NCBI RefSeq assembly: GCF_003633755.1
Contig: NZ_RBIL01000002.1
Coordinates: forward strand, 310,001 to 374,000
DNA: 64,000 nucleotides
Reading direction: 5' to 3'
From: Solirubrobacter pauli
GTDB taxonomy: Bacteria; Actinomycetota; Thermoleophilia; Solirubrobacterales; Solirubrobacteraceae
Shown here: positions 1 to 64,000 of the stretch, in pieces
How positions within the stretch are numbered: the first letter of the stretch is position 1
Layout of the letters: each line of letters begins with the position of its first letter
The notes under the pieces: model-generated
Told to the model about the DNA's origin: nothing
What the model saw: only the letters and a program-made list of their open reading frames with translations
The model's database searches: none
Position numbers and translations under genes: made by a program

Positions 1-1
1 C

Positions 2-1798
2 GGCATCGACGCCGTCCACACCGGGCCGGTGAAGCTCGCGGGCGGCCTCAACGGCCGCCGCCTGACGCCGTCCGTCGACGGCCACTTCGACCGGATCTCG
101 ATGAACGTGGACCCCGAGTTCGGCACCGAGGAGGAGTTCCGCACGCTGTGCGCGACCGCCGCGGAGTACGAGGGCACGGTGATCGACGACATCGTCCCGG
201 GCCACACCGGCAAGGGCGCGGACTTCCGCCTGGCCGAGATGGGCTACCAGGACTACCCGGGCATCTACCACATGGTCGCGGTGGCGCCCGAGGACTGGGA
301 CCTGCTGCCCGACGTCCCCGAGGGGCGCGACAGCGTCAACCTGGACGCCGAGACCGAGGCGGTGCTGGAACGGCGCGGCTACATCATCGGCCGGCTCCAG
401 CGGGTGATCTTCTACGAGCCGGGCATCAAGGAGACCAACTGGTCCGCGACGCGGCCCGTGCTGGGCGTGGACGGCGTCGAGCGGCGCTGGGTCTACCTGC
501 ACTACTTCAAGGAGGGCCAGCCGTCGATCAACTGGCTCGACCCGTCGTTCTCGGGCATGCGGCTCGTGATCGGCGACGCCCTGCACGCGCTGGCCGACCT
601 CGGCGCCGGCGGGCTGCGGCTGGACGCGAACGGCTTCCTGGGCGCGGAGAAGAGCGCCGAGGAGGAGCCGGCGTGGTCGGAAGGCCATCCGCTGTCGGAA
701 GCCGCGAACCACTTCATCGCGTCGATGATCCGCAAGATGGGCGGGTTCTCCTTCCAGGAGCTCAACCTGTCGATGGACGACATCAAGGTCATGGGCGAGT
801 CCGGCGCCGACCTGTCCTACGACTTCGTCAACCGGCCCGCGTACCACCACGCGCTGGTGACCGAGGACACCGAGTTCCTGCGGCTGACGCTGCGCACCGC
901 GATGGAGATGGGCATCGACCCGGCGTCGCTGGTGCACGCGATGCAGAACCACGACGAGCTCACGCACGAGCTCGTCCACTTCTCCACCGTCCACCGCGAC
1001 CAGCTCTTCGAGTGGCACGGGGAGGAGACGCGGGGCGAGGACCTCGCCGAGGAGGTGCGCCAGACGCTCAACGCGCGGCTCACCGGCGTCCGCGCGCCCT
1101 ACAACCGCACCTTCACCACCAACGGCATCGCGTGCACGACCGCGACGGTGATCGCGGCCACGCTCGGCATCCGCGACATCGCGCTGATCACGCCGGAGGA
1201 GCGCGACCGGATCAAGGACGTCCACCTGCTGCTGGTGATGTTCAACGCGCTCCAGCCGGGCGTGTTCGCGCTGAGCGGCTGGGACCTGTCCGGCATGCTG
1301 ACCGTGGACGCGGCGTCGGTCGCCGACCTGATCGCCGACGGCGACACGCGCTGGCTCAACCGCGGCGCGCACGACCTGCGTGGCGTCCCGGACCCGTCGA
1401 CCGAGGGTCGCATGCCGGCCGGCCGCTCCCTCTACGGGGCGCTGCCGGAGCAGCTCGCCGACCCGAAGTCGTTCGCGTCGGGCCTGCGCAAGATCCTCGA
1501 GGTCCGCGGCGAGCACGGCATCGCGACCGCGAAGCAGATCGACATCCCCGACGTGTCCAACAAGGCGGAGCTGGTGATGGTCCACGAGCTCACGGACGGG
1601 CAGCTCCAGATCACCGCGCTGAACTTCTCGGCGGAGGAGATCGCGGGCTCGGTCCGCTCCGAGCACCTGCCCGGCGGGTCGGTCCTCACCGACATGTTCA
1701 CGGGCGAGGAGCTGGGCACGGTCGACGACCTGCACACGTTCAGCCTCACGCTGTGCGGCTACTCCGGCCGCTCGCTGCTGGTCACGCCGCCGGAATGA
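2..1798 (+). CDS. GH13 family glycosidase, trehalose-synthase-like (5' end outside window)
   Basis: The frame is open to the left edge and reads [11 protein letters not shown] before the first possible start (GTG at 29), so the true start lies upstream. GH13 catalytic regions are visible in order: region I as DDIVPGHTG (about 184-210), region II as GLRLDAN with the Asp nucleophile (about 610-630), region III as FQELN with the general acid Glu (about 751-765), and region IV as QNHDE (about 943-957). The PGHTG variant of region I resembles the trehalose synthase / maltose glucosyltransferase branch of GH13, which interconverts maltose and trehalose. A C-terminal beta-sandwich follows (TALNFSAEE onward). 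Product specificity is inferred; another alpha-glucan enzyme of the same clan is possible. Confidence 0.8.
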
Positions 1799-1821
1799 GC
1801 GCCGTCCTCAGTGGCAGCTCC

Positions 1822-1827
1822 TAGAAT
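1822..1827 (+). promoter_or_regulatory. -10 box TAGAAT of a probable leaderless promoter
   Basis: TAGAAT ends nine bases before the ATG at 1837, with no purine-rich ribosome binding site between. Transcription would begin at or next to the start codon. Confidence 0.55.
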
Positions 1828-1836
1828 CCGGCGCCG

Positions 1837-3159
1837 ATGACAGCCGTGGCGGCCCGTGAGCACTGGGAGCTGCCGGCCGAGCCGGAGAGCGTGACGTTGT
1901 CGCGCGGGCGCGTGCGCACCTTCGCGAAGGAGCACGGCGCGTCCGCGGAGGACATCGTCGACCTCACGCTGGCCGTGACCGAGGCGGTGACGAACGCGGT
2001 CATCCACGCGTTCATCGACCGCGAGCCGGGCGTCGTGCGGGTCACGCTCACCACCGCCGCGGACGAGCTGACCGTGGTCGTGTCCGACAACGGCCGCGGG
2101 ATGCAGCCCCGGGCGGACTCCCCGGGGCTCGGGCTCGGGCTGCCGACGATCGGCCGGTTGGCCGCCCAGGTCGACCTCCGTGAGGCGCCGGGCGGCGGCA
2201 CCGAGCTGTCGATGACGTTCGCGACCCCCGGCGTGCACGGGCCCGAGCGCACCGAGAGCGGCGCGGACGTCCGGCGCGAGACGGACCTGCTGGACGCGGT
2301 CACCCGGGTCGCCTCGGGGGCGTGGCCGGGGGAGGGCGTCGAGCGGCTGGTCGACCTGCTGGTGCCGACCGTCGCCGACGCGTGCGCCGTGGACGTGATC
2401 GCCGCCGACGGCACGCCCGAGCGCTTCGCCGGCCGGGTCGACGGCTCGGAGGCGCACTCGCGCTGGCTCACGACGCTGCGCCCGCGCGTCGACGCCGACC
2501 GCTCCGCCACGCGCGCCGCGCTCGAGGACGGCCGCCCGCACGTCTCCGAGCTCACGCTGGACCTGATCGAACGGCTCACGACGAGCGCCGAGGACGCGGC
2601 GACGATGGCCGCGACCGGCATCCGCTGGTGGGTCGTCATCCCGCTGCGCGAGGACGAGCGCCTGCTGGGCCTCCTGCACTTCGGGCTGCTGCCGGCGCGG
2701 GCGCGCCCGTCGGACGCGGTCGTCGGGTTCATGAGCGACCTCGGCGAGCGCGCCGCGGCCGCGCTCGCCCGCACGCAGCTGATCGACGAGCTGCGCCGCA
2801 CGCGGCACCGCTTCGAGCGCGTGCTGGACGTGCTCGGCGAGGCCGTGATCGTGCGCGACGCGAGCAGCCGGCTCGTCTACGCGAACGAGGCCGCCGCGCG
2901 CCTGTTCGACGTCGACAGCCCCGCCGAGCTCAACGCCATGAGCGGCGAGGACGTGTTCGCCCGGTCGTCGATGACCCGCCCGGACGGCACGCCGCTCGAG
3001 CTCGACGAGCTGCCCTACCGACGGCTGCTCGCGGGCCTCGACGCCCCGCCGCTGCTCGCCCGGATGGGTGAGCGCTGGCTGCTCGTGAAGGCGTCGCTGC
3101 TCGACGAGGGCGAGCGGCTGGTCGTCTCGGTCATCGACGACGTCTCCGGCGCCCGGTAG
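1837..3159 (+). CDS. RsbW-like ATP-binding regulator with GAF and PAS domains
   Basis: The 440-residue protein starts with a GHKL ATPase fold (about residues 10-130): N box EAVTNAVIHAF, G1 box VSDNGRGM and G2 box GLGLGLPTIG. This resembles anti-sigma-factor kinases of the RsbW/SpoIIAB type. A GAF-like segment (about 150-310) and a C-terminal PAS domain (about 320-440, FERVLDVLGEAVIVRD) follow. There is no dimerisation/phosphoacceptor His helix and no PP2C phosphatase domain, so it is not a classical sensor kinase. The likely role is cytoplasmic partner-switching control of a sigma factor, with sensing by GAF and PAS. No sigma or anti-sigma-antagonist gene is adjacent. Confidence 0.78.
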   Translation: MTAVAAREHWELPAEPESVTLSRGRVRTFAKEHGASAEDIVDLTLAVTEAVTNAVIHAFIDREPGVVRVTLTTAADELTVVVSDNGRGMQPRADSPGLGLGLPTIGRLAAQVDLREAPGGGTELSMTFATPGVHGPERTESGADVRRETDLLDAVTRVASGAWPGEGVERLVDLLVPTVADACAVDVIAADGTPERFAGRVDGSEAHSRWLTTLRPRVDADRSATRAALEDGRPHVSELTLDLIERLTTSAEDAATMAATGIRWWVVIPLREDERLLGLLHFGLLPARARPSDAVVGFMSDLGERAAAALARTQLIDELRRTRHRFERVLDVLGEAVIVRDASSRLVYANEAAARLFDVDSPAELNAMSGEDVFARSSMTRPDGTPLELDELPYRRLLAGLDAPPLLARMGERWLLVKASLLDEGERLVVSVIDDVSGAR

Positions 3160-3170
3160 CGTCCCCATCG

Positions 3171-3479
3171 GTGTCCCGGTCGCTGATCGTCACCGTCGTC
3201 GCGCTCGCCGCCCTGCTCTTGGCCGGGTACCTCCTGCTGCTGCGCCCCGAGTCGCTGACGGTCACCGTGACCGACGTCTACAACACCGACTCCTCCGGCG
3301 CGCACCCGCTGCCCGAGCAGGAGCAGCGCCCGGAGACGCTCACCACGCGCTGGGTGGTCGCGAAGGACGGCCTGACCTACCAGGCGCGCGGGGGCAGGTT
3401 CGAGATCGGCAAGCGCTACACCTGCACCGTCCACCACCCCGACAGCGGGCTCGAGCTCAGCGACTGCAAGGCGGCCTGA
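3171..3479 (+). CDS. Small membrane-anchored protein of unknown function
   Basis: 102 residues. An N-terminal hydrophobic helix (about residues 5-24, VTVVALAALLLAGYLLLL) is followed by a polar extracytoplasmic domain with two Cys (YTCTVHH and LSDCKAA) that could form a disulfide. The GTG start follows a TAGCGT hexamer (3157-3162) by eight bases, so the gene may have its own leaderless promoter although it lies only 11 bases behind the preceding gene. Its TGA shares one base with the ATG of the next gene. I do not recognise the family. Confidence 0.6.
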   Translation: MSRSLIVTVVALAALLLAGYLLLLRPESLTVTVTDVYNTDSSGAHPLPEQEQRPETLTTRWVVAKDGLTYQARGGRFEIGKRYTCTVHHPDSGLELSDCKAA

Positions 3480-3829
3480 TGGCGGCGTACGCGCTCAACG
3501 AGGCCGCCGTCGCCCGCGCGCGTGCGCTGATCGACGCGCGCCAGTACGTCCTCGACTCCGACTGGGGCGCGACCCAGCCCGACGCGACGGCCCAGAACGC
3601 CTACCTCGAGCAGCATTCCTGGGACGAATACGCGGCCTGGCACCTCGGCCTGACGGAGGGCGCGGCCGACGAGACCAAGGCCCGCTACGCGTTCGTCTAC
3701 GGCGACTTCCGCCGGGTCCACCGCTCAGGGCTGATCGCGTGCGTCTACCGCGCGGCCGAGTGGCGCCACAAGGCCGTCGAGCTCGCGGCGCACGACCTGC
3801 TGCAGCAGCTCGACGAAGTCAGCGGCTGA
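3479..3829 (+). CDS. Conserved-looking hypothetical protein
   Basis: 116 residues, soluble, mostly helical and rich in Ala, Tyr and Trp. It has no signal peptide or membrane span. The ATG overlaps the preceding stop in TGATG, implying translational coupling with the small membrane protein upstream. Aromatic motifs such as SWDEYAAWHLGL and YGDFRRVHRSGL look constrained rather than random, so I take it as a real gene. I cannot assign a function. Confidence 0.6.
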   Translation: MAAYALNEAAVARARALIDARQYVLDSDWGATQPDATAQNAYLEQHSWDEYAAWHLGLTEGAADETKARYAFVYGDFRRVHRSGLIACVYRAAEWRHKAVELAAHDLLQQLDEVSG

Positions 3830-3874
3830 CCGCCGCGGCGATGAGTTCCGGCCGGGACGGCAGTCTTCGCCGTC

Positions 3875-4167
3875 ATGACCGCCACCTACACGTACGACAT
3901 CTTCCACACGCTCGACGGCTACGGCGCCTCACGTGGATCACGCGGATGCGGAGCGCACCGACCACGGTCATCTCGAGCACGCTGCAGGACCCGCTCGAGT
4001 GGTCGAACGCGACCGTCGCGCACGGTGACGCGGTCGAGGTCGTGCGCCGCCTCAAGCTGGAGTCCGACGTGCCGCTGCGCTCGCACGGGAGCCTGTCGCT
4101 GAACTGGGCGCTGCTGGCCGCCGGCGGAATCCAGGACCTGATCTACCGACCGTCGCGGCACGGCTGA
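3875..4167 (+). pseudogene. Remnant of a dihydrofolate-reductase-family (RibD C-terminal-like) gene with internal deletions
   Basis: The first codons from the ATG at 3875 give MTATYTYDIFHTLDGYGA, the family's usual N-terminus, then the frame runs into nonsense. From about 3930 the +1-shifted frame gives TWITRMRSAPTTVISSTLQD, then a conserved SDVPLRSHGSLSLNWALLAAG, and finally IQDLIYRPSRHG before a TGA. As I recall the family, full-length members have roughly 200 residues, and these three pieces are the beginning, middle and very end of such a protein. Two stretches seem to be missing, one near 3927-3932 (about 80 residues, shifting the frame) and one near 4125 (about 45 residues, in frame). 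The remaining 97 codons cannot encode a complete NADPH-binding fold. Confidence 0.75.
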
Positions 4168-4217
4168 CGCTCGCTTACCTATAGTGAGCGGCAAGTCGTC
4201 GTCGAACGGGAGTTGAC

Positions 4218-4919
4218 ATGAGCACCATCGGGCTGATCGGCAGCGGGTTGATCGGAGGGACCGTCGCGCGGCTCGCGGTCGCGGCGGGCCACGACGTCGT
4301 GCTGAGCAACCGGCGCGGGCCGGACACCCTGGCCGACCTCGTCGCCGAGCTCGGTCCGCGCGCGCGGGCGGCGACGCCGGCCGAAGCGGCGGAGGCCGGC
4401 GACATCGTCGTCGTGACGGTGCCGTTCCACGCCTACCGGCAGGTGCCGGTGGAGCCGCTGCGCGGCAAGCCCGTGATCGACACGAACAACTACTACCCGC
4501 AGCGCGACGGGCAGGTCCCCGAGCTCGACGACGAGTCGACCACGGTCAGCGAGCTGCTGCAGGCGCACCTGCCGGAGTCGCACGTCGTGAAGGTGTTCAA
4601 CAACATCGGCTCCGTGCACCTCGCCGAGCTGGCGCGGCCGAGCGGCGACCCGGAGCGGTCGGCCCTCGCGATCGCCGGCGACGACGCGGACGCCAAGGCG
4701 CAGGTGACGGCGTTCCTGGACTCGATCGGCTACGACGTCGTCGACGCCGGCCCGCTGTCCGAGGGCTGGCGCTACCAGCGCGACACCGCCGCGTACGGCG
4801 GCCCCTACTTCGACCCGTCGAAGGGCGGCGACTTCTCGACGCCGGGCACCGGCCGGCAGGCGACCGCCGAGACCGTGCGCGCCGCGCTCGCCGAGGCGGT
4901 CCGCTACCGCGACATGTGA
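4218..4919 (+). CDS. NADPH-dependent F420 reductase-like NAD(P)-binding oxidoreductase
   Basis: 233 residues with an N-terminal Rossmann fold: GLIGSGLIGGTVARL is the dinucleotide-binding loop, followed by LSNRRGP, in which the Asn-Arg-Arg after beta-2 favours NADPH over NADH. The segment DTNNYYPQRDG and the KVFNNIGS motif are typical of the F420 oxidoreductase family (Fno-like), which transfers hydride between NADPH and coenzyme F420 or related acceptors. The start is an ATG with a GGGAG ribosome binding site at 4208-4212, and TATAGT lies further upstream (4178-4183), so this gene has a true leader. Its end overlaps the convergent XRE regulator by 16 bases. The exact hydride acceptor is not provable here. 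Confidence 0.8.
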   Translation: MSTIGLIGSGLIGGTVARLAVAAGHDVVLSNRRGPDTLADLVAELGPRARAATPAEAAEAGDIVVVTVPFHAYRQVPVEPLRGKPVIDTNNYYPQRDGQVPELDDESTTVSELLQAHLPESHVVKVFNNIGSVHLAELARPSGDPERSALAIAGDDADAKAQVTAFLDSIGYDVVDAGPLSEGWRYQRDTAAYGGPYFDPSKGGDFSTPGTGRQATAETVRAALAEAVRYRDM

Positions 4920-5746
4920 GCCGGCGCCGAGGCCGGGCTCGCGGTGAGCGAGGCGAGCAGCGCGAGCCGCTCGGCGTCCTGGGTGCCGGGGTCGGCGTGG
5001 AAGACGATCAGCATCAGGCCGTCGCTGCCGTCGACCTCCAGCTTGGAGACGCCCACGCTGATCTGGCCGACCTGCGGGTGGTCGATCCGGACCGGCTCGC
5101 CGCGCAGCGGGGTGACGTCGTGGCCCGCCCACGCCTGGCGGAACGCCTCGCTCGCGAGCGACAGCTCGCCGACGAGCTCGACCGCACGGTCGTCGATCTC
5201 CGAGCCGAGCCGCTTGCGGAACGCGGCGACGCACTCGGCGGACGTCCGCTCCCAGTCCGGATGCAGCGCGTGCTCCGACGGGTCCAGGAACAGCGATCGC
5301 AGACGGTTCTCGCCGACGCGCACGTTCGGCAGCAGCGCGGTCGCGAGCGGGTTGGCCGCGAGCACGTCGAGGTAGCGGCCGGCGACGAACGCCGGCGGCC
5401 CGATCGTCTCGATCAGCGTCGCGATCCCGGGCGGCACGACCTCCGGACGCGGCGCGCGCCGACGCCGCGGCTGTGGCCGGGCGAGCTCGTGCAGGTAGCG
5501 CGTGGCGGTGTCGTCGAGCTGCAGCACCCGCGCGAGCGCCTCGAGCACCTGGGGGGACGGGTTGCGGTCACGGCCCTGCTCGAGCCGCAGGTAGTAGTTC
5601 GCGCTGACCCCGGCGAGCATCGCGACCTCCTCGCGACGCAGTCCCGGCACCCGCCGCCGGCCGCCGGCCGGGAGGCCGAGCGCCTCGGGCCCCACGGCCT
5701 GCCGACGCGCCCGAAGGTACTCACCGAGCCGATTGCCGTCGTGCAT
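4904..5746 (-). CDS. XRE-family transcriptional regulator with MmyB-like ligand-binding domain
   Basis: 280 residues. The N-terminal helix-turn-helix includes LRREEVAMLAGVSANYYLRL and EQGRDRNPSPQVLEALARVL, the hallmark of the MmyB/XRE group. The C-terminal domain (about 100-270), which binds fatty-acid-like ligands in structural homologues, carries PPAFVAGRYLDVLAANPLA. It is divergent from the aldo/keto reductase at 5849 across 102 bases, and such regulators usually repress an adjacent oxidoreductase. Its ATG is preceded by TACGCT seven bases away, suggesting a leaderless mRNA. The 3' end overlaps the convergent gene by 16 bases. Confidence 0.88.
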   Translation of the reverse strand: MHDGNRLGEYLRARRQAVGPEALGLPAGGRRRVPGLRREEVAMLAGVSANYYLRLEQGRDRNPSPQVLEALARVLQLDDTATRYLHELARPQPRRRRAPRPEVVPPGIATLIETIGPPAFVAGRYLDVLAANPLATALLPNVRVGENRLRSLFLDPSEHALHPDWERTSAECVAAFRKRLGSEIDDRAVELVGELSLASEAFRQAWAGHDVTPLRGEPVRIDHPQVGQISVGVSKLEVDGSDGLMLIVFHADPGTQDAERLALLASLTASPASAPAHMSR

Positions 5747-5753
5747 CCTTCGA

Positions 5754-5759
5754 GCGTAG
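5754..5759 (-). promoter_or_regulatory. -10 box TACGCT of the XRE regulator
   Basis: On the minus strand TACGCT is separated by seven bases from the ATG at 5746. An AAGG sits within the gap, so a very short leader remains possible. Confidence 0.5.
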
Positions 5760-5848
5760 TGCGCGCCGAGCGGCGGCTGGTGACCCTGTCACTCCCACCA
5801 TTGGCCGGGTCCTTGAGCGCCGTCCGGCCGCGGGCCACGGTGGGGCCC

Positions 5849-6709
5849 ATGACGAACCTTCCTGGCGGCACCTGGACGATGGGCGACCTGACCGTCACCC
5901 GCTTCGGGTACGGGGCGATGCAGCTCGCCGGCCCCTGGGTGATGGGGCCTCCGGCCGACCACGACGGCGCGCTCGCGGTGCTGCGCGCGGTCGTCGACCT
6001 CGGCATCACCCACATCGACACGGCCGACGCGTACGGCCCCGAGATCACCAACCGGTTGATCCGCGAGGCGCTGGCGCCGTACCCCGACGAGCTCCACATC
6101 GTCACCAAGGTCGGCGCGAACCGCGACGCGCAGGGCGGCTGGCCGCCGGCGCGCGAGCCGCACGCGCTGCGCGAGGCCGTGCACGCCAACCTGCGCAACC
6201 TCGGCCTCGACGTGCTCGACCTCGTGAACCTCCGGCTCGGCAACGCGGAGGGACCGGTGCCCGGCTCGCTGGCGCCGGCGTTCGAGACGCTCGTCGAGCT
6301 CCAGCAGCAGGGTCTGATCCGCCATCTCGGCGTGAGCAACGCCACGTCCGAGCAGGTCGCCGAGGCCCAGGCGATCGCGCCGATCGTGTGCGTCCAGAAC
6401 CAGTACAACCTCGCCCACCGCGAGGACGATGCGCTGATCGATGCACTCGCCGGGCAGGGCGTCGCGTACGTCCCGTTCTTCCCGCTCGGCGGGTTCACGC
6501 CGTTGCAGTCGGACGCGCTGTCGGCGGTCGCCACGCGGCTGGGCGCGACGCCGAAGGCGGTGGCGCTCGCATGGCTGCTGCAGCGGTCCCCGAACCTGCT
6601 GCTGATCCCCGGGACGTCCTCGGCCGGGCACCTGCGCGAGAACGTCGCGGGCGCGGCGTTGGAGCTGGCGGCCGAGGACCTCGCGCAGCTCGACGCGATC
6701 GGGCGCTGA
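5849..6709 (+). CDS. Aldo/keto reductase
   Basis: 286 residues from the ATG at 5849; the reading frame is open far upstream but that part is antisense to the XRE gene. The (beta/alpha)8 fold shows the catalytic Asp and Tyr in HIDTADAYG and the catalytic Lys in VTKVG. The usual catalytic His position falls in DLVNLRLGN, where Arg or Asn replaces His; I recall this substitution in a large actinobacterial AKR branch. The C-terminal NADPH-binding segment is LIPGTSSAGHLRENV. It probably reduces a small aldehyde or ketone using NADPH. The divergent XRE regulator next door is the likely controller. Confidence 0.88.
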   Translation: MTNLPGGTWTMGDLTVTRFGYGAMQLAGPWVMGPPADHDGALAVLRAVVDLGITHIDTADAYGPEITNRLIREALAPYPDELHIVTKVGANRDAQGGWPPAREPHALREAVHANLRNLGLDVLDLVNLRLGNAEGPVPGSLAPAFETLVELQQQGLIRHLGVSNATSEQVAEAQAIAPIVCVQNQYNLAHREDDALIDALAGQGVAYVPFFPLGGFTPLQSDALSAVATRLGATPKAVALAWLLQRSPNLLLIPGTSSAGHLRENVAGAALELAAEDLAQLDAIGR

Positions 6710-6727
6710 CTCACCGCTGTAGCGCCC

Positions 6728-6733
6728 TATGCT
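6728..6733 (+). promoter_or_regulatory. -10 box TATGCT of the CGNR-protein gene
   Basis: TATGCT lies six bases ahead of the GTG at 6740. The gap GGTGAG could be read as a weak ribosome binding site, but it is too close to the start to act as one. Confidence 0.55.
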
Positions 6734-6739
6734 GGTGAG

Positions 6740-7258
6740 GTGGCGATCGAAGATCCGCGGCCGCTGACCGGCGAGCCGCTTCCGCTGGACCTCTTGAACA
6801 CGACGTGGATCACCGGCGACGGCCTGCACGACCTGCTCGCCGACGAGTCGGGCGCGCGGCACTGGCTCGACGGCCACGGGTTCACCGACGCGCCGGCTGA
6901 GCCGGGGCCGCTGCGCGAGGCGCGCGAGGCGCTGCGGGCGCTGCTGCTCGACCGGGACGCCGTCGCGGGCGTGAACGCCGTGCTCGCCCGCGGGGGTGAG
7001 CGGCCGCAGCTGCGGGCTGGTGGCACGGTCGAGCGTGCGGTGGTCGCCGCGCCCGAGTGGCGCGTGCCGTGGGCGTGCGCCGCGCGGCTCGTCGCGCTGC
7101 TGGAGACGCACGGTGGCCGCGTGCGGGCGTGCGCGAACGACGAGTGCGTGCTGTGGTTCCTCGACACCTCGCGCCCGGGCACCCGGCGCTGGTGCTCGAT
7201 GGCGGCGTGCGGCAACCGGGACAAGGCCGTACGGCACGGGCGCGTGCGTCACCGTTAA
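6740..7258 (+). CDS. CGNR zinc-finger protein (ABATE-type putative regulator)
   Basis: 172 residues. The C-terminal signature has Cys pairs in VRACANDECVLWFLD and WCSMAACGNRDKAVRH, the CGNR zinc finger that gives the family its name. The N-terminal domain (LPLDLLNTTW, LREAREALRALL) is the ABATE/stress-induced region normally paired with it. Members are regarded as DNA-binding regulators. The TAA stop lies inside the first copy of a direct repeat (7251-7280) immediately upstream of the VOC gene, so autoregulation and control of the next two genes is plausible. The GTG start is set by the TATGCT hexamer. Confidence 0.85.
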   Translation: MAIEDPRPLTGEPLPLDLLNTTWITGDGLHDLLADESGARHWLDGHGFTDAPAEPGPLREAREALRALLLDRDAVAGVNAVLARGGERPQLRAGGTVERAVVAAPEWRVPWACAARLVALLETHGGRVRACANDECVLWFLDTSRPGTRRWCSMAACGNRDKAVRHGRVRHR

Positions 7259-7280
7259 TTCAAGGGATACCGGTTAATTC
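7251..7280 (+). promoter_or_regulatory. Direct repeat, candidate operator upstream of the VOC gene
   Basis: ACCGTTAATTC (7251-7261) is repeated as ACCGGTTAATTC (7269-7280), with an 18-base period and one extra G. The AT-rich core TTAATTC is conspicuous in this GC-rich DNA. The repeat overlaps the CGNR stop codon and sits just upstream of the TAAGGT hexamer of the next gene, the right place for a regulator to block or recruit polymerase. The binding protein is unknown; the neighbouring CGNR protein is a candidate. Confidence 0.45.
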
Positions 7281-7283
7281 GTG

Positions 7284-7289
7284 TAAGGT
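7284..7289 (+). promoter_or_regulatory. -10 box TAAGGT of the VOC gene
   Basis: TAAGGT ends seven bases before the ATG at 7297, and the second copy of the TTAATTC direct repeat ends four bases before it. Confidence 0.5.
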
Positions 7290-7296
7290 GGTGAGC

Positions 7297-7740
7297 ATGA
7301 GCGCTATCGCCACCACGTTCGCCACCGGCCACGTCGGCCTCAACGTCACCGATCTCGAGCGCAGCGTCGCCTTCTACCAGCGCGTGTTCGGCTGGTCCGT
7401 CCGTGGCCGCGGGGACGGGTACGCCTTCCTCGGCGACGACGCGCGGCTCGTGCTCACGCTGTGGGAGCAGGCCTCGGGCACGTTCGGCACGCGGACGCCC
7501 GGCCTCCACCACCTGTCGTTCGAGGTCGAGACGGTCGCGGACGTCCAGGCCGCCGGGGCCCGGGTGCGTGAGGAGGGCCTGCGCCTCTACCACGACGGGA
7601 CCGTCCCCCACGGCGAGGGCGCGTCGAGCGGCGGCGTCTTCTTCGAGGACCCCGACGGCATCCGCCTCGAGGTCTTCACGGGCGCGGGCGTCCACGGCGA
7701 GGCGCCCACCGGCACCGCCCCGACCTGCGGCTTCTTCTAG
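7297..7740 (+). CDS. VOC-family (glyoxalase/bleomycin-resistance fold) protein
   Basis: 147 residues with two beta-alpha-beta-beta-beta modules: GHVGLNVTDLERSVAFYQRVFG opens the first and GLHHLSFEVETVADV the second. Candidate metal ligands are the His of GHVGLNV, the His of LHHLSF and the Glu of IRLEVF. The C-terminal PTCGFF is, as I recall, characteristic of VOC proteins paired with a PNPOx-type partner, and such a gene follows after four bases. The two are probably one transcript. The substrate is unknown; isomerisation or lyase chemistry on a small oxygenated compound is usual for the fold. Confidence 0.82.
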   Translation: MSAIATTFATGHVGLNVTDLERSVAFYQRVFGWSVRGRGDGYAFLGDDARLVLTLWEQASGTFGTRTPGLHHLSFEVETVADVQAAGARVREEGLRLYHDGTVPHGEGASSGGVFFEDPDGIRLEVFTGAGVHGEAPTGTAPTCGFF

Positions 7741-7744
7741 GCCG

Positions 7745-8608
7745 ATGGCCTTCCATGCGGGTGAGCTCGCCGTGCAGCGCCGCGCGGGCGTGGGCGAGCA
7801 GGGGTACTTCGCCGAAGCGGCGATGCCGCCGGTGGCGCGGGACTTCCTGGCCGCGCAGTCGTGGATCGCGCTCGGCACCGAGGACGCGCAGGGCCGCGTG
7901 TGGGCGAGCCTGCACTACGGGGCTCCAGGCTTCATCGCCACGCCCGCGCCGGACGTCGTGCACGTGGCCGCCGCGCCGCCGGCCGGCGATCCGCTCGCGG
8001 GCGCGCCGGACGGGCCGGTCGGCGGGCTGGCGCTCGAGCCGAGCACGCGCAGGCGCATGCGCCTCAACGGCGACGCCGTCAGCGACGCCGCCGGCACGAC
8101 GATCCGCCTCGAGCAGGTCTACTCGAACTGCCCGAAGTACATCGCCACGCGCGCGGTCGAGGCGGTCGTGGGGCGGCCGGTTCCGGTGCGCGCGGTGAGC
8201 GATGCGATCGACGGGGCCGCCACCGACCTCCTGGCCGCGGCCGACACCGCGTTCGTGGCCACCCGCGGGCCGGACGGGTTCGACGTCTCCCACCGCGGCG
8301 GGCGGCCCGGGTTCCTCGACGTGGTCGACGCGCACACGCTCGTCTGGCCCGACTACCAGGGCAACCGCATGTTCAACACGCTCGGCAACCTCGCGGTCGA
8401 CGGGGGCTGCGGGCTGACGGTCGTCGATCCGGAGGACGGCACGACCCTGTACGTCACCGGTCGCGCCGAGGTGCTGTGGGAGCCGGTGCGGGCCGTCCGG
8501 CTCACGGTCGCCGCGGTCGTCCGGCTCGAGCACGCGGCTCCTTTGCGCTGGCGGCTCGAGCGCGTCGCCCGAAATCCGCTCCTAGAAGCTCGTCCGCAGC
8601 TCGCGTAG
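7745..8608 (+). CDS. Pyridoxamine-5'-phosphate-oxidase-family flavin-binding protein
   Basis: 287 residues from the ATG at 7745, four bases after the VOC gene. It has two split-barrel halves: ARDFLAAQSWIALGTEDAQG in the first and LLAAADTAFVATRGPDGFDVSHRGG in the second. The second contains the FLDVVDAHTLVWPDYQGN and RMFNTLGNL motifs of the FMN/F420-binding PNPOx superfamily. YSNCPKYI links the halves. It is larger than PdxH and lacks its PLP-specific tail, so general flavin-dependent redox or detoxification is more likely than B6 synthesis. It overlaps the convergent deacetylase gene by 27 bases. Confidence 0.8.
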   Translation: MAFHAGELAVQRRAGVGEQGYFAEAAMPPVARDFLAAQSWIALGTEDAQGRVWASLHYGAPGFIATPAPDVVHVAAAPPAGDPLAGAPDGPVGGLALEPSTRRRMRLNGDAVSDAAGTTIRLEQVYSNCPKYIATRAVEAVVGRPVPVRAVSDAIDGAATDLLAAADTAFVATRGPDGFDVSHRGGRPGFLDVVDAHTLVWPDYQGNRMFNTLGNLAVDGGCGLTVVDPEDGTTLYVTGRAEVLWEPVRAVRLTVAAVVRLEHAAPLRWRLERVARNPLLEARPQLA

Positions 8609-9409
8609 GAGCTGCTTGCCGGACAGCTCGGGGACGATGATGCGGCGGATCGTCCACGCGGGGTGGCGCCGGTCGATCGGGTCGGCGAGCTGGAAGCCCG
8701 CGCGCAGACCCGCCTTCAGCAGATGCGGGATCGCCTCGCGGGTGCGCAGACCGAACGGGTACGCGAACAGCCGCACGGGGTGGCCGACGAGCTTCTCCAG
8801 CGCGCGCGTCGGCTGCTCGACCTGCGTCTCCCAGTCGGCGCCGGCGTACTCGGGCACCGCCTTGTGGTCCCACGTGTGCGTGCCGATCGTCATCCCCGCC
8901 CGGTCGAGCTTGCGCACCTGCCCGCGCGTGAGCCAGCCGGGCTTGCCGAGCACGACGGTCATGATGAAGAACGTCGCCTTGAAGCGGTGGCGGCGCAGCA
9001 CCGGGAACGCCTCCGTGTACTGCCCGGCGGAGGCGTCGTCGAACGTCAGCAGCACCGGCTTGCGCGGCAGCGGCTCGCCGCGCAGCACGTGCGCGACGAG
9101 CGCGTCGCCGGTGACGGTCGTGTAGCCGGCGTCGTCCAGCGCGCGCATCTGCGCCGCGAACACCGAGGGCCGCACGATGTACGGCCGCGCCTGCGCTCCG
9201 TCCGCCGCGGTCGGCGTGCGGATCTGGTGGTAGCAGAGCACCGGGATGTTCGCGCGCGCGGCGACCGCGGCGGCGTCGGTGCGCGGGGTGGCGGTCGGCG
9301 TCGCCGACGCGGTCGGCTTCGGCGGCGTCGGCTCAGGCGCGCCCGAGCCGCCGCACCCCACCGCCAGCAGCAGCGCCGCCATCGCCGCCCGGGTCCATCG
9401 GCCGCGCAT
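8582..9409 (-). CDS. Lipoprotein polysaccharide deacetylase (NodB domain, CE4)
   Basis: 275 residues. A signal peptide ends in the lipobox LLAVGC, so the protein is probably lipid-anchored outside the membrane, followed by a Pro/Thr linker (about 24-45). The CE4 catalytic motifs are present: TFDD with the metal-binding Asp, HTWDH with the two metal His, and AYPFG. The enzyme would remove N-acetyl groups from a cell-surface glycan such as peptidoglycan. The ORF's downstream neighbour is convergent and overlaps by 27 bases; the hydrolase gene upstream ends three bases before this start, so the two may be cotranscribed. Confidence 0.88.
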   Translation of the reverse strand: MRGRWTRAAMAALLLAVGCGGSGAPEPTPPKPTASATPTATPRTDAAAVAARANIPVLCYHQIRTPTAADGAQARPYIVRPSVFAAQMRALDDAGYTTVTGDALVAHVLRGEPLPRKPVLLTFDDASAGQYTEAFPVLRRHRFKATFFIMTVVLGKPGWLTRGQVRKLDRAGMTIGTHTWDHKAVPEYAGADWETQVEQPTRALEKLVGHPVRLFAYPFGLRTREAIPHLLKAGLRAGFQLADPIDRRHPAWTIRRIIVPELSGKQLLRELRTSF

Positions 9410-9412
9410 GGC

Positions 9413-10114
9413 TCAAGTGAAGCAAGCCAGCACCACGTCGCGCACCGCTTCGGGCTGGGACAGGAACGGATGGTGGCCCGCGTCGAGCTCGACGACGGTG
9501 CCGGCGCGGCGCGCGAACTCGCGCTGGCGCTCGGCCGGCGTGCCCCGGTCGTCGGCGCAGACGATGTAGGTCGACGGCACCGCGTGCCAGGCCGCCGCCT
9601 GCACCGGCGCCTGCAGCACGGCCAGGCTCTGGCGGGCGGTCCTGTCCATGGCCGCCCGCTGGATCTCCGGCGTGCAGTCCTGCAGGAACGTGTCGGCCAG
9701 GGCGTCCGGGCGGACGGTGAAGGTGCCGGCCTCGGGGTCGACCTCCAGGAACGGCGCCGGCGACTCGCCGCCGAACGTGGACAGGCTCTCGCCGGGCTCG
9801 GGCAGGTAGCTGGTGATCAGCAGCAGATGACGCACGCTGTCGACCCCGGCGGCGGCCTGCGCGGTGATGATGCCGCCGTAGCTGTAGGCGACGACGACCG
9901 TCGGCTCGTCGCTCGCGGTGAGCACCGCGCGCACGGCGGCGACGTCGTCGTCCAGCCCGGGCCCGTCCGCGCCGACCGGCAGCCCGGTCTCGCCGCAGCT
10001 CGGCAGCGGCGGCGCCTCGCTGGTCACGCCGTGCTCGGCGAGCCGCTCCGCGGTCGGGTGCCACCACCAGGACCCGTCCTTGACACACGCGCCGTGCACG
10101 AAGACCACTCTCAT
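9413..10114 (-). CDS. Alpha/beta hydrolase
   Basis: 233 residues. The oxyanion-hole region is FVHGACVKDGSWWW, the nucleophile elbow is AYSYGG, the catalytic acid is probably the Asp in VCADDRGTP, and the catalytic His is in AGHHPFLS. This is a small esterase/lipase-type hydrolase close to the salicylate esterase-like group; the substrate is unknown. It is divergent from a TetR regulator across 47 bases and is the likely target of that regulator. TACTGT eight bases before the ATG marks a leaderless promoter. Confidence 0.85.
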   Translation of the reverse strand: MRVVFVHGACVKDGSWWWHPTAERLAEHGVTSEAPPLPSCGETGLPVGADGPGLDDDVAAVRAVLTASDEPTVVVAYSYGGIITAQAAAGVDSVRHLLLITSYLPEPGESLSTFGGESPAPFLEVDPEAGTFTVRPDALADTFLQDCTPEIQRAAMDRTARQSLAVLQAPVQAAAWHAVPSTYIVCADDRGTPAERQREFARRAGTVVELDAGHHPFLSQPEAVRDVVLACFT

Positions 10115-10122
10115 GCCCAGCG

Positions 10123-10128
10123 ACAGTA
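10123..10128 (-). promoter_or_regulatory. -10 box TACTGT of the alpha/beta hydrolase
   Basis: On the minus strand TACTGT is eight bases from the ATG at 10114. The 47-base gap to the TetR start also holds an imperfect palindrome centred on ACGT (TTTGTTACGTGAAAA, about 10138-10152) that could be the TetR operator. Confidence 0.5.
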
Positions 10129-10161
10129 GACGAAGCGTTTGTTACGTGAAAAGCTGGCGGC

Positions 10162-10707
10162 GTGGGGCGGCGTCCACAACCGGAGATCAGGCAGCGGCTG
10201 CTCGACGCGTGCACCGACCACGCGCTGCAGCACGGGCTCCCGGACCGGCTCGGGCCGCTGGCGGAGGCGACCGGCACCTCGACCCGGATGCTGATCTACC
10301 ACTTCGAGACCCGCGACCGGCTGTTGCGGGAGATCCTCGGCCAGGCGCGCCGCCGTCAGCTCGACACCTTCACCGACCTGCTGCGCGTGCGCCCCGACGA
10401 GCCGTACCTGACGACGCTGCGACACGCCTGGGCAGGGATGACGGGGCCTGAGGGCCGGCCCTACCTGCGCATGTTCGGCCGCTTGCACGACAGCGCCGGC
10501 GAGCCGCTGTGGCCGGGCTTCCGCAGGGGCGCGACCACCGACTGGCTCGCGCCGCTCGAGCAGGGGATGCGGACCCTCGGCCGCCCGGAGCTCGCGACGG
10601 TCGTGCTCGCGGTCATCCGCGGCCTGCTGATGGACCTCGACGCCACCGGCGACGCCGAGCGCACCGACCGGGCGTTCGACGCCTTCCTGGCCACGCTCAG
10701 GGCGTGA
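10162..10707 (+). CDS. TetR/AcrR-family transcriptional regulator
   Basis: 181 residues. The N-terminal helix-turn-helix covers RQRLLDACTDHALQHGL and PLAEATGTSTRMLIYHFETR, with the family's usual YHF/YYH recognition-helix end followed by RDRLLREIL. The C-terminal ligand domain is short (about residues 70-181). It is transcribed divergently from the alpha/beta hydrolase and probably represses that gene and itself. The GTG start is the only sensible start ahead of the DNA-binding domain. Its last 11 bases overlap the convergent acetyltransferase gene. Confidence 0.88.
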   Translation: MGRRPQPEIRQRLLDACTDHALQHGLPDRLGPLAEATGTSTRMLIYHFETRDRLLREILGQARRRQLDTFTDLLRVRPDEPYLTTLRHAWAGMTGPEGRPYLRMFGRLHDSAGEPLWPGFRRGATTDWLAPLEQGMRTLGRPELATVVLAVIRGLLMDLDATGDAERTDRAFDAFLATLRA

Positions 10708-11374
10708 CCGTCGCGACCAGGGTCGCGACCGTGCGGAAGCCCAGCCGCTCGTAGACGCCGCGGCCGTCGGGGGACGCCTGCAGCGTCGCCGTGCGCGCGC
10801 CGGCCTCGCGGGCCTGGACCAGCGCCCCGGCGACCACCTGCGCCGCGAGGCCGCGCCGCCGGAAGCGCGCTTCGGTGGCGACGTACTGGACGCTGACGTC
10901 GTCGTCGACGCGGAGCGTCAGCGCGACGCACGCCCACTCGCCGTCCACGCGCAACCCGTGCGTGCGGAGCCGCGGGTCGGCGAGCGCGCCGATCAGGGGC
11001 GCGAGCCGGTCGCGCTGACCGTAGGCCCGGTCGTTGAGGGTCCCGAGGACGTCGAGCGCCGGCGCGTCCAGCGGCGCATGGGCGGGCGCCTCCCAGCCCG
11101 CGAGCACGAGCCCCATGCACGGCATCGCGAGCTCCGCGAGCTCGGTCCGGCCGGCCGGCACCGCGGTGCTCCACACGCAGTGCGGCGGTTCGACCAGCTC
11201 GGCGCCGGGTGCGGCGACGGCCGCGTCGATCCAGTGGTTGTCCCGCGCCCACGGCACGTGGGCGCCGACGACGCCGGGCGTCCGGTGCTCCGCCGCGCCG
11301 CGGACGCCGGTCCGTCCGAGGCACGCGAGCGTCTCCGCGAAGCCGTCGATCGAGCACTGCGCCAGGTCCCGCAC
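10697..11374 (-). CDS. GNAT-family N-acetyltransferase
   Basis: 225 residues from the GTG at 11374. The GNAT acetyl-CoA site is visible in the C-terminal half: VQYVATEARFRRRGLAAQVV contains the R-R-G-L-A pyrophosphate loop, followed by LQASPDGRGVYERLGFR. The N-terminal half is less conserved and may hold the acceptor site. An in-frame GTG at 11434 would add 20 low-complexity residues, but TACGAT six bases before 11374 favours the shorter form. The acceptor substrate is unknown. Confidence 0.82.
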   Translation of the reverse strand: MRDLAQCSIDGFAETLACLGRTGVRGAAEHRTPGVVGAHVPWARDNHWIDAAVAAPGAELVEPPHCVWSTAVPAGRTELAELAMPCMGLVLAGWEAPAHAPLDAPALDVLGTLNDRAYGQRDRLAPLIGALADPRLRTHGLRVDGEWACVALTLRVDDDVSVQYVATEARFRRRGLAAQVVAGALVQAREAGARTATLQASPDGRGVYERLGFRTVATLVATVTP

Positions 11375-11380
11375 ATCGGC

Positions 11381-11386
11381 ATCGTA
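11381..11386 (-). promoter_or_regulatory. -10 box TACGAT of the GNAT gene
   Basis: TACGAT is six bases from the GTG at 11374 on the minus strand and decides that start over the longer in-frame GTG at 11434. Confidence 0.5.
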
Positions 11387-11514
11387 CGCCGCGATCCTCG
11401 TACGCGGTCGGGGAGCTGACGGAGGCGTGCGCACCGGCGGCGGGGCGGGGGGCAGGACGTCCGGCGAGGGCCTGGCGACTGCCGGGTGAGGTTCACGTAG
11501 GGAGGTACAGAGTC

Positions 11515-12678
11515 ATGAGGGTGCTCGTGCGGACTCTGCTGAGCGCGGCGCTGGCGGGGCTGGCGTTGCTCGGACCGATCGCCTCGGCCAGTGGCCACGG
11601 CGGGGGAGGTGACGAGCCCCGCTTCCGGGCGCTGATCTTCTCCAAGACCGCGGCCTTCCGCCACACCGAGTGCATCCCGGCGGGCACGGTCGCGATCGCC
11701 CAGATGGCGCTCCGCCACGACTTCGAGGTGGACGCGACCGAGAACGCGGCCGAGTTTACGGAGCAGAACCTCGCGCGCTACGACGTCGTGATCTTCCTCT
11801 GCACGACGGGCGACGTGCTCAACGCGCAGCAGCAGACCGCCTTCGAGCACTACATCCAGGCCGGCGGCGGCTACGCGGGCATCCACTCGGCGTCGGACAC
11901 CGAGTACGACTGGCCGTGGTACGGGCGCCTGGTCGGCGCGTACTTCCGTGACCACCCGGGCGTGCCGGGCGTCAACCAGCAGTTCCAGACCGCGACCATC
12001 CGCGTCGAGGACCCCGACACGGCCGCGACGCGCGACCTGCCACGCCGTTGGACGCGCGAGGAGGAGTGGTACAACTTCCGCACCAACCCGCGGAACCTGG
12101 TCCACGTGCTGATGAACGTGGACGAGCGCACGTACGACCCGCGCGGGTACAGCCAGCCGGGCGGCTCCCCGCCGATGGGCGACCACCCGATCGCGTGGTG
12201 CCACCGCTACGACGGCGGCCGCTCCTTCTACACCGCGCTCGGGCACAAGGGCTCGTACTTCAAGGAGCCGCTGCTCCTGTCGCACATCCTCGGCGGCCTG
12301 GAGATCGCCGCCGGCCTCGAGCCGTGCCGCGGCGAGAACCCGCGGCTCGACCAGCTCGCCCGGCAGGTCGTGCGCGACTGCAACCGCGACGGCGACCTGG
12401 ACCGGGACTATCCGCTGGGTGCCCTGCGCCGGGCGCTGCGGCTGGTCGACGAGGACTCCCGCTGCGCCCGCCGGATCGAACGCGCGATCGAGCGTGCGCA
12501 GCGTGAGCGTGAGCGCGAGTTGCTCCGGATCTACCGGGACTGCAGCCGGGACGGCGACCTCGACCGCGACTACCCGCGCGGCCAGCTCCGGCGAGCGCTG
12601 CGGCTGCTGCCGGACGAGCTGCGGGAGTACACCGACTGCGAGAGCGCGATCGAGGAGGCGCTCGACGACCGCGGCTGA
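11515..12678 (+). CDS. Secreted ThuA-domain protein with two C-terminal EF-hand-like repeats
   Basis: 387 residues. Signal peptide MRVLVRTLLSAALAGLALL ends around residue 26. A ThuA (class I glutamine-amidotransferase-like) domain spans about 35-260: FRALIFSKTAAFRHT, VVIFLCTTGDVLN and GGGYAGIHSASD, then ALGHKGSYF. ThuA proteins are linked to sugar metabolism, often in secreted glycan-binding enzymes. The C-terminus carries two near-identical units, DCNRDGDLDRDY (about 12376-12411) and DCSRDGDLDRDY (about 12538-12573), each followed by LRRALRL; the loops fit an EF-hand D-x-[NS]-x-D-G pattern. A strong ribosome binding site (GGGAGG, 11500-11505) precedes the ATG. Convergent with rph, four bases apart. 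Confidence 0.82.
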   Translation: MRVLVRTLLSAALAGLALLGPIASASGHGGGGDEPRFRALIFSKTAAFRHTECIPAGTVAIAQMALRHDFEVDATENAAEFTEQNLARYDVVIFLCTTGDVLNAQQQTAFEHYIQAGGGYAGIHSASDTEYDWPWYGRLVGAYFRDHPGVPGVNQQFQTATIRVEDPDTAATRDLPRRWTREEEWYNFRTNPRNLVHVLMNVDERTYDPRGYSQPGGSPPMGDHPIAWCHRYDGGRSFYTALGHKGSYFKEPLLLSHILGGLEIAAGLEPCRGENPRLDQLARQVVRDCNRDGDLDRDYPLGALRRALRLVDEDSRCARRIERAIERAQRERERELLRIYRDCSRDGDLDRDYPRGQLRRALRLLPDELREYTDCESAIEEALDDRG

Positions 12679-12681
12679 CGG

Positions 12682-15126
12682 CTACGCGAGGAGCTCCACG
12701 TAGCCGTCCGTGCCGTGCACGCGGATCCGCGCGCCATCCGGGATCAGCCGGGTGGCGCGCTCGACGCCGACGACCGCCGGCAGGCCGTACTCGCGCGCGA
12801 TCACCGCGCCGTGGGTCATGAGGCCGCCGACCTCCGTCACGAGGCCCTTGATCGCGACGAACAGCGGTGACCAGCTCGGGTCGGTGAAGGCGGTCACGAG
12901 GATGTCGTCGGGGCCGAGGTCGGCGTCGGCGACGTCGAGGACGACGCGGGCGCGGCCCTCGACCGTGCCGGAGGAGACGGCGAGGCCGACCAGCGCGCCG
13001 GCCGGCACGTCCTCGCGGCGGTACGCGCCGGTCAGCGCCTCGCCCTCGGACGTGAGGACGCGCGGCGGCGTCATCGCCTCGTAGCCCCGGAACGCGACCT
13101 TGCGCGCGGCGATCAGCGCATGGTCGGCGTGCCCGCTGCGGGTGACCTCGTGCAGCTCGGCGAACGAGAGGAAGAAGACGTCCTCGCGCTCGCGCAGGAC
13201 GCCGGCGGCGACGAGGCGGTCGGCCTCCTCCAGCAGCGCGCGCTTGTAGATGAAGTAGCGGCGGATGAAGCCGTACTTGGGGTATTCCCGGTAGCCGATG
13301 AACGTGCGGACGCGGTCGATGTGCTCCTTGGCTTCCGCCGCCTTGGCCTCGCCGTCCGCCAGCGCTCGCAGCCGCTCGAGGAGGTCCTGCTCCTTCGCGG
13401 CCGCCTCGCGACGACCCTGCTCGAAGCGCGCGGGGCCGGCGCCCGGAGCGAAGTTGCGCACGTTGCCGAGGATCATCGGCACGAGCAGCGACGGGTGCTC
13501 GCTCCAGCGCGGACGCGTGACGTCGATCTCGCCGATGCAGCGCATGCCGTACCGGTCGAGGTAGGCGAGGATCGCGTCGCGCGCCTCCGGCCCGCCCGGC
13601 ACGTCGGCCAGCGCGTCCAGGAAGCCGTCGTCCTCCGCCTGCTCCAGCAGCGCCACGACCTCCGCGTGCGGGCGGACGACGTCGGCGACGTCGAGCAGCG
13701 CGAGGCCCATCTCGGACGTGACGTTGTGCGGCACGGACTGCGTGAGCGTGTCCGCCGCGTTCTTCTCGCCGAGCCACTCGAGCATGTGGTCGTTGAGCCA
13801 CTGGGAGCTGTCCATCGCGCCCATGAACACCTGGAAGCTGCGCGGGTCGAACAGCAGTCGCCGCAGCTCCTGGATGTCCTCGAGGATGAAGTCGAGCAGC
13901 GCCGGCCCGGACCGGCCCCGGATGTCGCGCTCGAGCGCGGCGACGGACGCCTCGTTGTGCGCGATCAGCGCCTCGACGATCGCGGGGTCCGTCGCGATCG
14001 GGGCGGGCGGGGTGAGCCCGGGCGGGGGCCCGGCCGGAGCGGCGTCCGCGACGGTCGGCACGAAGCCGCGGTCGATGACGGTCCGCAGCGCGTCGCCGGT
14101 CAGCGGGTCGCCGGTCGTGATCATCTGCAGCAGGCCCGCCCGGACGGCCGGGGAGGCGAGCTGCGCGGTGACGTCGACGAACAGCCGCCCGCCGGCCTCG
14201 TGCATCGGCGGCTTGGCCGTGAGCTGGAAGAGCGAGAGCCCGAGCGGCTTCATCGGGTCGGTCATCATCTGCTGGTGGCCGACTGAGAGGTAGACGTGGT
14301 CGCCGTCGTCCGCCGCCGCGGGGATCGGGAACAGCGTCGTGATCGGCCGGCTCTGGACGAGCGCGAACGCGTCGCCGGTCAGGCACCACTCGATGTCCTG
14401 CGGGCGGCCGAAGTGCGCCTCGACCCGCCGGCCCAGCTCGACGAGCCGAGTGAGCTCGGCGTCCGTCAGGACCGGCTCGGCGTGCTGCGTCTCGCGGGCC
14501 ACGACCGCGCCGTCGCGCACGCGGTAGGTGTCGGGGTTCACCCGCCCGGAGACGAGCGCCTCGCCGAGCCCCGGAACCGCCTCGACCGTGGCGACCCTGC
14601 GGTTCGACGTGACGGGGTCGGCGGTGAACAGCATCCCGGCGGCGCGCGGCTCGACCAGCTCCTGCACGACGACCGCCATCGGCGCGGCGTGGAGGTCGTG
14701 CCGGCCGCGGTACGCGACGGCCCGCTCGGTGAACAGCGAGGCCCAGACCTTGCGGACGTGCTCGACGACCGCCTCCACGCCGACGACACCCAGGAAGCTG
14801 TCGTGCTGGCCGGCGAACGACGCCGTCGGCGAGTCCTCGGCGGTGGCGCTCGAGCGGACGGCGTAAGCCGTGCCCGGGCGGACCCGCGCGCCGATCGCGG
14901 CGACGAGGTCGGCGGGCAGCGCGACCTCCGCCACGTCCGCCGTCGAATCCGCGTCCCCGACCACCCGCCGGAAGGCGTCCGTGGTCACGCAGAACCCGGG
15001 CGGGACCTGGACGCCGTCGATCCGCGACAGCTCACCCAGGCTCGCGCCCTTGCCGCCCACGAGCGCGACGTGACCCGCCCCGACGTCCTCGAAGCCGACC
15101 ACGTCGGCGTGCCCTTCCGTGCCCAT
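12682..15126 (-). CDS. rph: Rifamycin-inactivating phosphotransferase
   Basis: 814 residues from the ATG at 15126. An ATP-grasp domain (about 1-310) starts ALVGGKGASLGELSRI and contains YAVRSSATAEDSPTASFAGQ and DIEWCLTG. A central antibiotic-binding region (about 320-700) follows, and the C-terminal swivelling phosphohistidine domain has EVGGLMTHGAVIAREYG with the catalytic His. This three-domain order and size match RPH enzymes, which transfer the beta-phosphate of ATP to the C21 hydroxyl of rifamycins, rather than PEP synthase, which has an extra TIM barrel. The chosen ATG has an AGGGAG ribosome binding site; a longer start at 15189 would run through the regulatory palindrome. A RAE-like element lies upstream. 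Confidence 0.85.
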   Translation of the reverse strand: MGTEGHADVVGFEDVGAGHVALVGGKGASLGELSRIDGVQVPPGFCVTTDAFRRVVGDADSTADVAEVALPADLVAAIGARVRPGTAYAVRSSATAEDSPTASFAGQHDSFLGVVGVEAVVEHVRKVWASLFTERAVAYRGRHDLHAAPMAVVVQELVEPRAAGMLFTADPVTSNRRVATVEAVPGLGEALVSGRVNPDTYRVRDGAVVARETQHAEPVLTDAELTRLVELGRRVEAHFGRPQDIEWCLTGDAFALVQSRPITTLFPIPAAADDGDHVYLSVGHQQMMTDPMKPLGLSLFQLTAKPPMHEAGGRLFVDVTAQLASPAVRAGLLQMITTGDPLTGDALRTVIDRGFVPTVADAAPAGPPPGLTPPAPIATDPAIVEALIAHNEASVAALERDIRGRSGPALLDFILEDIQELRRLLFDPRSFQVFMGAMDSSQWLNDHMLEWLGEKNAADTLTQSVPHNVTSEMGLALLDVADVVRPHAEVVALLEQAEDDGFLDALADVPGGPEARDAILAYLDRYGMRCIGEIDVTRPRWSEHPSLLVPMILGNVRNFAPGAGPARFEQGRREAAAKEQDLLERLRALADGEAKAAEAKEHIDRVRTFIGYREYPKYGFIRRYFIYKRALLEEADRLVAAGVLREREDVFFLSFAELHEVTRSGHADHALIAARKVAFRGYEAMTPPRVLTSEGEALTGAYRREDVPAGALVGLAVSSGTVEGRARVVLDVADADLGPDDILVTAFTDPSWSPLFVAIKGLVTEVGGLMTHGAVIAREYGLPAVVGVERATRLIPDGARIRVHGTDGYVELLA

Positions 15127-15158
15127 AGCGCTGCTCCCTTCATCGCTTGCGGCGAGCG

Positions 15159-15164
15159 AGTATG
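15159..15164 (-). promoter_or_regulatory. -10 box CATACT of rph
   Basis: CATACT on the minus strand lies about 32 bases before the rph ATG and just downstream of the RAE-like palindrome, whose TTGAAT half could act as -35 with a 19-base spacer. Unlike most genes here, rph would have a leader of about 25 bases with a ribosome binding site. Confidence 0.4.
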
Positions 15165-15174
15165 AGGCACACCC

Positions 15175-15195
15175 GGGGGCTTGATTCAAGCCCCC
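15175..15195. promoter_or_regulatory. RAE-like inverted repeat upstream of rph
   Basis: Perfect 10-base arms GGGGGCTTGA / TCAAGCCCCC surround a single T. The published rifamycin-associated element is GGGGCTTGCGGCAAGGCCC (from memory), and this site keeps GGGGCTTG-nnn-CAAG and most of the right arm. It sits upstream of the promoter of a rifamycin phosphotransferase, exactly where RAEs occur. It is unlikely to be a terminator because no T-run follows on either strand. Confidence 0.6.
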
Positions 15196-15234
15196 CTACC
15201 AGGGATACTCTGGATGTGGCGGGGGACAGACGGC

Positions 15235-16143
15235 CTACGCCACCACGTCGCGCTGCGCCGCATCGACCAGCGCGGCGACCGCCGTCTTGACCGCGGTCGT
15301 GTCGCTCAGCGCCGGCCGGGTGACCGCGTAGACGTCGCGGCTCGGCGCCGCGTCGGGGCGGAGCGGGCGGGTGACGACGTCGCTGCGGATGACGCCGAGG
15401 GCGAGCGAGGGCAGCAGCGCGAGGCCCATGCCGGCGGCGACGAAGCCCTGGGCGGGCCAGAACTCGTCGGCCTCGATCACGAAGGTGGGGGTGAAGCCCG
15501 CGCGGTCGAACGCGGCGAGGGTGTTCCGGCGGCAGCAGCCGATGTGGTTGCCGAGGCGGATCCAGGTCTCGCCCGCGGCGTCGGCGAGCGCCACCGTGCG
15601 GCGCTTGGCGAGCCGGTGGCCGCGGGGCAGCACGATCCGGTAGACGTCCGTGAGCAGCGGCGTGTAGACCAGCCCGTCGCCGCCGACCTCGTCGTGGACC
15701 TCGATGACCGCCACGTCGATCAGGCCGCGGCGCAGCAGTGCCAGCGCCTCTTCGGGGACCTCTGAGCGGAGCGTCACGTCAAGGCCCGGCAGCCGCGCGT
15801 GCAACTGCGCGAGGGCGGGCGGGACGAGCTCGGCCCCGGCGCTGGCGAAGGACGCCAGCCGCAGCGACCCGAGCTGGCCGGCGTTGAGCGCCATCAGCTC
15901 CGACTCGGCCTGCGCGAGCTGCTCGAAGATCCGCGTGGCGTGCCGTGCCAGCAGCTCGCCCGCGGGCGTGAGCCGGACGCCGCGGCCCGCCGGCTCCAGC
16001 AGCACGGACCCGCTGTCGACCTCGAGCGCGGCGATCTGCTGGCTGATCGCGGACGACGAGTAGCCGAGCTGGGTGGCCGCCTCCCGCACCGATCCGGTCG
16101 TGGCGACGGCTTGGAGCGCCTGCAGCCGCTTGGGGTCGAGCAC
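15235..16143 (-). CDS. LysR-family transcriptional regulator
   Basis: 302 residues. The N-terminal winged helix is LQALQAVATTGSVREAATQL followed by GYSSSAISQQIAALE. The C-terminal periplasmic-binding-like effector domain (about 90-290) has the two alpha/beta lobes, including DVTLRSEVPEEALALLRRG. It is divergent from an MFS transporter 35 bases away, and LysR proteins typically activate such a divergent gene in response to a small molecule. The Cys pair in NHIGCCRRNTLAAF of the effector domain is unusual and might be redox-sensitive. GTG start, with TACAGT seven bases ahead. Confidence 0.9.
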   Translation of the reverse strand: MLDPKRLQALQAVATTGSVREAATQLGYSSSAISQQIAALEVDSGSVLLEPAGRGVRLTPAGELLARHATRIFEQLAQAESELMALNAGQLGSLRLASFASAGAELVPPALAQLHARLPGLDVTLRSEVPEEALALLRRGLIDVAVIEVHDEVGGDGLVYTPLLTDVYRIVLPRGHRLAKRRTVALADAAGETWIRLGNHIGCCRRNTLAAFDRAGFTPTFVIEADEFWPAQGFVAAGMGLALLPSLALGVIRSDVVTRPLRPDAAPSRDVYAVTRPALSDTTAVKTAVAALVDAAQRDVVA

Positions 16144-16150
16144 GGATGAG

Positions 16151-16156
16151 ACTGTA
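16151..16156 (-). promoter_or_regulatory. -10 box TACAGT of the LysR gene
   Basis: TACAGT on the minus strand is seven bases from the GTG at 16143, inside the 35-base gap shared with the divergent MFS gene. LysR binding here would affect both promoters. Confidence 0.5.
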
Positions 16157-16178
16157 CGCGATTGCTTAAGAGTCGGCC

Positions 16179-17435
16179 ATGAATCTTCGCTGGAAGTTCA
16201 CGCTCCGGCGGCTCAGCATGGTCGTCATGGCGGCTTCACGGACCATCCTGCGACGCGCGTACCTGGCCCAGGGGCTCGGTTCAACCGTCGAGGGCATCGG
16301 GCTCTCGACCGCGGTCCTGTACTTCAGCGGCCATGTGGGCCTGTCGGCGGAGGCGGTCGGCGGCGTGCTCGCGTTCGCCACCACCGCCGCGCTGGTGCTC
16401 GTGCTGCCGATCGGCATCCTCGCCGACCGGATCGGGCTCAAGCGCGCCGCGGTCGGGCTGGGGACGCTGGTCGTCGCGGCGTTCGCCGCCTACGCGCTGG
16501 CGCGCGGCCTGTGGCTGTACGCGGTGGGCGCGACGCTGTTCATGATCACGCAGGCGGGGCTCGGCGCCGTCCGCCAGGCGATCGTCGCCGACAACGTGGA
16601 CGCCGGCGAGCGCGTGCGCGCCCGTGCGGTGATGCAGACCCTGATCAACGCCGGCTACGGCCTCGGGACGATCGTCGGCGCGCTCGCGGCCGTGATCGGG
16701 GGCGACGCGGCGTTCCTCGCGGCCTTCGTCGGCGCGGCGGTGCTCGCGCTGGGCGCCGCCGCGCTGCTGGCCAGCCTGCCGATCCGCCCGCGGGCCACGA
16801 CCGCACCGCGGGTGCGGCCGGGCCTGGTCGCGCTGCGCGACCGCCGCTTCACCGGGATCTGCGCGCTCGCGACGATCGTGCTCCTCTCGATGCCCGTGCT
16901 GTCGATGCTCCTGCCGCTGTGGATCACCCAGCGCGTGCACGCCCCGGGCTGGGTCGCTCCGGCGACGCTGGGCGTGAACACGCTGATCGTGATCGTCACG
17001 CAGACGCGGTGGACGTCGCGCGTCTCGAGCGACGCCCGCGCCGCGCGGTCGCTCGCGCTCGGGGCGACCGCGCTGCTCGCCGGCTGCGCCGTGATCGGCG
17101 CGTCCGGGCTCGTGCCCGCGGAGGCCGTGGCGGCGCTCCTGGCCGGCACCGTGCTGCTGACGGTGGGCGAGATCACCGCCGGCGCCGGCCTCTGGCACGT
17201 CGCGTTCACGCGGATGCCGACGACGGCGCCGGCCCAGTACCAGGCCGTCTACGGCATGGCCGGCTCCGCCGCGCGGGTGCTCGGCCCGTTGGCGGCGCTG
17301 CCGCTCGTGCTCGCCGCGGGCGTCACCGGCTGGGTCATCCTCGGCGCGGTGATGGCGGTCGCCGCGGGTGCGCTGGCGCTGCTGGCGATGCGTGACCACG
17401 TCGCTCCGATGGCGGTGCCCGCGCTGAACCGGTAG
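16179..17435 (+). CDS. MFS transporter
   Basis: 418 residues with about 12 hydrophobic spans. The loop after span 2 reads GILADRIGLKRAAVG, the MFS motif A (G-x-x-x-D-R-x-G-x-[RK]). It is a proton-linked transporter of unknown substrate, most likely an efflux pump given its divergent LysR partner. ATG start at 16179; later in-frame Met codons (MVVMAASRTILRRAYL) could be the true start because the first 15 residues are not membrane-like. The frame ends 11 bases before the next gene. Confidence 0.85.
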   Translation: MNLRWKFTLRRLSMVVMAASRTILRRAYLAQGLGSTVEGIGLSTAVLYFSGHVGLSAEAVGGVLAFATTAALVLVLPIGILADRIGLKRAAVGLGTLVVAAFAAYALARGLWLYAVGATLFMITQAGLGAVRQAIVADNVDAGERVRARAVMQTLINAGYGLGTIVGALAAVIGGDAAFLAAFVGAAVLALGAAALLASLPIRPRATTAPRVRPGLVALRDRRFTGICALATIVLLSMPVLSMLLPLWITQRVHAPGWVAPATLGVNTLIVIVTQTRWTSRVSSDARAARSLALGATALLAGCAVIGASGLVPAEAVAALLAGTVLLTVGEITAGAGLWHVAFTRMPTTAPAQYQAVYGMAGSAARVLGPLAALPLVLAAGVTGWVILGAVMAVAAGALALLAMRDHVAPMAVPALNR

Positions 17436-17438
17436 AAC
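17433..17438 (+). promoter_or_regulatory. -10 box TAGAAC of the frameshifted gene at 17447
   Basis: TAGAAC overlaps the stop codon of the MFS gene and ends eight bases before the GTG at 17447. Confidence 0.4.
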
Positions 17439-17446
17439 ACCGCGCC

Positions 17447-18507
17447 GTGGATGACGTCGTCTTCAGCGTGGAGATCGGGGAGCAGGCGGCCGCCGTGGTG
17501 CGCCGGCCGGGAGGCCGGCTGCTGTTCGTGCAGCGCGGTGCCGGCCTGGGGGTGGTGCTGGACCGCAGCCCGTCCGGCCTGATGATCGGCGGTCGGCTGG
17601 TCGCCGCGGGGCGCGTGCCGGAGACGGCGACCGGGGTCACGGTCATCGACGCCGCGGGCGAGGAGCACGAGGCTACGCTCGACGGCGACGCCTGGTTCGT
17701 GGTCGCCGGCGAGGCCGGCTTCGACGAGCAGCTCGTGCGCTACCGCGACGCGCAGGGCGAGATCGTCGGCGCGCTGCCCGCGGGCGAGCGCTTCCCGGTG
17801 CCGGACGCGACCGATCCGTGCCCGGTGTGCGCCGCGGTCGCGTGGACGCAGGTGGCGTTCACGCAGGACGGGCACCCGGGCGTGATCGTCGGCTGCGAGC
17901 GCTGCGGGTGCACCGTCGGCGGGGTCGGCGGGCCACCGTGGCTCGGCCCGTTCGGTGAGGAACGCCCACGCCGGACGCGGCGGCGCAAGACGCCGGACGA
18001 CCTGCTCACCTCGACCGTCGCCCGCGCGTCGTTCGCCGTCTACGCGCCGGTCGGCGCTCCGGCACGGGTGAGCCGCGTCAGCGCCGCGGGCGAGGACCCG
18101 TTCGACGGGCCGGTCACGTGGGTCGAGCTGGTCGCCGAGCCGGCGGCCGGCGTCGTCCAGGTCAGCTCCGCCGCGCCCGACGCCCGGCGCCCGACCGCGC
18201 TGGCGTCGTGCCTCGCGGCCTTCGCGACGCCGACCGGCGAGCCCGGGCCGCAGTCGCCGCCGGGGAAGCTGGTGCGCTCACGGCACGCGCACCGGGTGCG
18301 GCGCCGGCTCGCCTTGCGGGCAGAGGAGGAGACGCGCGCGCGGTCACGGTCGACGGCACCCCCGTGCCCTTCAGCGTCCTCGCGCTGCCCGACCGCTGGG
18401 CCGCGCGGCGCGAGCACGACGGCGTCGAGGTCGTCGTGCTCGGGAGCGGGGTGGACCCGGCGGACGTCGCGCTCGAGCGTCTGCGCTCCGCCCGCCTGCC
18501 CAGCTGA
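17447..18507 (+). pseudogene. Unknown gene with zinc-ribbon-like Cys pairs, interrupted by a frameshift
   Basis: From the GTG at 17447 the frame encodes a beta-rich domain, then paired Cys motifs DPCPVCAAVAW and VGCERCGCTVGG resembling a zinc ribbon, then another beta-rich region to about 18340. There the frame becomes Arg/Ser/Pro-rich nonsense running over the next gene, while the adjacent frame continues sensibly as VTVDGTPVPFSVLALPDRWA and VEVVVLGSGVDPADVALERL to a TGA at 18505-18507. The switch occurs in a CG-dinucleotide run (about 18330-18341), consistent with gain or loss of one or two bases. Either the gene is recently broken or this is a sequencing error; intact it would encode about 352 residues. 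I do not recognise the family. Confidence 0.6.
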
Positions 18508-18597
18508 GCGTCTGCTGATTCCGACCGGCGGTCCATACAGACGACCGCCGCCGCAGGACAGGATCGACGGCGGGTCCAATACGAAGAGAGGGAACTC

Positions 18598-21390
18598 TTG
18601 CAACGCTCTTTCAGCGCGCTGTCGATGGCCGCTGCGATGACGCTGCTCGCCGCCGCTCCGGCGGTGGCGGTCAACACGGTCACGACGGCCAACGGCGCGA
18701 ACTGGCAGATCCACGACGCGGCTCCGCCGATCCTGGACACGGGCAGCATCCGCGCGATCTCCGACAACGCCTTCTACGGCTTCGGCGGCATCCGCGTCAA
18801 GGTGGCCGACATCCCGGCGACCGATCCGACGGCGCGGCTCAACGGCGAGCTGATGCGCGGCTTCGGGCTGACGTTCGACGGGGAGGACTCGTTCGCGACG
18901 ACGACGCCGGTGGGGCTCGGCGGGGTGGCGATCAGCCGCACGATCAAGGTGTCCAAGGCGGGCAACTGGACGCGCTGGCTGGACACGTTCGCCAACACGA
19001 CCGGACGCACGATCACGGTCGACGTGACGTTCGGCGGCACCGCCGGCCTGAACACGACGAACAACCAGAGCAAGGTCGCCGCGACCTCGTCCGGCGACAG
19101 CACGATCGACAACGCGGACACGTGGGTGTCGATCAACTCGCCGAACGCGGCGGGGGTCAGCTCGCGCGGGCCGAGCGCGGTCGTCACCGGCGCGCAGTCC
19201 GGCACCGGCAACTTCCAGCGCGACCCGTTCGGCGCGGCGCTGCCGACGACCGGCCTGGAGGCCAACTTCTACGGCTACCGCAACACGATCACGCTCGCGC
19301 CCGGGCAGACGAAGTCGCTCCTGCGCTACGTCGTCGCGGGGCGGACGGAGACGACGAGCACGATCGGCGCGCAGACGTCCGCGGTCGGCGCCGCCGCCGC
19401 GACGCTCGCGGGCACGCCGGACCTTGCCGGCCTCTCCGCGAGCGCGCTCTGCACGGTCACCAACTTCACGCTCGCCCAGGACTGCGCGAGCACGCCCGTC
19501 CCGGCGCTGCCGACGCTGCCCGAGGCCAAGCTCAAGACGACGTCGTCCGGCTACGACGTGGTCGACAAGTCGATCACGCAGCTCGCGAACGACATGGCGT
19601 CGGGCCTGACCACCTCGCAGGAGATCACGCGCGCCTACCTGGACCGGATCGCCGCCTACGACCAGGGCCAGTTCGGCTTCCACAGCTTCATCACCGTCGC
19701 CAAGAACGCGATGGCGCAGGCGCAGGCGGCGGACGTCGCCCGCGCGCAGGGCGTCAAGGGCGACCTGCTCGGCGTCCCGGTGATCATCAAGGACCTCTAC
19801 GACACGAAGGACATGCCGACCACGGACGGCTCGCTCGCGTTCGAGGGCTGGCAGCCCAAGCGCGACGCCGGCCAGGTCAAGCGCCTGCGCGACGCCGGCG
19901 CGATCATCCTCGGCAAGGGCAACCTGTCCGAGTTCGCCAACTCCGGCTCCTACAGCGAGTCCGGCTACGGCATGGTGTGGAACGCGTTCAAGCCGTCCAA
20001 GACGTCGCTCGGCTCGAGCGGCGGCAGCGCCGTCGCGGTCGCCACGTCGCTCGCCGGGTTCGGCATGGGCTCGCAGACCGGCGTGTCGCTGTACGCGCCG
20101 TCCACCGGCGCCTCGCTGGTGACCCTGCGCGGCACGGACGGCATCGCCTCGGGCGCGGGCGTCATGCCGCTCACGTGGCTGCAGGACTTCGCGGGCCCGA
20201 TCGCGCGCACGACGAGCGACATCGCGCGCATCCTCAACGTCACGACGGGCACCGACCCGGACGACATCGCCACCGTCCACGCCGACGCGGACGCCAAGCG
20301 CCCCGCCGACTGGAAGGTCGCCCTCGATCCGAAGGCGCTGCAGGGCAAGCGGATCGGCTACCTGCCGAGCTCGTTCACCAGCGCCGGCAGCTACGGCCAG
20401 TCCGACGGCACGGTCGAGGCGGTCATGGCCAGGTTCGCCGACATCCAGGCCGCGGGCGCGTCGATGGTCGAGCTCACGACCAACCCGCCGAGCGGTCCGA
20501 GCGGCCCGACCCTGACGGGCAACCGCGCCGAAGAGGGCTGGCAGCAGTACTTCGACCTGCACGAGAACCCGCCCTACAAGACCGCGAGCGAGATCCTGAG
20601 CTCGCCGAAGGTGCTGCCGTACAACCGCCAGACGGTCGCCGCGCGCCCGCGCATGACGGCCGCGGACAACCAGGCGGTCATGCTCAACCGCGACGAGTAC
20701 AAGGCGCGCATCAAGACCTGGATGGACGCCGCGGGCGTCGACGCCGTCGTCTACCCGGGCTTCCGCAGCGACGTCTACGACAACGACGGCGCGCAGACGC
20801 TGTCGAGCGACCGCAACAGCGGCGTGCTGACGTCGAACGTCGGCCTGCCGACGCTGGTGCTCCCGATCGGCGCCAACCCGCACGGCGACCCGATCTCGAT
20901 CCAGTTCGTCGGCCGCGCGTTCGAGGACGCGAAGATGCTCGGCTTCGGCTACGCGCTCGAGCAGCAGCTCGGCGGCAAGGGCCACCTCGCGCCGGCCACC
21001 GCGCCGCGCCTGGCGTTCGCGAAGGACACGCCGGCCACGGTCGGCGGCACGGTGCCGGCGACGCTCGCGCTCGGCCTCGGCGCGCCGGCGACGTTCGGCG
21101 CGTTCACGCCGGGCGTGGACCAGGAGTACACGGCGACCACGAAGGCCAGCGTCATCTCCACCGCGGGTGACGCGACGCTGAGCGTCGCCGAGCCGGGCCA
21201 CCTGGTCAACGGCGCGTTCAGCTTGCCGGAGCCGCTGCGGGTGTCGTTCTCGAAGGCGGTGTGGAGCGGGCCGACGAGCAACGAGAACGTGGACATCACG
21301 TTCAAGCAGCTGGTCAAGAAGACGGACGCGCTGCGGACGGGCAGCTACAGCAAGACGCTGACGTTCACGCTCAGCACGACGAACCCCTAG
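18598..21390 (+). CDS. Secreted amidase-signature protein with C-terminal beta-sandwich module
   Basis: 930 residues from a TTG start preceded by GAGAGGGA (18585-18592). A signal peptide ends near VAVN (residue 25). An N-terminal beta-rich domain (about 30-300) precedes the amidase-signature domain (about 315-800), with the catalytic Lys in VIIKDLYDTKD, the cis-Ser in LGSSGGSAVAV and the nucleophile Ser in GSQTGVSLYAP; the usual TGGS reads TGVS. The last roughly 125 residues, ending LRTGSYSKTLTFTLSTTNP, closely match the end of the TIGR03118 protein at 31363-32838. It probably hydrolyses amides outside the cell. The stop overlaps that of the convergent kinase gene. Confidence 0.82.
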   Translation: MQRSFSALSMAAAMTLLAAAPAVAVNTVTTANGANWQIHDAAPPILDTGSIRAISDNAFYGFGGIRVKVADIPATDPTARLNGELMRGFGLTFDGEDSFATTTPVGLGGVAISRTIKVSKAGNWTRWLDTFANTTGRTITVDVTFGGTAGLNTTNNQSKVAATSSGDSTIDNADTWVSINSPNAAGVSSRGPSAVVTGAQSGTGNFQRDPFGAALPTTGLEANFYGYRNTITLAPGQTKSLLRYVVAGRTETTSTIGAQTSAVGAAAATLAGTPDLAGLSASALCTVTNFTLAQDCASTPVPALPTLPEAKLKTTSSGYDVVDKSITQLANDMASGLTTSQEITRAYLDRIAAYDQGQFGFHSFITVAKNAMAQAQAADVARAQGVKGDLLGVPVIIKDLYDTKDMPTTDGSLAFEGWQPKRDAGQVKRLRDAGAIILGKGNLSEFANSGSYSESGYGMVWNAFKPSKTSLGSSGGSAVAVATSLAGFGMGSQTGVSLYAPSTGASLVTLRGTDGIASGAGVMPLTWLQDFAGPIARTTSDIARILNVTTGTDPDDIATVHADADAKRPADWKVALDPKALQGKRIGYLPSSFTSAGSYGQSDGTVEAVMARFADIQAAGASMVELTTNPPSGPSGPTLTGNRAEEGWQQYFDLHENPPYKTASEILSSPKVLPYNRQTVAARPRMTAADNQAVMLNRDEYKARIKTWMDAAGVDAVVYPGFRSDVYDNDGAQTLSSDRNSGVLTSNVGLPTLVLPIGANPHGDPISIQFVGRAFEDAKMLGFGYALEQQLGGKGHLAPATAPRLAFAKDTPATVGGTVPATLALGLGAPATFGAFTPGVDQEYTATTKASVISTAGDATLSVAEPGHLVNGAFSLPEPLRVSFSKAVWSGPTSNENVDITFKQLVKKTDALRTGSYSKTLTFTLSTTNP

Positions 21391-22442
21391 AGGGGGAGCT
21401 CGGCGCTGATCGTGGTGCCGGCTCCGGGTGGACTGCTCACCCGGAGCCGGCCGCGCAGCGCTTCCACGCGGTCACGGAGGCCGACCAGGCCCGAGCCCTC
21501 GAAGCTCGCGCCGCCGATGCCGTCGTCGGCGACGGACAGCGCCAGCTCGTCGCCGGCGGTGACGGTCACGCGGATCGAGGTGGCGTTCGCGTGCTTGACC
21601 GCGTTCGTGATCGACTCGGCGATCACGTAGTACGCGGCGATCTCGACCGCTTCCGGCAGCCGGCCCTCGACGACGTCGTACTCCACCGGCACGGGGGAGC
21701 GGGTCGCGAGCGCGCCGACCGCCGCGTACAGCCCGCGGCTGAGCGCCGCCGGGTGCAGTCCGCGGGCGAGCTCGCGCAGCTCCTCGAGGGCGAGACCCAG
21801 CTCGTCGGAGATGGCGTCGAGCTCCGGCGCGTCGAGCTGGTTGCGCACCATCCGCAGCGCGAGCCGCGCCGCCACCAGCCGCTGCTGCGCCCCGTCGTGC
21901 AAGTTGCGCTCGAGGCGCTTGCGCTCGGCGTCGGCCGTCCGCACGAGCCGTTCGCGGGACTCGAGCAGCCGCTCGCGGGCGTCGGCGCTCGCGAGCGCCA
22001 AGGACGCGAGCTGCGCGAACTCGGTGAGGCGCTCCTCCGCGTCGCTCGGGAGTCGCTCGCCGCCGAACGCGGCCAGGATGAGCGCGCCCCAGACCTCGCC
22101 CTCGACCACGACCGGCGTCGCCGCGCCCTCACGCAGCCCGTGCATGTCCACGTCGGTCCGCTCGTACTCGTCGAAGCGCGCCGGCAGCCCCGTGTCCCGC
22201 ACGAGCGTGAGCGCGCCGCCGGCGCCGAGCGGGAACGCCGTCCCGGCTGGGAACGCGTCCACGTCACCCCAGCGGCCGGCCACCTCCGCGCCCGGCTCGG
22301 TGAAGCGCACGACCGCGGCGGCGCTCACCCCGCACACGCGGGCGGCCTGCGCCGAGATCTCCGCGAACACGTCCTCGGGCGGCGCCGCGCTCGCGACGAG
22401 CACCGCGATGTCGCGGAGCGCGTCGGCTATTCGCCGGGCCAC
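21387..22442 (-). CDS. GAF-domain sensor histidine kinase (HisKA_3 / NarL-partner type)
   Basis: 351 residues from a GTG at 22442. A GAF domain (about 10-150) is followed by a HisKA_3 dimerisation helix with the phospho-acceptor His in LERNLHDGAQQRLVAARL, then a GHKL ATPase with N box ESITNAVKHANA, G1 VADDGIGG and G2 GSGLVGLRDRVEAL. No membrane span is seen, so it is a cytoplasmic kinase. No response-regulator gene is adjacent, so it is an orphan. Its start lies inside the last 16 bases of the upstream VOC gene, so the two are probably translationally coupled and the VOC protein may be functionally linked. Confidence 0.85.
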   Translation of the reverse strand: MARRIADALRDIAVLVASAAPPEDVFAEISAQAARVCGVSAAAVVRFTEPGAEVAGRWGDVDAFPAGTAFPLGAGGALTLVRDTGLPARFDEYERTDVDMHGLREGAATPVVVEGEVWGALILAAFGGERLPSDAEERLTEFAQLASLALASADARERLLESRERLVRTADAERKRLERNLHDGAQQRLVAARLALRMVRNQLDAPELDAISDELGLALEELRELARGLHPAALSRGLYAAVGALATRSPVPVEYDVVEGRLPEAVEIAAYYVIAESITNAVKHANATSIRVTVTAGDELALSVADDGIGGASFEGSGLVGLRDRVEALRGRLRVSSPPGAGTTISAELPL

Positions 22443-22798
22443 GGCGGGAGCGGCGGCGCCGACATGATCTCCACCTGGTGGCCGGCGGGATCGCGCACGA
22501 ACGTCCGCGGCGCGTCCCAGGCGTTGGTGCCCTCGCGCATCGCGACGCCGCGCTCGGCCATCGCCCGCAGCACGGCCTCGTAGTCGGGCGCGACGATCGC
22601 GACGTGGCCCTGGCGGGCGGGCTGCGTCGGCTCCTCGACCGGGACGAAGTGGATCTGCGTGCCCTCGCGCTGCACCCACGTGAAGCGGCCACGCAGCAGC
22701 GGCGGCGGGTCCATCTCGTCGAAGCCCAGCAGCGCCCAGAAGGCGACGCAGTCTCGGACCGTCTCGGGCGCGACTTCCAGCGTGACGTGTTGGAGCAT
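22427..22798 (-). CDS. VOC-family protein coupled to a sensor kinase
   Basis: 123 residues from the ATG at 22798 (MLQHVTLEV); a TTG nine bases upstream is in frame but less likely. One VOC module pair is visible: RDCVAFWALLGFDEM, IHFVPVEEPTQ, HVAIVAPDYEAVLRAM and FVRDPAGHQVEIM, with candidate metal ligands His-4, the His of GHVAIV and the Glu of VEIM. The stop codon lies within the start region of the histidine kinase gene, an arrangement that suggests a shared signal or coordinated dosage. The substrate is unknown. Confidence 0.8.
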   Translation of the reverse strand: MLQHVTLEVAPETVRDCVAFWALLGFDEMDPPPLLRGRFTWVQREGTQIHFVPVEEPTQPARQGHVAIVAPDYEAVLRAMAERGVAMREGTNAWDAPRTFVRDPAGHQVEIMSAPPLPPWPGE

Positions 22799-22874
22799 GC
22801 CCTGCAAGCGTCGCAGAAACTCGTGGGGAACTCTTCACGTCCTCTTCGCTTCGGCCGCGACCGTTCTCGCCGTC

Positions 22875-24452
22875 ATGGCGACGAGGTCGAAGCAGCGCCC
22901 CCGGGCGAAGATGAAGGTGCGCGGGCTCAAGGCGCGCCGCACGCGCCGTCCCGGAACGCGCCGGCCGGGCAGCATGACCGCCCTGCTGGCCGTGCTCGCC
23001 GTGGGCGCGGTCGTCGCGGCCGCCCTCAGCGTCGGCGCCGACGACCTCGGCGTGCAGGTGTCCGAGCGCACCGTCCAGGTCGAGCGCGGCGTGATCGAGA
23101 CGCTCGTCTCCGGCTCCGGCAACCTCGAGCCGGTCCGCCAGGCCGACCTGAGCTTCGCCACCAGCGGCCGGATCACCAAGATCTACACGTCCGAGGGCGA
23201 GCACGTCAGCAAGGGCGAGCTGCTGGCCCGCATCGACGACCGCGCGGCCCGCGTCGCGCTCGCCAAGGCCCAGGCCGAGCTCGTCGACGCGCAGGACGCG
23301 CTCGGGGCCGCGCAGGACGCGACGACGACGAGCGCGGCGACGGCGAGCGCGGCGACGGCGCGTGCGGCGGCGGCGAGCGACGCGGCGGCGAGCGCGGCCG
23401 GTGCGCCCGAGGCGACCCCGGCCGCAGCGCTGGCGGCGGCGAGCGCAGCGGCCACGCGCGCGCCGGCGGCCGCGATCGTCGCGCAGGCTTCGCCGGCGCC
23501 GGCGGGCACGCCGGGCGCTTCCGCCACGCCCACGCCCTCCGCGTCTGCTGCTCCGCCGGCGGCGGCCACGGCCGCGCCCACGCGCACGCCGGCCGCCACC
23601 GCCGTCCCCCAGACCGGCGGGGGCGGCTCGGCCCAGAGCGTCGAGTCCGCCGAGGCCGCGGTCGCGAGCGCGCAGCTCGCGCTCGACGAGGCCGAGGATG
23701 CGCTGGCGGCCACCGAGCTGCGCGCGCCGATGGCCGGCACGGTCGCCGCGCTGAACGGCGCCGTCGGCGACACCGCGGGCGCCTCCGGCGGCGGCGAGGC
23801 GTCGCAGGACGAGCAGGCGGCGTCCACGAGCTCGGCGTTCATCACGCTCGCCGCGCTGTCGCGGCTCAAGCTCGAGGTGGCCCTGAGCGAGGCCGACATC
23901 GGCAAGGTGCAGGTCGGCCAGTCGGTGACGGTGAGCGTCAACGCGGCTTCAGGTGAGCAGGTCGCCGGCCAGGTGGCGAGCGTCGGCGTGCTCTCGAGCA
24001 CGAGCACGAGCGGCTCGGTCAGCTATCCGGTGGTGGTCACGGTCGACCAGTCCGCGGAGGGCATCCGCGCGGGCATGAGCGCGACCGCGGACATCGTCGT
24101 CGACCGGGCGACCGGCCTGGCCGTGCCCAGCCAGGCGCTGCGCGGCTCGAGCGTGACCGTCGACCGCGGCGGGCGGCGCGAGACGCGCCGTGTGCAGACG
24201 GGCGTGGTCGGCGAGCGCATGACCGAGGTCGTCAGCGGCCTCGAGGCGGGCGAGACGGTCGTGATCACGTCGACGAGCGCGATCCAGGGCGCCGTCACCA
24301 ACGCGCAGGGCGCCGGGCAGCGCGGTGCGACCGGCCTCGGCGGCCTCGGCGGCGGCGGTGCCGCGCGCGGCGGCTTCGGCGGCAGTGGCGGCGGGTTCGC
24401 GCCGCCCGGTGCGGGCGGTGGCGGGTTCGGCGGCGCCCGGGGTGGCCCGTGA
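22875..24452 (+). CDS. HlyD/MacA-like periplasmic adaptor of an ABC exporter
   Basis: 525 residues. A highly basic N-terminus (about 1-33) precedes a single membrane span (TALLAVLAVGAVVAAALSV). A biotinyl-lipoyl-like domain follows, with RITKIYTSEGEHVSKGELLA. The usual coiled-coil hairpin is replaced by a long Ala/Thr/Pro-rich stretch (about 145-255), flanked by AKAQAELVDAQDAL and SAQLALDEAEDAL. Beta-barrel and membrane-proximal domains include LEVALSEADIGKVQVGQSV. The last 45 residues are Gly/Phe-rich (GGGGFGGARGGP). It is a MacA-like adaptor in an organism without a typical outer membrane, so it probably extends the MacB-type permease outward. The start of the ATPase gene overlaps by four bases (GTGA). 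Confidence 0.85.
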   Translation: MATRSKQRPRAKMKVRGLKARRTRRPGTRRPGSMTALLAVLAVGAVVAAALSVGADDLGVQVSERTVQVERGVIETLVSGSGNLEPVRQADLSFATSGRITKIYTSEGEHVSKGELLARIDDRAARVALAKAQAELVDAQDALGAAQDATTTSAATASAATARAAAASDAAASAAGAPEATPAAALAAASAAATRAPAAAIVAQASPAPAGTPGASATPTPSASAAPPAAATAAPTRTPAATAVPQTGGGGSAQSVESAEAAVASAQLALDEAEDALAATELRAPMAGTVAALNGAVGDTAGASGGGEASQDEQAASTSSAFITLAALSRLKLEVALSEADIGKVQVGQSVTVSVNAASGEQVAGQVASVGVLSSTSTSGSVSYPVVVTVDQSAEGIRAGMSATADIVVDRATGLAVPSQALRGSSVTVDRGGRRETRRVQTGVVGERMTEVVSGLEAGETVVITSTSAIQGAVTNAQGAGQRGATGLGGLGGGGAARGGFGGSGGGFAPPGAGGGGFGGARGGP

Positions 24453-25126
24453 GCGCGCAGCCGGTCATCCACCTGCGCGACGTCACGCGCGAGTACCGGG
24501 TCACGGAGGAGGTCGTCGTCCACGCGCTGCGCGGGGTCTCGCTCCGGATCGACCAGGGCGACTACGTGGCGGTGATGGGCAGCTCGGGCTCCGGCAAGTC
24601 GACGCTGATGCACATCCTCGGCTGCCTCGACTCGCCGACCGACGGGCGCTATCTGCTCGACGGCACCGACGTGCGTGACATCCCCGAGGACGACCTCGCC
24701 GACCTGCGCAACCGCAAGATCGGCTTCGTCTTCCAGGCGTTCAACCTCGTGCCGCGCACGAGCGCGCTGGCGAACGTCGAGCTGCCGCTGACCTACGCGG
24801 GCGTGCCACGGGCGACCCGCCGCATGCGCGCCGCGGCCGCGCTGCGCGCCGTCGGCATGGGGGAGCGGATGCACCACCTGCCGTCGGAGCTGTCCGGCGG
24901 CCAGCAACAGCGTGTCGCGGTCGCCCGCGCGCTCGTCACCAACCCGCCGCTGATCCTCGCCGACGAGCCGACCGGCAACCTCGACACGCACTCCACCGCC
25001 GAGGTGCTCGACGTGTTCGAGCGGCTCAACCGGGCCGGCCGCACGATCGTGATGATCACGCACGAGGACGACGTCGCCGCCCGCGCGCAGCGCACGATCC
25101 GCCTCGCCGACGGGCTCGTCCTGTGA
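24449..25126 (+). CDS. MacB/LolD-type ABC transporter ATP-binding protein
   Basis: 225 residues. Walker A GSSGSGKST, the Q loop in FVFQAFNLVPR, signature LSGGQQQRVAVARAL, Walker B LILADEPTGNLD and the switch His in MITHE are all intact. The sequence belongs to the MacB/LolD/FtsE group that powers mechanotransmission exporters. It overlaps the adaptor gene upstream and the permease gene downstream by four bases each, so the three subunits should be made in fixed proportion. Confidence 0.93.
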   Translation: MSAQPVIHLRDVTREYRVTEEVVVHALRGVSLRIDQGDYVAVMGSSGSGKSTLMHILGCLDSPTDGRYLLDGTDVRDIPEDDLADLRNRKIGFVFQAFNLVPRTSALANVELPLTYAGVPRATRRMRAAAALRAVGMGERMHHLPSELSGGQQQRVAVARALVTNPPLILADEPTGNLDTHSTAEVLDVFERLNRAGRTIVMITHEDDVAARAQRTIRLADGLVL

Positions 25127-26304
25127 GCGGCCGCGAGATCGTCCGGATCGCGCTGGGCGGGGTCGCGGCGAACAAGCTGCGCTCCGGCCTGACGATCCTC
25201 GGCATGACGATCGGCGTCTCCGCCGTGATCATCCTCGTCGCGGTCGGCAACGGCTCTAGGAACGCGGTCCAGGCGTCGATCGACGCGCTCGGCTCGAACG
25301 TCCTGCTGGTGCAGCGCGCGTTCGGGGCGGAGGTCACGTTCACGCAGCGCGACGCGGACGCGCTCGCCGACGAGTTCAACGCGCCGGACGTCGAGCGCGT
25401 CTCGCCCGTCGTCAACGCCACCGGCACCGCGTTCGTCGCCGGGCAGGAGAGCTACGAGCCGAGCTCGGTGGTCGGCACCGTGCCGGCCTACGCCCAGACA
25501 CGCGCGTATGAGCTCCAGAGCGGCGCGATGTTCACGTCGGCCGACGTCAGCCGCCACCGCCGGGTGGTCGTGCTCGGTCCGACCGTCGCGCAGAGCCTCT
25601 TCGGAGGCGCCGACCCCGTCGGCCAGAGCGTGCGGATCAACGGGACGAGCTTCCAGGTCGTGGGCGTCACGGCCGCCAAGGGCTCGAACGGGACGCAGGA
25701 CCAGGACGACATCGCGCTCGCGCCGGTCACCGCGGTGCAGGACGCGGTCACGGGCTACGCGTCCGGGCTGAGCTCGATCACGGTCGAGGCGCGGTCCGGC
25801 GACGCGCTCGACGCCGCCCAAGCCGAGGTCACGTCGATCCTCACGCAGCGCAAGGACGGCGCGGACGGCTTCCAGGTGATCAACCAGAGCTCGATCCGCG
25901 AGGTCGCGACCGCGTCCACGGACGTCTTCACGACGCTGCTCGGCGCCGTCGCCGCGATCTCGATGCTCGTCGGCGGGATCGGCGTGATGAACATCATGCT
26001 CGTCTCGGTCACCGAGCGCACGCGCGAGATCGGCATCCGCAAGGCGATCGGCGCGCGCCGGGCGGACATCCTCGCCCAGTTCTTGACCGAGGCGGTCGTC
26101 ATCAGCGCCTTCGGCGGCATCACCGGCGTGCTCGTCGGGATCGTCGGCAGCCAGTTCGAGATCGCGGGCGTCGAGCCGGCGATCGCGGCGTACTCCGTGG
26201 CCCTCGCGTTCGGCGCGTCCGTGCTCTCAGGCCTGTTCTTCGGCACCTATCCCGCGGGCCGCGCGGCGCGCATGCGCCCGATCGACGCCCTGCGGTTCGA
26301 GTAA
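25123..26304 (+). CDS. MacB-type ABC transporter permease (FtsX fold)
   Basis: 393 residues. Topology is one N-terminal span (LTILGMTIGVSAVIILVAVG), a large extracytoplasmic MacB core domain (about 45-250), and three C-terminal spans with the FtsX signature GGIGVMNIMLVSVTERTREIG and KAIGARRADI. With the adjacent ATPase and adaptor it forms a MacAB-like exporter; such pumps move macrolides, peptides or lipids. The GTG start overlaps the preceding stop. The next gene begins eight bases after the stop behind AAGGAG. Confidence 0.92.
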   Translation: MSGREIVRIALGGVAANKLRSGLTILGMTIGVSAVIILVAVGNGSRNAVQASIDALGSNVLLVQRAFGAEVTFTQRDADALADEFNAPDVERVSPVVNATGTAFVAGQESYEPSSVVGTVPAYAQTRAYELQSGAMFTSADVSRHRRVVVLGPTVAQSLFGGADPVGQSVRINGTSFQVVGVTAAKGSNGTQDQDDIALAPVTAVQDAVTGYASGLSSITVEARSGDALDAAQAEVTSILTQRKDGADGFQVINQSSIREVATASTDVFTTLLGAVAAISMLVGGIGVMNIMLVSVTERTREIGIRKAIGARRADILAQFLTEAVVISAFGGITGVLVGIVGSQFEIAGVEPAIAAYSVALAFGASVLSGLFFGTYPAGRAARMRPIDALRFE

Positions 26305-26312
26305 GGAGTGAG

Positions 26313-26762
26313 ATGACCGACGAAGACCTCCTGTCGGAGCCGCTGCCCGTGCGCACGCGCGGCCGGCTCGTGACCGGCGTGGGCGCGGCGTTCGCGGCCG
26401 TGACGATCGGCGCGCTCGGGTTCCTGGGCGGCGTGCACGTGCAGAAGGCGCAGGGCGAGGCGACACCCGCGCGCGGGGCCTTCCCGGGCGGCGGCGGGTT
26501 CGGTGGCGCGCAAGCCCAGCAGGCCGACGCCACCACCGGCGAGGTGTCGAGCGTGGACGGCTCGACCTTCTACGTGCAGGACGCGAGCGGCAACACGATC
26601 CGCGTGCGCGCGGGCGAGCAGGCGAAGGTCTCGCGCAACGCGGTGGCGGACGCGGAGGCGATCCACCCGGGCGACACGGTCGTCGTCACGGGACGCACCG
26701 CGAGCAGCGGCACGGTCGTCGCGACCTCGGTCATCGCGACGGCGAGCAACGCAGGTCGATGA
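26313..26762 (+). CDS. Single-span protein with DUF5666-like beta domain, exporter-associated
   Basis: 149 residues. A cytoplasmic N-terminus (about 1-20) is followed by one span (VGAAFAAVTIGALGFLGGV), a Gly-rich linker AFPGGGGFGGAQAQQ, and an OB-like beta domain: ATTGEVSSVDGSTFYVQD, then IRVRAGEQAKVSR and HPGDTVVVTGR. This resembles DUF5666 domains. It is fourth in the exporter operon, eight bases after the permease, with an AAGGAG ribosome binding site. The Gly/Phe motif also appears at the end of the adaptor, hinting at contact between the two. Function unknown; an accessory subunit or cargo chaperone is possible. Confidence 0.7.
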   Translation: MTDEDLLSEPLPVRTRGRLVTGVGAAFAAVTIGALGFLGGVHVQKAQGEATPARGAFPGGGGFGGAQAQQADATTGEVSSVDGSTFYVQDASGNTIRVRAGEQAKVSRNAVADAEAIHPGDTVVVTGRTASSGTVVATSVIATASNAGR

Positions 26763-27304
26763 ACGGAGACGAGATGGAAGAGGAACTGGAGGGCGGCGTC
26801 AGCTGGATCGCGATCGTCGCCGTGGTGGCGGTCGTCGTGGCGGCGGTCGCGTTCTTCGCGGGCCGCGCGCTCGCGGGCGGCGGCGGGCCGGAGACGCTGA
26901 GCGAGGCGGTCGCGCAAGCGCAGGCCGGCGACCTGCCGTGCGGGGACGTGCCCGAGGCGCCGACGCCGGGCGCTGACACCGCCGGCGCCCCAGCCGCGGG
27001 CGGTGCCGGCTTCCTCGTGCGCGCGGTCTGCAACCAGGGCGGCGCCCCGGCCGGCGCTCAGGGGCGGATGGGCTTCGGTGGCGGCCGCGGCGTCGGGCAG
27101 CAGGTCAAGTCCGTCGACGGCGACACGCTGACGCTGACCGGCCCGCAGGGCGACACGAACGTCACGATCGGCCCGTCGACGACCGTCTCCAAGAGCGCCG
27201 CGGGCGAGGTATCGGACCTCAAGGCGGGCGACAGCGTGATCGTCACCGGCGGCCGCCAGGAGGGCGAGGCCGCGACGAGCGTGCTGATCGTCCCGGGGAC
27301 CTAG
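26759..27304 (+). CDS. Second single-span DUF5666-like protein of the exporter operon
   Basis: 181 residues, a diverged paralogue of the preceding protein. An acidic N-terminus is followed by a span (WIAIVAVVAVVVAAVAFFAG), a longer loop with two Cys (GDLPCGDVP and VRAVCNQGG) that may pair, a Gly-rich GRMGFGGGRGVG, and the same beta domain: GQQVKSVDGDTLTLTGPQGD, then LKAGDSVIVTGGRQ. Its ATG overlaps the previous stop in ATGA. A tandem pair of these proteins behind a MacAB-like pump looks like a conserved accessory module. Its stop overlaps that of the convergent DUF6766 gene. Confidence 0.68.
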   Translation: MNGDEMEEELEGGVSWIAIVAVVAVVVAAVAFFAGRALAGGGGPETLSEAVAQAQAGDLPCGDVPEAPTPGADTAGAPAAGGAGFLVRAVCNQGGAPAGAQGRMGFGGGRGVGQQVKSVDGDTLTLTGPQGDTNVTIGPSTTVSKSAAGEVSDLKAGDSVIVTGGRQEGEAATSVLIVPGT

Positions 27305-27963
27305 CCCTCGATCCCGGTGTCGCTGTGCGCGGCTCCCACCGGCTTGGACTCCGGGGAGCCGCGCTGGCGCAGGTAGATCGCGAGCACCGCCATCGAGCCC
27401 ACCGCCAGGAACTCCGACTGCCAGTTCTGCAGCGTGCGGTTCCAGAAGTCGGGCGTGGCGAGGTAGGCGAGGTAGGAGACCGCTTCCTGCTGGTGCTCGA
27501 AGCGGTCGTCGTTGTAGGCGATGTGGCCGGCGACCGACTGCCCGGCCCACGACCAGAGCCAGATCGTCCCCATGACCAGCAGCAGCGAGTTCGAGTACAC
27601 GAAGGTCCGCAGCCCGCCGACCTTGGCCCACTTGGGCGAGTCGTCCCGGGCGTGCTCGCCGACCTTCTGCTCGGAGTCGGACTCGGTGCCGGCCTTGCCC
27701 GGCTCCTTGGACTCGGGCGAGCCGCGCTGGATCAGCCACACCGTGCCGAGGATGAACAGCGTGAACTGCAGGTACTCGGACTGCCAGTTCTCGAGCACGT
27801 CGACCGCGAACGAGGACGAGCGCAGGTAGCGCCAGAGCGTGATCGGGTCACCGTGGTGGGCGAGCTGCTGCGCGTTGAAGTCGTGCAGGCCCACGAACGC
27901 CTGCGCGACGAGCGTGCCGACGAACAGCAGCCCGAACCCCAGCGCGAGGCTGTTGCCCTTCAC
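27301..27963 (-). CDS. DUF6766-like four-span membrane protein with internal duplication
   Basis: 220 residues from a GTG at 27963 that forms a GTGA overlap with the small gene upstream; an in-frame GTG nine bases earlier is less likely. Two similar halves each end with a Trp-Gln-Ser motif, a span and a basic tail: ENWQSEYLQFTLFILGTV ... RGSPESK and QNWQSEFLAVGSMAVLAI ... RGSPESK. Spans also lie at NSLALGFGLLFVGTLVAQAF and FVYSNSLLLVMGTIWLW. The halves are joined by a charged loop (about 90-115). I recognise the family as DUF6766; its function is not established. Confidence 0.78.
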   Translation of the reverse strand: MKGNSLALGFGLLFVGTLVAQAFVGLHDFNAQQLAHHGDPITLWRYLRSSSFAVDVLENWQSEYLQFTLFILGTVWLIQRGSPESKEPGKAGTESDSEQKVGEHARDDSPKWAKVGGLRTFVYSNSLLLVMGTIWLWSWAGQSVAGHIAYNDDRFEHQQEAVSYLAYLATPDFWNRTLQNWQSEFLAVGSMAVLAIYLRQRGSPESKPVGAAHSDTGIEG

Positions 27964-28043
27964 AAAGCCCACAGGCCGACCGCCGTGAAGTAGAGGAGCC
28001 CGGCGAGGATCACCACGAGGTAGAGGACGAACATCGCTCGCAT
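27960..28043 (-). CDS. 27-residue single-span membrane peptide coupled on both sides
   Basis: ATG at 28043 to TGA at 27960-27962. The product is Met-Arg-Ala-Met followed by an almost wholly hydrophobic helix (FVLYLVVILAGLLYFTAVGL) ending in Trp-Ala-Leu. The ATG shares one base with the TGA of the lipoprotein gene upstream (TGATG), and its TGA overlaps the GTG of the DUF6766 gene (GTGA). This double coupling is strong evidence that it is translated. It would insert in the cytoplasmic membrane and may be a subunit of the DUF6766 protein. Confidence 0.7.
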   Translation of the reverse strand: MRAMFVLYLVVILAGLLYFTAVGLWAL

Positions 28044-28426
28044 CAGCCCTCGGCCTCGCAGTCGAAGGGCGCGTCGCGCGACGTGGAGGTGCAACCGGCG
28101 GCGGAGATGCGCCACCCCGCGCGGGTCAGCTCGAGGAAGTAGCTCGCGCCGTTGCCGACGTCGACCTTGGCGCTGATCGAGTAGACCTGCGCGCGGGTGA
28201 CCGGGCCGGGGGAGACGTCGAGGTCGGTGACCGCGTCCGCGCACGGCCGGCTCGCCTCGAGCGACTCGGCGGCCGCCGGGGTGAGCTGCGCGCAGGCGAT
28301 CTCGCCGTCCCCGTCACGCACCGCCTGCAGGAACCGCGTGCTGACCGCGCTCACCGCGCGCTCATCGTCGGCGCGCCCGCATCCCGTCAGCGTGAGGACG
28401 AGAAGTGCGAGCGCGACGCGATGCAC
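28043..28426 (-). CDS. Putative lipoprotein, first gene of the DUF6766 operon
   Basis: 127 residues from a GTG at 28426. The signal peptide ends in the lipobox LTLTGC, so the mature protein is probably lipid-anchored. The body has four further Cys (EIACAQL, SRPCADAV, SAAGCTST, PFDCEAEG) and an SnoaL/lumazine-like look (STRFLQAVRDGDGEIACAQL, AAESLE), with VYSISAKVDVGNGASYFLEL and WRISAAGC as later strands. TAACGA six bases before the start may be the -10 box, and a perfect inverted repeat GGGTCG-n6-CGACCC overlaps it. Its TGA overlaps the ATG of the 27-residue peptide. Confidence 0.72.
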   Translation of the reverse strand: MHRVALALLVLTLTGCGRADDERAVSAVSTRFLQAVRDGDGEIACAQLTPAAAESLEASRPCADAVTDLDVSPGPVTRAQVYSISAKVDVGNGASYFLELTRAGWRISAAGCTSTSRDAPFDCEAEG

Positions 28427-28429
28427 AGT

Positions 28430-28447
28430 GGGTCGTTACACCGACCC
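28430..28447. promoter_or_regulatory. Inverted repeat over the promoter of the lipoprotein/DUF6766 operon
   Basis: GGGTCG (28430-28435) and CGACCC (28442-28447) are perfect complements around TTACAC. The spacer on the minus strand contains the TAACGA hexamer proposed as -10 for the gene starting at 28426, so a dimeric repressor bound here would block transcription. Confidence 0.4.
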
Positions 28448-28462
28448 AGGGGAAAACCCTGC

Positions 28463-28927
28463 TTAGCCGACGATGAGCTCGGCGGCCTGGCCGATCCGCT
28501 TGGAGGCGGTGCGCATGTTCTTGAGCGCCTGCTTGGCCTTCTTCACACCCGAGCCGCCACCGTTGGCGAGCGCCTGGTTGATGCCCTTCTGCAGGCGGCG
28601 GATGCCCTTGTTGTAGAGGTCCAGCGCGTCCAGCATCTTCTGGCGGCCGGCCGCGACCGGCTCGGTGTCCGCGACCTCGGCGTTCAGCTGGTCACGCCAC
28701 TGCTGCACCGACGCCGCCTGACGGCCCGCGGCGGCCTTGGCCTTGCGGAGCTGCGCGCGCGTCCGGAGCTTCTGCATCGCGTTGATGAACCGCTTGTCCT
28801 CCTTCACCTGGCGCTTCGCGTTGGAGACGACCACCTCGCGCACCGACGCGTCGCTGGCCTGCGCGGCGGGCGCGCCACCGAAGAGCACCGCGGCCATCAG
28901 CAGACCGCTCAGAACGACCTTCCGCAT
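28463..28927 (-). CDS. Secreted helical protein of unknown function
   Basis: 154 residues. The signal peptide (MRKVVLSGLLMAAVLFGGA) is cleaved after APAAQA-S, near residue 24. The mature part is Lys/Arg/Ala-rich and predicted helical with heptad-like spacing (VVSNAKRQVKEDKRFINAMQ, LNAEVADTEPVAAGRQKML, VKKAKQALKNMRTASKRIG), with no Cys. A strong ribosome binding site (GGGAGG) lies about nine bases before the ATG. A basic, extended secreted protein could bind polyanions or the cell wall. I do not recognise a family. Confidence 0.7.
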   Translation of the reverse strand: MRKVVLSGLLMAAVLFGGAPAAQASDASVREVVVSNAKRQVKEDKRFINAMQKLRTRAQLRKAKAAAGRQAASVQQWRDQLNAEVADTEPVAAGRQKMLDALDLYNKGIRRLQKGINQALANGGGSGVKKAKQALKNMRTASKRIGQAAELIVG

Positions 28928-28980
28928 TTCATGAACCTCCCTGTTTTATGAAGCCAGAAAGCGGAGTACCCACGCTTCGC

Positions 28981-29922
28981 TCACGCGAACCTCGGGAGCA
29001 CCTCCGCGGCCCACTCGGAGAAGAAGGCGTCCTTGTCCGGGCCGACCTGCTGGACGTAGAGCTCGTCCACGCCGGCCTCCTCATACTGGCGCAGCGACTC
29101 CACGTGCGCCTCGAAGTCCGGGCCGACCGGCGTCTTGATCTGCTCGGCGGTCACGAGCTCGGTCGCCTGCTCGAAGTGGCTGGGCGTGGGGAGGATCTGC
29201 GCGAGCTCGCCCGGCAGGCCCTCGTTCGGCCACAGCCGCAGGACCGTCTTCAGCGCGTCCTCCTCGGAGGGGCCGTAGCAGACCTTCGTGCCCGCGTGGA
29301 CGGGGCCCTTGCCGCCTTGGTCCTTGTAGGACTGGATCGAGTCCTTGTCGGGCGACATCGTCACGAAGCCGTCGCCGATCTTGGCGGCGAGCTTGAGCGC
29401 CTTCGGGCCGAACGCGGAGACGAGCACGGGCGGCGGCTCGTCCGGCAGGTCGTAGAGGCGCGCGTTCTCGACCGTGTAGTGGCGGCCGCGGTGGCTCTGC
29501 TGGCCGCCCTGCCAGAGCGTGCGCAGCACCTCCACCGCTTCCTCGAGCAGCTCCAGGCGCACCTCGGCCTCCGGCCACTTGTCGCCCAGGATGTGCTCGT
29601 TGAGCGCCTCGCCCGAGCCGACGCCGAGGTTGAAGCCACCGGGCAGCAGCACCGCGCTGGTGGCCGCCGCCTGCGCGATCACCGCGGGGTGGATGCGGAT
29701 CGTCGGGCACGTCACGCCGGTCGTGACCTTCAGGTCCGTGACCTGGCTGATCGCACCGATCATCGACCACACGAAGGGGCTGTGGCCCTGCTCGTCGTTC
29801 CACGGGTGGTAGTGATCGGAGATCCAGAGCGCGTGGAAGCCGGCCGCCTGCGCCTGCTTCGCCTGCTGGACGAGGTCGCCGGGCGAGTTCTCCTCGCTGG
29901 AGAGGAAGTAGCCGATCTTCAT
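28981..29922 (-). CDS. LLM-class F420-dependent oxidoreductase (G6PDH-like, TIGR03557 type)
   Basis: 313 residues with the luciferase-like TIM barrel: MKIGYFLSSEENSPGDLVQQ, WISDHYHPW, TGVTCPTIRIHPAVIAQAAA and GGFNLGVGSGEALNEHI. The His-Pro-Trp and GSGEALNEH motifs resemble F420-dependent glucose-6-phosphate dehydrogenase and related TIGR03557 proteins, which bind F420 rather than FMN. The substrate is uncertain. It is the last gene of an operon; its ATG overlaps the TGA of a frameshifted 46-codon gene (ATGA), itself overlapping the flavodoxin-like gene. Coenzyme F420 in this organism is also suggested by the gene at 4218. Confidence 0.88.
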   Translation of the reverse strand: MKIGYFLSSEENSPGDLVQQAKQAQAAGFHALWISDHYHPWNDEQGHSPFVWSMIGAISQVTDLKVTTGVTCPTIRIHPAVIAQAAATSAVLLPGGFNLGVGSGEALNEHILGDKWPEAEVRLELLEEAVEVLRTLWQGGQQSHRGRHYTVENARLYDLPDEPPPVLVSAFGPKALKLAAKIGDGFVTMSPDKDSIQSYKDQGGKGPVHAGTKVCYGPSEEDALKTVLRLWPNEGLPGELAQILPTPSHFEQATELVTAEQIKTPVGPDFEAHVESLRQYEEAGVDELYVQQVGPDKDAFFSEWAAEVLPRFA

Positions 29923-30058
29923 GCCTGCGGCCCTACCCGTCGGGCGACCTCGCGCAGATCCTCGACGAAGCCGCGGTACGCCTCCTGACGCGCGTCCTCG
30001 TCGCGCTGGCGCAGGCCGTGCAGCCCTGGACGTCCTTGCGCAGCTGCGTGAGGCTCAT
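29919..30058 (-). pseudogene. Frameshifted small gene (about 46 codons) linking two oxidoreductase genes
   Basis: The ATG at 30058 overlaps the stop of the upstream flavodoxin-like gene (ATGA) and reads MSLTQLRKDVQG before becoming Cys/Arg-rich. The neighbouring frame then reads GLHGLRQRDEDARQEAYRGF and VEDLREVARRVGPQA and stops at a TGA overlapping the ATG of the F420-type oxidoreductase. Both ends therefore have the typical 4-base coupling, and one extra base in the CAGGGCTG at about 30023-30030 would restore a single 46-residue helical protein. This is either a one-base deletion in the strain or a sequencing error. The intact peptide is unknown to me. Confidence 0.55.
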
Positions 30059-30642
30059 GGCTGCACCGCGCGCACCGTCCGCAGCAGGTTCTTCGCGCAG
30101 GCCTCGCCCGTGGAGGTCGACCAGTCCTTCTCCTCGGTGGTCAGCCACTCCTCGTCGCCCGGTCCCGGCCCCTTGTTCCAGTACGTCCAGTTCTGGCCGG
30201 GCAGCGTGTAGCCGATGTCGTTGAGCGCGCCGTTGACCTCGGAGATCACGTGGTGCGCGCCGTCCTCGTTGCCGACGACCACCACGCCCGCGACGCGGTC
30301 GTACGCGATCGGCGTCTCCCCGTCCTCCTTGGTCTCGGAGATGAACGCGTCCATCCGCTCGAGCGCGCGCTTGGAGACCGACGAGGGCTGGCCGAGCCAG
30401 GTCGGGGTCGCGACGATCAGGATCTCCGCCGCGAGGATCCGCTCGCGGATCGCCGGCCACTCGTCGCCGTCGCTGACCGCCTCCGACACCACGCCCGGGT
30501 CGATCCGGTGGTCGGCCAGCCGGATCGTGTCCGTGGTCACGCCCTCCTTGCGCAGCGCGCCCAGCACCACCTCGGCGAGCGACTCCGCGTTGGACGGCTC
30601 AGGCGAGCGCTTCAGCGTGCAGACGAGGCAGGTGGCGTGCAT
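30055..30642 (-). CDS. Flavodoxin-fold NAD(P)H-dependent FMN oxidoreductase
   Basis: 195 residues. The flavodoxin-like fold begins CLVCTLKRSPEPSNAESLA, where the loop after strand 1 binds FMN phosphate. ATPTWLGQPSSVSKRALERM is the second FMN loop, with the T-P-T-W motif of NADPH-dependent FMN reductases. VVVVGNEDGAHHVISEVNGAL forms the third. It may supply reduced flavin or reduce quinones. Ten bases separate it from the VOC gene upstream, and its TGA overlaps the start of the small frameshifted gene downstream, so VOC, this gene, the small gene and the F420 enzyme form one operon. Confidence 0.85.
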   Translation of the reverse strand: MHATCLVCTLKRSPEPSNAESLAEVVLGALRKEGVTTDTIRLADHRIDPGVVSEAVSDGDEWPAIRERILAAEILIVATPTWLGQPSSVSKRALERMDAFISETKEDGETPIAYDRVAGVVVVGNEDGAHHVISEVNGALNDIGYTLPGQNWTYWNKGPGPGDEEWLTTEEKDWSTSTGEACAKNLLRTVRAVQP

Positions 30643-30651
30643 CCATGGGCG

Positions 30652-31095
30652 CTACCCACGCTCTGGCGCCTTGAGCCGGGGCTCGTCGCCCGTGACCGTG
30701 ATGCCGGTCTGCATCAGCTCGATCACGTGCCCGTCGGGATCGGTGACGAACACGCGCTTGACGCCGTCCCCGCGCGCGAACACCTCGCCGGGCGGCGTGA
30801 CGCCGGCACGGGCCGCCCGCGCGAGCGCCTCGTCCAGGTCGTCGACCACCAGCGCGAGGTGCGTCCCGTAGCCGATCACGACCTCCGCGTGGTCGTAGGC
30901 GGGCGTCATCGCCTGCGCCCGTCCGGGCTCGGTCTCGCCGATCAGGTGGATCTGCTGGTCACCGACCTGCAGCCACGCGCCGGGCGTGTCGAACGTCGAC
31001 GGCCGCGTCACCTCGGTCAGCCCGAGCGCGTCCACGTAGAAGCGCACCGCGCGCGCGACGTCCGAGACCAGCAATCCTCCGTGATCGATCCGCAT
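30652..31095 (-). CDS. VOC-family dioxygenase/glyoxalase-fold protein
   Basis: 147 residues. Two VOC modules are visible: MRIDHGGLLVSDVARAVRFY and HLALVVDDLDEALARAARAG, with metal-ligand candidates His-5, the His of THLALVV and the Glu of GHVIELM. RVFVTDPDGHVIELMQTG is the conserved C-terminal strand pair. It is first in a flavin/F420 oxidoreductase operon and may act on the same substrate class. TAATGA lies 12 bases before the ATG, so its promoter is less clear than those of the leaderless genes. Confidence 0.85.
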   Translation of the reverse strand: MRIDHGGLLVSDVARAVRFYVDALGLTEVTRPSTFDTPGAWLQVGDQQIHLIGETEPGRAQAMTPAYDHAEVVIGYGTHLALVVDDLDEALARAARAGVTPPGEVFARGDGVKRVFVTDPDGHVIELMQTGITVTGDEPRLKAPERG

Positions 31096-31326
31096 GGCGG
31101 AAGTGTCTCATTAGCCGGCTCTGAGGCGTTCATCGTCCTCGCACGTGGCGGGGGTAGCTTCGGGGGCGTGGCATCCCTCCCGTCGCCGCGGACGGTGGCC
31201 CACCCCGAACCGGCCGGCGTCCGCGGCGACGCCCCTCCAACATCCGTCCTCGGGTGTTCCAACATGCGGACCGCTGCGTACGCTTAGTGCCCTGGCCCAG
31301 GTAGTGGAGGGGGCCGAACGTGGGAT
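31096..31326. other. Intergenic region without a convincing gene
   Basis: About 230 bases between the VOC start and the hairpin after the TIGR03118 gene. Reading frames on the plus strand are open but lack ribosome binding sites and protein-like composition. It presumably holds the VOC operon promoter near its left end. I see nothing else. Confidence 0.5.
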
Positions 31327-31356
31327 GCCGGGCGCGACCGCAAGGCCGCGCCCGGC
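31327..31356 (-). terminator. Hairpin just after the TIGR03118 gene
   Basis: Perfect 10-base arms GCCGGGCGCG / CGCGCCCGGC with a 10-base loop lie seven bases past the stop codon of the minus-strand gene ending at 31363. No T-run follows, as is common for actinobacterial terminators. Confidence 0.6.
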
Positions 31357-31362
31357 GGACCG

Positions 31363-32838
31363 TCACGGGTTCGTGGTCGACAGCGTGAACGTGAGCGTCT
31401 TCGCGTAGCTGCCGGTGCGCAGCGCGTCGCTGGCCGCGATCGGCTGCTTGAGGTTGACCGTCACCTTGTCGTTGCTGATCGGGCCGGTGTAGGTGTGCAG
31501 GGTCGTCGGCGCGCCCGAGAGCGGCGACTGCGCGCCGCCGTTCGCGCCGAGCTGCAGCGGCTGGGGGAGGGCGAACGTGCCGTTGACGAGCCGGCCGGGC
31601 GCGGTGGCGCTCGGATCGACGACGGTGAGGGTCGCGTCGCCCGCGCTGGAGATGATCGTGGCGTCGAGGTTCGCCGTGTAGTCGGCGGCGACGCCCGGGA
31701 CGAACGTGCCGAGGCTCGCGGGCGCGCCGAGCGTCAGCGACAGCGTCGCCGGAACGGTGCCCGAGACGTCGACCGGGTTCGGCTCGATCCGGCCGAGCAC
31801 GCCCTGCGTCTCGCCGGACGGGCCGGCCGTGAAGTAGAGGTGGTTGCGCTGCCCGCTGTTGGCATTGCCGAAGCCGAACTGCAGTGCCCACAGGCCGCGG
31901 ATCTCCAGCGGGTCGCCGGCCGCGTTCTTGAGGAACCCGCTCGTGGTCCAGGTGCCGTCGGCGTTCTCGTGGAACGCGTTGATGCGCCCGCCGCCGAAGT
32001 TGCCGATCAGCAGGTCACCCGCGTAGGCGCCGAAGTTCGGGTGTGCCGGCGCGGTGCCCCACGGGGCGTTCAAGACACCGCCCGGGCTCGCGATGCGGGC
32101 GAGGAAGTGGCCCTGCAGGTCGAACGCGTTGACCACGCCGAGGCCGGCGCCGCGCACCTCGCGGTAGGGCGTCGTCCCCGGCTCAGGCTGCTTGGCGTAG
32201 GTGACGATGATGCGGTCACCGACGGTCTGGATGCCGTAGGCGCCGTAGCCCGCGGGCAGGTTCGGGTCGACGAAGGCGCCGGGCGCGTCGATCAGGCCCC
32301 AGGCGGCGTTGACCATGTCCACGCGGTTGTTGCGCAGGTCGGCCGCGTACAGGCGCGGCGCGCCGCCGACGGTCGCCAGCGCGAGACCCGTGTAGACGGC
32401 GTTGACGTCCTTGCGCGAGAGCTGCAGCACGCCGTTGTTGGCGGGCACGCCACCGCGCCACGAGTAGATCTCCCCGCCGAGCGTGGAGAAGATGAAGGCC
32501 GCGGGGTTGCCGAGCGTCAGGAAGTTCCCCGTGCCGGCGCCGGTCGTGATCCCGGTCGGCCCGCCGGGCACCGCCACGACCGTGGTGTTGACCGCGCCGC
32601 TCGCGGGCACGATCGTCGACGTGTTCGAGCGCTCGTTGGCCGGCCACCATGGCGACGTCGCGCTCGCGGCGAGGCCCCACGGGTTGCGCAGGTTCGTGTC
32701 CGCCCGGTCGGCCGGGAACAGCGTCGTGTCGCTGGACACGAGGTTGTGGACGACATAGCGGTCGCTCGGCGCGGCGTGGGCGGCCGGGACCGCCACCGCC
32801 AACGCCAGCACCGTCGCCGTCAAGCCCTTCAGCAGCAT
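31363..32838 (-). CDS. Secreted TIGR03118-family protein with shared C-terminal beta module
   Basis: 491 residues. The signal peptide (MLLKGLTATVLALAVAVPA) is cleaved near AHA-A. A beta-propeller-like domain (about 25-360) with LRNPWGLAASATSPWW, TTGAGTGNFLTLGNPAAFIF and GPSGETQGVLGRIEP fits TIGR03118, a family of extracellular proteins with no known activity. The last 125 or so residues, from VSGTVPATLSLTLGAPASLG to LRTGSYAKTLTFTLSTTNP, match the end of the amidase at 18598-21390. The ATG has a GAGAGGGG ribosome binding site. Lack of a transpeptidase motif suggests that the module itself mediates surface attachment or folding. Confidence 0.85.
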   Translation of the reverse strand: MLLKGLTATVLALAVAVPAAHAAPSDRYVVHNLVSSDTTLFPADRADTNLRNPWGLAASATSPWWPANERSNTSTIVPASGAVNTTVVAVPGGPTGITTGAGTGNFLTLGNPAAFIFSTLGGEIYSWRGGVPANNGVLQLSRKDVNAVYTGLALATVGGAPRLYAADLRNNRVDMVNAAWGLIDAPGAFVDPNLPAGYGAYGIQTVGDRIIVTYAKQPEPGTTPYREVRGAGLGVVNAFDLQGHFLARIASPGGVLNAPWGTAPAHPNFGAYAGDLLIGNFGGGRINAFHENADGTWTTSGFLKNAAGDPLEIRGLWALQFGFGNANSGQRNHLYFTAGPSGETQGVLGRIEPNPVDVSGTVPATLSLTLGAPASLGTFVPGVAADYTANLDATIISSAGDATLTVVDPSATAPGRLVNGTFALPQPLQLGANGGAQSPLSGAPTTLHTYTGPISNDKVTVNLKQPIAASDALRTGSYAKTLTFTLSTTNP

Positions 32839-32895
32839 CAGACCCCTCTCGTGGACGTTCCTCAGGGGGCACTACGCGCGATCGGCCGCGAACGT

Positions 32896-33132
32896 TCAGG
32901 TGGCGCTGACGCCCTGCACGCGGACGCCGCGCGTGGCGTCGACCCGCAGCGTCGTCGGGATCTTCCCGGGGTTGACCGGCTTGGCGTGCTCGCGGCGCTC
33001 CGGCCGCTGCGGCACGTCGGCACGGGCGACGCCGGGCGCGAGGAACGGGGCGCTCGAGGCGAGCGTGACCGCCGCGACGGCGGCGGGGAGCAGACGACGG
33101 AGCCGGCGCTGGCGAAGCGAGTCGTTGGTCAT
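32896..33132 (-). CDS. Small secreted protein of unknown function
   Basis: 78 residues from the ATG at 33132. A basic start (MTNDSLRQRRLRRLLPAAVA) leads into a signal-peptide-like hydrophobic stretch, with likely cleavage at ARA-D near residue 38. The remaining 40 residues are Pro/Arg/Val-rich (KIPTTLRVDATRGVRVQGV). The double arginine ahead of the hydrophobic stretch hints at Tat export but lacks the full motif. It lies 57 bases upstream of the TIGR03118 gene on the same strand. Short, with no recognisable domain, so confidence is moderate. Confidence 0.5.
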   Translation of the reverse strand: MTNDSLRQRRLRRLLPAAVAAVTLASSAPFLAPGVARADVPQRPERREHAKPVNPGKIPTTLRVDATRGVRVQGVSAT

Positions 33133-33301
33133 GTCGCCAGCATCGGCCCGGCCCGTGGGAGCGCCCTGCGAGAACCCTGGGAGCTTGCTCAGAGGGACCG
33201 CCGGTCGAGTAGGTGGCGCCGCAGTGGACGCCCCCCGGCTGGGGGGTCCTGGCGGGGGCGGTTGCGAAACCGCCGGGGTGTGCTTCATGTTGTGAAGGGT
33301 G
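33133..33301. other. Intergenic region with two strong hairpins
   Basis: Two inverted repeats are seen: CCCCCC-GGCT-GGGGGG (33231-33246) and GGCGGTT-GCGA-AACCGCC (33257-33274), the latter with a GNRA-type tetraloop in RNA. A CTTCA-n5-TGAAG repeat follows at about 33284-33298, just before a possible small ORF. The pair could form a structured 5' leader on the plus strand. I could not match it to a known riboswitch class. Confidence 0.35.
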
Positions 33302-33466
33302 ATGACGAACGACACGCACCAGCCGGCATCGTCCTCCACCGACGTGCCGCCCTTCCCGCACCACCTCGCTCCTCCTCCGCTGCCGCTCGAGGCCGCGGAG
33401 CGACAGTACGGCGAACGCCCGGCCGCAGCGCCCGGATGGCAACCCGAGGAAGGCGACTTCACCTGA
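33302..33466 (+). CDS. Possible 54-residue Pro-rich protein
   Basis: ATG at 33302 preceded by GAAGGG, ending in a TGA that overlaps the convergent dehydrogenase gene by eight bases. The product is hydrophilic and Pro/His/Ala-rich (PPFPHHLAPPPLPLEAAER) with an acidic end (PEEGDFT). There is no domain or homologue I recognise. Support is the ribosome binding site, the structured upstream region and the lack of any other gene on this 320-base stretch. Confidence 0.3.
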   Translation: MTNDTHQPASSSTDVPPFPHHLAPPPLPLEAAERQYGERPAAAPGWQPEEGDFT

Positions 33467-34685
33467 CGCTGACGGCGTCCATGCCGAGGTCGGCCGCCCG
33501 CGGGTAGCCGGCCAGGGCGAGCGCGACGCGCAGCTCGGCGTCGAGGATGCCGAACGCGCGGCGCGCGCCCGCCTCGCCCGCGGCGCCGATGCCGTACATC
33601 AGCGCGCGCCCGATCATCACCGCGCGGGCGCCGAGCGCGAGCGCCTTGACGATGTCGGTGCCGCGGCGGATGCCGCTGTCCAGGTACAGCTCCGCGCGGT
33701 CGCCGACGGCGTCCGCGATCGCCGGCAGCGCCTCGATCGAGGCCGCCGCCCCGTCGAGCTGACGGCCGCCGTGGTTGGACACGACCAGCGCGTCGGCGCC
33801 GTGCTCGACGCAGCGCTGCGCGTCGTCGGCGCGCATCACGCCCTTGACGATCACCGGGCCCTTCCAGCGTGAGCGCAGGTCGGCGAGGTCGTCCCACGTG
33901 ACCGTCGGGTCGAAGGCCTTGTTCACGGAGGCCGCGAGCGTCGCGCTCGCCGAGCCCTCCCAGCCGAGGTTCGCCGGCACCATCCGCGGGTTGGCCACGA
34001 AGCCGGCGCTCCACCGCGGATGCGCGACGCCCTGCGCGAGCGTCCGGAGCGAGATCCGCGGCGGGACCGAGAACCCGTTGCGCACGTCGCGCTCGCGCAC
34101 GCCCGCGACCTGCACGTCGACCGTGAGCACGAGCGCCTCGTAGCCGTTGTCGGTCGCCCGCGCGAGCAGCTCGTCCACGAGCCCGCGGTCGCTCATCACG
34201 TACAGCTGGAACCAGCGCCGCCCGGCCGACGCCTCGGCGACCTCCTCGAGCGTGCACGACGCCATCGTCGACACCGTCGTGATCGTCCCCGCCCGGTGCG
34301 CGGCGCGCGCGATCGCGACCTCGCCGTCCGGGTGCTGGAGCCCGGTCAGCCCGGTCGGAGCGGCGATGATCGGCAACGCGACCTCACCGCCGAGGATCGT
34401 CGTGCGCAGGTCCACAGCCGACACGTCGGTGAGCGCCTTCGGGTGCAGCGTGACGTCCTCGAAGGCGGCGAGGTTCCGGCGTGCGGTGACCTCGTCCCAC
34501 GCTGCGCCGTCCGCGTAGTCGAAGATCGGCTTGGGCACCGAGCGCTTCGCCAGCGCGCGCAGCTCGGCGATCGTCCGGCAGCGCGCCGCCCGGCCCTCCG
34601 GGGAGAAGCGCTCCCGGGTGCGCGCGGGCGCGGCGGCGAGGTCGGCGCGCAGCTGGCGCGCGGCGAGGTCGAGGAGCGCGTTCAC
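33459..34685 (-). CDS. FMN-dependent alpha-hydroxy-acid dehydrogenase (LldD-like)
   Basis: 408 residues with a (beta/alpha)8 barrel. FDYADGAAWDEVTARRN is the N-terminal family motif, LPIIAAPTGLTGLQHPDGE the first FMN loop, and VSNHGGRQLDGA holds the catalytic His and substrate Arg. DSGIRRGTDIVKALALGA and VMIGRALMYGI form the FMN phosphate site. The enzyme would oxidise L-lactate or a related 2-hydroxy acid, passing electrons to the respiratory chain or O2. KPIFDYADG near residue 50 is typical of LldD; the 40-residue N-terminal extension is Arg/Ala-rich. The GTG start follows a weak TAACAG by six bases. Confidence 0.88.
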   Translation of the reverse strand: MNALLDLAARQLRADLAAAPARTRERFSPEGRAARCRTIAELRALAKRSVPKPIFDYADGAAWDEVTARRNLAAFEDVTLHPKALTDVSAVDLRTTILGGEVALPIIAAPTGLTGLQHPDGEVAIARAAHRAGTITTVSTMASCTLEEVAEASAGRRWFQLYVMSDRGLVDELLARATDNGYEALVLTVDVQVAGVRERDVRNGFSVPPRISLRTLAQGVAHPRWSAGFVANPRMVPANLGWEGSASATLAASVNKAFDPTVTWDDLADLRSRWKGPVIVKGVMRADDAQRCVEHGADALVVSNHGGRQLDGAAASIEALPAIADAVGDRAELYLDSGIRRGTDIVKALALGARAVMIGRALMYGIGAAGEAGARRAFGILDAELRVALALAGYPRAADLGMDAVSVR

Positions 34686-34711
34686 ATCTCGCTGTTACCC
34701 GGACGCGCGGA

Positions 34712-36595
34712 TCAGCGCACCCGGACGAACGTGCGCTTGCTGCCCCACAGGACGGCGACCCAGCGCACGCCGGCGGCCGGCAGCGTCGCGGTGGCCTCGC
34801 GCTGGCGGGGCTCCAGGAAGACCGACGTGGCCGCGAGCGGCTCGACGTTCCCGCGGCGGCCGAAGCCGCCGACCAGGGCGAACAGCTCGGACGGCACGCG
34901 ACCCGCGACGCGCACGGTCACGCGCACCCTGTCGCCGCGGCGCTCCGCCCGCACCGGTGCGAGCCCGATGAGCCGGTAGGCGCGCTTGCGCACGAGCCGG
35001 TAGGTCGTCGTCCAGCTGCGGGTCCGGCGCCCGTCGGCGCCGCCGATCGTGAAGCGCACCCGCACCGGGCCGAGCCGCTCCGGGGCGTCCACGTCGGTCA
35101 GGCGCAGCCGCCCGGAGCCCGCGGCCTTCAGGCGCTTGAAGCTGCCGTAGCCGTGGCGGTCGACGAGCTCCGCCCGGACCTCGCACGCGGCGCTGCAGCG
35201 GAACGGCAACACCAGCGTCCCGCTCACACGGGGACTCTTCGGCGGGCTCACACGGACCTCGGGGAGCGGGCTCGTGTCGGCTGGTGCGCCCGTGGCTGCG
35301 TGCAGGCGCAAGGCGCCGTCGGCCCAGGCGAGCGCGACCGTGCCGTCGGCCAGCGTCAGCGGGAAGGCGTTCCACGTGTCCGCGAGCTCGCCGCCGAGCG
35401 TCTGGCGCACACCTGCGCCCGCGAGGAGCGGGTACGTCGCGAGGTTCGCGGCCGTCGTGCGTCCGCGCGGACCGGTCCAGCCGAGCAGGGCGATGCCGTT
35501 GGTGATCCGGGCGGTGACGTCCGCGCCGCCGAAGCCCCACGAGCCGCTCGGAAGGTCCTGCGTGAAGCCGCTGACCGCCTGCCAGAGGTCGTAGCGGATG
35601 CGCGGGTCGGCGGCGGCCGTCGGCAGCGAGGCGCTGAACGGACCGCCGGCACCGCGGATCGCGCTGTGCACGCCGCCGAGGCCGGTCCCGCTCCACGTCA
35701 CCACGGCTTCGCCGGCCGCGCCGAGCGCCGCCGCCGTCCGCGTGCCGAGCGGGTCGCTCACCTTCGCGACGGTCGTCGGGGCGCCGAAGGGCGTGCCCGC
35801 CGTCCGCTCGCGGACCTCGACGCGCCCGGGCGTGGGCAGCGCGAGCAACGCGCGCCCGTCGGGCGCCATGGTCAGCGACGGGGTGGAGTAGCCAGTCTGC
35901 CCGCCGACCTCGGTGGGCGCGCCGAACTCCCCTCCCGCCGGAGCGATCGCCACCTTGACGGTGGTGCGGTGCGGCGGCCGCCCGGGCGGTAGGCCGGTCC
36001 AGGCGACGATGGCCTCGCCGCCGTTGGCGATGCCGGCCGCGAACCAGTCGTCCAGGACGCCCTCGCTCAGCGACTCCTGCCGGCGGTCGACGAGCTTCAC
36101 CGGCGTGCCGAACGTCCCGCCTGCGAGGCGGCGCGCGGCGTAGGTCCGGACGCGGCGCCGCGGCCCGACGTTCTGCCAGACGACGAGAGCGTCGCCCGCC
36201 TCCGAGACGGCCACGGCGACCTTCCCGGTGCTGAGACCCTCATCATCCGGGAAGTCCCGCGGCTCGCTCCAGTCGCCGCCCGGTTCCCGCAACGCCACGA
36301 GCACGCCGCTGTCGTCCGGGATCGCCAGCACGCCCGCCCCGTTGGGCTGGGACGCCGCGACCGCGCAACCGGCCGAGTACTCGAGCGCGAACGCGCGCCC
36401 CGTCCGGATCCCGTTCGGGGTCACGTTCACGAGCTGCACGGCCTTGCGGTCGGAGGTCACGATCTCGCCCGGCAAACCGGTGGGCGCGGCGCAGCCGACC
36501 TCCATCTCGCTCATGGTGAGCGGCGGGATCTCCGCGGCGAGCGCGGGGGTCGACAGCAGCGACAGGGTCAGCAGGGCAAGGAGGATGGTCCGCAT
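34712..36595 (-). CDS. Large secreted protein of unknown function
   Basis: 627 residues from the ATG at 36595; the open frame extends further but only as an antisense shadow. The signal peptide MRTILLALLTLSLLSTPALA is cleaved near residue 20. The body is a series of propeller-like beta repeats with recurring VVWQNVG-, IVAWTGLP-, VVTWSGTG- and ALAWADGA-type strands. A C-terminal beta-sandwich region follows, including LPFRCSAACEVRAELVDRHG with a Cys pair and SWTTTYRLVRKRAYRL. Such repeats suggest a surface beta-propeller. A DtxR/IdeR-like box overlaps the promoter region. Confidence 0.72.
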   Translation of the reverse strand: MRTILLALLTLSLLSTPALAAEIPPLTMSEMEVGCAAPTGLPGEIVTSDRKAVQLVNVTPNGIRTGRAFALEYSAGCAVAASQPNGAGVLAIPDDSGVLVALREPGGDWSEPRDFPDDEGLSTGKVAVAVSEAGDALVVWQNVGPRRRVRTYAARRLAGGTFGTPVKLVDRRQESLSEGVLDDWFAAGIANGGEAIVAWTGLPPGRPPHRTTVKVAIAPAGGEFGAPTEVGGQTGYSTPSLTMAPDGRALLALPTPGRVEVRERTAGTPFGAPTTVAKVSDPLGTRTAAALGAAGEAVVTWSGTGLGGVHSAIRGAGGPFSASLPTAAADPRIRYDLWQAVSGFTQDLPSGSWGFGGADVTARITNGIALLGWTGPRGRTTAANLATYPLLAGAGVRQTLGGELADTWNAFPLTLADGTVALAWADGALRLHAATGAPADTSPLPEVRVSPPKSPRVSGTLVLPFRCSAACEVRAELVDRHGYGSFKRLKAAGSGRLRLTDVDAPERLGPVRVRFTIGGADGRRTRSWTTTYRLVRKRAYRLIGLAPVRAERRGDRVRVTVRVAGRVPSELFALVGGFGRRGNVEPLAATSVFLEPRQREATATLPAAGVRWVAVLWGSKRTFVRVR

Positions 36596-36612
36596 GGCGG
36601 CGTTCACCCTAC

Positions 36613-36631
36613 TCAGGCAAGCCTCACCTGC
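36613..36631 (-). promoter_or_regulatory. DtxR/IdeR-like iron-box candidate
   Basis: The minus strand reads GCAGGTGAGGCTTGCCTGA, agreeing at about 13 of 19 positions with the iron-box consensus TTAGGTTAGSCTAACCTWA, including the conserved AGGT-x-AGGCT-x-x-CCT core. It lies 18 bases upstream of the secreted-protein ATG at 36595 and 67 bases from the divergent CFI-box gene. Iron-dependent repression of one or both is a testable inference. Confidence 0.35.
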
Positions 36632-36685
36632 ACCCCCTGCTCGACGGATGTCGGCGATCAGCCGGCGCGAGCCACGGGCGGCCCG

Positions 36686-36691
36686 TAGGAT
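36686..36691 (+). promoter_or_regulatory. -10 box TAGGAT of the CFI-box gene
   Basis: TAGGAT is six bases from the ATG at 36698, with only CGCGCG between, so the transcript can have no ribosome binding site. Confidence 0.6.
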
Positions 36692-36697
36692 CGCGCG

Positions 36698-37066
36698 ATG
36701 AGCAAGCCCAAGCGCCGGCATCAACCCGCGTTCCACGTGCCCGGTCGCAAGAAGCGGCGCAAGCGCTGGTACGAGCGGGGCGACAGCGACTGCTGCTGCA
36801 TCGTCGGGGAGGTGTTCGACGGGCCCTGCTTCGTCGCCACCGCCGCCCACGGCGACGACGCGACCGCCGAGCCGGTCCGGACGCTCCGCGCGTATCGCGA
36901 CCAGCGGCTCGCGCGCACGTATCCCGGCCGCGTGTTCACCAAGGTCTACTACCGCTACGGCCGCTACGGGGCACGCTTCCTGCGCACGTTCCCGGTGTTC
37001 AAGCCGGTCGTCCGAGCCGCGCTGGCGCCGCTGGTCGCGTACGCCCGCACCCGCATCGGACGCTAG
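36698..37066 (+). CDS. Stand-alone CFI-box-CTERM-type protein
   Basis: 122 residues. A very basic N-terminus (RKKRRKRWYERG) and a triple Cys (DCCCIVGEVF) precede CFVATAAHGDD, which matches the start of the CFI-box C-terminal domain. The rest of that domain follows: VRTLRAYRDQRLARTYPGR, FTKVYYRYGRYGARFLRTFP and PVVRAALAPLVA. In other proteins this module is thought to be a C-terminal sorting or anchoring domain behind a large secreted region. Here it has no signal peptide and no cargo, so it is probably cytoplasmic or peripheral to the membrane. It overlaps the convergent methyltransferase gene by four bases. Confidence 0.75.
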   Translation: MSKPKRRHQPAFHVPGRKKRRKRWYERGDSDCCCIVGEVFDGPCFVATAAHGDDATAEPVRTLRAYRDQRLARTYPGRVFTKVYYRYGRYGARFLRTFPVFKPVVRAALAPLVAYARTRIGR

Positions 37067-37824
37067 GCGCGCGCGATCACCACGTGCCACTCGTTGGCCA
37101 CGTGGTAGCTGCCGTCGGCGCGACGGCGGTGGGCGAGCGCGTCGACGATGGCGGCACGCAGCTCGTCCACGTGCTCCGGGCCGGCCAGGTGGCCGGCGCC
37201 GCCGGCGGCGAGCATCGCCTCGCCGAGCGCGGCCGCGTCGGGGTAGCGGTAGGTGCAGGTCACGTCGAAGGCACGGTCGAAGTGCAGGTCGGCCGCGGGC
37301 AGGAGCACCTCGATCGCGTCCGGGCGCCAGTACTCGGCCTCGCTGTCGCGGAAGCGCGCGGCGGCCGCCTTGACGGCCTCGAGGTCGCAGCGGTCCGGGT
37401 GCCCGAAGACCTCGGCGACGACGGCGGCGCCCGGACGGGCGACGCGGCGGGCCTCGCCCAGTGCGCGGACGATGTCCTCGGCGAAGAAGAAGGACGAGAA
37501 GCCGGTGACGAGGTCGAACGTGTCGTCGGCGAACGGCAGCTCGGTCATGTCCGCCTGGCGCAGGTCGGCTTCGGGGAGCCGGGTGCGGGCGAGGTCGAGC
37601 AGCCCTTCCGAGGCGTCCACGCCGGCCACGTCGGCGCCGCGGTCCGCGGCCTGGCGGAGGAAGACGCCGGTGCCACAGCCGACGTCGAGGACGCGTGCGC
37701 CGCGCGGCAGGCCGACCGCATGCAGGGCCGCCTCGTAGACCGGCGCCTGCTGGGCCTCGGTCGCCGCCCAGGCGTCGGGCTCCGATCCCCACAGGGCGCC
37801 CCAGCGGCGCGCGTGCTCACTCAT
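37063..37824 (-). CDS. Class I SAM-dependent methyltransferase
   Basis: 253 residues from the ATG at 37824. Motif I is ARVLDVGCGTGVFLRQAA, the acidic end of strand 2 is AGVDASEGLL, motif II/post-II reads LPFADDTFDLVTGFSSFFF, and ARRVARPGAAVVAEVFG is motif III. The acceptor is unknown. It is divergent from a PadR regulator with a 55-base gap that contains a CTATG-TTC-CATAG palindrome, so PadR probably represses it. An in-frame ATG at 37848 lies within the palindrome region and is less likely as the start. Confidence 0.85.
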   Translation of the reverse strand: MSEHARRWGALWGSEPDAWAATEAQQAPVYEAALHAVGLPRGARVLDVGCGTGVFLRQAADRGADVAGVDASEGLLDLARTRLPEADLRQADMTELPFADDTFDLVTGFSSFFFAEDIVRALGEARRVARPGAAVVAEVFGHPDRCDLEAVKAAAARFRDSEAEYWRPDAIEVLLPAADLHFDRAFDVTCTYRYPDAAALGEAMLAAGGAGHLAGPEHVDELRAAIVDALAHRRRADGSYHVANEWHVVIARA

Positions 37825-37837
37825 GGATGTCGTCAAG

Positions 37838-37850
37838 CTATGTTCCATAG
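37838..37850. promoter_or_regulatory. Palindromic PadR operator candidate
   Basis: CTATG-TTC-CATAG, and two further AGCTATG copies at about 37863-37869 and 37876-37882, lie in the gap between the methyltransferase and PadR genes; the last copy includes the PadR ATG. On the minus strand the palindrome overlaps TAGCTT, the likely methyltransferase -10. These AT-rich repeats are striking against the GC-rich background. Confidence 0.55.
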
Positions 37851-37879
37851 TTAGTGACGATAAGCTATGAAGCACAGCT

Positions 37880-38410
37880 ATGTCAAGACCTGAGCTCACC
37901 CTGTTCTCGTACGAGGTGATGGGGCTGGTCGGCGAGACCGGCGCCGGCCCGCACGACCTCCTGCAGATGGCCCGCCGCGGCCGCATCCTCGACTGGGCCG
38001 GCGAGAGCCAGTACTACGTCGAGCCCAAGCGCCTCGCCAAGCTCGGCTACCTGGAGGCGCGCGAGGCGCCCGGCCGGACGCGCGCCCGCACCGTGTACTC
38101 GCTCACGGACAAGGGGCGCGACGCGCTCCGCGCCTGGGCACGCACGCCCGTCACCGTCACGCCGCTGAAGTCCGAGCCGCTGCTGCGTCTGCTGATCGCG
38201 GACATCGCGGGGGAGGAGGTCACGCGCGAGGCGCTCGCGACGCTTCGCGCCGACCTCGCCGACCTCGTCGAGCGCCTCGACGCCAGCGAGGCAGCCGCCG
38301 AGGCGCTGCCGCACCGGGCGCGCAACCTGCTGCTGGTCAACCGCTTCCTACGCGGCTTCGTCGCGCTCCACGAGCAGCTCGTCGACGAGGCCGAGGACGA
38401 GCTGCGCTGA
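37880..38410 (+). CDS. PadR-family transcriptional regulator
   Basis: 176 residues. The N-terminal winged helix (about 8-90) contains SYEVMGLVGETGAGPHDLLQ, QYYVEPKRLAKLGYLEAREA and RTVYSLTDKGRDALRAWA, which is the PadR wing. A C-terminal helical dimerisation arm follows (about 95-175). PadR proteins are repressors released by phenolic or lipophilic compounds. The AGCTATG repeats in and ahead of its start suggest autorepression together with control of the divergent methyltransferase. It ends one base before the convergent methyltransferase stop. Confidence 0.88.
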   Translation: MSRPELTLFSYEVMGLVGETGAGPHDLLQMARRGRILDWAGESQYYVEPKRLAKLGYLEAREAPGRTRARTVYSLTDKGRDALRAWARTPVTVTPLKSEPLLRLLIADIAGEEVTREALATLRADLADLVERLDASEAAAEALPHRARNLLLVNRFLRGFVALHEQLVDEAEDELR

Positions 38411-38411
38411 C

Positions 38412-39476
38412 TCAGCCGACGCGCGCCTCCAGCACCAGGTTCAGCGGCGTCTCGGCCGCGCGCCGCACGCTCGTGAAGCCGCCCTCGCGCAGCACGGCCG
38501 CGATCGCCGCCTCGCCCGCCTGCGTCCCCAGGCCGGCACGCCCCGGCTGGGACAGCGAGCCCGGCGTGCAGCACATGGTCGAGAAGCCGTAGTACAGGCG
38601 CCCGACCGGATTGAGGTTCTCCTCCACGGAATCGCCCGCGAACGGCTCGACGAGCACGCAGGTGCCGTCCGGCGCGAGCGCGCCGACCGCATGCCGGGCT
38701 GCGGCGAGCGGGTCGCCGAGGTCGTGGAAGGCGTCGAAGAACGCGATCACGTCGAAGCGCCGGTCCAGGTACTCGGCGGCGCCGGCGATCTCGAACGTGA
38801 CCCGGTCGGCGACGCCCGCCTGCTCGGCCCGGCGGCGCGCCACGGCGATCGACTCCGCGTGGTAGTCGATCCCGACGAAGCGCGAGGTCGGGTACGCCTG
38901 CGCGAGCAGGATCGTCGAGGCGCCGTGCCCACAGCCGACGTCGGCGACGAGCGCGCCGGCCTCGAGCTTCTCGACGACGCCGTCGAGCGCCGGCAGCCAC
39001 TCGGAGATCAGATGCGTGCGGTAGCCGACGGCGAACGCGCGCTCCGTGCCGTGCCAGAGCCCGTGGTGGTGCTCGTGCCAGCCGACGCCCTGGCCGTCGA
39101 TGAAGCGCTCCGCGAGCGCCTCGCGGATGCCGACGACGCCGTTGGCGGCCTGGAACGTGCCCGTCATCAGGAACGGTGAGGTCTCGTCGGCGAGCACGAG
39201 CGCGTGCTCGGCCGGCAGCGAGTAGGCGCCGTCCTCGTGGACGACGAACCCGGAGGCCGCCTGCGCGTTGAGCCACTCGCGCACGTAGCGCTCCAGCGTG
39301 CCCGTGCGGCCGGCGAGCTCGGCCGGCGTGACGGGCTCGCCGTCCGCCATCGCCCGGTAGAGCCCGAGCTCGTCGCCGAGCGTGACGAGCGCGACGTTCA
39401 GCGCCGCGCCGACCTCGGTCGCGGCCAGCCCGATGAACGCCTCGAGCTTGCCCTCGTCGATGTCCGTGACGGCCAT
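38412..39476 (-). CDS. SAM-dependent methyltransferase with N-terminal winged helix (Rv2258c-like)
   Basis: 354 residues. The N-terminal winged-helix/dimerisation domain (about 20-100) has LVTLGDELGLYRAMADGEPV, TPAELAGRTGTLERYVREWL and GFVVHEDGAYSLP. The catalytic domain has motif I LVADVGCGHGASTILLAQ, followed by FVGIDYHAESIAVARRRA, and IAFFDAFHDLGDPLAAARHA. This arrangement matches Rv2258c-type class I methyltransferases related to O-methyltransferases of the SnoaY/DnrK group. The acceptor is unknown. One base separates its ATG from the stop of the small secreted protein gene upstream. Confidence 0.85.
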   Translation of the reverse strand: MAVTDIDEGKLEAFIGLAATEVGAALNVALVTLGDELGLYRAMADGEPVTPAELAGRTGTLERYVREWLNAQAASGFVVHEDGAYSLPAEHALVLADETSPFLMTGTFQAANGVVGIREALAERFIDGQGVGWHEHHHGLWHGTERAFAVGYRTHLISEWLPALDGVVEKLEAGALVADVGCGHGASTILLAQAYPTSRFVGIDYHAESIAVARRRAEQAGVADRVTFEIAGAAEYLDRRFDVIAFFDAFHDLGDPLAAARHAVGALAPDGTCVLVEPFAGDSVEENLNPVGRLYYGFSTMCCTPGSLSQPGRAGLGTQAGEAAIAAVLREGGFTSVRRAAETPLNLVLEARVG

Positions 39477-39477
39477 C

Positions 39478-39714
39478 TCAGCCCCCGCACTGGCGGTAGT
39501 AGTGCGGCCAGGCGACGTCGTTCCACCACTTGGAGGCCAGCTCCCAGCCGGCGATGCGCTCGATGATGCGGAAGTCGCGTTCGATGCGCTCGAGCTTGCG
39601 CTCGCAGCGGTCGCCGCCGCCGTGGTGGGTGCCGGCGTAGGCCGGGGAGGTGGCGCCGAGCGTCGCCGCCGCGATCAGTGAGGCGAGGGCCACTCGCCAG
39701 CGATGCGTTCTCAT
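39478..39714 (-). CDS. Small secreted protein
   Basis: 78 residues from the ATG at 39714. The signal peptide MRTHRWRVALASLIAAATLG is cleaved at AYA-G, near residue 27. The mature 50 residues are charged with aromatic clusters (ERIERDFRIIERIAGWELA, WWNDVAWPHYYRQCGG) and two Cys that may pair. Its TGA is one base from the ATG of the downstream methyltransferase. No family recognised. Confidence 0.55.
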   Translation of the reverse strand: MRTHRWRVALASLIAAATLGATSPAYAGTHHGGGDRCERKLERIERDFRIIERIAGWELASKWWNDVAWPHYYRQCGG

Positions 39715-39840
39715 GCCATCCAGCTTCCGGGCCCGCGGGACGCCGGCGGTGACGGCTTCCTTAGCGCTTTCTGAGCGAGGTGCGGGCGGCCGCCGCCCGC
39801 TCGGGAGCCAGCACGATTTCGCCGCCCCACCACGCCGGGG

Positions 39841-39846
39841 TACCGT
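39841..39846 (+). promoter_or_regulatory. -10 box TACCGT of the DUF4242/ATPase operon
   Basis: TACCGT ends eight bases before the ATG at 39855. The whole three-gene run to 42370 could start here, although the MarR gene has its own hexamer. Confidence 0.5.
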
Positions 39847-39854
39847 CGCGCGCA

Positions 39855-40121
39855 ATGGACCTGTACCTCGTCTCCCGCCGTCGCGCATGGTTGTCCGAGG
39901 AAGAGCTGGCCGCGTTCTCGGAGTGCGCTCCGGCGGTCCTGGACACGTTCGGCGGCACCGTCCGCTGGGTGCGCTCGTACGTGTTCGCGGAGGCCGACGG
40001 CACCTTCAGCGCCGACTGCCTGTACGAGGCGACCAGCGCCGAGCGCCTCGAGGAGTACGCCGAGGCGATGCTGCTGCCCGCGGACGCGATCCGGCGCGTG
40101 CACGCCACCGCCGCGGCATGA
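39855..40121 (+). CDS. DUF4242-family small protein
   Basis: 88 residues, ferredoxin-like alpha/beta composition: MDLYLVSRRRAW, TVRWVRSYVFAEADGTFSAD and CLYEATSAERLEEYAEAMLL. This fits DUF4242, a family of small proteins annotated as nickel-binding-like, with no firm function. Its TGA overlaps the ATG of the next gene in ATGA, so it should be translated together with a regulator-type ATPase. It might sense a ligand for that protein, which is inference from the coupling alone. Confidence 0.75.
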   Translation: MDLYLVSRRRAWLSEEELAAFSECAPAVLDTFGGTVRWVRSYVFAEADGTFSADCLYEATSAERLEEYAEAMLLPADAIRRVHATAAA

Positions 40122-41881
40122 ACCTGGGGGCGCTGCTCGCCCGGCGCGCGCTGCTCGGCCGTGACGCCGAGCTGGCGGCGCTGCGGACGCTGCATGCGCC
40201 CGGCGGACCGCTCGTCGCGGTCGTCCACGGCGTCGCCGGGACGGGCAAGTCGGCGCTGCTGCGCGCGTTCGCGGCCGAGCACGCGGCCGGCGCCACCGTC
40301 GTCGACGGGCGCGCGATCGAGCCGACCCCGCAGGGCTTCCTCGCGGCCGCCGGCGAGGACCCCGGCCTGCTCGTCATCGACACGTTCGAGCGCCTGCGCC
40401 TGCTCGACGACTGGCTGCGCCACACCTACTTCCCGTCGCTGCCCGCGTACACGCGGATCGCGATCGCCACGCGCGACAAGCCGGGCGCGGTGTGGCGCGC
40501 GACGTTCGGCGAGTACCTGCAAGTGATCGCGCTCGGCCCGCTCGCCCCGGCGGACGCGCACGCGGTGCTCGAGCTCTGCGGGCTGGACCCCCAGGAGGCG
40601 GCCGAGGTCAACCGGTTCGTCCACGGCCATCCGCTCTCGCTCCAGCTCGCCGCCTCGGCCCGCAGGGAACATCCGGACGCGGTCATCCCGACCGTCACGC
40701 AGGAGCTCGCGGCGCTCTACCTCGACGGCCTCGACGCACCCACGCGCGCCGCGCTCGACCACGCGTGCGTCCTGCGCCGCGTCACCCGCTCGCTGCTCCC
40801 GGACGGCTATGACCTCCTCCAGGACCTCCCGTTCGTGGAGTTGACGCCGGAAGGCCTCGTCATCCACGACGCGGTGCGCGAGGCGGTGTCCGCGCTGCTG
40901 AAGGCCACCGATCCGGTCCGCCATCGCGCCGTCCGCGCGGCCGCCTGGCAGCGGATCCGGGCGGAGATGCCGTACGGCGGCTGGGCGTCGGTGGCCGACA
41001 TGATCGCGCTGGTCGAGGAGCCGCTGGTGCGCGAGGCGTTCTTCCCGACCGCGATCCAGCACTACGCGGTGGAGGCCGCGCGCCCGTCGGACCGGGACGC
41101 GATCCTTGCGATCGTCGCCCGCCACCACCCGGGCGTGACCACGGCCCTGATCGCCGACTGGTGGGACGCGGTGCCCGAGGCCTTCCGCGTCGCGCGCAGC
41201 CCGCGCGGGATCGTCGTCGCGTTCACGGTCCAGTGCGACCTGAAGGTCGTCCCGCAAGGGTTGTTCATGCGCGACCCGCTGTGCCAGGCGTGGCGGGAGC
41301 ACCTGCGCGCGCACCCGGTCCCGAAGGGCCAGCGCGTGCTGGCGGCCCGGCTCGCGCTGGCCCACGGCACAGGCTCGGCGCCGTCGCCGTGCTTCAGCGC
41401 GCTCTTGCGCGACGTCGAGCGGGCGTCGCTGCAGACCGGGCTCGTCCGCCGCATCTACTCGGCGCAGGGCGGCGAGGCGCTCGACGCGCAGCTCGAGCCG
41501 CTCGGGTACCTGCCGATCCCCGGCGGCGCGACGGTGTGCGACCTGGGGCCCGAGTCCGTCCCCGGCTGGCTGTCGGAGCTCGCGGCGCGCGACCTGCACG
41601 TGGCGCGCACCGCGCTCGACGCCGACGCGCGCGAGCTGACGCTCGAGGGTCGCACGATCGCGCTCACCAAGCTCGAGTGCGCGGTCCTGCGCTACCTGCA
41701 GGACCGCGAGGGGCAGGTGGTCCCGCGCGCCGCGCTGCTCCGTGACGTCTGGGGCTACGAGTGGGACGGGGGCGCGAACGCCGTCGACGTGGCCATCTCC
41801 GGGCTGCGCCGCAAGCTCGACGAGCGGGCGAGGGCGCTCGAGACGGTGCGCGGCGTCGGCTTCCGGCTCAATAGCCTCTAG
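40118..41881 (+). CDS. P-loop ATPase fused to a C-terminal OmpR-type winged helix
   Basis: 587 residues from the ATG at 40118. Walker A GVAGTGKSALL is near residue 40, the Walker B-like strand is PGLLVIDTFERLRLL, and IAIATRDKP is a sensor-like strand. Helical STAND/LuxR-ATPase-type repeats follow (AVLELCGLDPQEAAEVNRFV, GHPLSLQLAASAR). The C-terminal 95 residues are an OmpR/PhoB winged helix: ELTLEGRTIALTKLECAVLR, VPRAALLRDVWGYEWDGGAN and VDVAISGLRRKLDERARAL. Large ATPase regulators usually carry a LuxR HTH at the C-terminus or an OmpR-type helix at the N-terminus (SARP), so this order is unusual. Coupled to the DUF4242 gene; three bases precede MarR. Confidence 0.8.
   Translation: MNLGALLARRALLGRDAELAALRTLHAPGGPLVAVVHGVAGTGKSALLRAFAAEHAAGATVVDGRAIEPTPQGFLAAAGEDPGLLVIDTFERLRLLDDWLRHTYFPSLPAYTRIAIATRDKPGAVWRATFGEYLQVIALGPLAPADAHAVLELCGLDPQEAAEVNRFVHGHPLSLQLAASARREHPDAVIPTVTQELAALYLDGLDAPTRAALDHACVLRRVTRSLLPDGYDLLQDLPFVELTPEGLVIHDAVREAVSALLKATDPVRHRAVRAAAWQRIRAEMPYGGWASVADMIALVEEPLVREAFFPTAIQHYAVEAARPSDRDAILAIVARHHPGVTTALIADWWDAVPEAFRVARSPRGIVVAFTVQCDLKVVPQGLFMRDPLCQAWREHLRAHPVPKGQRVLAARLALAHGTGSAPSPCFSALLRDVERASLQTGLVRRIYSAQGGEALDAQLEPLGYLPIPGGATVCDLGPESVPGWLSELAARDLHVARTALDADARELTLEGRTIALTKLECAVLRYLQDREGQVVPRAALLRDVWGYEWDGGANAVDVAISGLRRKLDERARALETVRGVGFRLNSL
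41872..41877 (+). promoter_or_regulatory. -10 box TAGCCT of the MarR gene
   Basis: TAGCCT lies inside the last codons of the ATPase gene and ends seven bases before the GTG at 41885, so MarR may be transcribed on its own. Confidence 0.4.
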
Positions 41882-41884
41882 CGC

Positions 41885-42370
41885 GTGCGCGACGGCGTCG
41901 ACGACATCATCGACCGGTGGCGGGTCGAGCGGCCCGAGCTCGACCCGAGCCCGATCGGCGTCATCGGCCGCATCTCCCGGCTGTCCCGCGCGCTCGAGGC
42001 GCACCTGGAGGTCGTCTACCGCGAGCACGGGCTCGAGCCCGGCTGGCACGACCTGCTGGCGACGCTGCGCCGTCAGGGGCCCAAGCTCCGCCCGACCGAC
42101 CTGATGGGCTCGCTGATGCTCACGTCCGGCGGCACGACCAAGCGGCTGCAGAAGCTGGAGAAGGCCGGGCTGATCGCGCGCGAACCCGACCCGAACGACC
42201 GTCGCGGCCAGCTGATCGCGCTCACCGAGAAGGGGCGCGAGGTGATCGACGCCGTCACCGGCCCGCACCTCGCCAACGAGGCGCGGCTGCTGGAGGCGCT
42301 GAGCGCGGAGGAGCGCGAGCAGCTCGCCGCGCTCCTGCGCAAGCTCAACCTCGGGTTGCCACCGCTTTGA
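41885..42370 (+). CDS. MarR-family transcriptional regulator
   Basis: 161 residues. The winged helix-turn-helix is DLLATLRRQGPKLRPTDLMG, LMLTSGGTTKRLQKLEKAGL and REPDPNDRRGQLIALTEKGR, the MarR wing with its DxRG motif. N- and C-terminal helices form the dimer interface. It may be third in an operon with DUF4242 and the ATPase, or act on its own promoter. It overlaps the convergent methyltransferase gene by 26 bases. Confidence 0.9.
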   Translation: MRDGVDDIIDRWRVERPELDPSPIGVIGRISRLSRALEAHLEVVYREHGLEPGWHDLLATLRRQGPKLRPTDLMGSLMLTSGGTTKRLQKLEKAGLIAREPDPNDRRGQLIALTEKGREVIDAVTGPHLANEARLLEALSAEEREQLAALLRKLNLGLPPL

Positions 42371-43109
42371 AGAACGTGTAGCTGAACGTCTCGGTCGCCG
42401 CCAGGTCGCTGATGCCCTGGTCGAAGCGGTCGGCGTCGATCAGGCCCGCGGTGAGCGCCGCCTCGCGCACGCCCTCGATCATCGCCGTGAACGTCTTGAG
42501 CGTGAACCCGTCCACGAGGTCCGGCTTGCTGGCGTCCACGTAGACCATCCGCGGCGACACCCGCGTGTCGGGGAAGCCGGCCTCGACGAGCAGCGGGTAC
42601 AGCCGCCGGCCGATCTTGGCGTCGCCCGACTGCAGCTTGACGAGGCAGTCGATCGCGTCGTCGGCGGCGGCGCTCTCCGGGTGGAAGTAGGTCGAGCCGT
42701 GGTCGCCCTCGATCACGGTGATCGTGCCGCCGGGCTTGAGCAGCCCGCGCAGCCGCCGCAGCGCCGCGTACGGGTCGCGCAGGTGCTCGAGCACGAAGCA
42801 GACGAACACGTGGTCGAACGGCTCCGCCTCGTACGTGAACAGGTCGGCCTGCTCGAACGTCACGTTCGGCGCGGTCACCCGCTCCTGGGCGACCGCGAGC
42901 GAGTCGGGGGAGAGCTCGATGCTGGTGAACTGCGCGTCCGGCGAGTTCGCCGCGAGCGTGATCGTCTGCGCGCCGACGCCGCAGCCGGCTTCGAGCACTC
43001 GGCTCCCGGCCGGGTACACCGTGTCGTGATGGAGCAGCTCGACCAACGCTCCGGCTTGGTCGTTGAGCCGTTCGCTCTCGCGCGCGGCGTATCCGTGGAC
43101 GTAGGCCAT
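42345..43109 (-). CDS. Class I SAM-dependent methyltransferase
   Basis: 254 residues. SRVLEAGCGVGAQTITLA is motif I, FTSIELSPDSLAVAQERV is the ribose-binding acidic strand, and FDHVFVCFVLEHLRDPYAAL and LLKPGGTITVIEGDHGS are motifs II and III. The N-terminal MAYVHGYAARESERLNDQAG is conserved in a group of UbiE-like methyltransferases of unknown acceptor. It is divergent from the DsbA-family gene with only 14 bases between the two start codons, so each promoter must lie within or abut the other's coding sequence. Confidence 0.87.
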   Translation of the reverse strand: MAYVHGYAARESERLNDQAGALVELLHHDTVYPAGSRVLEAGCGVGAQTITLAANSPDAQFTSIELSPDSLAVAQERVTAPNVTFEQADLFTYEAEPFDHVFVCFVLEHLRDPYAALRRLRGLLKPGGTITVIEGDHGSTYFHPESAAADDAIDCLVKLQSGDAKIGRRLYPLLVEAGFPDTRVSPRMVYVDASKPDLVDGFTLKTFTAMIEGVREAALTAGLIDADRFDQGISDLAATETFSYTFFKAVATRG

Positions 43110-43123
43110 GGACCGTAGTCTGC

Positions 43124-43933
43124 ATGACCGTGGCCATCGACATCCAGCTGTTCACCGACCCGGCGTGCCCCTTCGCGTTCTCCGCCGAGCCGATCCGGCA
43201 GCGCCTGCGCTTCTTCTACGGCGACGGCCTGCGCTGGCGGACGACCATGATCGTGCTCACCCTGGAGCCCGGCGAGGCCGAGAAGCTGCAGGGCGGCGCA
43301 CCCGGCCTGCAGCGCAAGTACGGCATGCCGATCGACCCGGCGCCGTACTCCCGGCCGTCCTCGAGCGAGCCCGCCTGTCGGGCGGTCGTGGCGGCGCGGT
43401 TGAACGCTCCCTCGTTCGAGGAGCGGCTGCTGCGCCGGCTGCGCGTGCGCCGCATGGACGGAGGTCTGCTCGATGACCCGGCGCTGATCGCGGGCGCTGC
43501 GACCGATGTCGGCCTGGACCCTGAGCAGCTCGCGCGCTGGTGCGACTCGCCCGGCGTGGAGGACGCGCTGCAGGAGGACATCGCCGCCGCACGCAACCCG
43601 TCCGCGGCCGCTCGGGCGCTCGACCACAAGCTCGGCGGCCCGGCGTCCGAGCGCCGCTACACGGCACCGAGCTACGAGCTGTCGTTCGGGTCGCGCACGT
43701 TCAGCCTGCCCGGCTTCAACCCGATCGAGGCCTACGAGGCCGCGGTCGCGAACCTGGACCCGACGCTGCCGCGCCGCGCGGCACCCGAGCACGTGGAGGA
43801 CGTGCTGCGCGCGTTCGACGAGCCGCTCGCGACCGCGGAGGTCGAGGCGATCCTCGGCCGGTCGGCGCGGACGCAGCTCGGCCGCGTCGCACAGCCGATC
43901 CCCGCGGGCGCGGACTGCTACTGGAGGCTCTGA
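43124..43933 (+). CDS. DsbA-family (thioredoxin-fold) protein with CPFA active-site variant
   Basis: 269 residues with no signal peptide. The N-terminal strand and active-site loop are IDIQLFTDPACPFAFSAEP; the usual C-x-x-C is C-P-F-A, so the resolving Cys is missing. The inserted helical domain has GLLDDPALIAGAATDVGLDP and LARWCDSPGVEDALQED, and the C-terminal part has YTAPSYELSFGSRTFSLPG. It resembles cytoplasmic FrnE/2-hydroxychromene-isomerase-like members. With one Cys it is more likely an isomerase-like or glutathione/mycothiol-type enzyme than a disulfide oxidase. It overlaps the convergent LtrA gene by 16 bases. Confidence 0.8.
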   Translation: MTVAIDIQLFTDPACPFAFSAEPIRQRLRFFYGDGLRWRTTMIVLTLEPGEAEKLQGGAPGLQRKYGMPIDPAPYSRPSSSEPACRAVVAARLNAPSFEERLLRRLRVRRMDGGLLDDPALIAGAATDVGLDPEQLARWCDSPGVEDALQEDIAAARNPSAAARALDHKLGGPASERRYTAPSYELSFGSRTFSLPGFNPIEAYEAAVANLDPTLPRRAAPEHVEDVLRAFDEPLATAEVEAILGRSARTQLGRVAQPIPAGADCYWRL

Positions 43934-45159
43934 AGCATCCGCGCGTTGTGCTCGTGCCCGCGCAGCTCGTAGCCGACGACCGTGACCCACGGGACGAGCG
44001 CGACCACCAGCAGGCACCAGTGCAACGCGACGTCCGCGCTCGCGAGCGCGTAGGAGAGCCCGAGCAGCGCGACCGAGCCCGCGATCAGGAGCCAGTGGAA
44101 GCGGTCGAGGGCGCCGACGAGGTACGTGTACAGCCCGTAGATGCCGAGGACGACGACGGCCACGGGGACCGCGACCGTGAGGATGGTCGCGGCCGCGTCG
44201 AGCTTGGAGTGGTCCTCGAGGTAGTACGCGGCCACGTGCAGGCCGCCGCCGATCGCCACGACCGACGCGATGATCGGCACGTTCCCGTAGCCCCAGCCGA
44301 ACGAGCGCTCGCGGCGCGCGTGCAGGAAGTCGCCGAACGGGATCACGAAGTACGCCCACCAGAGGCCGAACGTGAGCCCGACGCCGGCCAGCGCGACGAC
44401 CGCCGCGGACACGCTCCAGCCCGGGCCCTCGGGCCCGACGACCGCGGAGAGCGACGCGATCGTCCCGATGATCCCCTCGCCGAGCGCGATGATGATCAGC
44501 AGGCCGTAGCGCTCGGCGATGTGGTGCGCATGCCAGGGCGTGCCGCCCTTGCGCGTCTCCGCGAGGTACGGGCCCGCGAACTCCACCAGCGTCAGCAGCG
44601 CCACGAAGACGAACGTGACGGCGATCGACGTGTGCGCGATCGCGAGCGCGATCCAGCCGAGCTGCGCCACCGCGATCCAGCGCGCGTAGGTCAGGCACGC
44701 GGTCCGGTGCTCCGGGTCGTGGCGCGCGGCGCGGGTCCACTGGAAGAGCATCGCGACGCGCATGACGACGTAGCCGCCGACCATCACCGCGTTGTCGACG
44801 TGCGCCCCCTCGTCGATCGACTCGAACACCGCCGGCAGCCCGAGCGCGACGATCACGACGCCGATCATCTGCAGCATCGTCGTCAGCCGGTAGACCCAGT
44901 CGTCGACGTCGAACGCCGACGCGAACCACGAGAAGTTGATCCACGCCCACGTGATCGAGAAGCCGCCCAGCGCGAAGCCGAGCAACGCGGTCTTCACGTG
45001 GTCCTCGGCCAGGTAGTGCGCGAGCTCGTCGGCGACCATCCCGTACGCGACCACGAACGTCAGGTCGAACAGCAGCTCCAGCGGCGTCGCCACCCGGTGC
45101 TGCTCGTGCGGGTCACGCCCGCCCATGCGCGCGCGGCGATGGGCGAGCGGGCTGGTCAC
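43918..45159 (-). CDS. Low-temperature-requirement A (LtrA) family membrane protein
   Basis: 413 residues with about ten spans. The family motifs are visible: VATPLELLFDLTFVVAYGMV near the start, ALLGFALGGFSITWAWINFS, HIAERYGLLIIIALGEGIIG in the middle and GLWWAYFVIPFGDFL. LtrA proteins were named from a Listeria cold-growth locus, but their biochemical role is unsettled. The GTG start overlaps the stop of the VOC gene upstream (GTGA), so the two are coupled. The frame is open far beyond that start only as antisense to other genes. Confidence 0.85.
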   Translation of the reverse strand: MTSPLAHRRARMGGRDPHEQHRVATPLELLFDLTFVVAYGMVADELAHYLAEDHVKTALLGFALGGFSITWAWINFSWFASAFDVDDWVYRLTTMLQMIGVVIVALGLPAVFESIDEGAHVDNAVMVGGYVVMRVAMLFQWTRAARHDPEHRTACLTYARWIAVAQLGWIALAIAHTSIAVTFVFVALLTLVEFAGPYLAETRKGGTPWHAHHIAERYGLLIIIALGEGIIGTIASLSAVVGPEGPGWSVSAAVVALAGVGLTFGLWWAYFVIPFGDFLHARRERSFGWGYGNVPIIASVVAIGGGLHVAAYYLEDHSKLDAAATILTVAVPVAVVVLGIYGLYTYLVGALDRFHWLLIAGSVALLGLSYALASADVALHWCLLVVALVPWVTVVGYELRGHEHNARMLQSLQ

Positions 45160-45731
45160 CGGGCGGAGCGGTCGTCCGAGAGCGACGGCCGCGTCTGCAG
45201 CACGAGCTGCTCGATCGCGTCGGCGACGTGGACCCGGTCGATCGCGCGGTCGCCACGCTCGACGCGCAGCTTGTGCGCGGTGAACAGCACGTCGGCGTGC
45301 GTCGCGGGATGCGGCGGCTCGAAGCGGTAGGACGCCAGCTCGATCAGCAGGCCGAGCGGGTCCTGGAAGTAGATCGAGTCCATGAACCCGCGGTCCTTGA
45401 CGCCGCTGTGGCGGATGCCGCGCTCGTCCAGGCGCTCGACGGCCTGCGCGAACATCGCCTGGCTGAGCGCGAACGCGACGTGGTGCACGCAGCCCGGATC
45501 GGTCGGCGTGCGGCTGGGGTCGACCTCCCGATCCTCCTTGGTGAAGATCGTGATCAGGCGGCCGTCGCCCGGATCGAAGTACAGGTGGCTCTCGTCGGCG
45601 TTGTCCAGGTTGGGCTGCTCGAAGATGAACGGCATCCCGAGGACGCCTTCCCAGAAGTCGATCGAGGTCTGGCGATCGGCGCCGACGATCGTGATGTGGT
45701 GGACGCCTTGGCTCTGGAGCTTGCGGTGCAT
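45156..45731 (-). CDS. VOC-family ring-cleavage-dioxygenase-like protein
   Basis: 191 residues. GVHHITIVGADRQTSIDFWE and CVHHVAFALSQAMFAQAVER are the two modules, and RGFMDSIYFQDPLGLLIELA ends the second. His-11/12, His of CVHHVAF and Glu of LLIELA are the likely metal ligands, as in extradiol dioxygenases of the one-domain type. The C-terminal 50 residues are an extra helical tail. TAGCGT nine bases before the ATG marks a leaderless promoter shared back to back with the EamA transporter. Confidence 0.85.
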   Translation of the reverse strand: MHRKLQSQGVHHITIVGADRQTSIDFWEGVLGMPFIFEQPNLDNADESHLYFDPGDGRLITIFTKEDREVDPSRTPTDPGCVHHVAFALSQAMFAQAVERLDERGIRHSGVKDRGFMDSIYFQDPLGLLIELASYRFEPPHPATHADVLFTAHKLRVERGDRAIDRVHVADAIEQLVLQTRPSLSDDRSAR

Positions 45732-45740
45732 CGAGTGGCG

Positions 45741-45746
45741 ACGCTA
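45741..45746 (-). promoter_or_regulatory. -10 box TAGCGT of the VOC/LtrA operon
   Basis: TAGCGT on the minus strand is nine bases from the ATG at 45731. It lies within 10 bases of the plus-strand TACCCT serving the EamA gene, so the two promoters overlap. Confidence 0.5.
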
Positions 45747-45754
45747 TCAGCGGG

Positions 45755-45760
45755 TACCCT
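45755..45760 (+). promoter_or_regulatory. -10 box TACCCT of the EamA transporter
   Basis: TACCCT ends nine bases before the CTG at 45770, the same spacing seen at canonical starts in this window. This supports the CTG as the start of a leaderless message. Confidence 0.35.
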
Positions 45761-45769
45761 TCTGCGCCT

Positions 45770-46648
45770 CTGCGGGAGCACGACGCTGATCTCACTCTGC
45801 TCGCGGTCGGGGTCCTCGGCGCGTCGACCTCGCCGCCCCTGATCGCGGCCTGCGCGGCGCCCGGGCTCGCGATCGCGTTCTGGCGCACGGGTGCGGCCGC
45901 GGCCGTGCTCGCGCCGGTGCTGCTCGCGCGGGAGCGGCGGATCGTGCTGCCGCGCGGCCGTGGGCTGTGGCTCGCGCTGGCCGCGGGGCTCGCGCTCGCG
46001 GCGCACTTCGGGACGTTCATCCCGTCGCTGAGCTACACGACCGTCGCGTCGTCGGCGGCGCTGGTGTGCACGCAGCCGATCTGGGCGGGCGTGATCGGCT
46101 GGTTCCTCGGTGAGCGGCTGCCGGGGCGCGCGTGGGCGGGCGTCGGCGTGTGCCTGCTCGGCGTCCTGCTGATGACCGGGGTGGATATCAGCGTGTCCGG
46201 CGACGCGCTGCTGGGCGACGGGCTCGCGGTTACGGGGGGCGTGTTCGGCGGTGTCTACATCGTCCTCGGCGGGTTCGCGCGGCGCGGGCTGAGCACGCTC
46301 GATTACACGGTCATCTGCTACGGGACGTGCGCGCTGTGGCTGCTGCCCGTGTGCGTGCTGACCGGCACCGCGCTGGCCGGGTTCTCGGGGGAGGACTGGC
46401 TGCGGATCGCCGCGATCACGGTCTTCGGGCAGCTCGTCGGGCATTCGCTGTTCAACCTGGTGCTGCGATCGATCAGCCCGACGATGGTGGCGCTCGGCGG
46501 GTTGTTCACGGTGCCGCTGGCGGCGATCATCGCGGCCGTGGCGCTGGGCGAGACGCCGCCCGCGGCGGCGATCCCGGCGATGGCGCTGCTCATCGCCGGG
46601 ACCGCGTTGGTGATCAGTGCGCGGGCGCGCGCAGCAGCCGCGTCGTAG
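45770..46648 (+). CDS. DMT-superfamily (EamA) transporter, start codon uncertain
   Basis: About 292 residues and ten spans in two EamA repeats. The first span is LTLLAVGVLGASTSPPLIAA, followed by GLAIAFWRTGAAAAVLAPVL; the second repeat begins near GDGLAVTGGVFGGVYIVLGG. The N-terminal span is clearly coding, yet no ATG, GTG or TTG precedes it in frame. The first canonical start (GTG 45905) would delete the whole first span. I therefore place the start at the CTG of 45770, nine bases after TACCCT. Probably exports or imports a metabolite. It overlaps the convergent VKOR gene by 35 bases. Confidence 0.72.
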   Translation: MREHDADLTLLAVGVLGASTSPPLIAACAAPGLAIAFWRTGAAAAVLAPVLLARERRIVLPRGRGLWLALAAGLALAAHFGTFIPSLSYTTVASSAALVCTQPIWAGVIGWFLGERLPGRAWAGVGVCLLGVLLMTGVDISVSGDALLGDGLAVTGGVFGGVYIVLGGFARRGLSTLDYTVICYGTCALWLLPVCVLTGTALAGFSGEDWLRIAAITVFGQLVGHSLFNLVLRSISPTMVALGGLFTVPLAAIIAAVALGETPPAAAIPAMALLIAGTALVISARARAAAAS

Positions 46649-47015
46649 CGAGGCCCGCGAGCAGCGTCATGCAGATCGCGGAGCCGACGCACCAGATGCA
46701 GATCGCCTCGAGCTCCCAGATCTCCACGTAGGTCAGCCACGCCGAGAACGCGACGCCCGCGATCGCGAGCAGCGCCGTGATCGAGCGGCCGGTCTCGGTG
46801 TCCTTGAGGAGGCTGGCGAGGATCGCGACGTACCCGAACAGGCCGAGGAGCGCGACGGGGACGCCGAGGAGCTCGGCGTAGCTGGACTTCTGCACGGTCG
46901 CGCAACCGTGGGCGATGGCGCACACCGGCTCACCGCCGGCGTAGTGGACGATGGTCAGGTAGCCCGCGATCGCGAGGCCCGCGATGGCGACCGCGAACGT
47001 CGCGACGCGGATCAC
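46614..47015 (-). CDS. Vitamin K epoxide reductase (VKOR) family protein
   Basis: 133 residues, four to five spans. The loop Cys pair is VCAIAHGCATVQKSSYAELL, where the second Cys precedes the conserved Ser, and the redox-active CxxC is AICIWCVGS in the last spans. Bacterial VKOR reoxidises DsbA-like proteins using quinone and replaces DsbB in actinobacteria. Its ATG overlaps the stop of the DsbA-family gene immediately upstream (ATGA), giving a matched oxidative-folding pair at the membrane. Confidence 0.92.
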   Translation of the reverse strand: MIRVATFAVAIAGLAIAGYLTIVHYAGGEPVCAIAHGCATVQKSSYAELLGVPVALLGLFGYVAILASLLKDTETGRSITALLAIAGVAFSAWLTYVEIWELEAICIWCVGSAICMTLLAGLATTRLLRAPAH

Positions 47016-47758
47016 AGCGCCTTCTCCAGCGCGGCCTTGAGGTCGCCCGCGCCGACCTGGAGGACCTGCTCGGAGCCGTCGCCCTTCTTGATCGTGAACG
47101 TCGGGGTGGAGTCGGCGCCGACGGCCTGCGCGTCCTGGTTGGCGGTGGTGAGCGCGGACTCGGCCTCGTTCGTGTCGGCGTACTTCAGCGCGGCGTCGGC
47201 GTTGACGCCCGCGGTGGTCGCGACGTCCTTGAGGAAGTCATCGGTCACGTAGCCGGAGTTCTCGGTGCCCTGGTTGGCGTAGAAGGTCTCGAGGAAGCTC
47301 CACAGCTTGTTCTGCTGCTGGGCGCCGGCGGCGACGCGCGCGGCCGTGACCGAGTCCGGGCCGAGGAAGTGCATCGTCCGGGCCTGCAGCTTGACCTTGC
47401 CGGTCTTGACGTAGTCGTCGATCAACGTCGGCAGCGTGGTCTTGGAGGCCTCGGCGCAGATCGGGCACTGCAGGTCGACGTACTCGGTGATGGTCACGGG
47501 CGCCTTCGGGTCGCCGAGCACGCCGTTGGTCTCCGGCACGCCGTCGACGACGGTGCTGCGGGCGAGCGCGGCACCGTCGGACGGGGCGCCGTTCGAGGAG
47601 GTGGACACGATCGCGGCGATCGCGATCACGGCGACGGCGGCGACCAGGCCGGTGCCGAGGATCTGGAAGCGGCGGCGCCGGGTGGTCTTGGCCTGCTCGG
47701 CGGCCTCGAGCGCCTCGCGGTGGGCGCGGCGCTGTTCGCGCAGCTCGCGCTTGGTCAT
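47012..47758 (-). CDS. Membrane-anchored DsbA-family thioredoxin-fold oxidase
   Basis: 248 residues from the ATG at 47758, with AAGGAG eight bases upstream. A cytoplasmic basic segment (about 1-32) and one span (FQILGTGLVAAVAVIAIAAI) precede a DsbA domain with active site DLQCPICAEAS and the cis-Pro region SSTPTF-like ADSTPTFTIKKG. It introduces disulfides into exported proteins and is reoxidised by the VKOR encoded next, with which it overlaps by four bases. Several secreted proteins in this window contain Cys pairs and could be substrates. Confidence 0.9.
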   Translation of the reverse strand: MTKRELREQRRAHREALEAAEQAKTTRRRRFQILGTGLVAAVAVIAIAAIVSTSSNGAPSDGAALARSTVVDGVPETNGVLGDPKAPVTITEYVDLQCPICAEASKTTLPTLIDDYVKTGKVKLQARTMHFLGPDSVTAARVAAGAQQQNKLWSFLETFYANQGTENSGYVTDDFLKDVATTAGVNADAALKYADTNEAESALTTANQDAQAVGADSTPTFTIKKGDGSEQVLQVGAGDLKAALEKAL

Positions 47759-47844
47759 GGTGATGCTCCTTGAAGTTCGCGTGGGAGGACTGCGCGGCGT
47801 GGACACGCGCGGCGGCTCGGCGGCGAACGAAGGGCTCGCCGCGA

Positions 47845-48384
47845 TCAGGCGAACTGCGGCGGACCGCGATCCCGCGTGAGGCGGGCGGCGCGGAGGTGCG
47901 GCGGCACCACGAGGCGGTCGCCCTGATGGACGATCTCCTCGACGATCATGCTCAGGCGTGGCGCCCGCGGCAGGGGGAACGCGTGGCGTGCGGTCCGCAG
48001 GGCGAGCGCGAGCAGCGCGCCTCCGGCGGCGCCGAAGGCGAGCAGCGGCACCCAGCCGCCGCCGAGCAGCGCGCCCGTGCCGAGCGCGGACGCGAGCACG
48101 GCCTGCCCGCCGCACGCGGCCCACAGGCCGGCGGTGGCGACGAGCCACAGCGAGCTGCGGCCGCGGGCCATCCGGCCCACGAGCGCGGCGATGCCGAGCA
48201 TGTACCCGATCACCAGCAGCGTCCCGGCCGTGCCGAGCGTGCCGCTGGACGCGGCGTCGAGGCAGCTCTGCGCGTCAGGCCCGCAGATGAACGACACCCG
48301 CGCCTGGTCGAGCCCGACCGCCAGCAGCGGCACGAGCACCAGGGCTCGCGCCATCAGCGGCAGTCGGTTCAGCAACGGGCGCAC
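47845..48384 (-). CDS. Four-span membrane protein of unknown function
   Basis: 179 residues. Spans are LMARALVLVPLLAVGLDQA, LGTAGTLLVIGYMLGIAALV, WLVATAGLWAACGGQAVLAS and VPLLAFGAAGGALLALALRT. The loop after span 1 has a Cys pair (FICGPDAQSCLDAA) that would face outside and could be oxidised. The cytoplasmic tail ends RDRGPPQFA. It lies 86 bases upstream of the DsbA/VKOR pair on the same strand, so a role in the same pathway is possible but unproven. GTG start, with GACATT six bases upstream. Confidence 0.68.
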   Translation of the reverse strand: MRPLLNRLPLMARALVLVPLLAVGLDQARVSFICGPDAQSCLDAASSGTLGTAGTLLVIGYMLGIAALVGRMARGRSSLWLVATAGLWAACGGQAVLASALGTGALLGGGWVPLLAFGAAGGALLALALRTARHAFPLPRAPRLSMIVEEIVHQGDRLVVPPHLRAARLTRDRGPPQFA

Positions 48385-48402
48385 GCCAGTAATGTCGGCC
48401 GC

Positions 48403-49410
48403 GTTCCTGCACCGAACCTAAAGGTTCTGCTCGTCGACGGCGGCCAGAGCGGTTGCCGCGTCGCCCTGCGCGTGGACGGCGCGGTCGTCGAGCGCTCGAC
48501 GGCGCCCGGCCTGGCGCGCGCGGGCCGCGACTGGAGCGCGCTGCGCGAGCTGGTCGCCCGGCACGCGCCGGACGTGGTCGCGGCGGGCCTGACCGGGTGG
48601 GACGGCGCGGACCTGGGCGTGCCGATGGTGGTCACCAACGACGCGGTGACCGCCCACCTGGGCGCCCTCGGCGGGGAGCCGGGCGCGGTGGTCGTGGCGG
48701 GCACGGGCGCGATCGCCCTCGCCGGCTCCGAAGCGGGCTGGGCACGCGCCGACGGCTGGGGCACGCTGCTCGGCGACGCCGGCGGCGGCTTCTGGATCGC
48801 ACGCCGCGCGTTGGATCAGGCACTGCGAGCGGTCGACGGCCGCGGCGGCTCGTCCGCGCTGCGCGACGTCGCGGCCGCGCGCTTCGGGCCACTGGAGGAG
48901 ATCGCACGCGCCGTCTACGACGCGCCGGACCCGGTGGCGACGGTCGCGGCGTTCACGCGCGACGTGGCCGAGCTCGCGCACGGGGGAGAGGCGACGGCGG
49001 TCGCGATCTTCGTGGCGGCGGGCGCTGAGCTGGCGCACACGGTGACCGCGGCGCTGAAGCGCGCAGGCCTGGTCGCACCGCGCGAGCCCCTCGCGACCGA
49101 CCCCGGCCAGGCCGGCCCCGACCACGCCGGCCTCGCGGGTGCCGGCCAGGCCGGCCCCGACCACGCCGGCCTCGCAGGTGCCGGCCAGGCCGGCCCCGGG
49201 CGCGCCGGCCGTGGCGACGGCGCGCGTGAGCCGGTCGTCGTGTCATGGTCCGGCGGCGTGTTCTCGGCCGGCGACCTCATCCTCGATCCGCTGCGGGCGG
49301 CGCTCCCGCCGGGCGTCGTGCTGCGCGCGCCGCTCGGCGACGGGCTCGACGGCGCGGCGCGGTTGCTCGACGCGCCGACGCTGTTCTCTGATCTGATCCG
49401 GCGACCGTGA
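48403..49410 (+). CDS. BadF/BadG-type sugar kinase (MurK/NagK-like) with in-frame tandem repeat
   Basis: About 335 residues of the ASKHA fold. The phosphate-1 loop is KVLLVDGGQSGCRVALRV, GLTGWDGADLGVPMVVTNDA and VVVAGTGAIALAG are the substrate and phosphate-2 loops, and GWGTLLGDAGGGFWIARRAL follows. MurQ is encoded next with a 4-base overlap, so phosphorylation of N-acetylmuramic acid or N-acetylglucosamine is likely. No ATG, GTG or TTG precedes the first beta strand in frame: TAATGT (48390-48395) points to about 48403 (GTT), while a CTG at 48427 would trim strand 1. A 39-base repeat (49103-49197) expands a surface loop. Confidence 0.78.
   Translation, partial: VPAPNLKVLLVDGGQSGCRVALRVDGAVVERSTAPGLARAGRDWSALRELVARHAPDVVAAGLTGWDGADLGVPMVVTNDAVTAHLGALGGEPGAVVVAGTGAIALAGSEAGWARADGWGTLLGDAGGGFWIARRALDQALRAVDGRGGSSALRDVAAARFGPLEEIARAVYDAPDPVATVAAFTRDVAELAHGGEATAVAIFVAAGAELAHTVTAALKRAGLVAPREPLATDPGQAGPDHAGLAGAGQAGPDHAGLAGAGQAGPGRAGRGDGAREPVVVSWSGGVFSAGDLILDPLRAALPPGVVLRAPLGDGLDGAARLLDAPTLFSDLIRRP
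49103..49197 (+). repeat. 39-base tandem repeat, about 2.5 copies, inside the kinase gene
   Basis: The unit encodes GQAGPDHAGLAGA and recurs at exactly 39-base spacing (anchor GGCCAG at 49105, 49144 and 49183); the first two copies differ at one base. Because 39 is divisible by three the frame is kept. It adds a Gly/Ala/Pro-rich loop between REPLATDP and REPVVVSW of the kinase. The near identity of the copies implies recent expansion. Confidence 0.8.
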
Positions 49411-50291
49411 CGCGGCTCGGGCATCTGTCGACCGAAGGGGCGCGGCCCGAGCGGGCCGAGATCGACCGGCTGCCGACGGCCGAGCTCGTGCGGCTGATGA
49501 ACGAGGACGACCAGGCGGTCGCGGTGGCGGTCGCGGACGCGCAACGGCAGATCGCGGCGGCCGTCGACGCGATCGTCGCTCGGCTCGAGCGCGGCGGGCG
49601 GTTGATCTACATCGGCGCGGGCACGGCCGGGCGACTCGGGGTGCTGGACGCGAGCGAGTGCGGGCCGACGTTCAACTCCGACCGGGTGCTCGGGTTCATC
49701 GCGGGTGGGCCGGGCGCCGTGTCGACCGCCACGGAGTCCGCCGAGGACGACCCGGACGGCGCGCTCGACGACCTCGCCGACCTGACCGCGGACGACGCGG
49801 TCGTCGGCATCAGCGCGAGCGGGCGCACGCCGTACGTGCTCGGGGCGATCGCGCACGCGCGGCGGCGCGCCGCGCTGACGGTCGGGCTCGCGTGCAACCA
49901 CGACGCGCCGCTCTCGGCCGCCGTCGAGCACCCGATCGAGGTGCTCGTCGGCCCCGAGTTCGTCGCCGGCTCCACGCGGCTGAAGGCGGGGACGGCGCAG
50001 AAGCTCGTGCTCAACATGCTCTCGACGCTGGCGATGGTGCGGCTCGGCAAGACGTACGGGAACCGGATGGTCGACGTCCGCGTCACCAACGAGAAGCTGC
50101 GCGACCGGGCGACGCGGATCGTCGCGCAGGTCGCGGACGCCGCGCACGAGGACGCCGCGCGGGCGCTGGCGGACGCGGGTGACGACGCGAAGGTCGCGGC
50201 GGTGATGCTGCGCGCCGGTGTCGGGGCCGAGGCGGCGCGGGAGCGCCTGCGTGCCGCCCACGGGCACCTGCGGCGGGCGCTGGGCGAGTGA
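49407..50291 (+). CDS. murQ: N-acetylmuramic acid 6-phosphate etherase
   Basis: 294 residues with a SIS domain. RLIYIGAGTAGRLGVLDASE contains the sugar-phosphate loop and a conserved catalytic Glu, with CGPTF after it. ATESAEDDPDGA holds the second acidic residue, VVGISASGRTPYVLGA is the second SIS loop, and AGSTRLKAGTAQKLVLNML is a MurQ hallmark. It cleaves the lactyl ether of MurNAc-6-P to GlcNAc-6-P in peptidoglycan recycling. The GTG start overlaps the kinase stop (GTGA), so kinase and etherase form one pathway unit. Confidence 0.93.
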   Translation: MTRLGHLSTEGARPERAEIDRLPTAELVRLMNEDDQAVAVAVADAQRQIAAAVDAIVARLERGGRLIYIGAGTAGRLGVLDASECGPTFNSDRVLGFIAGGPGAVSTATESAEDDPDGALDDLADLTADDAVVGISASGRTPYVLGAIAHARRRAALTVGLACNHDAPLSAAVEHPIEVLVGPEFVAGSTRLKAGTAQKLVLNMLSTLAMVRLGKTYGNRMVDVRVTNEKLRDRATRIVAQVADAAHEDAARALADAGDDAKVAAVMLRAGVGAEAARERLRAAHGHLRRALGE

Positions 50292-50334
50292 GCGTGCCGG
50301 GAGCCGGTCCGGAACCGCGGCGGACGACGAGCGG

Positions 50335-51102
50335 GTGACCGCGCTCGCGATCGTGCTCGGCCTCGCGATCGGCGTGATCGTGGGTGCCGTCGGCGGAGGC
50401 GGCGCGATCCTCGCCCTGCCGGTGCTCGTCTACGTGCTCGGCGAGCCGGTCGGCCCCGCCTCGACCGCGAGCCTCGTCGTGGTGAGCCTGGCCGCGGCGA
50501 TCGGCGCCGGCGCGCTCGCCCGCCACGGCCGCGTGTGCTGGCGGATCGCGTTCACGTTCGCCGCGCCCGCCGCGCTCGGCTCGCTGGCCGGCACGATCGC
50601 CAGCCACGAGATCGAGGGCAGCGTGCTGATCCTCGCGTTCGTGCCGGTGATGCTGCTCGCCGCGGTGCTGACGTGGAAGCGGGCGGGGGAGGACGGCGAC
50701 GACGGCGCGTGCCCCGACGCGCCGCTGGACCGGACGCTGCTCGCCGGGCTGCTGGTCGGCCTGCTCACGGGCTTCTTCGGCGTCGGCGGCGGGTTCGTGA
50801 TCGTGCCGGTGCTGAGCGTGTGGCTCGGCGTGCCGTTCCGGCGGGCGGTCGCGACGTCGCTGGTGATCATCACGCTCACCGGCCTGGCCGCGCTCGCGAG
50901 CCACCTGGCCGCCGGCTCGCGCCCCGACCTCGCCGTCACGCTCACGTTGTCGCTCGCGACCGGCGCGGGCGCGCTGCTGGGCACGACGGTCGGCGAGCGC
51001 GTGCCCCAGTCACTGCTGCGCCGCGGGTTCGCGGTGCTGGTGGGCACGGTGGCCGTCGCGCTGCTTGCCGACGTGCTGGTGCTCGGCGGCCCGCCCCGGT
51101 GA
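50335..51102 (+). CDS. TauE/SafE-family permease
   Basis: 255 residues and about eight spans in two repeats, each with a Gly-rich motif: GLAIGVIVGAVGGGGAILAL and GLLTGFFGVGGGFVIVPVL. The family exports sulfite, sulfoacetate or related anions, or imports small organic acids. The GTG start lies 43 bases after murQ; the link to muropeptide recycling is positional only. Its last 93 bases overlap the convergent membrane-protein gene, an unusually long antisense overlap. Confidence 0.85.
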   Translation: MTALAIVLGLAIGVIVGAVGGGGAILALPVLVYVLGEPVGPASTASLVVVSLAAAIGAGALARHGRVCWRIAFTFAAPAALGSLAGTIASHEIEGSVLILAFVPVMLLAAVLTWKRAGEDGDDGACPDAPLDRTLLAGLLVGLLTGFFGVGGGFVIVPVLSVWLGVPFRRAVATSLVIITLTGLAALASHLAAGSRPDLAVTLTLSLATGAGALLGTTVGERVPQSLLRRGFAVLVGTVAVALLADVLVLGGPPR

Positions 51103-52797
51103 GCCCGACACGCGGTGCACGCCCCAGGCCAGCGCGACGAGGAACGCGAGCGCGATCGCCAGCACGATCGCGTAGCCGGTGGCCCACAGCCAGCCCGCCA
51201 CACCGGTCTTGCGCTCGCGTTGCAGGAGCTGCTGCTCGGGCCCGAAGTCGCGCGTGAAGGTCGCGCGCACGGGAATCCCCTCGACCGGGATCGCCGGATC
51301 GGCGGGCAGGTAGACCGGCAGCGCGCTGAGCGTGCGCCCGTAGTGCAGGCGGATCATCGTCTTCCACTCGCCGTCCATCGGGATCGGCTGCGTGGTGCGG
51401 TACTCGCCGGGCCCGACGCGCTCGAGCCGGTCCACGACCAGGCCGCCGCCCTGCCAGGACGTGGCGGTGAGCCAGTTGGGATCCTGGGGGAGGTCGGCGC
51501 GCACGACGAGCCCGCCGTCCGCGAGGGTCACGGTGCCGCGCGCGCCGGACCCGCCGTCGGACAGCAGCCCGTAGCCCGTGAGCGCGAACAGCACCGCCGC
51601 GCCCGCGACGGCGGCACCGCGGAGCGACGGCGTGCGGTCGGCGGCCAGGCGCGCCCCGAGCCAGCCGCCCACGCAAGCGGCGGCGAGCGCCGCGGCGAAG
51701 CCCGCCAGCGCACCCTCGGGAAGCAGCGCGGCCGGCCACGGCAACGGCATCAGCAGGTGCGTCCACGCCCACTCGGACGCGAGCCCGAGCGTGCCGATGG
51801 CGACCCCGCTCGCGACCGCGAACGGCAGTGGCCGCCGCACCCGCAGCGCGACCAGCTCGACCAGCAGCGCGGAGATCAGGAAGAGCGGGAAGTGCGGTGT
51901 CGGCTCACCGAGCACGGGGCCGACCAGCAGCGCCATCAGGCCGCGCACGGCGAGGAAGAACAGCGCCGCCCCGAGCGCCGCGCCGCGGCCGAGCCAGAGC
52001 CGCGCCGCCACGAGCGACACGCCCGCCGCAAGGCCGATCAGCATCGGCTGGAACACCATCCGGAACTGGGGGACGCCGAAGTCGAACTCGGCCTGGAACG
52101 TCGAGAGGCCGAGCAGCAGGGCGCCCGGGAGCGAGACGCGGCGCAGGAAGGTCACGTAGCCGAGCTCGCTCCCGCGTCCGGCGCCGCGCGCCTCCACGAA
52201 CAGCACCGCGAGCCCGATCAGCGTCATCGCCGCCCCGCCGATCAGCATCAGGTGCGTCGGTCCCCACAGCGTCACGTCCTGGCCGAACAGCCGGTGCCAG
52301 ACGTCGTCCAGCGGGAACCCGATCAGCGCGAACGTGCCCGCGGCCGCGATCAGCACGCCGCCCAGCGGCGCGTACCAGCCCGGCGCGAGCTTCACCGCCA
52401 CCCGCGACGGCTTCTCGAGCGGCAGGCACATCGACAGGAAGCCGGAGGCGAACACGCCGAACAGCCCGGCGAGGATGAAGTAGTGCGCGACGTTCGCCAG
52501 CGGCCCTTCGTCCCGGCCCTGCGCGATGTGCAGCGAGATGTCCCACAGCATCCCGAACAGCGCCGTGATCAGGGAGACCACGATCAACCCCGACGGGATC
52601 GCCGCCCAGGCCGGCAGGCCGGACACCCGCTCGGAGAAGCGGCCGAGCCGCCCGAGCAGCGCGACCTTCCCGCTCCGGTGGCCCATCCCGAGCCACAGCA
52701 GGGTCACGGTGACGACGCCGGCCGCGGCGGTCGCGACCGCGACCTGGTCCAGCGCGGCGCCGCCGGCCGGCTTGGCCTGGGCGAGGAGCTCGAACAT
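51010..52797 (-). CDS. Large polytopic membrane protein with His-rich tail, unknown function
   Basis: 595 residues and about 12-13 spans in the first 390 residues, for example VAVATAAAGVVTVTLLWLGM, AIPSGLIVVSLITALFGMLW, LWGPTHLMLIGGAAMTLIGL. An extracytoplasmic beta domain follows (about 400-510, DGEWKTMIRLHYGRTLSALP), then a last span and a His-rich tail (EHQHVGKQRDGHRAHQHRE). The tail is encoded antisense to the end of the TauE gene and may come from loss of an earlier stop. His and Trp-Asp in WDISLHIAQGRDEG could bind metal. The ATG at 52797 follows TACATT by seven bases. Divergent from MerR. Confidence 0.75.
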   Translation of the reverse strand: MFELLAQAKPAGGAALDQVAVATAAAGVVTVTLLWLGMGHRSGKVALLGRLGRFSERVSGLPAWAAIPSGLIVVSLITALFGMLWDISLHIAQGRDEGPLANVAHYFILAGLFGVFASGFLSMCLPLEKPSRVAVKLAPGWYAPLGGVLIAAAGTFALIGFPLDDVWHRLFGQDVTLWGPTHLMLIGGAAMTLIGLAVLFVEARGAGRGSELGYVTFLRRVSLPGALLLGLSTFQAEFDFGVPQFRMVFQPMLIGLAAGVSLVAARLWLGRGAALGAALFFLAVRGLMALLVGPVLGEPTPHFPLFLISALLVELVALRVRRPLPFAVASGVAIGTLGLASEWAWTHLLMPLPWPAALLPEGALAGFAAALAAACVGGWLGARLAADRTPSLRGAAVAGAAVLFALTGYGLLSDGGSGARGTVTLADGGLVVRADLPQDPNWLTATSWQGGGLVVDRLERVGPGEYRTTQPIPMDGEWKTMIRLHYGRTLSALPVYLPADPAIPVEGIPVRATFTRDFGPEQQLLQRERKTGVAGWLWATGYAIVLAIALAFLVALAWGVHRVSGSPGRAAEHQHVGKQRDGHRAHQHREPAAQQ

Positions 52798-52804
52798 GGG
52801 GGCG

Positions 52805-52810
52805 AATGTA
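52805..52810 (-). promoter_or_regulatory. -10 box TACATT of the polytopic membrane protein
   Basis: TACATT on the minus strand is seven bases from the ATG at 52797 and nine bases from the MerR-type palindrome. It rules out the longer GTG start at 52827, which lies inside that palindrome. Confidence 0.6.
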
Positions 52811-52819
52811 TCGTCGTTT

Positions 52820-52840
52820 GACGTCACGTTCTGTGACGTC
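52820..52840. promoter_or_regulatory. Perfect palindrome between divergent promoters, MerR operator candidate
   Basis: GACGTCAC-GTTCT-GTGACGTC has perfect 8-base arms and a 5-base spacer. Three bases downstream on the plus strand is TACCCT, the MerR -10, so the palindrome fills the usual -35/-10 spacer where MerR proteins bind and distort DNA. It also lies just upstream of the divergent TACATT. One dimer could therefore control both genes. Confidence 0.65.
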
Positions 52841-52843
52841 GGA

Positions 52844-52849
52844 TACCCT
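52844..52849 (+). promoter_or_regulatory. -10 box TACCCT of the MerR gene
   Basis: TACCCT ends seven bases before the GTG at 52857 and fixes that start over an in-frame ATG at 52806 that would place the operator in the coding sequence. Confidence 0.6.
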
Positions 52850-52856
52850 GCAACGC

Positions 52857-53561
52857 GTGCTGACGATCGACGAGCTCGCTCGTGAGACCGGCCTCACGGT
52901 GCGCAACGTGCGCTCGCACCACGCGCGCGGGTTGCTGCCGCCGCCCGAGGTGCGCGGCCGGACGGGCTACTACGGCCCCGAGCACGTCGCGCGGCTGCGG
53001 CTCATCCAGCGGCTGCAGAACGAGGGGATGAAGCTGAGCGGCATCAAGCGCCTGCTCGGCGACTCCGGCGAGCGCCTGCTCGCGCTCAAGGAGGCCTCGC
53101 TCGAGGCGCCCGAGACGCCCGAGGTGCTCACCGCGGCCGACCTCGGCACCCGCTTGCGCCTGGGGGAGAAGGACGAGCCGCGCAAGCTGATCGACAAGGC
53201 GACGAAGCTCGGGTTGCTGCACCCGCTCGGGGAAGGCATGTTCGAGGTCCCGAGCCCCGTCCTGCTGGCCGCGGCCGAGGAGGTCGTCGCACGCGGGGTG
53301 AGCCTGCAGCACGCGCTCGACATGCTCGAGAGCGTCCAGAAGCACTCGCGTGCGGTGTCCAAGGAGTTCGTGAAGCTGTTCGTCGACGACGTGCTCAAGC
53401 CGTACGCGGACGCCGAGCGCTGGGACGAGCTGGAGGAGTCGATCCAGGCGTCGCGGCCGCTGGCGGCACAAGCGCTGTTGGCGGTCTTCCGGCGGACCAT
53501 GGACGAGGAGGTCGAAGCCACGTTCACCGACCTCGCGCGTTCGCTGACGCGTCGTAAGTAA
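52857..53561 (+). CDS. MerR-family transcriptional regulator
   Basis: 234 residues from a GTG. The N-terminal MerR DNA-binding domain is LTIDELARETGLTVRNVRSH, then ARGLLPPPEVRGRTGYYGPE and VARLRLIQRLQNEGMKLSGI. The C-terminal part (about 85-234) is a large helical effector domain without the Cys pattern of metal sensors, so an organic ligand is more likely. It probably acts at the GACGTCAC palindrome on itself and on the divergent membrane protein. The MFS gene downstream starts 10 bases later and may be a further target. Confidence 0.9.
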   Translation: MLTIDELARETGLTVRNVRSHHARGLLPPPEVRGRTGYYGPEHVARLRLIQRLQNEGMKLSGIKRLLGDSGERLLALKEASLEAPETPEVLTAADLGTRLRLGEKDEPRKLIDKATKLGLLHPLGEGMFEVPSPVLLAAAEEVVARGVSLQHALDMLESVQKHSRAVSKEFVKLFVDDVLKPYADAERWDELEESIQASRPLAAQALLAVFRRTMDEEVEATFTDLARSLTRRK

Positions 53562-53564
53562 TGT
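53559..53564 (+). promoter_or_regulatory. -10 box TAATGT of the MFS gene
   Basis: TAATGT overlaps the MerR stop codon and ends seven bases before the GTG at 53572. The alternative GTG at 53563 would overlap the hexamer itself. Confidence 0.45.
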
Positions 53565-53571
53565 GCAGGAG

Positions 53572-54966
53572 GTGAACGCCGCACCGTCGCAGCGGCCGAC
53601 TCCGGTCCTTCTCACGCTCACCGGCGCCGGCATCGCCTTCGCTCTCTCCCAGACGCTCGTCGTGCCCGCGCTGCCCGCGCTGGCGCAGGAGTTCGAAGCG
53701 TCGCCCTCGGCCGTCAGCTGGGTGCTGACCGGCTTCCTCGTCAGCGCCTCGATCGCCACGCCGATCGCGGGCAAGCTCGGCGACCTCTACGGCAAGGGCC
53801 GCGTGCTCACGTGGATCATGGCCCTGTTCGCGCTCGGCGCGGTGATCAACGCGCTCGCGCCGTCGATCGAGGTGCTGATCGCCGGGCGCGTGCTCCAGGG
53901 CGTGGCCGGCGGTGTGTTCCCGCTGGCCTTCGGGATCATCCGCGACACGTTCCCGCGCGATCAGGTGGCGAGCGGGATCGCGATCATCAGCGCCGTGTTC
54001 GGGATCGGCGGCGGCATCGGGCTGCCGTTGTCCGGGCTGATCGTCGACCACCTGAACCTCGACTTCCTGTTCTGGATCTCGCTGATCGCGCTGCCCGTGG
54101 GGTGGGCGGTGTGGAAGTTCGTGCCGCCGTCGCCGCCGGTCGAGAACGCGCGCGTGGACTGGTTGGGCGCCGCGATCCTGAGCGCCGCGCTGGCCTTGAT
54201 CCTGCTCGGCGTCTCGCAGGCGGGTGAGTGGGGGTGGGGGTCGCCGGCGAACCTCGGCGCGGTCCTCGGCGGCATCGCGCTGCTGGGCGTGTTCGTCATG
54301 GTCGAGAACCGGATGAAGCAGCCGCTGATCGACATGGCGGTGCTGCGCAAGCCCGCCGTGGCCTTCACGAACCTGACCGGGTTCCTGGTCGGCGTGGCGA
54401 TGTTCTCCAGCTTCCTCGTCTTCCCGCAGTTCGCGCAGGCGCCGGAGTCGACCGGGTACGGATTCGGCTTCTCCGTGACCGCCGCGGGCTTCCTGATGCT
54501 GCCGACCGCGCTGGCGCAGCTCGCGGCCGGGCCGCCGGCGGCCAAGCTCGGCGAGCGGATCGGGTTCCGCTCGGTGCTCACGCTCGGCGCGATCCTGATC
54601 ACGCTCTCGTTCCTGATCAACACGTTCGCGCACGACCACCCGTGGGAGCTGGTGATCGGCGGCATGCTGATGGGCGTCGGGATCACGTTCGGCTTCGCCG
54701 CGATGGCGAACCTGATCGTCGACGCGGTGCCGCAGAGCGAGGTCGGCATCGCCACCGGCATCAACACCGTGATGCGGACGGTCGGCGGCTCGTTCGGCGC
54801 CGCGATCGTGACGGCGATCCTCACGTCCGGCTCGACCCCGCTGCCCAGCGAGGACCTGTACACGAGCGCCTTCGCCTTCTCGGCGGTGGCGGGTGCCGTG
54901 GCGGTCGCCGCCTCCCTGCTGATCCCGCGCGGGCCGCGCCTGAAGCCGGCGCTCGCGACCGACTGA
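53572..54966 (+). CDS. MFS drug-efflux-type transporter (DHA2-like)
   Basis: 464 residues with about 14 spans. Motif A is [17 protein letters not shown], motif C-like [16 protein letters not shown] follows span 5, and [20 protein letters not shown] covers span 2. The 14-span plan fits the DHA2 family of proton-coupled multidrug exporters. It follows a MerR regulator and precedes an LLM oxidoreductase whose ATG shares one base with this stop. A GGAGG sequence (53568-53572) abuts the chosen GTG but is too close to serve as a ribosome binding site for it. Confidence 0.88.
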
Positions 54967-56006
54967 TGGAGCTCGGCATCTACACGTTCGGTGAGCGCAC
55001 GGACCCCGCGCTCACCGTCCAGCAGCGCATGGCGAACCTGATCGACGAGATCGTGCTCGCCGACTCGGTGGGCCTGGACGTGTTCGGCGTCGGCGAGCAC
55101 CACCGGCCGGACTTCACCGTCTCCTCGCCGGCGGTCGTGCTCGCCGCGGCTGCGTCTCGCACTTCCCGGATCCGGCTGACGTCGGCCGTGTCGGTGCTGT
55201 CGTCCGACGACCCCGTGCGCGTCTTCCAGGACTTCGCGACGCTGGACCTGCTGTCGGGCGGGCGCGCCGAGATCATGGCCGGGCGCGGGTCCTTCGTCGA
55301 GTCGTTCCCGCTCTTCGGCTTCTCGCTCGACGACTACGACGAGCTGTTCGCCGAGCACCTCGCCCTCCTGCTCGCGGTGCGCGACAACGAGGTCGTCGAG
55401 TGGTCGGGCAAGCACCGGCCGCCGATCGACGGGCGCGGCGTCTACCCGCGTCCGGTGCAGTCGCCGCTGCCGGTCTGGGTCGCGGTCGGCGGGACGCCGC
55501 AGTCGGTCGCCCGCGCCGGCGCGTTGGGCCTGCCGATGGCGCTGGCGATCATCGGCGGCCAGCCCGCCCGCTTCGCCCCGTTCGCGGAGCTGCACCGCCG
55601 CGTGGCGGCCGAGTACGGCCACGAGCGGCCGCGGCTGTCGATCAACTCGCACGGCTTCATCGCCGACTCCGCGCAGGAGGCACTCGACATCGCGTTCCCG
55701 GCGCACAAGACGGTCATGGACCAGCTCGGCCGCGAACGCGGCTGGCCACCGATGACCCGCGCGGCCTTCGAGGCCTCGGCCACGCTCGAGGGCGCCAACC
55801 TGATCGGCTCCCCGGACCAGGTGATCGAGAAGATCCTCCACCAGCACCGCCTCTTCCAGCACGACCGCTTCCTGCTCCAGCTCAGCGTCGGCACCCTGCC
55901 GCACGACGCGATGATGCACGCGATCGAGCTCTACGGCCGCGTGGTCGCGCCGGCCGTGCGCGACGCAATCGGCACAGTTTCGGCACAAACGCGCGTAGAT
56001 CCGTGA
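54966..56006 (+). CDS. LLM-class flavin-dependent oxidoreductase
   Basis: 346 residues from the ATG at 54966, which shares its A with the preceding TGA. The luciferase-like barrel shows [10 protein letters not shown] at strand 1, [20 protein letters not shown] at strand 2/3, [19 protein letters not shown] and [20 protein letters not shown]. The GEHHR motif and overall length match FMN-dependent luciferase-like monooxygenases (CE1758-like group). The substrate is unknown. Coupling to a drug-efflux-type MFS gene suggests joint detoxification and export of one compound class. Confidence 0.87.
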
Positions 56007-56031
56007 CAGGCGGCGGCGCGATCATCGCCGC

Positions 56032-56904
56032 ATGCCACGCGAACGTTCAGTTCGTCAACCAGGAGTTGACCAAGCCATCGCTCGCGTGGCGTCGGGGCAA
56101 CGCGGCGTCGTCGACATCGAAGATCTCCGGGTCTGCGGCCTGTCGAAGCAGACGATCGCGCAGCGGGTGCGTAGCGGTCGGCTGTTCCCCCTTTACCGGG
56201 GTGTTTACGCCACAGGCCACGCCAACCTCCCGTTCGACGCGTGGTGTTTCGCAGCGGTCAGGGCGTGCGGTCCCGAATCCGCGCTGTCGCACTACGCCGC
56301 AACCGTCCTTTGGGGCATGCTGGAACCGACCGGACGCTACCCCGACGTCGTCGCGCCGTCCGTCAAGCGCCGCGACGGCATCAACACGTTCCGCGCCGCT
56401 TCGTTCGAGCGCACGATCCGCAAGGGCATCCCCGTCACGACCCCGGCACAGACGGTGGTCCACCTTTCCTCGGTGGCGCCGTTCGCGACGTTGCGCCGCG
56501 CGGTCAACGAAGGCCTCAACCGCAAGATCCTCGCGATCGGCGACCTGATCGCAGGAGGCCACCGGGGCGCGAAGAAGCTCCGTGCCGTGCTCGCCACCGC
56601 CGCGCCGACCCGTTCCGAGAACGAGAACCTCGCGCTCCAGCTCCTCCACGAGGCGGGCATCGCCACGCCGCTCGTGAATCCGAGCGTCGACGGCACAACG
56701 CTCATCCCCGACTTCCTCTGGCCCGACGGGAACCTGATCCTCGAGGCCGACTCGGAGCGCCACCATGGCGGGATGCTCGCCCGGGCGGACGACCGCGCCA
56801 AGCAGGCGGTCCTCGAAGGGCTCGGCTACAGGGTCATCCGCACCAGCTGGGCGGAGATGACCAGCCGGCCCGACCGGATGATCAGACGGGTCCGTGCTGC
56901 GTGA
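56032..56904 (+). CDS. AbiEi-type winged-helix plus DUF559 (Vsr-like) protein
   Basis: 290 residues. The N-terminal segment GQRGVVDIEDLRVCGLSKQT, then IAQRVRSGRLFPLYRGVYAT, matches the AbiEi antitoxin N-terminal winged helix. The C-terminal domain reads IPDFLWPDGNLILEADSERH, then DDRAKQAVLEGLGYRVIRTS, the DUF559 core related to Vsr-type PD-(D/E)xK endonucleases, with Asp and Glu retained. Such fusions are common in actinobacteria, often in many copies, and are not known to work with a toxin. No AbiEii gene is present here. It overlaps the convergent haemoglobin gene by 23 bases. Confidence 0.8.
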   Translation: MPRERSVRQPGVDQAIARVASGQRGVVDIEDLRVCGLSKQTIAQRVRSGRLFPLYRGVYATGHANLPFDAWCFAAVRACGPESALSHYAATVLWGMLEPTGRYPDVVAPSVKRRDGINTFRAASFERTIRKGIPVTTPAQTVVHLSSVAPFATLRRAVNEGLNRKILAIGDLIAGGHRGAKKLRAVLATAAPTRSENENLALQLLHEAGIATPLVNPSVDGTTLIPDFLWPDGNLILEADSERHHGGMLARADDRAKQAVLEGLGYRVIRTSWAEMTSRPDRMIRRVRAA

Positions 56905-57313
56905 CGGCGAAGCCGCCGCCCGGAGGGGCGGGCTGGCCGATCGTCTCGATCCGGCCGTAGAAGGCGCGGGCGACGCGGGTCGCGTGGTGCTTGGCGTAGC
57001 CGGCGCGCGGGCCCTCGAAGAGCTCGTCGACGGTGGCGGTCCAGAGGGTGAGCCAGCGTTCGAAGTGGCCGGCGCGGAGCGGCGACTTGAAGTGCAGCTC
57101 GGCGTGGGGCCGGAAGGCACCGCCGCGGTAGCTCTGCTCGCCCAGCAGGATCGTCGCCCAGAAGGAGGTGATCTCGGGGACGTGGGCCTCGAGGTCGAGC
57201 TTGGCGACGTCGGTGAACAGGTAGCCGATCATCGCGTCGTCCATCGCGTGGACGTAGAAGGCGCGAACGAGCCGCTCGACGTCTTCGCGGGTCTCGATGT
57301 CCTGCTTGGGCAC
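56882..57313 (-). CDS. Group III truncated haemoglobin
   Basis: 143 residues. DIETREDVERLVRAFYVHAM is helix A/B, AMIGYLFTDVAKLDLEAHVP covers the C/E region, FWATILLGEQSYRGGAFRPH the E/F region, and the proximal His is in AGHFERWLTLWTATVDELFE. The pattern and length fit the group III (trHbP) branch, which binds O2 or NO. GTG start. An 8-base palindrome TGATATCA lies about ten bases upstream (near 57324-57331) and might be an operator. The NTF2-like gene upstream ends 15 bases before. Confidence 0.85.
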   Translation of the reverse strand: MPKQDIETREDVERLVRAFYVHAMDDAMIGYLFTDVAKLDLEAHVPEITSFWATILLGEQSYRGGAFRPHAELHFKSPLRAGHFERWLTLWTATVDELFEGPRAGYAKHHATRVARAFYGRIETIGQPAPPGGGFAVTQHGPV

Positions 57314-57327
57314 CGCGATAGGTGATA

Positions 57328-57738
57328 TCAGGCCATGTCGCCGAGGTCGGCGGCCTTGACCGAGGTGGCCCGGCCGGCGGTGACCTTCCAGGTCCAGACG
57401 GAGGCGCGGCGCACGTCCAGGCCCTCGCGACGGCCGGTGATGTGCCCCATCACGATGACCGAGCCGGGGACGGCCCGGTAGTCGGTGGCGTGGAGCACGA
57501 GCTCCTCCCAGAGGCGCTCGACGTCGGCGAGGTACTCGCGCAGGCCGGCGTGGCCACGGTAGGGCTCGCTGCGGCCGGCGAGGCGCGCGGTGCCCTCGAG
57601 GAACAGCTCGCAGTCGTCGCTGATGGCGGCGAGCATCGCGTCGACATCCCGGCGCTCGAAGGCGTCGTAGAGCGCGCGGACGGTCTCGATCTCCTCCGTG
57701 AGACCGGCCGGGTTGCCGTAGTAGTCGGGGCGCGCCAC
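57328..57738 (-). CDS. NTF2/SnoaL-like fold protein
   Basis: 136 residues. EIETVRALYDAFERRDVDAM and LAAISDDCELFLEGTARLAG form the first helix and strand, EPYRGHAGLREYLADVERLW the second helix, and IVMGHITGRREGLDVRRASV, WTWKVTAGRATSVKAADLG the curved sheet. This cone-shaped fold serves as a small-molecule isomerase or hydratase or just a ligand-binding subunit. Same strand and 14 bases before the truncated haemoglobin gene, so probably cotranscribed. Substrate unknown. Confidence 0.82.
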   Translation of the reverse strand: MARPDYYGNPAGLTEEIETVRALYDAFERRDVDAMLAAISDDCELFLEGTARLAGRSEPYRGHAGLREYLADVERLWEELVLHATDYRAVPGSVIVMGHITGRREGLDVRRASVWTWKVTAGRATSVKAADLGDMA

Positions 57739-57807
57739 CGCCTAGAGCGTGACAGCTCGGCCGCGCGGGGACGTTCGGTCAGCACCCGAACGTCAGCTGC
57801 CGTGCAA

Positions 57808-57813
57808 TAGGGT
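57808..57813 (+). promoter_or_regulatory. -10 box TAGGGT of the gnd-yaaA operon
   Basis: TAGGGT ends eight bases before the gnd ATG at 57822, with no ribosome binding site between. Confidence 0.6.
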
Positions 57814-57821
57814 GGCGGCAC

Positions 57822-59243
57822 ATGAGCCAGATCGGAGTCACGGGGCTCGCCGTCATGGGGGCGAACCTCGCGCGCAACATCGCCCGCCGCGGCGTGCCCA
57901 TCGCCGTACACAACCGCACAGCCTCTAAGACGCACGACTTCGTATCCGAGTTCGGGTCCGAAGGCAACTTCACCGGTAGCGACTCGCTCGAGGAGTTCGT
58001 GCAGTCGCTGGAGCGGCCGCGCCGCATCATCGTCATGGTCAAGGCGGGCGCGCCCGTCGACGGCGTGATCGAGGACCTCGTCCCCTTGCTCGACAAGGAC
58101 GACATCATCATCGACGCCGGCAACTCCCACTTCGTGGACACGCGCCGGCGCGAGCAGTACCTGACCGAGAAGGGCCTGCGCTTCATCGGCACCGGCGTGT
58201 CCGGTGGCGAGGAGGGCGCGCTCAACGGCCCGTCGATCATGCCGGGCGGCCCGCGCGCCGCGTACGGCGAGGTCGAGGAGATCTTCACCACGATCGCCGC
58301 GCAGGTCGACGGCGAGCCGTGCTGCGCGTACATCGGCGCCGACGGCGCCGGCCACTACGTGAAGATGGTCCACAACGGCATCGAGTACGCCGACATGCAG
58401 CTGATCGCGGAGGCCTACGACCTCCTGCGTCACGGCATCGGCCTCGACGTGCCCACGATCAAGGGCATCTTCGACGAGTGGAACACGGGTGACCTCGAGT
58501 CGTTCCTGATCGAGATCACGGCCACGGTCCTGGGCAAGACGGACGCCGCCACCGGCAACCCGCTGATCGACGTGATCGTCGACCAGGCCGAGCAGAAGGG
58601 CACCGGCCGCTGGACCGCCCAGGACGCGCTCGAGCAGGGCGTGCCGCTGACCGGCATCACCGAGGCCGTGTTCGCCCGCTCGCTGTCCGCCCTGCGTGAC
58701 CAGCGCAAGGCCGCGTCCGGCTACCTCGCCGGCCCGCAGCCGGGTGGCCTGTCCGAGTCCCTCGTCGACGACATCCGCAAGGCGCTCTACGCCTCCAAGG
58801 TCGTCGCCTACGCGCAGGGCTTCGAGCAGATGGCCTCGGCCGCCCGGACGTACGACTGGGACCTGCAGATGGGCGAGCTGGCGAAGATCTGGCGCGGCGG
58901 CTGCATCATCCGCGCCCGCTTCCTCAACCGCATCACGGAGTCCTACGCCGAGACGCCGGACCTCGTGAACCTGCTGATGGCGCCGTACTTCCGCGACGCC
59001 GTCGCCGACGCTCAGGACGCCTGGCGCAAGGTGATCGTGTCCGCGGTCGACCAGGGCATCGCCGTCCCGGCGTTCTCCAGCTCGCTGGCCTACTACGACG
59101 GCTACCGCCGCGAGCGCGGACCGGCGAACCTGATCCAGGGCCAGCGCGACTTCTTCGGCGCGCACACCTACCGCCGCGTGGACAAGGAAGGCTCCTTCCA
59201 CACGCGCTGGTCGCAGGACGGCACCGAAGTGAAGACCGACTAG
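57822..59243 (+). CDS. gnd: 6-phosphogluconate dehydrogenase (decarboxylating)
   Basis: 473 residues, full length for the long bacterial form. The Rossmann motif is GVTGLAVMGANLARNIARRG, followed by HNRTASKT, whose Asn-Arg-Thr favours NADP. Catalytic residues are the Lys in DGAGHYVKMVHNGIEYADMQ and the Glu in that same segment; the C-terminal helical domain carries IIRARFLNRITESY and FSSSLAYYDGYRRERGPANL. It makes ribulose-5-phosphate, CO2 and NADPH in the pentose phosphate pathway. A leaderless promoter precedes it, and yaaA follows after two bases. Confidence 0.97.
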   Translation: MSQIGVTGLAVMGANLARNIARRGVPIAVHNRTASKTHDFVSEFGSEGNFTGSDSLEEFVQSLERPRRIIVMVKAGAPVDGVIEDLVPLLDKDDIIIDAGNSHFVDTRRREQYLTEKGLRFIGTGVSGGEEGALNGPSIMPGGPRAAYGEVEEIFTTIAAQVDGEPCCAYIGADGAGHYVKMVHNGIEYADMQLIAEAYDLLRHGIGLDVPTIKGIFDEWNTGDLESFLIEITATVLGKTDAATGNPLIDVIVDQAEQKGTGRWTAQDALEQGVPLTGITEAVFARSLSALRDQRKAASGYLAGPQPGGLSESLVDDIRKALYASKVVAYAQGFEQMASAARTYDWDLQMGELAKIWRGGCIIRARFLNRITESYAETPDLVNLLMAPYFRDAVADAQDAWRKVIVSAVDQGIAVPAFSSSLAYYDGYRRERGPANLIQGQRDFFGAHTYRRVDKEGSFHTRWSQDGTEVKTD

Positions 59244-59245
59244 CA

Positions 59246-59953
59246 GTGCTGATCCTGCTCCCACCGTCGGAGGGCAAGACCGCGCCCTCCGACGGGGAGC
59301 CGGTCGACGTCGGGTCGTTGGCGTTGCCCGGGTTGAACAAGACTCGGGAACGCCTGCTCGACGTGCTGTCGCGGCTGAAGTTCCCCGGTGCCCTCAAGTA
59401 CCTGGACGTCGGACCCGGGCTGCTCGCGGAAGCGCAGCGGAACCTGACGCTGCGCGAGGCCCCCGCCGCGCCCGCCCACGAGGTCTACACCGGCGTCCTC
59501 TACGAGCATCTCGGCCTCGGCGCGTTCGCCGACACCGACCGCGTCCTGATCGCCAGCGCCCTCTGGGGCTTCGTCCGGCCCAGCGACCGCATCCCGGCCT
59601 ACCGCCTGAGCATGGGCGCGACGCTCCCGCGGATCCCGTCGCTGCCCGCCCTCTGGCGTGACCCGCTCAGGAAGGCCGTGCCCGACGAGGGCCTGATCGT
59701 CGACATGCGCTCCGGCGCCTACACGGCGGCCTGGAAGCCGAAGGCGGCCACGCTCGTCGGCGTCCGCGCGTTCGAGAACGGCAAGACGATCAGCCACATG
59801 GTCAAGGCCACGCGCGGTGACGTCGCGCGCATCCTGCTGTCCGGCGACCCGGTCGAGACGCCGGAGGACGTGGCGAGCGCGGTCCGCGCCGCAGGCCACG
59901 AGGTCGAGCTGTCAGGCAGCGGACGGTCCTGGACGGTCGACGTACTCAAGTAG
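59246..59953 (+). CDS. yaaA: YaaA-family (DUF328) peroxide stress protein
   Basis: 235 residues. MLILLPPSEGKTAPSDG is the signature N-terminus and PAHEVYTGVLYEHLGLGAF, VLIASALWGFVRPSDRIPAY and RLSMGATLP the conserved middle. DMRSGAYTAAWKP and HMVKATRGDVARILL complete the family pattern. In E. coli YaaA lowers free intracellular iron under H2O2 stress and binds DNA. A GTG start two bases after gnd implies cotranscription, pairing NADPH supply with oxidative-stress protection. A hairpin begins at its stop codon. Confidence 0.92.
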   Translation: MLILLPPSEGKTAPSDGEPVDVGSLALPGLNKTRERLLDVLSRLKFPGALKYLDVGPGLLAEAQRNLTLREAPAAPAHEVYTGVLYEHLGLGAFADTDRVLIASALWGFVRPSDRIPAYRLSMGATLPRIPSLPALWRDPLRKAVPDEGLIVDMRSGAYTAAWKPKAATLVGVRAFENGKTISHMVKATRGDVARILLSGDPVETPEDVASAVRAAGHEVELSGSGRSWTVDVLK

Positions 59954-59967
59954 CCCGTCGCACGGGC
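59953..59967 (+). terminator. Hairpin at the end of yaaA
   Basis: GCCCGT-CGC-ACGGGC, a 6-base stem and 3-base loop, starts on the last base of the yaaA stop codon. No T-run follows, so its terminator strength is uncertain; a stronger hairpin lies 100 bases downstream. Confidence 0.4.
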
Positions 59968-60063
59968 CGATACCAGGGGTGTCAGACAGCGACGGCACCC
60001 CGAGGGCTGAGACCTCGTTTTACGACGTCCCCCGACCATTATTCGCCCGATCTTCTGATGGCC
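59968..60063 (+). ncRNA. Structured intergenic segment between yaaA and terminator, possible small RNA
   Basis: The 96 bases lack an ORF and contain a GGGGTG...CACCCC stem (about 59977-60002) around a TGTCAGACA sequence, then an AT-richer stretch (TTTTACGACG, ATTATTCG) before the terminator. The segment could be a processed 3' RNA of the gnd-yaaA message or an independent small RNA. GTGTCAGACA-type sequences occur in short interspersed palindromes of some bacteria, so a repeat remnant is an alternative. Confidence 0.3.
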
Positions 60064-60089
60064 GAAGCCCGCCTCCCGAGGCGGGCTTC
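60064..60089. terminator. Intrinsic terminator between convergent genes
   Basis: Perfect 11-base arms GAAGCCCGCCT / AGGCGGGCTTC with a CCCG loop, followed on the plus strand by CGCGTTT. It lies six bases from the stop codon of the minus-strand regulator, so it probably stops transcription from both sides. Confidence 0.85.
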
Positions 60090-60094
60090 CGCGT

Positions 60095-62824
60095 TTAAGG
60101 GTGCTCGGGCTCGAGCGCGTCCACGAGCTGCGCGCGTGACCGGATGCCGAGCTTGGTGAAGACCTTGTGCAGGTGGTACTCGACCGTGCGTGGGCTGACG
60201 AACAGCCGCGCGCCGATCGCCGGGTTGCTGAGGCCCTCGCGCGCCAGCCGGGCGATCTGCTCCTCCTGCGCCGTCAGCCCGGCACCGGTCTCGGGCGGGC
60301 GCCGGTGCATCGCGCCGCCCGTCGCGCGCAGCTCGCCCTCGGCGCGCGCGGCGAACGCTTCGAGCCCCATGTCCGTGAAGTGCTCGAGCGCGGCGCGCAG
60401 CTGCTCGCGCGCCTCGAGGCGCCGCTGCTCGCGACGCAGCCACTCGCCGTAGAGCAGCTGTGCGCGGGCCAGCTCGACGCGGACACGGGTGTTCTCGAGC
60501 GCCGCGATCGCCTCCCGGTAGAGCGCGTCGGCCGCCTCGCCTTCGCTGATCAGCGCGCGGCAGCGCGCCTCCATGCCCAGGGCGAACGGGCTGCCGCTGG
60601 CCTGGGTCGCGACCGCGAGCCGCTGCAGGTGCGTGCTCGCCAGCTCGACCGCGCCCGTCCGGGCGGCCGCCTCGATCAGCTCGACCGCGCCGTACGCGGT
60701 GGTCCAGACCTCGTCCGGGTTGACGGTCGCCTGGCGCGCCGCCTTCAGCGCCTCGTCGAACTCGCCGCGGCCGTTCGCGAGCACCGCGTGCGCCCAGTGC
60801 GCGACGTTGACCGCGATGCCCTCGCCGCGGTGCGTCGCGTCGCGCACCGTCAGCTCGGTCAGCCGCGCCACCTCGGCCGCGTCGCCGCGCACGCCGGCCA
60901 GCGCCAGCTCGACGAACGCCGTGCTCGGCCCGCCGGTCGCGTCGCTCAACACCCGGGCCTCCTCGAGCGCCGCGTACGCCCGGTCGAGCTCGCCGAGCCC
61001 GAGGTGCACCCCGGCCCGCGTGTTCAGCGCGACCGGCAGCACGCTCAGCGCCCCGGTCTCGCGGGCGAGCGCGACATGGCGGACGGCCAGCAGCTCCCAG
61101 CCCTCGTCGTCCCAGACGTCGAGGGCCGCGTGGGAGGCGTACCAGAGCCAGCGCAGCCCGACGTCCGCGGGGAGCCGGTCCTCGCGGAAGGCCTGGAGCG
61201 CACGCCGCAGCGTGGGCATCGCCGCCGGGTAGCCCTCCGCGGCGAGGAGCGCCATGCCGTCCAGGAGCAGGTCGGCCGGCCGTGGGCCGTCCGGCGGCTG
61301 GGGAGCGGCGAGCGCCGCGCGGGCGACGACGGCCGGCGGGGAGTCGCTCGACAGGCCGCCGGCGATGGTCGCGGCGGTCAGCGCGTCCAGGTACGTGTCG
61401 CGTGCGGCCAGCAGGTCGAGCGGCTCGAGTCGCCGTGCGGCGCGCAGCAGCAGCGCCGGGGCCTCGCGCCCGCGATGCTCGGCGAACGCGATCTGCGCGC
61501 GCAGGACGTCCACGTGCGCCCGGTCGAGCTCGTCCAGCGGCCCGGCCTCCGCGGTCCACAGCAGCTGGGTCGCTTCCGTCGGCGCGCCGGCCTGGTGCGT
61601 GGCCTGCGCCGCGGCCAGCGCGCGCCGGGACCGGCCTTCCGCCGCAGGCGTGAGCTCCATCGCGCGGACGAGGAACGCCGCGGCCGCCGCCAGGCCGCCG
61701 CGCGCCTGCGCGAGCGCCGCCGAACGCTCCAGCTCCGCGGCGATCTCCTCGTCGGGTCCGGTGGCGCCGTGGGCCCGATGCCACGCGCGGCGCTGCGGGT
61801 CCGTGGCCGGGTCGATCGCCTCCGCCAACGCGCGGTGCACGGCACGCTGCTCCTCCTCGTCGGCGGCGGCGTAGACCGCGGAGCGGACGAGCGGATGGCG
61901 GAAGCGGATCACGGACCCGAACCGGCACAGCTCGGCCGCCTCGGCGGGCGCGGCCGCCTCCGGCCGGATCCCGAGGCGCGCGGCGGCCGTCCACGTCAGC
62001 ATGCTCGTGCCCGCGGGCTCGACGGCGGCGACGAGCAGCAGCGCCCGCGTGTCGTCCGGGAGCGCCTCCACACGGCGCTGGAAGCTCTCCAACAGCAGCG
62101 TCGACACGTGTGCCCCGCCGGGCAGCCCGAACCCACCCGCCAGCTCCAGCGTGCGGGGCAGCTCGAGCAGCGCGAGCGGGTTGCCGTGCGCCTCGGCGAC
62201 GATCCGCTCGCGCACCGGGTCGTCGATCGGCCCGCGGAACGCCGACGCCAGCAGCGCGCGGGCGTCGCTCCCGCCCAAGCCACGGACGACACGCTCGGGC
62301 AGGCCCGACCAGCCGTCGTCCGCCCCCGTGGAGCGGACCGCGATGACCATGCCGACCGACTCGGCCAGCAACCGCCGGGCGACGAACGCCAACGCCTGCG
62401 CCGACGCGGGGTCGAGCCACTGCGCGTCGTCGACCAGGCAGACGAGCGGCCGCTCGCGGGCGGCCTCGCCGAGCAGGCCGAGCAGCGCGAGGCCGACCAG
62501 GAACCGGTCGGGGGGAGGACCCGAGCGCAGGCCGAACGCGGTGCCGAGGGCGTTCGCCTGGGGAGCGGCCAGCGTGTCGAGCCCGTCGAGCATGGTCGCG
62601 CACAGCTGGTGCAGCCCGGCGAAGGCCAACCCGGTCTCCGACGGCACGCCCGCCGTCCGGACCACGCGGCAACCGGTCGCGCGCTCGGCCGCGTGGGCCA
62701 GCAGCGCCGACTTGCCGATCCCCGCCTCGCCGCGCAGGACGAGCGCGCGGCTCTCGCCGGCCCGGACGGCGTCCAGCAGCCCGGCAAGGGCTTCGCGCTC
62801 CGCGTGGCGGCCCAGAAGCTTCAC
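60095..62824 (-). CDS. LAL-type LuxR-family regulator with N-terminal ATPase
   Basis: 909 residues. Walker A GEAGIGKSALLAHA near residue 35 and Walker B RPLVCLVDDAQWLDP near 125 define the STAND-type ATPase. A long helical TPR-like region covers about 330-830. The C-terminal LuxR HTH is LTAQEEQIARLAREGLSNPA, then IGARLFVSPRTVEYHLHKVF. LAL regulators such as MalT sense a ligand through the helical region and activate transcription when ATP-bound. No obvious target gene is adjacent. The GTG at 62824 is set by TAGGTT six bases away. The terminator at 60064 follows. Confidence 0.92.
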   Translation of the reverse strand: MKLLGRHAEREALAGLLDAVRAGESRALVLRGEAGIGKSALLAHAAERATGCRVVRTAGVPSETGLAFAGLHQLCATMLDGLDTLAAPQANALGTAFGLRSGPPPDRFLVGLALLGLLGEAARERPLVCLVDDAQWLDPASAQALAFVARRLLAESVGMVIAVRSTGADDGWSGLPERVVRGLGGSDARALLASAFRGPIDDPVRERIVAEAHGNPLALLELPRTLELAGGFGLPGGAHVSTLLLESFQRRVEALPDDTRALLLVAAVEPAGTSMLTWTAAARLGIRPEAAAPAEAAELCRFGSVIRFRHPLVRSAVYAAADEEEQRAVHRALAEAIDPATDPQRRAWHRAHGATGPDEEIAAELERSAALAQARGGLAAAAAFLVRAMELTPAAEGRSRRALAAAQATHQAGAPTEATQLLWTAEAGPLDELDRAHVDVLRAQIAFAEHRGREAPALLLRAARRLEPLDLLAARDTYLDALTAATIAGGLSSDSPPAVVARAALAAPQPPDGPRPADLLLDGMALLAAEGYPAAMPTLRRALQAFREDRLPADVGLRWLWYASHAALDVWDDEGWELLAVRHVALARETGALSVLPVALNTRAGVHLGLGELDRAYAALEEARVLSDATGGPSTAFVELALAGVRGDAAEVARLTELTVRDATHRGEGIAVNVAHWAHAVLANGRGEFDEALKAARQATVNPDEVWTTAYGAVELIEAAARTGAVELASTHLQRLAVATQASGSPFALGMEARCRALISEGEAADALYREAIAALENTRVRVELARAQLLYGEWLRREQRRLEAREQLRAALEHFTDMGLEAFAARAEGELRATGGAMHRRPPETGAGLTAQEEQIARLAREGLSNPAIGARLFVSPRTVEYHLHKVFTKLGIRSRAQLVDALEPEHP

Positions 62825-62830
62825 CGGCGC

Positions 62831-62836
62831 AACCTA
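62831..62836 (-). promoter_or_regulatory. -10 box TAGGTT of the LAL regulator
   Basis: TAGGTT on the minus strand is six bases from the GTG at 62824. The same 54-base gap separates this gene from the ligase gene that ends at 62879. Confidence 0.55.
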
Positions 62837-62878
62837 CACGGCTAGGGACCCGCCAGGGACCCGCTGGGGAGTCCCGGG

Positions 62879-63736
62879 TTACTCGCGGACGACCGCCCGC
62901 GGGTCCTTGTCGATGCGCTGCCCGAGGTAGCGCGGGTGGCGAAGCCGTCCGTCGTTGGTCCACTCGGCGAACCCGACCTGAGCGACCAGCGACGGCTCGA
63001 CCCAGGTGACGTCGCGGAACCGCGGCGCGTCGTAGAACGGGGCGTCCTCGCGCGCCAACGGCCGCAGCAGCGCCGCCAGGCGGGCCAGCTCGGCACGGTC
63101 GAAGCCCGTGCCGACCTTGCCGGCGTAGTGCAACCGGTCGCCCTCGTACACGCCGACGAGCAGCGCGCCGAACTCCGTGCGCGAGCCCTTGGGCGGCGTG
63201 AAGCCGCCGATCACCAGCTCCTGGCCGTGCTCGCACTTGAACTTGAGCCAGTCCTTGGAGCGCTTGTCCGTGTAGACGGAGTCGGCCCGCTTGGCGATCA
63301 CGCCCTCCCACCCCGACGCGCAGGCCTCGGCGAACATCGCCTCGCCGGCCTCCTCGCGGTACTCGACGAGACGCACCGGGTCCTGCCACGACAGCGCGTC
63401 CCGCAGCCGCGCCTTGCGCTCGAGCAGGGGGAAGCCCCGCACGTCCTCGCCGTCGAGCCAGAGCACGTCGAACACGTGGAAGAGGAAGGGGCCGGAGCGG
63501 TCCTGGAACCTGCCGGACGCGCTGACGATCTCGCCGTCCACCGCGAACCGGGTCCGCGACTGCGCGTCCAAGGCGGCCCCGATCGCCGGGTACCGGTCGT
63601 TCAGGGACAGGTCGTTGCGCGACAGCATCCGCACCGCGCCGCCGTCGCGGATCGCGATGCACCGGATGCCGTCCAGCTTGCGCTCGAAGATCCAGTCGGG
63701 ATCGGAGAAGCGCGCATCGGTCAGAACCGCCTTCAT
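62879..63736 (-). CDS. ATP-dependent DNA ligase (LigD/LigC-type catalytic core)
   Basis: 285 residues from the ATG at 63736. Motif I is FERKLDGIRCIAI with the adenylated Lys, motif III is FAVDGEIVS and FHVFDVLWLDG, motif IV is WEGVIAKRADSVY and motif V is WLKFKCEHGQELVIGGF; the C-terminal OB fold includes GALLVGVYEGDRLHYAGKVG. It seals nicks, probably in non-homologous end joining. The phosphoesterase gene ending at 63763 precedes it by 26 bases, so two of the three LigD domains are encoded as separate neighbouring proteins. A longer start at 63829 would overlap that gene and is rejected. Confidence 0.9.
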   Translation of the reverse strand: MKAVLTDARFSDPDWIFERKLDGIRCIAIRDGGAVRMLSRNDLSLNDRYPAIGAALDAQSRTRFAVDGEIVSASGRFQDRSGPFLFHVFDVLWLDGEDVRGFPLLERKARLRDALSWQDPVRLVEYREEAGEAMFAEACASGWEGVIAKRADSVYTDKRSKDWLKFKCEHGQELVIGGFTPPKGSRTEFGALLVGVYEGDRLHYAGKVGTGFDRAELARLAALLRPLAREDAPFYDAPRFRDVTWVEPSLVAQVGFAEWTNDGRLRHPRYLGQRIDKDPRAVVRE

Positions 63737-63762
63737 CGCGGCCGCCCGAGTCGGCGCCGGCG

Positions 63763-64000
63763 TCAGTCGCGCCTCTTGATCAGCAGCCACTGCGGCTTCT
63801 CCCCGTCGCTTGTCCGGTGCAGCGTCCATCCGCCCTGCAAGCGCTCGCCGTCGAGCACGAACGAGGCGTGCCCGCCGTCCAGCGCCGCCGCGAAGTCGGG
63901 CGTCAGCGGCTCATAGGTCCCGCGATCCCAGATCTCGACGTTCGGGCCCTCGTAGTCGCCGTGTGCCAGCGAGTGATCGGGGACCTGGACGGCGAGCCGC
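63763..64000 (-). CDS. LigD-type 3'-phosphoesterase domain protein (5' end outside window)
   Basis: The last 78 residues are visible. VPDHSLAHGDYEG matches the metal-binding region of the LigD phosphoesterase domain, followed by VEIWDRGTYEPL, FVLDGERLQGGWTLHR and the terminal WLLIKRRD. In fused LigD these residues sit between the polymerase/primase and ligase domains; the domain trims 3'-phosphates and ribonucleotides at breaks. The protein ends after this domain and a ligase gene follows on the same strand, giving a split LigD. Whether a polymerase domain lies upstream cannot be seen. Confidence 0.82.
   Translation of the reverse strand, partial: RLAVQVPDHSLAHGDYEGPNVEIWDRGTYEPLTPDFAAALDGGHASFVLDGERLQGGWTLHRTSDGEKPQWLLIKRRD

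Follow-up and report, generated by a model that had tools for sequence, protein, structure and literature searches.

A gene of only 27 codons, flanked by genes for a lipoprotein and for DUF6766 in the 64,000-nucleotide stretch of DNA analysed here (the window) and in many actinobacteria, is strongly supported by comparative sequence analysis as encoding a hidden subunit of DUF6766. It is missing from the plasmid annotations that we checked in Streptomyces, yet about 98% of loci in its clade have kept it, a clean example of an annotation gap that hides a subunit. For DUF6766, a family without a known role, this yields two candidate partners and a contact that can be tested: residue 8 of the micro-protein and residue 189 of DUF6766 would touch, which can be read from paired mutations alone, and this residue pair gives a single-experiment handle on the complex. 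We consider it quite probable that the operon specifies a stress-inducible membrane complex of DUF6766 with an obligate micro-subunit, the lipoprotein being a separable outer partner.

A conserved micro-ORF upstream of DUF6766

The window sequence and the list of its open reading frames place all three ORFs on the minus strand in the order lipoprotein, micro-ORF, DUF6766 (Table 1). One base is common to the lipoprotein stop and the micro-ORF ATG (TGATG), and the micro-ORF stop overlaps the DUF6766 GTG by 4 nt (GTGA), as described in the sequence-only reading that had proposed a fully coupled three-gene operon. The translated micro-protein is MRAMFVLYLVVILAGLLYFTAVGLWAL. That reading also held that so small a gene would be overlooked by annotation, and for three Streptomyces plasmids the RefSeq-derived gene records (PLSDB gene table, which is incomplete) indeed list DUF6766 but not the micro-ORF. 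There is one DUF6766 gene in the window's genome; its stop and that of a convergent plus-strand gene overlap in CTAG (27301-27304), and the convergent gene is in turn joined to the DUF5666-like gene before it by an ATGA overlap.

Table 1. Positions of the operon, its putative control elements and the neighbouring genes in the window.
Feature	Position	Strand	Details
MacB-like permease	25123-26304	+	assigned by eye
DUF5666-like secreted protein	26313-26762	+	E 7.7e-6, just under cut-off
Single-span protein	26759-27304	+	with a similar C-terminal part
DUF6766 (PF20554) gene	27301-27963	-	GTG at 27963, stop 27303-27301, 220 aa, four predicted membrane helices
Micro-ORF	27960-28043	-	ATG at 28043, TGA at 27962-27960, 27 aa, predicted single-span membrane protein
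Lipoprotein gene	28043-28426	-	GTG at 28426, TGA at 28045-28043, 127 aa
Inverted repeat TGGGTCG-6-CGACCCA	28429-28448		surrounds the -10-like hexamer; possible operator
-10-like hexamer GTGTAA	28436-28441	-	putative; ends 9 nt before the lipoprotein start, one consensus mismatch
-35-like element GGGTTT (GNNTNN), SigB-type	28454-28459	-	putative; 12 nt before the -10-like hexamer
Secreted helical protein gene	28463-28927	-	ends 36 nt before the lipoprotein start

Loci were drawn from actinobacterial contigs, whole genomes and plasmids, and the micro-ORF was sought with a profile of the micro-protein. In the discovery set, made up of 115 distinct loci whose DUF6766 belongs to the same subfamily, a micro-ORF precedes DUF6766 every time (115/115); it has exactly 27 codons in 101 loci and a 4-nt overlap with the DUF6766 start in 85. 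Loci collected later served as a hold-out, in which the micro-ORF is present in 53 of the 56 loci of the subfamily (27 codons in 44 of these), the exceptions being L230, L235 and L242. With both sets combined, 168 of 171 distinct loci possess it, 145 of these with exactly 27 codons. Among the nearest relatives of the window's locus it lies upstream of DUF6766 in every readable case, again with 27 codons (30 in L011), and the one remaining locus, L010, has a disrupted version. The GC-rich window contains many long spurious ORFs, and a chance ORF might have been suspected here, but the recurrence of the same length, sequence pattern and position across 168 of 171 loci rules this explanation out, and we assign it practically no probability. 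The idea of an invariant micro-subunit, to be found before DUF6766 in other genomes, therefore holds for one DUF6766 clade, but not for a second clade of PF20554 in which DUF6766 stands alone, without either partner. In L242 the lipoprotein gene overlaps DUF6766 directly (GTGA), the micro-ORF is gone and residue 189 is Ala, which amounts to a natural deletion of the micro-subunit. In L083 and L098, which have no lipoprotein gene, upstream ATGs may lengthen the micro-protein at its N terminus by an acidic stretch of 12-16 residues.

Amino-acid constraint, a Shine-Dalgarno sequence of its own and retention where the lipoprotein is missing together argue that the micro-ORF encodes a real protein. 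The dN/dS-like ratio is 0.60 in frame, whereas the two other frames give 0.96 and 1.36, and Gly15 (113/115), Leu16, Phe5 and Gly23 are near-fixed. The conserved residues, including residue 8, fall on one helical face at a period of 100 degrees, at marginal significance (p = 0.03). No family in Pfam or NCBIfam matched the 27-residue protein at E values up to 1, in searches that have little power for such short queries. Of the 115 micro-ORFs, 73 have a Shine-Dalgarno sequence in front of them, against a background of 11%. The same motif is found before only 3 of the 85 DUF6766 starts that overlap the micro-ORF by 4 nt, a set in which some starts add an N-terminal extension to DUF6766 and a few may be misassigned, compared with 17 of the 26 non-overlapping starts (background 11%). 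As overlapping starts rarely have a Shine-Dalgarno sequence of their own, initiation of DUF6766 seems to rely on the micro-ORF, and the combination of overlap and Shine-Dalgarno pattern is the anatomy expected of termination-reinitiation. Short gene overlaps are enriched among the subunits of heteromeric complexes (PMC10666635).

The ATGA/GTGA overlap in 85 of 115 loci and the lack of a Shine-Dalgarno sequence at those DUF6766 starts would also suit a micro-ORF that is a translational device only, delivering ribosomes to the DUF6766 start and encoding a peptide without a role. Such a device would not, however, account for the residue-level conservation noted above, with constraint in one frame only, nor for retention of the micro-ORF in the 26 loci without the overlap (17 of which have a DUF6766 start with its own Shine-Dalgarno sequence), nor for the specific co-evolution with TM4 described below. 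We therefore regard it as improbable, and favour a micro-protein that acts as a subunit.

Co-variation of the micro-protein with DUF6766

Direct-coupling analysis of the 115 paired sequences ranked residue 8 of the micro-protein and residue 189 in TM4 of DUF6766 first among all pairs, both between and within the proteins, and the pair was again first when the lipoprotein was added to the analysis. Its mutual information reaches z = 14.4. The pairing follows side-chain size: Tyr, Trp or Phe at position 8 accompanies Gly at position 189 in 46 of 115 loci, and Cys, Thr, Val, Leu or Ile at position 8 accompanies Ala, Leu, Trp or Phe at position 189 in 68, with a single exception in the discovery set (1/115) and six overall (6/168). 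The hold-out loci obey this rule in 48 of 53 cases (Fisher p = 1e-9). Changes were mapped on a tree built without column 189, with random placement of changes over 20,000 draws as the null. Gly189 changes nine times and the class of residue 8 ten times on this tree, and all nine Gly189 changes (9/9) lie on branches where residue 8 also changes, compared with a null mean of 0.6 and a maximum of 5 in 20,000 draws. When the full 168 loci are used, the two positions change together in 10 of 11 cases. In Streptomyces, L073 and L170 have both residues switched within a lineage that is otherwise mostly Cys/Ala.

This knob-and-hole co-variation indicates that the micro-protein probably packs directly against DUF6766, and the proposal that it is a DUF6766 subunit is upheld by this co-evolving contact and by the hold-out loci. 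Weaker couplings connect micro-protein residue 4 with DUF6766 residues 5 and 7, and micro-protein residues 19-26 with outer residues; they fit an orientation in which the micro-protein lies next to TM1 and TM4, probably as a helix with its N terminus inside and its C terminus outside. It has also to be considered that the micro-protein, which in size and hydrophobicity resembles membrane-acting toxin peptides, is a small toxin-like peptide controlled by its neighbours, but a peptide that is always in cis with DUF6766, is co-translated with it and has side chains that co-evolve with TM4 is very improbably of this kind.

In the complex that we propose, DUF6766 would form a four-helix membrane core from two copies of a helix - outer NWQSE loop - helix unit. 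The micro-protein would join it as a co-translated single-helix subunit, with a face composed of residues 5, 8, 12, 15, 16, 19 and 23 packed on TM4 (at residue 189) and probably on TM1. Termination-reinitiation at the ATGA/GTGA overlap would have the effect that DUF6766 is made only where a micro-subunit has just been made. The lipoprotein would be located on the outer face, where its role may be ligand binding or shielding of the conserved outer NWQSE clusters.

The lipoprotein and the putative promoter of the operon

The window's lipoprotein has a predicted signal peptide and lipobox (VHRVALALLVLTLTGC; lipobox TGC with Cys16), and the predicted lipidation site Cys16 is invariant in an alignment of 62 homologues. 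Cys45, Cys62, Cys112 and Cys123 are also conserved. The description of this protein as Cys-rich is an overstatement, as one lipobox Cys and four conserved Cys on an NTF2-like fold are not unusual. No Pfam family scored over cut-off with the window protein, and some members of its family show weak matches to DUF4878, DUF4440 and Lumazine_bd_2 (best E 0.0025). The structure model (m9000f900fbbf, pLDDT 92.9) has an NTF2-like cone fold; proteins from plasmid loci and from whole-genome-search loci were left out of the alignments used for structure modelling. The 50 best matches of a fold search (Z 8.4-10.2) are mostly NTF2-like proteins, the remainder being NTF2-like domains of larger proteins, or designs; the top match reaches a Z of up to 10.2 over 96 residues (rmsd 3.9), and the top matches have Foldseek probabilities of 0.97-0.99. 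The predicted fold is thus like that of NTF2-like/SnoaL-like domains (e.g. PDB 3rob, 3d9r and 3hx8), although these do not share the predicted lipid anchor or the four conserved Cys residues beyond the lipobox. Weaker relatives of the lipoprotein are encoded in the window's genome away from DUF6766 (G000:C1:3734646-3734978, E 1.6e-12; C1:459764-460132, E 2.6e-11).

The lipoprotein gene lies directly upstream in 145 of the 171 subfamily loci, often with overlapping stop and start, and is absent from the other 26, of which 24 retain the micro-ORF. A nested clade from the Microbacteriaceae and Micrococcaceae (L030, L038, L083, L096 and L098), together with L004, has kept the micro-ORF without the lipoprotein; in these loci the micro-ORF is the first gene, and in L030 its ATG is preceded by GGAGGAGG. 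Since the micro-ORF is kept where the lipoprotein is missing, the micro-protein is the tighter partner of DUF6766. Pairs between the lipoprotein and either of the other two proteins are at background level in the coupling analysis, so that the place of the lipoprotein in the complex is a guess from gene order, and we infer its binding to the micro-protein and DUF6766 on that basis. The new envelope complex suggested by the sequence-only reading is accordingly sustained for the micro-protein and DUF6766, through the co-evolving 8/189 pair, but not for the inclusion of the lipoprotein.

These same observations, the 26 loci without the lipoprotein and the lack of inter-protein coupling above background, would be accounted for if the micro-protein and DUF6766 form a complex and the lipoprotein, a stress lipoprotein acting on its own, has no more than the promoter in common with them. 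We give this some weight but think it somewhat unlikely, given that 145 loci keep the lipoprotein gene directly upstream, that the strong lipoprotein matches in the phylum sample occur in genomes carrying the micro-ORF/DUF6766 operon, and that in L242 the lipoprotein gene came to overlap DUF6766 itself after loss of the micro-ORF. We therefore retain the lipoprotein as a separable outer partner of the complex.

The 60 nt that precede the lipoprotein start contain GGGTA in 27 of 70 loci, compared with 4.7 in shuffled sequences (maximum 11). In 17 of the 70 upstream regions the motif is placed at a distance of exactly 15 nt from the start codon, and a GNNT lies another 15 nt upstream. Many of the loci with this signal are from Nonomuraea, and about ten other genera contribute. 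The signal matches SigB-family promoters of Streptomyces coelicolor, which have the form GNNT(NN)-N12-14-GGGWAW, with the start site just downstream (PMC8346170). The -10-like hexamer of the window matches the position of GGGTA(A/G/C) in relatives, at the same 9-nt distance from the start, and in L012, the nearest relative, the corresponding site reads GGGTTT-N12-GGGTAA. The operon may thus be under SigB-type control in this organism as well. With a promoter so near the lipoprotein start codon, a leaderless or nearly leaderless mRNA would be expected. The proposed promoter would occupy a very short gap, as the upstream gene for a secreted helical protein ends close by (Table 1), and the end of the same gene likewise lies just before the promoter in L012. 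An inverted repeat had been thought to cover the promoter, and one does bracket the -10-like hexamer, but it is a local feature: 6 of 7 arm bases match in L012, and the repeat was not found as a shared feature of other loci, where the SigB-type GNNT-N15-GGGTA recurs instead. Neither sigma-70 promoters nor EcfG-type sites (GGAAC-N-CGTT) are enriched upstream of the lipoprotein, and EcfG-like sites precede solo DUF6766 genes in only 3 of 15 loci.

DUF6766 clades, possible role and related micro-subunits

The window's DUF6766 matches PF20554 over profile positions 6-220 of 221 (E = 1.2e-92, 309.6 bits against a cut-off of 27). A model of moderate confidence (pLDDT 80, pTM 0.70) predicts four membrane helices for it. 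The first and second halves of the protein resemble each other, and both carry [EQ]NWQSE(F/Y)L on the outer side and QRGSPESK on the inner side. A fold search of solved structures returned only unspecific helical matches (Z < 8), which does not by itself demonstrate a new fold, and a sequence search of solved structures found none for DUF6766 or the lipoprotein. With moderate confidence and no solved-fold match, the biochemical activity cannot be read from the model. No paper mentioning DUF6766 was found in a literature search, and no DUF6766 in a phage collection. A branch with 100/100 support separates operon-type from solo-type sequences in a tree of 59 DUF6766 proteins. Solo DUF6766 proteins belong to the same Pfam family, are full length and share the repeated [EQ]NW(Q/E)SE and QRGSPESK-like motifs. 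In contrast to the operon type, their 33 full-length loci contain neither a micro-ORF (0) nor a lipoprotein gene (0), and they differ at 19 positions near-fixed in the operon type, including Q61/E, Q142/H and W139/F. Their hosts are plasmids of alphaproteobacteria, Deinococcus and Spirosoma (listed under Bacteroidota), and also some actinobacteria. The micro-subunit is thus not required by the DUF6766 fold itself, as L230, L235, L242 and the whole solo clade lack the micro-ORF. L101-L106 and many later matches are half-length and contain only the first DUF6766 repeat (profile 3-98 or 5-73); these may represent single-repeat ancestors or a separate family. Truncated DUF6766 remnants (L171-L176, L211-L213 and L215), in the families of G248 and G068, suggest that DUF6766 is frequently lost.

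Among 149 tallied genes flanking operon-type loci, none is a constant partner. Genes for zinc alcohol dehydrogenases, GAF/ANTAR proteins, hemerythrin, catalase and isochorismatase recur, which weakly hints at stress islands, and the solo DUF6766 of alphaproteobacteria adjoins ferritin-like, catalase, SDR and general-stress genes. A hemerythrin-domain gene in Streptomyces goshikiensis (L118, 2910-3829) overlaps the lipoprotein start by one base and may be a fourth operon gene at this locus. The SigB-type promoters and the stress-type neighbours of both solo and operon types make a role for the DUF6766 unit in stress tolerance plausible. Our best guess at its purpose, held with low confidence, is protection or maintenance of the membrane under stress. 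A broader proposal seems to us conceivable, if on balance doubtful: that DUF6766, the 27-residue subunit and the NTF2-like lipoprotein would constitute an actinobacterial envelope machine that is new, is induced by stress and has a membrane fold unseen in solved structures, and which arose when an older solo DUF6766 acquired the micro-subunit together with an outer, ligand-binding lipoprotein.

KdpF is a comparable single-span micro-subunit of a membrane complex. Micro-subunits of the CydX type have fewer than 40 residues and one helix, are encoded in the operon of their large partner and are easily missed by annotation (PMC4325964, PMC10903887). The micro-protein described here is likewise a short single-span protein encoded in a membrane protein's operon. 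It differs from CydX and KdpF in having no Pfam or NCBIfam match, in preceding its partner gene, in having as partner DUF6766, a protein of uncharacterised function, and in a contact that is read solely from co-evolution. It shares with both its small size, the single membrane helix, the position in the operon of its partner and the ease with which annotation has overlooked it, and so belongs to a known kind, the single-span micro-subunits, for which DUF6766 is a new partner family.
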